This document shows, piece by piece, positions 1 to 25,137 of a stretch of DNA of 25,137 nt (position 1 is the stretch's first letter; each line of letters starts with the position of its first letter). The notes under the pieces were generated by a model. It searched no databases. It worked only from the letters and a program-made list of their open reading frames with translations, and was not told the DNA's origin. The position numbers were made by a program, and so were the translations under genes. The DNA comes from Saccoglossus kowalevskii. Its lineage: Eukaryota > Hemichordata > Enteropneusta > Harrimaniidae. The stretch lies in contig NW_003106095.1 of the NCBI RefSeq assembly GCF_000003605.2, forward strand, positions 432,305 through 457,441. The letters are read 5' to 3'.

Positions 1-1303
1 CACGACAAATGAAAACTCACAGGAATATGTTTCAGCTATTAGAACAGAATGATAGAGTTTTTATAATACTAGTTTAAAAACGCACTTCAGAGATTGCAGT
101 GTTTGAAGATGAAGTTTCTCAGGAGGCAACAGTACTGTTGACTTCTCCCTCCACTGGACACCAACTATTTAAGTTGATTTGCATACAAATCAGAGCTTGC
201 AACATGATAGCTATTCATAAAGGGTGTTTTTTTTTTACTTTTCATATAATACAGTAGTCACACAATGAGGCAGTTCATATTTGTCTCAGTGAATCATTCA
301 TTTTTGACAGACACCTGTACAAAATACTTGAACTAAAGCCAGCTAATTTTTTCTGTTATCTTGCATGTTTTATGAATCTATTCACATCTAAATGCAGCAC
401 TTTTTTTTGCAATGAGACATTTGTTTTTATTCTAAAATATATCAATTACTTTCAATAAAGCTGGAAATTATGTTCCTTAAAATAATTAAACAAATAAGGC
501 ACCAATGTTTTTGTAAGATATTTACATCTTTTAAGGACATTCAGTAGACTGATTCCCCACTGTTGGTTCAACCCCAAAACTTGTTTGTATTCAAAATTAA
601 TTATGACAATGCATATTTATATTGAAACAAACTATGATAAAGGGAATTATATTATATAACAAAGGGCAAGGTCACCAGAGTTCAACTATGTTTTAAATCT
701 TAGGGCGTAATTTCGTAATCTTTATGCTAGTTGTGCTCAGTATGTTCCGAAACAGGATACGATGTCAGGCTCATAGATTGTTCCGTTAAAAAAAATACAG
801 CTGCTGAGTGAGAAACGCATAACTTGCGCGTTAAACACGCATAACTCGCGCGTTAAACACACATAACTCGCGCGTTAAACACGCATAACTCGCGCGTTAA
901 ACACGCATATCTCGCGCGTTGAACGCGCATAACTCGCGCTTAAACACGCATAACTCGCGCGTTAAACACGCATAACTCGCGAATGTCATAACTACAGTTT
1001 ACGGTTCATGGTTCAATTGACTGCATATGGTTTAACTTTAAATGAAATATTTATGTGTTGTTGTGATTTTTATGCAAGTTGGACTATATAGATTTTGATA
1101 GCATTTAAATTTGAAACAAAGTAAGATGGTTCGAACTTTGGTCTACTGTAGATCCAGGTGCCGAATCACCCTGAGGTAGTCCACAGTGTGCTAGTTTATC
1201 TGTCTAGAAAACTACTTTCGACTATAGCTGATGCTAATGCTTTCAATCACTAACATATCATTTTTGTCAATCAGTTCAGAAATTTCGTTGTTTTTCTTTG
1301 CAG
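1..1303 (+). other. Intron upstream of the Src-like last exon
   Basis: No coding exon or long open frame is visible here. The segment ends in a good splice acceptor, a T-rich tract followed by TTTGCAG at 1297-1303, so it is best read as the 3' part of the intron before the kinase exon. It contains the 22-bp minisatellite at 815-981. The rest is AT-rich sequence I cannot assign. Confidence 0.6.
815..981. repeat. 22-bp minisatellite, about 7.6 copies
   Basis: Tandem units start at 815, 837, 859, 881, 903, 925, 946 and 968. The unit is ACGCATAACTCGCGCG followed by TTAAAC. The sixth copy is 21 bp (one G lost), the third has ACACAT in place of ACGCAT, and the last is truncated. Each unit carries a CGCGCG or GCGCG core, so the array is a local CpG-rich island inside AT-rich intron sequence. 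Confidence 0.95.
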
Positions 1304-1509
1304 CACTGGGAACGCAGGAGACGCTTAACTTTCTTGCCAGGAATGAACGCATGGCAAAGCCCCACGAATGTTCGAACGCCCTCTACGAGCTGATGCTGAA
1401 ATGCTGGGAGCAGGAACCTTTCAACAGACCAACATTTGAATTTATGTTCAGTTATTTAGACGCATTTTCAATTTCTTCACAAGAACAGTATTCGGAAGAT
1501 TATACATAA
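1304..1509 (+). CDS. Src-family-like tyrosine kinase, C-terminal exon (partial gene)
   Basis: This is the last coding exon of a cytoplasmic protein tyrosine kinase. The exon starts after TTTGCAG at 1303 with two bases completing a codon (phase 1) and reads open to TAA at 1507-1509. It encodes the end of the kinase C-lobe: an RMAKPHEC segment (family form RMxxPxxCP), LYELMLKCWEQEP (alphaH, CW motif) and NRPTFEF (invariant RPTF). The tail SSQEQYSEDYT places a tyrosine after EQ, as in the EPQY inhibitory-tail site that Csk phosphorylates in Src. The upstream ATG at 1231 lies in the intron and is not a start. All other exons, including the SH3, SH2 and catalytic loop, lie left of the window. Src family proper, Frk-like or another SH2 kinase cannot be separated on about 68 residues; the tail tyrosine favours Src-like. 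Confidence 0.88.
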
Positions 1510-1765
1510 GCAGACCATGGTGTTTAACTATAACACTTGCACAGTGGGCGACTTCGTTCGTTACAATTACGTCACATCCGGAATTACCCAATATGCAGCG
1601 TGTGTGAATGTGGAGGAAAGTGACGTTACAATGTGAATGATTAGAGCACAGCGTGGAGTGCAGCTAATCGATGTATATACTATTTTATATCAAAACATTA
1701 TTTTCGAATCATAGGTGTCGCCCATTTAAAATCATGGGCGGGGTGGCTGTAAATTTTGTTAAACC

Positions 1766-1771
1766 AATAAA
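1766..1771 (+). terminator. Candidate poly(A) signal, proximal
   Basis: A canonical AATAAA lies 257 nt after the Src-like stop codon. A downstream GT-rich element is not obvious, so usage is uncertain. Confidence 0.35.
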
Positions 1772-2334
1772 TTGCAAGCTGGACACTGAGAGAAAACAAA
1801 ATTCAAGAAAGGTGTTTCAGGAACAAAATTATGGTACATTCTAAAACATATAAAAATGGGAAAATTATAAACTGCGAAAAAAATCCTTGGTCACACTTTT
1901 GAAGCCACCCTGACGATTTCAAATTGTTGGCCCCTTACACACGACAAAATGTTGATAATTACAAATGTATATCCTCGTCTACTTATTTATCGGAATTATC
2001 AAGCGATCGTTTTTGTAACCCAGGCAACATGAATATTCAGTAACAGACGTGTTGTAAGTTTAAGTTTAATAAGATCAAATAATGCAGAGCACGTATCACT
2101 TACACGTCAACATACGGGTATTATGTGCAATGACCGAAAACATAGTATCCGTATTGTTATCGTCGTATGGGTCACGGTGGGTTCTGAACTCACGTATAGA
2201 ATTCTAACACAGTTTCTGATCTGAGTAATATTTTCGGTTTTTTATTATTATTGTATATATTTGTTTTCACAACTCAAAACATTTATATCATCGTCTCGTG
2301 CTGCTTTGTGTTTGTTGTCACATATTAAGGCTAA

Positions 2335-2469
2335 TACTGTAAAATACATTATTTTCGCTTGGAATTAATTTTCGCTGAAGGAAAAAATCAGTGAAAATAA
2401 ATACATACAAAACAGGAAAAATTCTTTTCAACGAAAATTAATTTCAGCTAAAAAAAGTATTTTACAGTA
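2335..2469. mobile_element. Palindromic MITE, 135 bp
   Basis: The element begins TACTGTAAAATAC and ends GTATTTTACAGTA, a perfect 13-bp inverted terminus. Imperfect pairing continues inward: AATTAATTTTCG on the left at about 2363 matches CGAAAATTAATT on the right. The terminal TA at each end may be a TA target duplication, as in Tc1/mariner-type MITEs; that assignment is inference. It lies in the probable 3' UTR of the Src-like gene. Confidence 0.8.
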
Positions 2470-2651
2470 GGATCTTGTTTAATGCGATGTTCTGTGTCGT
2501 CATTGTAAGCAACTTGGTTTTGCCTGATTATCTCTGTCTATCCATGTAGTGCTAGCCAGTAGGTGACACATTATTGTTTCAGCCTGAGAATCAAGTCGAC
2601 TCTTATCCAAATCGTAGCCATTACTGGACGCACTCTGGCTATCTACTGGTG

Positions 2652-2690
2652 AATCAATGGCTATCTAATCAATGGCTATCTAATCAATGG
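2652..2690. repeat. 15-bp tandem repeat, 2.6 copies
   Basis: The unit AATCAATGGCTATCT occurs at 2652 and 2667, with a partial third copy from 2682. It is a short local duplication with no evident function. Confidence 0.85.
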
Positions 2691-3267
2691 CGTCCTCTGT
2701 TGTTCTACCTTTGTATATGCTATATGGTCACAATATGAAGAAATCTAATGTTATTTTTATAGAACTATTTGTATAAACATCACTTGTATATTTGTTAACA
2801 TTATGCAGTATACTCTGGTTATCATGACGGCCTGTTTTTGAGACGACTCGTGTCACAAAATAATTTACATTGTACTTTCATGGCTGCCGGTCGGCATTTG
2901 GATGTCATTGTCGTTCACAAATTGCGTACGCTATTTGAAAAATCATAAGAAAGCATTCGAGACTTGGATATAGAAGTGTCTCTTTTTTTCCATAACTGAC
3001 AGTTTAACTGAAACTGTATGACATATCATATATGTCTGAATCGGCGTCGCTTCCATCTTCTTTTTAACTTACTCAATTCTTAAAGCACGTGAACTTAGGT
3101 GCACCCTCTATGTTTATATCCTCGTTCGCAGAAAGAAATTGTAATTCTGTTCTCCTTCATATTGTATGTATCAACTTTAAGCTGCGCTTTGTAAGTTATT
3201 TTTTTAAATGTAACAATCATGTTTATCAAAGTTAATTTTTAAAATATCACTTTTTTCATAATATGAC

Positions 3268-3273
3268 AATAAA
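3268..3273 (+). terminator. Candidate poly(A) signal, distal
   Basis: AATAAA is followed about 20 nt later by TGGTGTTGT, the usual arrangement of signal plus downstream GT-rich element. It would give the Src-like transcript a 3' UTR of about 1.8 kb. It may instead be a chance match in AT-rich DNA. Confidence 0.35.
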
Positions 3274-3299
3274 ATTTCAGAGAGCAATATATGGTGTTG

Positions 3300-6200
3300 T
3301 ATATTATTTTTCACTGGATATTTTCCACAACAATAAATCTTCAATAAGAATTTTCCATACATGATATGAATATGAATTTCAGTTTATACTTTACTAGCTG
3401 TCTTTTGCTCACACTTGTGGCCTCGTACCGTCCACTGGTGCGTAATTGGATTAGCATCCAGGACACGCACAACGGTAGACAAGAACAGATTGCCACAGCA
3501 CAAACTTTCGACCAGAGCCCGATTTTGATATGAATTTTCTTCTTAAGGTTTACACGGTGCAGTCTTGTCCTCGCATTCAGATTGGGTCTCTCCCAATACA
3601 CTGAGTATAGTGAATTAACATGGATATAATGCTATAGAAATGGTTATTAAAATCGATACAGCCTACAATTTTTGCCACCTTGACCTACACGTTAAAGCAA
3701 ACTTAAATGCGGACTTAATTTATAGTTGTGTATATTCTAAACTGTATTCGAAATAACATTGTAGTGATTTAATTTTGTTTTAATTACAACTGTGCACACC
3801 ATGTTTTCTGTGGATGTCACATCTGGAGCCAAATTAGGGGTCAACCAAAATATTGACGTTGGGGGCGCGTTTGGCTGAAACATTGATAAAATAGCTAAAT
3901 CTATTTTTACTGGGCCCTGTCATCTGAATTTACTTTGTGTTTGTCTGAGTCATAATCCCGTTGACAATCTCAGACAGAGAGAAACGGTGTATTGACAAAT
4001 ACGTTATTCTTGTTTGTCAGACAATCTCCAATAGCATATCGATGAGTGCCGAGACAACCGGGTCTGTGAAGTGGAATTTAAAATCTGAAAGAAAATTAAG
4101 AATGCAAATGAAATTTATTTACAAAGAAAAGTAAGCATACACAAAGTGAAGTTTATGAAAATACGAAGTCGTGGCCCTACTCGATTGCCTTAGTCAAAAA
4201 ATGATCGATTGTCATTTAAATTTTGTATTTAAATAAACTCTACGTCTTCTTGAAAATTAGTGTAGCTAACTACGTATTTTGTAAGTCATAGCAAACTGTC
4301 TAAAAGGCTAAACTCTCACAACAGGAATACATTTCAGAGGTGGCCGTCGAGATCTCGCTGTAAGCGAGATAACCACGAGACTCGTATTTACCGCTGAAAT
4401 ATTGTTCCATCCTCTTCTGTTATTCTTCCGCTCTTACCCTTACCCTTACCTGCCTGTTCAGTGATGAAAACGAGTCTGTGATTTGTCTTAACTGTTATAC
4501 TTGCGGCCATTTTGAATTTGGAAAAAGTGAAAAACTAGGCTCATAACGTAATCAATATTTAGGGGACCCAAATCTGTTTTCAGGTTTTTTGAATTGTCAA
4601 TCTTAGAAAATATCCAAGTAAATTCAGAAAATTGTTTTCCAAAGAAATATATTTCATCCAAATGCAAGAAATATTCGAAGGACGTTTCCATGGCAAATAA
4701 TACACGACGAATATAGACCCTAATGTTGATTCTAGCTACCCGCGCAATTATGTCGGAAGTTTAAACCAAGCGATCACATTATATATAATAGTTAATAAAT
4801 ACCAATCAATTATACCATTGTCGGATTACTTTATATCGCGAATTTAAAGTCCGATTAATGAAATCAATGAAATGAAATGCACAAATCAATTAGGCAAATG
4901 GACCACAACAAATAACGTAAACGTAATTATTATGACACATTTACACAGGATAATACATAGTCGAGTCTAATCGAATTGTTACACTTTTTATAATGATTCA
5001 GTCCAGCACATACTTCATTATATTTGGCATACTGAATAAAAAGGAAACCACTACGATATGCGGAAGTCACGAGTCGCCGTCTTAGCTCCATTGTAGTCAC
5101 ATATTGGAGAACTGCCCCATTCATGTAAGTAAGTAAATTTCTTTTATATTACAACCTATAAACAGTAAATTTGTTTTCTGATTTGATAAAATAACTTACA
5201 TATTAATTCACCTTGGCACAGGTATCCCTTGCAGCCGATGAATACGTGGTGCAATTTGTAATGTTTTTTAAAAACGTGTTCTGGGTTCATATGAATTCAA
5301 TTGTTCAAGCTTTCGGAGCAGCGTTTGTTGATCTATTTTTCTGTGTATTTTAGCCGTTTATTGGATATCTAATATAATAATGCTCGTGAGTCAGTGTACT
5401 GGTTCGGTACGTGTAGAACATAATTTTATATCGATAAAAATAGATGGAAACCTAAACCACTAAAATAAATTCGTGGCCCTATACGAAGATACCAACGTGT
5501 GTGAATGTGGACGATGCAACGCTAACCGCTACGCCGCTAACAGAATTTTATATTCCAGTGTATATTTCAATAATTTCTTTTTGATTTTAGGCCATTGTAT
5601 ATGATGACATGATCAAATGCTTTGAATATATAGATCATATATTAAACGTTTATTTTGCCGTTCATTTCAGTCTGCAAGAGATAGAAGTTTCCTTAATAAA
5701 TTTTCAAGACAGAGACACATTCACAATTTGTATATACGAGTTAATGAGATTGCAACATTGACCATGTTGGCAGAAAGTGTTATAAGAAAGCAATAAATGC
5801 ATGTAGATAGATGAATTGCCCTGCAATTAATAGGCGAATAGTTGATAATTGTTACTATTTATTTATTCTCATAGAATAAAACTACTTTGAGCCATTATAT
5901 ACATTGTAACTAACCTGGTTACGAGAAAATACATCAAGGTATAATTCCCGTTTCGACACATAAAGCACGATCGCATTTATTTCTGTAATTGTTATGATCA
6001 CGTTTTTGAACTTAAATACAACCGTGAATACATTCAATTGGATGCATAAATAAAAAGATAATGATGTTAGTATTATAGAGTCTACTATTTGAAATCAGGG
6101 GAGGTGTGACTGGTGCAATTTGTTTTCTCTTTATCTTATTCGTACAATTTGTATTTTCTGAATGTGCCAACACGTTTTCATTGCACATTACATGCATTTT

Positions 6201-7062
6201 TCTCTCGGTGTATATCTTGCAATTAAAAAAAAAGAAGCTTCCAGTGCCTCGAATTGTCGTTCTCTAATTGCACTCTATGTTGTTTTTCTATTTCGTCGCG
6301 TATTGTTTTCACATAGAGGAGTTCGTTCAGAAGGACAGCGTTTGGAACGACGTGCTCACATGACAAATTTCCGAACGTGTCCATGATCTCGATAGAAGTT
6401 TCGAAACCTAAATATATTTTCAAAGAGATGCTGGCCTTTATCGTGTATCATTTTAACAAATATGCTGTATATAGTATGTAGTATAAATAGACTCATATAT
6501 ATTAGTGAGTATGCACTGATGGTGTGTTATCTTTATACATTGTGCTGATGATATACCATACACATTGACTTCCACTAAAAATATATTTTAGCAAACTATT
6601 AACATGATTGGAGATGAATACCGAATCTTAATTTGATAATTATACATTATAATATTTGGGTAATTTCTATCTACCAAATTAACCTTATTAGGCGAACTCC
6701 AAGAAAATTTTTACAAGTATTAAACTTGTGCACATTCTATTTGCACCATTAATTAGTAAATAATGGCTATGATAGTAATACCTTGATGATAAGTCATAAT
6801 AGTAATAATACCACAGCTTAATATGTCAACAACTTTTAGAATATAATCAGCAAACCTTTTCTCACCAAGGCGGTTTATTGTGAAATGATCTGGATGTAAA
6901 CGTCAGATACGCAAATAAATATCGGCATATTCTATTCACTGATCTATGAAGTATTAATTATATTTTATATCAATGTAAGCTTCAAATTTAACTTACGATC
7001 TTGAAAGTTTGCAATTAATTTCTGCACACTGACAATACAAACAAAATAAAATTTATTTTTAG
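3300..7062. other. Gene-poor stretch
   Basis: No exon with a recognisable product was found on either strand. Open frames here are short (61-86 codons) and have no domain signature. One copy of the hairpin-bearing dispersed repeat lies at 4335-4470. The 5' non-coding exon and promoter of the plus-strand WSC-PAN gene should fall in the right part. A TATAAATA at 6482 and a possible donor GTAAGC near 6973 are visible but do not make a convincing first exon together. Confidence 0.5.
4335..4470 (+). repeat. Hairpin-bearing dispersed repeat, copy A
   Basis: This copy aligns by eye with 15178-15300 (same strand) and with the reverse complement of 8985-9094. Shared blocks in order are a GGCCG-type start, a stem-loop (ATCTCGC, TGTAA, GCGAGAT here), AACCACGAGACTCGT, and TGTTCCATCCTCTTC. 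A short SINE or MITE derivative is likely. No target duplication is resolved. Confidence 0.6.
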
Positions 7063-7069
7063 CTCAGAC
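7049..7069 (+). other. Splice acceptor and 5' UTR just upstream of the plus-gene ATG
   Basis: ATTTATTTTTAG at 7051-7062 is a plausible acceptor, leaving seven non-coding bases before the ATG at 7070. The minus-strand paralog has a strong acceptor 2 nt before its ATG, so both genes probably carry an upstream non-coding first exon. Confidence 0.5.
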
Positions 7070-7133
7070 ATGGAGAAACGGAAAACATTTGTTGTGGTCC
7101 ACATGAGTGTGTTCGTTTTATATTTATTACGAG
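7070..7133 (+). CDS. Plus WSC-PAN gene, coding exon 1 (signal peptide)
   Basis: Sixty-four nt from the ATG: 21 codons plus one base, then donor GTAAAA at 7134. It encodes MEKRKTFVVVH and a hydrophobic core ending LYLLR. The paralogous exon has the same 64 nt and the same phase-1 break after an arginine, which supports both the start and the donor. Reading past the donor gives only a chance open frame to 7303. Confidence 0.85.
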
Positions 7134-10100
7134 GTAAAATAAGGTGTTATTTTAATCTTTTCCATCGTAGTTTGAGTGTCTGTGTGCATGACTGCATTGT
7201 TACGGTGTGTAGTTCAATGCAATTAAAGAATTATTGGCTGAAAAAGCGTCGATCGATCCGATTTACTAATATATACATTGTAATTGTACAGTCAAAATAC
7301 TAGCAATCCCTACTATTAAATGCAATTTAATACAATATATTGTAACGTAACATGATGTGATGTAATGTAACGTAATGTAAATGGATTTAATGTAATGCAA
7401 TGTGATGTAACGTAATGTAATGTAATGTAATATTGATATGTATGAGTCCAAAGCTTCCCTAACTGCTGTGACGACTCGGTGTGCATAGAAAGCAAGTTCT
7501 TAAATGTTGATAACCTGCTAGAGCCCCAGATAGAAATGCTCCGTCCGCTGATATATATATATATATCCAATGAAATTTACAATCATATACATTCATACAT
7601 CAGCCAATAACAAAATCCTGTCAATGTTTCGACCAACGCCATTTTGAATAATTGTAAACCTGCAGAGGAACAGTTCGTTGCTGAAGAAGTGTTAATTATA
7701 ATTAAACCAAACATTTAAACATTTTATTTATAGGATCGACCGCCATTAATAGATGCATGTACGAATATATTGGATGTTACAACGATAGTGCGAATAGGGC
7801 GCTGTCATGGTTTAGTTTAAAATCAGACAAGATGACTCCGGAGTATTGTATGGATATTTGCAGTGACTCAAGTGTGAACGCACCTTACGCTGGCGTCCAG
7901 TTTTCGCGGGAATGTTTCTGCGGGGTCGATTATGATAGTTATGGAAGTACATCGGAAAGTAATTGTAATATGCATTGCAGCGGCAACAACCAGTTATACT
8001 GTGGAGCGACCTGGAAGATGTCTGTGTACAAGATATGTAAGGCTGAACCACAGTCAGCTGGCGCAAGCGTGATTATAAAATAAATGCGATATTTATTATA
8101 CAGGGCCGCCATCTTGTAATGCTCCAAAAATTGTCATTCCAGCTCAACAGCCAATCCGGCGACGGCCTTACAGTTAGATGACAATTTCAGTTTCAAATAC
8201 CCCGGAAAAGTGTTCTATGTACTTCGTGTAATTAGGTGTTCGTATTTAAGGGATTTTTCCACACAAAAATGACGAATTCGGCCGAATTTTGTTATCGGTT
8301 GGCTTAATATTACCCCAACGGATCGTATTTCTGTGAAAGATTGGCATTTTTGTCCTGATTTGTAGGAATCTGAAAAACGCGTTTCACAACTTGCCTCTTA
8401 CTCAGTTTTATGCCGTATTCAAAATGGCAGCCCCCATACAGTAAATATCGCATTTATTCTATTATTTTTTGTGCGCCAGCTGACTGTGGGCTGAACGACA
8501 TATCCGTTGTTATTTTTGTTGTTGTTAAGTTTCATCGGGTTTGATTAAATATTGTGACGTTTTAGCACAATGCCAAGATAATGAGTTTTACTTATAGCTG
8601 TTAGTTTTCTGAAGTAATGAAAGACAAGCCATGGGGGTTACTTGCTATAATTCTTTCCTGCAAACTGTAGAGCAGATTGCCCGAAAGTTTCAATGTTGTT
8701 GTTAAGAAGGTAGGGTTATGTTAAGCAGTGAAGTTGTAAAACAGATGTGGTCCTGGCTGCCGACTAGCCAGTGTCGACAGATTGTGGAAATTAACTCTCA
8801 CATTACCCTCTGTTATCATGGTGTTGTATATACCTAAATCACTAAAATAATTGAAGTCACGCTTAAGATCGTGCTGTGATTTGAATTAAATTCGTACCTA
8901 TTTGACAAATAGTGAGAAAAGGGAATTCTAAGGTAGTTACTGTTAAAATAGAATGCATATACACCCGTCTATCAGACTTTAGTAGGGGATCAGTGGGTGC
9001 AATACTAGGAGAGAATGGAACACTGTTTGAAGGCCAAACGTAAGTCGCGTAGCTTTCTCGCTCCCGACCAGATTTCAGCGGCCATTTGCGTTTAAGGTCT
9101 GTTATTATGCAAATGACCTTCTTACAGGGAATGTATAGATCAATATTAATATTATACTATTCTACACGGATGAAAACTTCTCCCATCTGGGAAATTGGTG
9201 TAATAAACCGTCTAAATTACCCAAAATTGGAGTAGAAAATTGGAGAAGTTAGCTTTTTTTCTAAATTTATATCTTAGATCCTGGGACACCCTACAGCCGA
9301 CTGACATCACTGCTTCCCGTGTACGAAGAGTCGACGTTGTAAGTTTATTATGAATCGTACACTAACCACGTATACACACACGACACGATACACAGCTTAG
9401 GATGTCAGGAATATTAATCCCTTGAGCGCCAAAGTCTTTCCTGACATTTTGTGTAGGTGGAAGTTTTCTTCGCTGGTTCCCGGCGTCCCTTGCGAGTGAC
9501 AAGTAGGACGCACGTAACTAGTAACATGAGTAATCGACATATTGTTCCACTAGGCCGGGATTCCGGCACGCGGCTAAGTGATGTAATTTGAAAACATTCC
9601 AAGTTCCGTTCTGTGTAAACGTGTCTGGAAAACTACAATAACGTCGCGTCCATTATTCCGCCTGCTTGGACTTCATATTTGAGGGGGTTCTAACATTTCT
9701 CGCTATTTTGTGCTTTTTTGCCAAAGTGATAACAAAAAAAAAACGGTTTTATATTCGTGCAACTTTTGAGAGCGTGGGAAACCCCTGTTTTCTGTATGGA
9801 ACGACCGCAGCGAGGGTAAGCGCTGACGTCAGGTAACCAAGGGGAATAGAACAAGGAACGAGAATGTGATGGAACAATTATAATGCCGGATTCGTTACTA
9901 GTTACCGGCCTCTTGTGGCTTGGTGCGCCATGACACTTGAGGCGGAGGCGGGAACCAGCCAAGAAGTTTTCAAGCAATTAATGTTCACGAATAAAGGCAT
10001 ACCAAACAACCTATACATATTGCATCGTTAAGCAAAACAAAATGCATCGCTTGGTTATATTCAGACAATCTTGCCTTCACACTGGTAACACACACTCAAA

Positions 10101-10732
10101 CTGTAGACACAAATGTAACAATGATTTTATGAACGTTGCGTATTTTTACATAAATAATAAAGACGATAGTTGGATTTCAAAAACGTAACGTAATTCTAAT
10201 TTCATTTACCATACATAGATTTTACCACCATATTAAACGTTTTTCAGCTGGTCAGAGAAATACAAACTTGAATAGCTCGTGGGGTTTTAGTTTGTTTTCT
10301 GCTGTATTGTTTTCATACGAACATGTTGTAATTGAGATGCTCGCCAGCTGTCTACACAAGTATTGAATACTGGTGGTGCAGTGTCTTAGAACAGACAACT
10401 ATATAAAACACTTTTCTGTAGATAAACCACACATATTATGGAGTCAAACAGACAACATTTCACGGGGATAATTGTGTTTAAACCACCTTGACCGACTGAC
10501 GAACCGACTAGAAATAATACCTATAATGATTATTCGTTTGTTCGCTGTTGACAGGTTGTCGCTATCCGACAAGACAATCCACGGCTGTGCAATGGAGTGT
10601 TTACGCATTGACTGTCCGTCATTTTATTACAATGATGCCACGAACGGCTGCGTCGTTACAATGGTGAATTTTCTAGAAACACCGATCAAAGTATACATGA
10701 AGCAGGCCATCTTCTTCTCAAACTGCGAATGA
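7070..10732 (+). CDS. Secreted WSC-PAN domain protein, plus-strand copy (4 coding exons, 201 aa)
   Basis: The exons 7070-7133, 7734-8036, 9278-9338 and 10555-10732 join in frame to 606 nt, 201 residues plus TGA. Residues 1 to about 25 are a signal peptide (hydrophobic VVVHMSVFVLYLL). Residues 33-122 are a WSC domain (opening YIGCY) with eight cysteines at 36, 60, 64, 82, 84, 99, 103 and 111. Residues 124-142 are a short YSRLTSLLPVYEES linker or first PAN strand. Residues 143-201 are the rest of a PAN/apple domain (GCAMECL, DCPSFYYN, final cysteine 200). One NDS glycosylation sequon starts at 38. WSC and PAN are known carbohydrate- or protein-binding extracellular modules, so a secreted lectin-like role is inferred and the true ligand is unknown. 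It is convergent with a paralog at 13147-16367 that has the same exon lengths and phases. Intron 2 carries a MITE beside the donor. Confidence 0.88.
7341..7431. repeat. Degenerate (GTAAT)n microsatellite in intron 1
   Basis: About 18 five-base units of TGTAA/TGTGA/CGTAA type run through this part of the intron. The tyrosine- and threonine-rich reverse-strand open frames across it come from this repeat and are not genes. A short (AT)n tract follows at 7551-7566. Confidence 0.85.
7734..8036 (+). CDS. Plus WSC-PAN gene, coding exon 2 (WSC domain)
   Basis: The acceptor TTTATAG ends at 7733 and the donor GTAAGG starts at 8037; the exon is 303 nt, phase 1 at both ends. It carries the whole WSC domain, including CFCG and CSGNN-YCG motifs typical of the family. 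The frame stays open past the donor to a TAA at 8081-8083, so an unspliced transcript would give a WSC-only protein whose extra tail lies mostly in the adjoining MITE. The spliced form changes codon 123 from Cys to Tyr. Confidence 0.9.
8041..8496. mobile_element. MITE with 8-bp target duplication, just inside the intron-2 donor
   Basis: Direct repeats GGCTGAAC at 8041-8048 and 8489-8496 flank an element at 8049-8488 (440 bp). Its ends are inverted: CACAGTCAGCTGGCGCA on the left against TGCGCCAGCTGACTGTG on the right. Imperfect pairing runs about 75 bp inward, through AAATGCGATATTTA and the GCCGCCAT/ATGGCAGC blocks. An 8-bp duplication fits hAT, P or Merlin-type transposases; which one is unresolved. 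It has no coding capacity and must have been mobilised in trans. The left duplication begins 4 nt after the intron's GTAA, so the donor is intact. Confidence 0.92.
8985..9094 (-). repeat. Hairpin-bearing dispersed repeat, copy C (reverse orientation)
   Basis: On the minus strand it starts AAACGCAAATGGCCGCTGA, matching copy B at 15178 (AAACGCAAATGTCCGCTGA), and later has TGTTCCATTCTCTCC matching copy A. The stem-loop is degraded in this copy. It lies in intron 2 of the plus WSC-PAN gene and accounts for a false exon candidate at 8977-9040. Confidence 0.6.
9278..9338 (+). CDS. Plus WSC-PAN gene, coding exon 3 (61-nt micro-exon)
   Basis: It lies between acceptor TATCTTAG (ends 9277) and donor GTAAGT (starts 9339), phase 1 in and phase 2 out. 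It encodes PGTPYSRLTSLLPVYEEST plus split codons. I found it because the WSC and PAN exons do not join in phase directly, and because it matches the minus-strand exon at 14017-13957, which has the same length, phases and YSR-TSLLP-YEES core. It links the WSC domain to the PAN domain. Confidence 0.85.
9460..9972. mobile_element. Imperfect foldback element with arms of about 90-105 bp
   Basis: The left arm (9460-9550) pairs with the reverse complement of the right arm (9869-9972). Matching blocks are CTGGTTCCCG, GTAACTAGTAAC and ATTGTTCCA, in the same order in both arms with small indels between. No target duplication is identified, so the true ends are uncertain. It sits in intron 3 of the plus WSC-PAN gene. 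Open frames inside it show no known domain. Confidence 0.65.
10555..10732 (+). CDS. Plus WSC-PAN gene, coding exon 4 (PAN/apple domain, stop)
   Basis: The acceptor GTTGACAG ends at 10554; 178 nt follow to TGA at 10730-10732. The frame gives LSLSDKTIHGCAMECLR, DCPSFYYN, NGC and a C-terminal SNCE: the CAxxC, CxSfxYN and final-cysteine pattern of PAN/apple domains. The ATG at 10472 lies in the intron. The paralogous exon is also 178 nt with the same phase. Confidence 0.88.
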
Positions 10733-10964
10733 TTCAAGTTTTAAACGACATGATAAACTCCATTGCTTGAACCGATCAGATGCGATTCAGTTAAAAACAA
10801 CGTGATGATGCTTACCTGTAATTCAAACGCACTTGTGTTGATGACGTCACTTGCTGTAGTCGACAAACGACAAGGACATTGGACTCAACAACACTTGATG
10901 ATCTGATGGATTGAGTAGCTGCTAATGAAATGGTTTTGTAATCATGGGTTATCAGTACGAATCT

Positions 10965-11130
10965 CTGTTTTGAGGGGAATTCGAACGCACTCATTTTCTA
11001 GACATATAATTCTTCTGTGTACTGATTTGTGTTGCAATTTCAATGCTGTGTCCGCGCTCATTATCGTTAGAAATGTTACCTCAGCCCCTATAAGATTCGA
11101 ACTCACGACCCGTGCATAATGCAGTGTCAT
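10965..11130 (-). repeat. Degraded tRNA-derived SINE-like fragments
   Basis: On the minus strand, GGTCGTGAGTTCGAATC (near 11107-11091) and GTGCGTTCGAATTCCC (near 10990-10975) resemble the T-arm/B-box of tRNA-derived elements. The upstream A-box and a cloverleaf are not convincing, so these are not tRNA genes. Confidence 0.3.
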
Positions 11131-12904
11131 TTGTATAATAACTTGTTCATTGGTGTGTTGCTATGTTATATGGTAGTTAATATTCACAAATACGTGGCAG
11201 AACAAGTGATGAAAAAGATGCAGAAAATGGACTTCTGACACATGTTAATATAATAATATTTATTTAGAATTTCTTTAGAAATTGACGCAGCATTGAATAC
11301 CTTGCTACTGTGGACAATTGTTTATAGATACGCAAACATATCTTATTCAGAGAAACCACTGATGACATTTCTGAAAATAAATGACGTGGTAGCATAGATA
11401 TAACATGTTATTATCTATTCAGTGACAGGACCCATGGTTACTATTTACATAAATATAGTATTCTATGAAATATATAATATACAGCACTTCACCCAAAATA
11501 GAATATTTGAATTATATCCAATTATTATACTTCTGTCACAGCAATAAATTTCAGCGTGAGGTAAGTTTGCAGTATTGCATGGAGTATTTATATCAGACTT
11601 TATTAGGATACGCGAATTCCAAATATGGAACGTTTACGTGGTATTTCCAAGATGAAAGTTTATTGCGAAAAGGTTCAAGTGATTGTTAGCATTTTGCCTA
11701 GTTTGGGGCATGCCACACCAATCGGATGGACCGTGAAATGTATAATAATAACGTTATTACGAGGATATCGCAACGTATGCACTCAGGCAGTACACGGTCG
11801 CATCGACCTCATTTCTGTCTTCGTGCATGCAGGAACCTCATAACGCATCTTTTTCTGATTTTCCGCGCTAAAAAAAACAAACAATATGGTATAATGTACA
11901 CAGCACATAAATCGTTTAATTTTTACATTGTATTTCACAAATTTATAAACATTCTACTGCTTGCTTGATAAACATATTTGAAATGATTAAAGCGACGATA
12001 ACAATGCACGTCAGAAACACAAAGACTCGCGGATAGACGCTTGTGGGTGAACAACGACACGCTATGCTCAGATGACGTCATAAGTGATATTGTAATAAAC
12101 AGGAAATGTCGAATTACTTATATATATGGAATATCTTATTCGCAATGCATTGTGGTATGAGCAAAGCATGTAGTAATTAGTGGTAAACAGAAAATATATT
12201 TTTCACAATGCAATACATATTTCCATGTATGATATTTTCAAATATTATATTTATATGAGTACCGCTATGTTCCAATTTGTTATAAACTTAAACTAATATT
12301 GCATATTAACATACTCAACTTGAAAATACATATTATATTTTATTTTATCACATTCGAATCCTTGATTTAATCTCTGTTAGCTGTAGGCATCGAATCACAA
12401 TTGAAACAGTTTTGAGCTGGGCGAATTCATTCGCCGATGACTGGATTCATCTGTATTTTGACAGGTATTGGAATTAAGTTAGTTTCACGGCCACTGTGTA
12501 TTAGTGTCTTATATGACGCAAATCACCACTAATGTTAATATAAAAATACATTCAATCTACACATAAACCTCAAACAAACATCTTTCAGATATGGTATGCC
12601 TGTCTCAGTGATATTAATATACGCTGAAGAGTTGTCATGGCGATATACGCAACGCAATGTAACACCACTTTACCAAAATTCACAAAACACTGTGTTAATC
12701 TCAAGTGACCTCGGTATTTTCACATATTCGTATGCACATTCCAATTAACATGTTTCTTCTTAAACGATTTATATTGATGGGAAGAAAAAAACTTGTATTC
12801 CAAGAAGAAAATTAATTCTAAGGATCTTACCTATATTTTCATTTATATAGAAAAATTGATAATATTTTAAAATCAAACTAAAAATCAATCAAATTAAATG
12901 AACG

Positions 12905-12910
12905 TTTATT
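12905..12910 (-). terminator. Candidate poly(A) signal of the minus WSC-PAN gene
   Basis: TTTATT on the plus strand is AATAAA on the minus strand, about 240 nt after the stop codon at 13147. It is the nearest canonical signal I see, but the region is AT-rich. Confidence 0.35.
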
Positions 12911-13115
12911 TTTCAAACCTCTACAGTGATGCAAGTTTCATTGTTAATTTAAATAAGGTACAGTAGTAATGTGAAGTATTGTGGGTTAGAGGTCAAGTAC
13001 AAGCGTGATCACTCCAATGGTTTCGTCAACAAAAGATACAATCCGGACATGTGCACATAGCCGTTTCTTGCATAGTCCTTGCCACTGATAAATTGCAATA
13101 CTCAACGTTTTAACT

Positions 13116-13140
13116 CTCAGACTAGTAATACTAGTCTGAG
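13116..13140 (-). other. Perfect 25-nt palindrome after the minus-gene stop codon
   Basis: The arms CTCAGACTAGTA and TACTAGTCTGAG (12 bp each, perfect) are separated by one base. The palindrome ends 6 nt after the TGA of the minus WSC-PAN gene, so it would be a cruciform in DNA or a 3' UTR hairpin in RNA. No counterpart follows the plus-strand paralog. Confidence 0.8.
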
Positions 13141-13146
13141 TTTAAC

Positions 13147-13324
13147 TCAATCGCAGTCGGAAGAGAAAATGGCTTGTTTCAAGTACTGATTTGCTAATGG
13201 CTCTGAGAAATTCACTATTGTGATGAAGCAATCGTTCGTTGATCTATTGTAATAATATGATGGGCAGTCATTGCGTAAACACTCCATTGCACATCTGTAC
13301 AGTGTCTTGTCGGGTAGCGACAAT
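13147..13324 (-). CDS. Minus WSC-PAN gene, coding exon 4 (PAN/apple domain, stop)
   Basis: On the minus strand the acceptor CTTTCTCCAG ends at 13325; 178 nt follow to TGA at 13149-13147. It encodes LSLPDKTLYRCAMECLR, DCPSYYYN, NDC and a terminal SSDCD. The ATG further upstream at 13416 lies in the intron. Confidence 0.88.
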
Positions 13325-16300
13325 CTGGAGAAAGTGAAAATAAACAGTTTATCAGATTTATATTTGTTAAACAGTTTCCCAAGTACTGGGAATAGACCTT
13401 TTGATAATACTGTCACTTTCGACCGAACTGTTGTATCATGAAGGAATATTTTTTTTAGTAAAGTCGAACGTTTTTGCTATTGCTCCTGCGACTTTTCCTC
13501 CAAATAATACCCAAAATTCTTTATAATGGCACAGTTTGGCCGAACGAGACGCTACTCTCAAACGGTCCTATTTAAGCTTGAGTCATATTGGTATCGTTCA
13601 TATGTCCTATGGTTTACAATTATATTGCATCCACTTTAAAGCGGGGCTGTCGTCACCTGCGCATGCATCAGATGGCCATAGTGTGTCATTGTTTACTAAC
13701 AAGCGTCTACTCATGAGCCTTTGCGTTTTTAGCGTGTGTTGTTATCATCGCTTGGGACTCAATTCGGGCGCGTGCGCGGGCGACGACCACCCTGCTTTAA
13801 ATTTACCACAAACGATACATGTAAATGTAATTTTGTAAATAGTTTTCACTTTTTATCTTTATTGTCTTGTATTTTTTTAATGACCTTACTTGCTGTATAC
13901 TCCAAAGGGTCAAATTTGTCTTAGCGTCGTATTAGATCCATAATGACTCTACTCACACGCTTGATTCTTCATATTCTGGAAGAAGTGACGTCATTCGACT
14001 GTATCGTGGTGCCGGATCTTAAGTAAAAATAATGAGAAAAGAAATATCATAACAGTTTGTTTAAAATATGGTAGACGCTCGGCTCAGCTCTTGAGCCTTG
14101 ACGTTATTTCAAAGCGTCCGCTACAGAGCTGGTAATAACATGGAAAAGTCGCATTTTCATATATGTTTTCTAAACTTGCCTGAAATATTTACCATTATTT
14201 TTTTTTTCTTCAAACACTGTTGTACTGTAATATTTTACGTTAAAAACTGATTTATTAATGTAACTGTAACACTACGATAAAGACTTTCTGTTTTGACATT
14301 GTAAAATTCTTTCGTTTTTTTTGAGAAAAAAAAACTGAAAAAAAAATGATTTTAACAAAATAATTCAGAAATTTATATCAAAAATAATTTATAACGAAAT
14401 GTATTCCCTATGCACCCATAAATAATTTTCATAATAACCAATCACACATGAATATTACAGGAAAAAAGATAATTTGCTATACTAGTATTCTCCATACATG
14501 TTCCTTTTATTTGTCTTGAATTATGACTGAAAGAAGCTGAATACAATTACAAAATATGTAGTGTGTATGAACAATAACTTTAATAAATATGACTTTACTT
14601 GCTAAAAATACTGTATTTTTCTGCATAAAAACGAAAGAATTTCGCAATGTCGAAAACGGAAAGTCTTTATCGCGGTGTTTGAAACAATTATAAATCAACT
14701 TACATATTCTGTATATGGATAGACGCCAGCTGGATCCACAGTAGATATCGTTGTTGCCGCTACAAGGCATGTTGCATTCAGTTTCTGGTCTCTTACCATA
14801 ATAGTCATAATCAATTCCACAGAAACACTGTACGGAAAACTGAACTCCCGCATAAGGAGCGTTGATACTTTGGGCACTGCAAATATCCATGCAGTGCTCG
14901 GGGGTCATCTGATCTGACTCTTTGTGTTGCCATGACAACGCCCTTGCTTCTTGGTCCTTGTAGCATCCCACATATTCGTACATACACCTATCAATGGCGG
15001 TTAATGCTGCTCAAAAAAAACAACAACAGAAAACTGGATTGAGGCTTGTAAACAAATGGAAATAGTGTCATATTGTGCTGTATATGATGTCAATTCTGTC
15101 ATGTGCGACACTTGAAATGTAAGAAATCGAGCTAACATTTCGGTGTCGTGTTGCCTGACGTCATAAGTAATGAATCTCAAACGCAAATGTCCGCTGAGTT
15201 CTCGTTGAGAGCGAGAGAACCACGTGACTCGTTTCGGCCAATTGTTCACTCCGTTTCATCTGATCTTTGTAACCATTGCCTTTTTGGTCAGTAGACATGA
15301 TGGCGGCGGGGGAGAATTGAACCTTATTTGATGGCGGCAAAAAACCAGTGTGGTATCTTTCTTGTTTCACTCAAATCCCCGGTTAACGCACATTGAATCT
15401 TGACATAAATAGAATAGGATATATTCGGGGCTTGTTCAGTCTTTACTTCATTGTCTATAATACATGCTTGCATTCATAATATTTTCGTGATTTGTTTTCC
15501 ACAAAAAACGCTATTAAAAAAAACGTTTGTAAACAAACAAATGACGTATTTACGCTCGTTTTACACGACGCGGTGCGACGACAGTGGTGCTTTAATATTC
15601 ACGTAGGCGCGTTTCAAATTGAGTTTACTACAAGCAACTACAGAGTATTCCAGATGCCGAGTTGTGAAAGGACTATTCAGTTATTTTAGCCCAACTAGCT
15701 ACGGAAATGTCGGTTTTGTTAACGTACTTGGGAATTTAACATACCGCCAATTATATATAACCGGAACCAAAGTAATTATTACTATAATATTAATAGCCAT
15801 TTATAGTGTTGATTAAAATATTATTTTCATTTTTTTCCACCCGTTTCAGATTTTAAAGTGTTGTAATCACAGCGCGTCGTTTTCGGCATGGGTCGCATGT
15901 GACGTATACACGAACTTAGAGCGCGCACTGCTTGCCGACGACAAAGTGAAAACTATTTTTTTTTAATTAAAAGGAATTGCAAAAGCGGAATTAAATGAAG
16001 TTCAATTGTTGACCCTATTCCGATATTGAATGTCATTCTTAGAACACAGGCCATGGGTAGACATGATAAACAACTACAGATGTATTTCTATTCTGAGATA
16101 ATGATATTCATCATTTCACTTTGTGCAATGTACAATACAGAGAAGAGACGCGAAATATCCCGGAACTAAAACGAATAACGCAAAGACACAAACACGTGCT
16201 ATAGTACGTGTAATCATCCGACAAATCTGTGACAAAAGAAGCCTTCCAGCACATACACTACTCTCTATTTAAAACGATAAAATAATATAGTCGGTTGACT

Positions 16301-16367
16301 TACCGCGAATGAAATGTACAATAAACACACACACATGTACTACAGCTGAGGAGTTCGGTTTCACCAT
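13147..16367 (-). CDS. Secreted WSC-PAN domain protein, minus-strand copy (4 coding exons, 201 aa)
   Basis: The exons 16367-16304, 15006-14704, 14017-13957 and 13324-13147 join to 606 nt, 201 residues plus TGA. Architecture matches the plus copy residue for residue without gaps. A signal peptide (AVVHVCVFIVHFI core) precedes a WSC domain with cysteines 36, 60, 64, 82, 84, 99, 103 and 111. A YSRMTSLLPEYEES linker follows, then a PAN/apple domain with cysteines 154, 158, 163, 175 and 200. By hand count the two mature proteins are about 64% identical. A sequon NRS starts at 169, while the plus copy's sequon at 38 is absent. It is presumably a secreted binding protein; ligand unknown. The introns (1297, 686 and 632 bp) differ in size and content from the paralog's, so the duplication is not very recent. 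Confidence 0.88.
13635..13801. mobile_element. Short MITE with TTTAAAGC ends
   Basis: The left end TTTAAAGCGGGGCTGTCGTC pairs with the reverse complement of the right end, TTTAAAGCAGGGTGGTCGTC. Similarity continues through a GCGCAYGC block, about 35 bp in all. It lies in intron 3 of the minus WSC-PAN gene. The outermost TAA may be a 3-bp target duplication (PIF/Harbinger-like), which is inference. It is related in sequence to the element at 24616-24895. Confidence 0.65.
13957..14017 (-). CDS. Minus WSC-PAN gene, coding exon 3 (61-nt micro-exon)
   Basis: On the minus strand it lies between acceptor TTTACTTAAG (ends 14018) and donor GTGAGT (starts 13956). It encodes PAPRYSRMTSLLPEYEESS with split codons at both ends, phase 1 in and phase 2 out, giving in-frame joins to exons 2 and 4. 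It is the counterpart of 9278-9338. Confidence 0.85.
14268..14679. mobile_element. Inverted-repeat element beside the WSC-exon donor of the minus gene
   Basis: The ends AACACTACGATAAAGAC and (reverse complement) AACACCGCGATAAAGAC pair. Imperfect pairing extends about 65 bp through TTTCTGTTTTGACATTG and AATTCTTTCGTTTTT. No clear target duplication was found. It fills most of intron 2 and starts 23 nt beyond the donor at 14703. It is not related by eye to the MITE at the matching place in the plus gene. Confidence 0.8.
14704..15006 (-). CDS. Minus WSC-PAN gene, coding exon 2 (WSC domain)
   Basis: The acceptor TTTTTTTTGAGCAG ends at 15007 and the donor GTAAGT starts at 14703; 303 nt, phase 1 at both ends, as in the paralog. 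It contains CMDIC, CFCG and CSGNN-YCG motifs and all eight WSC cysteines. The frame runs on past the donor to 14507 through the adjoining repeat element; that extension is not conserved and is probably intron. Confidence 0.9.
15178..15300 (+). repeat. Hairpin-bearing dispersed repeat, copy B
   Basis: It aligns with copies A (4335-4470) and C (8985-9094, reverse). It has AAACGCAAATGTCCGCTGAG, a stem TTCTCG...CGAGAGAA, AACCACGTGACTCGT and a TGTTCACTCCG block. It lies in intron 1 of the minus WSC-PAN gene. Confidence 0.6.
16304..16367 (-). CDS. Minus WSC-PAN gene, coding exon 1 (signal peptide)
   Basis: Too short to stand out as an open frame: 64 nt from the ATG to donor GTAAGT (intron from 16303). 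It encodes MVKPNSSAVVHVCVFIVHF and IR plus one base, phase 1, matching the plus-gene exon in length and in the VVH-VF pattern. A strong acceptor CTTCCTTCATTGCAG ends at 16370, 2 nt before the ATG, so an upstream non-coding exon exists. Confidence 0.85.
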
Positions 16368-16535
16368 GACTGCAATGAAGGAAGATTCTATTTTAGTTTC
16401 GTAGTTAAATATTCTAATCTGAAATTATTCGAGTAAGGCCATGCAAACCTATATCTGTGTTATACGTGCATTACTAGTGAAGAAACTCTTCAAATACAAT
16501 CAATAATGTATATTGATCTGTATCACAGAGATTAC

Positions 16536-16629
16536 CGCAATGTGCGCATGAGGACAGTACAGGGACAGTATCGATCGGCATTTAGAGGAGTTCGATGTAA
16601 CTGATTGATCACGGTCTGATATTCTTATA
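16536..16629 (-). promoter_or_regulatory. Candidate promoter and non-coding first exon of the minus WSC-PAN gene
   Basis: On the minus strand TATAAG (16629-16624) is followed 27 nt later by an initiator-like TCAGT with its A at 16602. A possible exon runs to 16536, ending in donor GTAATC at 16535. That leaves a 166-bp intron to the acceptor before the ATG exon. The spacing is right for a TATA-Inr core promoter, but the donor is weak and the match could be chance. Confidence 0.4.
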
Positions 16630-16855
16630 CCATTATCCTAATCCAACAATTGTTTGTATGCAGCAAATATGTGAATGTGTTATACGCCGACGGATGTAAA
16701 TACAGCTGTTTAGTGTAGTTATGTATTAGTATGCAAACAATGTAGATGCGACATATTCTGCCTCGATGCTACACAGGGATCCGTGATAAATATTTTCTGG
16801 CGAAGATTAACATTTATTATTGTCTTGTTCGCGCAAAATAAGATGAGTTTGTAAT

Positions 16856-16954
16856 TGCGCATGCGCTGTGAAATGTTGGTAGGTACTATTAATGTGTATA
16901 AAACAAGATAAATTTCAGTCGGTTATGTACGTGTAATATACAGCATATTCTCAG
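16856..16954 (+). promoter_or_regulatory. Candidate plus-strand promoter and first exon with donor
   Basis: TGCGCATGCGC at 16856-16866 is the palindromic consensus bound by NRF-1/EWG-type factors. TATAAAA follows at 16897-16903, a CAGTC initiator-like site near 16915-16920, and a donor with ideal context (TTCTCAG then GTAAGC) at 16954/16955. If a transcript starts near 16920-16928, its first exon is only about 30 nt. No downstream coding exon is recognised to the right. It lies about 250-300 bp from the minus-gene start in divergent orientation, so a shared bidirectional promoter is possible. Confidence 0.4.
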
Positions 16955-18895
16955 GTAAGCCCCTCCAATGATAGTTTCTGATATTGTAATCTGACTTTTG
17001 TATTTGCGCCTCATCTTTTTTTTTTTTGTAAGTCTAATTATGATAGTTTGTGTATTTTCCCTTTCTGACCCCGCGCTCGAAATATTAATGGCAGCACTTC
17101 AATTTGTTGCATACCAGTGAGCTCAGTTACAAGATTTGGTTACCACACACTTAATACACACAGTTTAAGCCTGCTGAAATATCAAATAAATCAGTCAATT
17201 TCAAATCAGTATTCATTGTAACACTGAGATAAGGTATTATATTTGTCCTAGTTTCACACAATGCCGTAAACTAGCGTTCAATATGACGTCTTGTTGTCCG
17301 CACGTACTACACGAAATTTACATTCAGTGTTATGAGTTTATTACATTAATGTGTTTAGGGTTATAGGCTATAGCTTTTGTTAATTTCCTGTTTACGAAAA
17401 ATCAGTTTAAAACGCTAATGATGCATAACAGGACTATTATTAGCATTATACCTTAATCGTTTTAAATATCAGGGTGAAATATTACATGTATAAGAACATT
17501 TATTATTTTGAACAATAAACCTGAAATGAAAAACCTATATTTAATTGTTAATTACAAAATTCTTTATATATAAGCATAACTATGAAATTCACATGAAACC
17601 CAACCAAATGTAAGGTTGCCAATTTAACTCATAAGGAATTGATTATTGCACGTGTTCAATCATTGAATGATCATATAAATGAACGTTTATGGCCATGTCA
17701 ATTTAATAATAAAAAAACGTTCGGAAAGCATTCGCATTTTGTCATGATCAACTGCTCTCTGTTAAAAAAAAGATACAGTTTGACATACTGTCATCGCGGT
17801 AGATCCAGGATCCAATATGATTTGGTTTTCTGGAATTGTAATACACCCTAAAACAGACTAACGTACGCGTTTCTGGTTTGTGCTGACTGTATGAATGCAC
17901 AATCATTCTATTACAAGCACCTTATTGTTGCTAGGAAGCGAAAATAAAACATGTTTGTTAGTTATAGCCTATCGATCATTATATTATTACTATAAAGGAT
18001 TGGACATTATGGCTGCAGGCACTGTAGTAAATTACAATCCATAGTTGAACTTGTACATGTGGCTTTTATGGTTGACCGCGCTAAGGGGAGTTTTTGCGCC
18101 ACTGTTTGTTTTGGGTAGGGGTTATTAAGTCATTTTACCATTTTAACAAATCGTTCAGAGCGTAATATGGCTAATAATCAACTAATATGTACGAAAAGAT
18201 GATTGTTTTTAATTTACATGCTCGACTCCACATTCAATTTCTTTTAATTCAACGATCCGTTTCAGTTAGTGCACCAATGCGATAGACTCAGACACTTAGC
18301 GGAATACAATCTTTCGAAGTACTATGACATCGACATATTTTCTTCATAACAGACTATGTTATCAAATATATATTGCAAGAAACAATAAGACGACGCGCTT
18401 ACCATTCGTTGCTGGTGTATACAATATTCGCTCGACTGACGTATCTCAGTGTTTAGTATGTATGAGACAAACTCGTGCACAATAAAACAAATGTAGCTAT
18501 GCTCCCTTCGTAATATATGTCTATATACTGTAATGAAGCAGGAGAAATTAAGGAGTTCTCGTGGAATGCGTTAATGTATGAGATGTGAGGTATTTTTAAG
18601 ATCCACATTCCATAGCGTGACTAAATCAATTAACACAATATGCAAGTGGTCGTACAAAGCTTAAAAGATGTAATGCAAACTAGCAAGAACAAGATCGGAA
18701 CATCTATCGACACAGCCTAGGGTGGATTTCATTTTTGCCAGCCGTCATTGACAGCCAAGATTTACTTTAGACATTCAGGAAGTTCACATAAAAAACATTT
18801 TTATTAATTCATTGAATTAGTATTGATCAGTAACGTTCCTGTAAAAATATTACACACAAGAGTTATTTACATTGATTTACTAACAACTCGTACGA

Positions 18896-19040
<145 letters not shown>

Positions 19041-20278
19041 TTGCACCTTTTGGAACTTATCGTCCAATAAAATTGTTGTCATTGCAAAGATTACGTTAAA
19101 TTAAAACGGAAAACACTAATGTGCATGTGCAGTGATTGATATGGTACGTACCAAAACGATCAGTGCTTGTATACTAGTCATCGTTCCATTCACGGATTAA
19201 TATCGAGTATCAAACACAATTTTTGGTAAAACATAATTACAGCTAAAGGTAATCATACTGCTCATTCGACTTAATGAGTTTTTCAATCGTGAAAACTTAT
19301 TGAAATTTCTTTTCGATAAGTCAAAAATAAATAATAACTATATTTGAACTGTATATCCATCGCATACAATAATTGTATACATATAAATGTTTTGTGAGAT
19401 GCAATTTGGGCGGATCCGTTAATCCCGCGATGAGCCAGCTAACACCTCATGTACATGTCTCGTTCAGATTGGTTGAATATAAGAAGAAATAATTTCCCTC
19501 CCCGGTTATATAGACTACACACATGGATATAGACGAGTCAATACGTTTAAAACTAAAGACGTGAAATAGAAAGTCTTTCCGAAATGCAGATCATGCCTCG
19601 TTTAAGCTATTGTGAATATAAGCAATAACGTTATCTTTACATGTAACATGTAATCGATTGTTCTATGTTTGTACTTTCGATTTTCCGGATTCAAATTACT
19701 CTTCACAACCAGAACTGTACAAATATAAACCGTCATGCTTGTATGCATATCGATTGAGCTGCTTTAGTCTACACGTTAGATGAATTACGTTTGCAATTAA
19801 GACCCACGCACTTGGTGTATTTCTCAGTAACCATAGTAACATCATCAATAATGGGTATCTTTTTACATTATGCATTCGATTACATTATTCATAAATATAT
19901 ACATATATTACTTTCATAAAATCTTGATGATGGAATGTTCGATTGTATGATTTGAACTATTGATAATATTATCTGATCACCATGGCAACCTGAGTGATTT
20001 ATTCAGCTAATATTGATACACTGCTTACATATGACTTCAACGACCTGTTTTAACAGGAAAATATGGAAGAAAAAGAGTCAAACCGAAGCTATTTGCAAGA
20101 TTGTGCCTCATTGTATACCAACCATAGCACCTGACTTAAAACCGATTAGACTACGCTCTATGAGTCATTCAACATAAGTCATTCGACATTGAGTAATAAC
20201 AATGCAAATCGAGCAAATCACAAAAGCACACATAACATGTAATATTGACTGTTTTGTCCGTGTTTGAAAATAAAATCC

Positions 20279-20320
20279 CGTTCACAAGAGCAGTGGTATC
20301 ACAACTGAGCTAAAGAGGCG
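20279..20320 (-). repeat. tRNA-like 5' half, probable SINE fragment
   Basis: The minus strand reads CCTCTTTAGCTCAGTTGTGA and then CTGCTCTTGTGAACGGG: a D-arm/A-box (TAGCTCAGTTG) and an anticodon-arm-like part. No B-box follows, so it is a fragment rather than a tRNA gene. Confidence 0.4.
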
Positions 20321-20450
20321 TTTTCTGTCCTAATGATACTGTGTTAAATTCAATTTAGTTATAGTTTTACGCTTGTAGCAGCAACATGACACAATAACGT
20401 ATGTAACAGTGACTATTTTGTCCATTATTAAAAATTATCTCTAAAGACAA

Positions 20451-20530
20451 GCATCCTCAGATTCAGCCACAGACTCGTGTCATCTGGTTCATAAGACCGG
20501 TGCTCTAACCATTGACCTCGGAGGCAACTT
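20451..20530 (-). repeat. tRNA-derived SINE or pseudo-tRNA
   Basis: The minus strand reads GAGGTCAATGGTTAGAGCAC then CGGTCTTATGAACCAG, close to the D and anticodon arms of a tRNA, followed by a degraded T-arm (CTGAATC). The short minus-strand open frame through it is a product of this element. It is unlikely to be a functional tRNA because the B-box is broken. Confidence 0.45.
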
Positions 20531-22556
20531 GCAGTCCGTAAAGAAATAATTTGAGTGACATTAATACGCTTAAATTCAGTGATTTCAGTGACTAACTCAT
20601 TACACACTCCTACAAAAGATATGAAAGACGTTAAAGACACATAAAGCTAAAGGCATTGGTATATCATGAACTCAACTCAACACGATAACACAACACAAGT
20701 AAATACTACCCCAATGGAAGCCAGTCAAAGCAATTGGGGGATACGAACAGCTTCAATTCACATGTACACAACCAACAGATACAAGATTAATTGCTGCTCT
20801 TCAAATGGGTCCTTTCTTTTGTATTGATCCTCTGAGAATTGCTAATTCCACCTTTTTAACTCTTGCCCCCCAAATAATATATCGCCCCCTAAAGAATGTA
20901 TTGAACCAAAAAATAATTAATATTCATGAGCACTGTACGTCATGAATAAATTAGCATAGTTTAAATATTGATATTGTTATTGAAAGTTCAGTGTGAGATG
21001 ATGGGAAAAACTAACTCAGACAAGGTGAAAGGAGTGAACGAATAATCAAAACATGTGTACAGCAAATGTATTTTTTTTTCATTTTAATAGGTGGAAGAAG
21101 GTCAATTATAATGTGTAATTGCCACAATCTTAAAATACAAACTGTTTGCACTGATTTCAACAATAAGCAGAGACATTTAGAAAAAAAATGGTGATTCACA
21201 ATCAAGTGTGGAGAAGTACTTGCACCATTCACAATGTCAATAGTTCATGTCAAAACCGCGTCCACCCTATTTACGATAATCTCATGCACATTTTTATATG
21301 TTCGGAAAATAAAACGATGTCCAATGAACAGGTTCATGACTTGACGGTCACATTTTTGGCTTTCTAGAAGCTACTTGTTTCCAATCATTCAAATAGATGT
21401 GGATTATCACTCAGTGTTGCAATATTGAGTAATAACAGAACAGAATACGAGCGAACCATGGTACGTTGGTATTGATATTTAGTCCTTTGCTGCAGATAGT
21501 AATTCAACATTGCTGCAACTTTGTCTTGAGTAATTCATTGTATTTTCACTCAATTTCATCGCGCTAGTTTATACTGGCTATACTGGCATGCACAAAACAA
21601 TTACAGCATATTGCCGAGATGTTAAATTAATTGGTTAAATAATAGATGGTTCACACAAGATCTACCTGTATTGATTTTTATCAGATTGCTAGGGTATGTA
21701 TTACATGTATAAAAACTCCATAAAGTCTGTAGAAATCTGCATTATTTTCAGACCCTCCTATTTATCAACTATATAATGCATGCTAAATTACCAAATAAGT
21801 CGTAATTCTCACATAATTTTGTAATCCTATTTTGTTATATAAGTGAAAATTGTTTTTGTGAATGCACACACAACGCAATAAAAATTCCACCACTGTTCAC
21901 ACCGTTTTGACACTTTTTTAGATAAATATGCCCGTCTGTATTCTCGAGGCGGGCATCCGGACATTTTCACTGCCTGGTAACCATCACAATAAAAACAAAG
22001 ACCAAACACGCTCAGAAAACGGTACTTTGGGACAGTTGCTGAGACTCTCATAAACAGTGTTATAAGATTACCCAAAAATGTGCAACTTATATAAAATTGG
22101 TTGCTCAGAATTGCTTTAAAAGTGAATTTTTGCTGTTTTTTCACATTTAGCTCCTTGACCGGCGTTCAACAGCAGCTCGCACAGACCCCATAGAAATACA
22201 CGGTACAGTGGTACGTGTCTTAGCAACGTAGACCGTTCTGTGACGCAGCTCCGCTCCGCTCCCAAGAATTGTAGAATTCCCTTGTGTAACCTTTTTTACC
22301 AACTGTATAGCATAGTACACCAAGAGAAAAACCTGGATAATTAGTGGAATGGAAAACGTTTAAATAGTATGTGGGGATACGATGTATTAGTTGGTTGAGT
22401 ATTTTTTGTTGTTGCCAATATTAGTTTCAACAACAGATTGTGACCCGTGGTTCCCTCCCGACTTGGGACTATGGCATAACGATAATGCACGCCGTATGAG
22501 ACTACTATGTCTGTACAAACCGTGAAAGACCAAATTAGTGTTGGCGTTGCGTCATA

Positions 22557-22568
22557 CCCCCCCCCCCC
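22557..22568. repeat. Poly-C run, 12 bases
   Basis: Twelve consecutive C residues stand out in AT-rich surroundings. This is a likely site of length polymorphism or sequencing error. Confidence 0.95.
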
Positions 22569-22704
22569 GTACCCAATATACCTTTTTCACTTTACATAAT
22601 TGTAAATGGCCTGGACCGAAACCGCAGGAATGCTTGAATTTGATGATTGTCCCTATTCGGCCGTCTTGGTCGGTTCATGTCGATAAACAAATGCGGATCG
22701 TAAA

Positions 22705-22928
22705 ATGAATGGACATGATGTGACCGGTCCAGGTATGTCCAAGATACATTTTGAACTGGTAGTGCACGCAATGACGGAGATAAATACTGAAATGTTCGTT
22801 TTCGAACATCTTTGGCAGCCAAGGTTCGTTTATTCCGTCATCGCCTCAGTACTATATTCGTATCTTTACATCGAGCTTGCAAAACCGTATGATTCTGATA
22901 TTGACGAAAATGGAACTTTTAAGCATGG
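22705..22928 (+). CDS. Unrecognised candidate exon with a GTAAGT donor
   Basis: An ATG-initiated frame of 74 codons plus two bases ends exactly at a strong donor (CATGG then GTAAGT). It has a hydrophobic stretch (FVYSVIASVLYSYLYIELA) followed by an acidic tail with DSDIDENG. An in-frame stop lies just upstream at 22684, and a short upstream ATG frame overlaps. I recognise no domain, no downstream exon was found, and an overlapping minus-strand frame (22822-22592) is equally open. It may be a first coding exon or chance. Confidence 0.2.
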
Positions 22929-23376
22929 GTAAGTTTTTTTTCTGATATTTGCAGAAAATGTTCACTGCAAGCTCCACTAGGATATCTATGTGATTAAATG
23001 CTACGTCCTTTATGACGTCTCCACGACAGTTCACTTGTTAGATTTTACATTTCGTTCTGTCTTACCAGTAACACTGACGGTGACTTAAAGACGATGTGTT
23101 AAGTGACTCAACAGAACGACAGTATATTCATTCGTGAATACCCAGCTTGTGTGTGTGTTATCATTATTCTGTCCAATTCCATAGTCCCATGTACGACCTT
23201 GGGTACGTTCAATCTCGATTGTCTTGAGCTTATTATATCTCGCTAGTTTCCCGTACGTTTATAAAGCGATAATGTCACCCTGAGAGTAGCAATACATGGC
23301 GCTTCCTGGAGCTAATTATTGCGAGTTTTTTACCCAGCAGAGACTTATATTTTTCCAAACTGCGTTCCTAATACGA

Positions 23377-23865
23377 TTACTTTTTTTTCAAAGTTCTGAT
23401 TTTTTTTCTTCTCGTAATATTTTTGTATATTACAATACCTGCACTGGAAATCATCACAAGAACAGCGCCCCCTAGAGCTGACCATTCTGACTTCTGTCCA
23501 AGCCACATGTATTGTAAAACGTATGAAAAGACGGTGTCCATTGTTCGCACAATTGCCACGTTGACGGCCTTCTCGCATTGCAGCGACGATGTCAGAAAAA
23601 GTTGCCCGACGAATCCAAAGAATCCCACAAGTCCTAAGAAAATCCCTTCATTGAGTGAAGCAGGCAATGAAAACGCATCTAAAATATACAGAAGTGATAG
23701 TGCAGTGACTATTCCGCAAATTGAATAGTAAAACAAGATCGCTAAAAAGTTCATTTCTTTTCCTATTTTTCTACTTGAAACAAACACCATTGATGCAAGC
23801 AATGCTTCAATTAAAGCAACGCCGGCCCCAATTAGCGAACTGTCAACGGGGGTGCGAGTAGTCAT
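23377..23865 (-). CDS. Open second EamA half of the SLC35G1-like copy
   Basis: This is the intact 162-codon portion within the broken gene. About five hydrophobic segments are visible. The first is at residues 10-30 (LIGAGVALIEALLASMVFV) and the last at 130-150 (ALGGAVLVMISSAGIVIY), followed by a basic tail (TRRKKIRTLKKK). The ATG used here falls in the loop between the two halves, so it is an internal methionine of the ancestral protein. A five-segment half-protein could still be translated, but that is not supported by anything else here. Confidence 0.55.
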   Translation of the reverse strand: MTTRTPVDSSLIGAGVALIEALLASMVFVSSRKIGKEMNFLAILFYYSICGIVTALSLLYILDAFSLPASLNEGIFLGLVGFFGFVGQLFLTSSLQCEKAVNVAIVRTMDTVFSYVLQYMWLGQKSEWSALGGAVLVMISSAGIVIYKNITRRKKIRTLKKK

Positions 23866-24393
23866 TGTGCTTCAAAAAACATAAAAGGCGGTTTAGTAAT
23901 AACAACAACGCCCGCTACGCTGACAAGCGCAAAAAGAAAGTCGGAGGATACAACGGATTCTTTGAGACAACAGCAACTTAAGAAAGACGTGAAAATACGG
24001 GGTTGACGGAGATTATCACAACAGCATCTCCTACTAGCTTCAAATGTATGGCGATAAATTGCAATTAATCCGAAACTCCCGAAGAGGCTTCGTAGGATCA
24101 GCCATTTATAGGAGAAGTCTTTTGGTCAAAAAAACGAAACGTTTTTGCAGAGAATACTTGGGGCAGCACAGGACAGCTGAATCACCATGCAAATCAACGC
24201 AATCTCTAGACTGAGGATGTACCGTTGTCACCAGCTTGGCACTGACGAAACTCAGGGCGAAGATAAAAAACTTGAAAAGAGAGCCAGTATCATTCCTTTA
24301 TCAGTGCGATAACAATCCAGTGACACAATTGTTCCCAGGCTTCTCAGAGCAATCGTCCCACGTATCGTCGTCTTCTTGTACCAAGGGTTCCAT
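23377..24393 (-). pseudogene. SLC35G1-like EamA transporter, intronless and frame-disrupted
   Basis: It resembles SLC35G1-type members of the drug/metabolite transporter superfamily (two EamA halves, about ten membrane segments, multi-pass membrane protein). Reading down the minus strand, recognisable pieces follow in family order but in changing frames: MEPLVQEDDDTWDDC (from 24393), KGMILALFSS (24299 on), FALSFVSAKLVTTVHP (to about 24205), SLEIALICMVIQL, TGA at 24128-24126 where the family has glycine before PKDF, LRSLFGSFGLIAIYR, VGDAVVIISVNPVF (E frame), then LKESVVSSDFLFALVSVAGV and TKPPFMFF. From 23865 to TAA at 23377 the second EamA half is one open frame of 162 codons (FFGFVGQLFL, VNVAIVRTMDTVF). 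No intron interrupts the block, which fits a retrocopy. An A-rich end lies at the C-terminus. Assembly indels are the alternative for some breaks. Confidence 0.8.
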
Positions 24394-25137
24394 ACAAGGA
24401 CCGTTCACGTGAAAGTATACTGAAGAGTCATCACGTTTGTCTCCTAGCCTGATACCTGAAATTGTTATATGTAAGATTTGTCAGTGAATTATAAAGTTTA
24501 CGTGAACATGCTAGTAGGCTTTGAAGCCACTACAACACCGGACACCTACGCCGAACATCGATGCACAATACTGACCATGGGCTCATTAAAGCGTATCATA
24601 GACAGTGCGTCCAACTTAAAGGGCGGTAGTCGTCGCGCTGCGCATGTGTGACATTTGTGTTGATAAACATTGACTTTCCCTCAATCCAATGCGTATGAGG
24701 TTTGACCTGGACGTGACTTGCACTGATTACCGCCGGTGACTCAATACATTCCAATCACCTGAAAATACCTAATTAAAGCTTGGTAACGTCTCAGTTTATA
24801 TTCGTTGATCTGTGCAACAGTCAAAGTTGCCATCTGTGTTTATACGAGACCCATATATCTCGTGCATGCGTGGCGCGACGGTTACCGCCCTCTAATATTT
24901 GTCAATTATTCGAAGAACACGTAAATATGAGTGGGGGTGTGAGTACATTTTTATAGACAATAAAATTAACCGGACATCAATACAATTTTCGGTGTTGTAG
25001 AAAATGTGCCGAGATTTACCGCCAGAGCAGAAAATTCCAATTTAAGTAGAGATGCAGTTTATTTGTGAATTTCAATCAAAAATAGTTTTTTTCGTTTTTT
25101 ATATAATTTTTATCTAAAAACATTCTGTGAAAATTTG
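24394..25137. other. Right-hand flank, no gene recognised
   Basis: The minus-strand frame of the transporter copy extends open upstream from 24393 to 24453, next to an acceptor-like TTTCAG (24461-24456). An upstream exon is conceivable but not seen. The MITE at 24616-24895 takes up much of the rest. Nothing is recognised from 24900 to the end. Confidence 0.5.
24616..24895. mobile_element. MITE with TTARAGGGCGGTA ends
   Basis: The left end TTAAAGGGCGGTAGTCGTCG pairs with the reverse complement of the right end, TTAGAGGGCGGTAACCGTCG, followed by CGCATG in both arms. About 30 bp of inverted terminus bound a 280-bp element. TAA at both outer edges may be a target duplication (PIF/Harbinger-like, inferred). 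It shares the TTAAAG/GTCGTC core with the element at 13635-13801. Confidence 0.7.

Follow-up and report, generated by a model that had tools for sequence, protein, structure and literature searches.

Two small genes that converge on each other in the acorn worm Saccoglossus kowalevskii raise the question of what their products are, how the two domains of these products came to stand in one protein, and what has kept the pair intact. The window, by which we mean the whole analysed stretch of 25,137 nt, holds gene A on the forward strand and gene B on the reverse strand, with 2,414 bp between their stop codons (Table 1). The first-pass annotation had proposed two convergent four-exon gene models with the same exon lengths and phases, and both models held to the base, together with the spacer between them.

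Table 1. Positions of the coding exons of genes A and B and of the spacer in the window
Feature	Position	Strand
Gene A exon 1: ATG and hydrophobic, signal-like stretch; phase 1 at its end	7070..7133	+
Gene A exon 2: WSC domain, single symmetric phase 1-1 exon	7734..8036	+
Gene A exon 3 (61 nt): PAN-like C-terminal domain begins	9278..9338	+
Gene A exon 4: remainder of PAN-like domain, TGA stop	10555..10732	+
Spacer between the two stop codons	10733..13146	.
Gene B exon 4: remainder of PAN-like domain, TGA stop	13147..13324	-
Gene B exon 3 (61 nt): PAN-like domain begins	13957..14017	-
Gene B exon 2: WSC domain, phase 1-1	14704..15006	-
Gene B exon 1: ATG and hydrophobic, signal-like stretch	16304..16367	-

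Coding exons of 64, 303, 61 and 178 nt in phases 1, 1 and 2 are common to A and B, the introns show GT...AG at 12 of 12 ends, and each gene reads as one open frame of 201 aa with TGA at the same place. When gene region A was compared with gene region B by blastn, the four exons were the only matches at E ≤ 0.001. The 61-nt exons, which had been pointed out earlier as easily missed, share 13 of 19 residues between A and B, whereas 1,000 first-order Markov simulations of both introns gave no open AG-61nt-GT pair with more than 7 of 19 identical residues; these exons are real. Skipping of exon 3 as an alternative form was rejected because it shifts the frame and brings early stops in both genes. 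Moreover, an acceptor-like AG follows a T-rich stretch 7 nt before the ATG in A and 2 nt before it in B, which makes a predicted 5′ UTR intron with a non-coding first exon likely in both genes and leaves the gene start uncertain. Downstream of B, an AATAAA lies 236 nt from the stop, and neither AATAAA nor ATTAAA was present in the 568 nt that follow the stop of A. The window contained no further copies by tblastn beyond the eight exons (best other match E 0.24), no Rfam families and, by scan, no tRNA genes.

Both proteins certainly contain a WSC domain. Against Pfam WSC (PF01822), A scored 67.9 bits (E 9e-19) and B 69.0 bits (E 4e-19) with a cut-off of 27.8 bits, and the matches covered positions 1–82 (A) and 1–81 (B) of the 82 in the profile. 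The nearest solved WSC domain by sequence was that of Kremen1 (E 2.5e-8, residues 32–126), which was the solved domain compared, from excerpts of its structural description; all eight WSC cysteines of both genes (C36, 60, 64, 82, 84, 99, 103 and 111) correspond to those of Kremen1 in order and with near-equal spacing. In the excerpted text of PMC5014086, the Kremen1 WSC domain has the disulfides C122-C186, C147-C167, C151-C169 and C190-C198 and is homologous to PAN modules, and according to excerpts of PMC9024836 the yeast Wsc1 domain has, by structure, a PAN/apple fold with four disulfides. Kremen1 differs from A and B in its Kringle and CUB domains and its membrane anchor (PMC5014086, excerpts); Pfam found WSC and PAN_1 only in both of our proteins, and the Kringle-WSC-CUB order with an anchor that marks the Kremen family is thus absent. 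Conversely, A and B have what Kremen1 lacks, a PAN-like domain and an additional cysteine ahead of the WSC core. The cysteine-rich domain of yeast Wsc1 resembles A and B as a WSC domain, but Wsc1 is a fungal membrane sensor without a second PAN module (PMC9024836, excerpts). A structure model of the WSC exon built from a two-row exon alignment had a pLDDT of 40 and was useless, the alignment being too shallow.

The C-terminal domain is, as far as its sequence goes, PAN-like and not a passed Pfam assignment. With whole proteins, PAN_1 (PF00024) gave 14.7 bits for A and 15.2 bits for B (E 0.027 and 0.019), and with the C-terminal 79 residues 17.9 and 18.4 bits (E 0.0028 and 0.0019), so that the curated cut-off of 21.4 bits was missed every time by both. 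PAN_1 was nevertheless the sole Pfam family matched by the C-terminal part of A and the best one matched by that of B. No PAN_1 match occurred among 10 cysteine-preserving shuffles, one of which had an unrelated match at E 0.2, compared with E ≤ 0.003 for the real sequences, and the similarity to PAN_1 therefore goes beyond the spacing of cysteines. Hence, of the architecture proposed earlier, a WSC domain with a single PAN domain, the first part stood over its cut-off in the Pfam check, but the second fell below it and is PAN-like only. A PDB profile search gave no significant match; its best was an antibody chain (E 0.2), followed by MIC4, a protein with apple domains (E 0.35). The model of the PAN exon showed the order helix-strand-strand-strand at a mean pLDDT of 61, from a shallow two-row exon alignment, and Foldseek with this model returned no PAN among the best 50 of 51 matches and none below E 1.9.

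The PAN-like part has five cysteines (154, 158, 163, 175 and 200) and a C-x3-C-x4-C-x11-C core. This core is shared with the PAN/apple modules of PF00024 in HGF, plasminogen, factor XI and Toxoplasma MIC4, and the helix-strand order of the model resembles theirs, whereas the domain of A and B differs from these modules in its score below the cut-off, in the lack of a first cysteine inside the domain and in a phase-2 intron that splits it some 20 residues in. An apple domain has a disulfide between its first and its last cysteine. The part encoded by exon 3 is without cysteine and C200 has no partner inside the domain, and the first-last cysteine pair of the apple subtype is absent from A and B. 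An origin of the two halves by internal duplication was also considered; blastp between the WSC half and the PAN-like half gave only E 2.3, and with no similarity between them such a duplication is unsupported by sequence.

The mature protein has about 176 residues and a mass of 20 kDa. The N-terminus is hydrophobic in A and B, with Kyte-Doolittle windows peaking at 2.6, and the products are probably soluble and secreted; the secreted-looking two-domain architecture put forward in the first-pass annotation is thus supported, as a prediction, by the hydrophobic N-terminus, the exon structure and the domains. We think it fairly probable that A and B encode an exon-shuffled secreted binding protein, which was anciently duplicated in inverted orientation and has been conserved since. 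Its likeliest action, we infer, would be the soluble extracellular binding of a glycan or glycoprotein.

The proteins might instead help to build mucus, cuticle, shell or an egg coat; this structural role overlaps with the preferred binding reading, and we hold it to be possible but less probable than not. Repeats or low-complexity sequence are typical of many matrix proteins, and A and B consist of single globular domains without either. The proteins are acidic (pI 4.9 for A and 4.7 for B), disulfide-rich and conserved, as would suit a structural role, and a weak WSC-like structural match exists in an insect foam protein (PMC12911473, excerpts), but the portions of the open-access shell-matrix and marine-adhesive literature that were covered contained no animal matrix protein of this make. 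It is improbable that the N-terminus serves instead as the hydrophobic anchor of a type II membrane protein with both domains on the cell surface. Basic residues do precede the hydrophobic stretch, which begins near residue 6, and by eye the cleavage site convinces only moderately, but the segment is short, closes with a small residue ahead of the first cysteine, and has a phase-1 exon to itself; many signal exons are separate and of phase 1.

Relatives were searched for in the window's own 572-Mb assembly, in which contig C93 ends with the window, and the counts from these searches are lower bounds. The WSC exon of A had 19 matches at E ≤ 0.001 and Pfam WSC at least 43, A and B being included in both; the 17 relatives that we inspected are the matches of the WSC-exon search other than A and B, from 41 such Pfam WSC matches. 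The PAN exon of A matched A and B only (3 candidates scored). Neither A nor B was among the at least 52 Pfam PAN_1 matches in the genome, which indicates that the profile search misses PAN domains that divergent. These at least 52 PAN_1 matches lie on 33 contigs and the at least 43 WSC matches on 20, with no contig in common, and within reach of these lower-bound searches WSC and PAN meet only in A and B. When the exon-3 and PAN-exon peptides were compared by tblastn with the neighbourhoods of the 17 WSC relatives (9.9 kb each), the PAN peptide gave nothing below E 0.67 and exon 3 nothing at E ≤ 2. The earlier suggestion of a family thus stands as a duplicate pair, with two members only within the searches of this genome. 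None of 27 pattern matches in viral contigs and none of 6 in prokaryote genomes was confirmed as a relative, and no relatives were found in plasmids, as expected for an animal gene.

In a tree of the 19 WSC domains, A and B formed a clade with support of 100/99, and A and B together with three domains of contig C4174 and those of C1757 and C2923 were joined at 93/96, just under the star of the tool. Among near relatives, VWD exons are found at L023, where VWD and WSC share one open frame, and at L024, and EGF and CUB exons at L020. WSC exons elsewhere in the genome lie near VWD, EGF, CUB or TSP1 exons. Phase-1 entry of the WSC exon is common to the relatives and to A and B, and 4 of the 17 (the three of C4174 and that of C1757) also end at the offset and phase of A and B, although their donor is GC in place of GT; like C2923, these four further differ from A and B in the absence of the extra cysteine and in their VWD or EGF/CUB surroundings. 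Such neighbours allow for the possibility that the exons come from longer or separate genes, with WSC in a bigger mosaic and the C-terminal exons in another gene, and the acceptor-like AGs right before both ATGs leave room for extra 5′ exons. We consider this very unlikely, because the same four exon lengths and phases recur in both copies, with a 201-codon frame and TGA at a matching place, and dN/dS is 0.24 across the joined frame. Moreover, the AG-to-ATG distances of 7 and 2 nt are unequal and not in the same frame, which argues against a shared upstream coding exon.

Comparison of the two proteins gave 124 identical residues of 201 overall and 114 of 176 from residue 26, and the earlier hand count of about 64% fits this mature part. 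All 14 mature cysteines occupy the same positions in an ungapped alignment, as had been claimed, and B has one additional cysteine within its signal. Differences between A and B fall 50/36/90 on the three codon positions, an excess at the third position with p 8e-7. The dN/dS estimate that had been proposed as a check was 0.24 for the mature part, with a bootstrap range of 0.14–0.36 (1,999 usable of 2,000 draws), and pN was at most 0.27 in every 30-codon window, with no high-dN stretch. Because the synonymous distance is about 1.0, the duplication was not recent. Judged from these substitutions, A and B are old, intact, conserved duplicates kept under purifying selection, and for this one pair the low dN/dS favours a conserved partner over an arms race. 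The binding-type domains, the duplication and the different N-glycosylation motifs (at 38 in A; at 169 and 181 in B) might suggest immune-recognition genes that evolve fast under diversifying selection. This reading is hardly credible with dN/dS well under 1 overall, pN this low in all windows and two copies only found within the genome searches, although such selection at single sites of the one pair compared is conceivable.

The cysteines allow a proposal on how the two domains of the preferred secreted binding protein may be held together. By analogy with Kremen1, the four WSC disulfides would be C36-C99, C60-C82, C64-C84 and C103-C111, and the PAN core would form two disulfides from four cysteines. 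The PAN core uses four cysteines in the HGF pattern. C29, which stands before the WSC core in both genes, is left over with C200. None of the 17 WSC relatives in the same genome has a cysteine ahead of the first WSC cysteine in its exon; their exon acceptors were computed (the choice for L035 is doubtful and reads through a stop, and the count excludes a further, partial WSC stretch of L035). This suggests that the extra cysteine goes with the PAN-like partner. By this counting argument, a seventh disulfide C29-C200 would hold the N- and C-terminal ends of the mature chain together like a clamp, which is the simplest reading of the leftover cysteines; alternatively, C29 could bridge two molecules as a dimer bond. 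Tentatively, and as a proposal that we ourselves find more doubtful than probable, WSC and PAN may have fused once only in this lineage, the gained C29 replacing the missing partner of PAN, to give a ring-closed twin-apple secreted binder that was then duplicated in inverted orientation.

The history of the binding protein would have begun with exon shuffling that brought a signal exon, a WSC exon and a PAN-like unit together in one gene, and inverted-orientation gene duplication would have followed. The fold would be two PAN-fold modules in tandem, a proposal based on the PAN/apple fold of the solved WSC domains. Once released from the cell, the protein would bind a glycan or glycoprotein, either in mucus or matrix or in a body fluid. 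The pairing of two known extracellular domains, WSC and PAN-like, in one small protein is modestly unusual. No paper on an animal protein of this compact WSC and PAN make was found in the open-access literature, as judged by title, the opening of the abstract and counts of terms. Other animal WSC proteins in this literature include a WSC domain-containing protein among mussel gill transcripts (one table line of PMC4581086) and a trypsin-WSC protein of Nematostella (excerpts of PMC6767649).

With exons as short as 61 and 64 nt, such genes are readily overlooked in annotation. The pair offers a clean modular case of exon shuffling, in which a phase 1-1 WSC exon, with relatives near VWD, EGF or CUB exons, stands joined to a PAN-like unit, and the product may combine two distantly related forms of a single fold in tandem, with a possible disulfide between the domains.

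Intron 2 of genes A and B, the convergent paralogous WSC and PAN-like genes on the plus and minus strand respectively, directly follows the WSC exon, and in gene A an inverted-repeat element begins 12 nt inside this intron. Its terminal inverted repeats are identical over 17 bp (CACAGTCAGCTGGCGCA) and it is flanked by an 8-bp target duplication (GGCTGAAC), which leaves the donor GTAAGG intact. From the inverted ends and the length of the duplication, we take this element to be a hAT-like MITE. A relative which is 88% alike over 268 nt lies at 1903-2168 of L022 (L020 to L036 are 9.9-kb neighbourhoods around WSC relatives elsewhere in the genome), where it begins ∼70 nt downstream of one WSC exon of contig C4174. 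A copy of the gene B intron 2 element, 81% alike over 438 nt, is located at 7021-7444 of L023, likewise near a C4174 WSC exon. The same donor is closely adjoined in both paralogues, by a different element in each. Of the dispersed repeats, that in intron 3 of gene B has copies 76–88% alike in L020, L023, L025, L034, L035 and L036.

Features of the window and of WSC relatives elsewhere in the genome
Feature	Position	Remarks
Tandem array	815-981	22-bp unit, 7.6 copies
Open frame, C-terminal part of tyrosine kinase domain	1228-1509	PF07714, E 1e-10
Inverted-repeat element with flanking duplication	8041-8496	element proper 8049-8488, 440 bp
Dispersed repeat	13630-13812	gene B intron 3
Second inverted-repeat element	14261-14679	gene B intron 2, 24 nt in
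Pure ATTT array	18895-19038	36 copies
Dispersed repeat	21955-22258	copies in L020, L026
Open frame, EamA-type transporter domain	23377-23871	minus strand; PF00892, E 3e-12
Dispersed repeat	24616-24891	copies in L031, L035
Apparent GC donor G|GCAAGT after WSC exon	L022 2240, L022 4889, L023 8202, L024 5028	four WSC relatives (C4174 three, C1757)

Synonymous difference between A and B falls to 0.26 at codons 142-171 (10556-10671 and 13208-13323), and is 0.44–0.71 in the remaining windows, those not overlapping most of these codons. The two inverted copies may have undergone partial gene conversion here, or the dip may be due to chance.

The apparent GC donor of the four relatives stands at the same offset as the GT of A and B, and from these sequences a GC-AG intron may possibly be conserved after the WSC exon of the three C4174 relatives and that of contig C1757.
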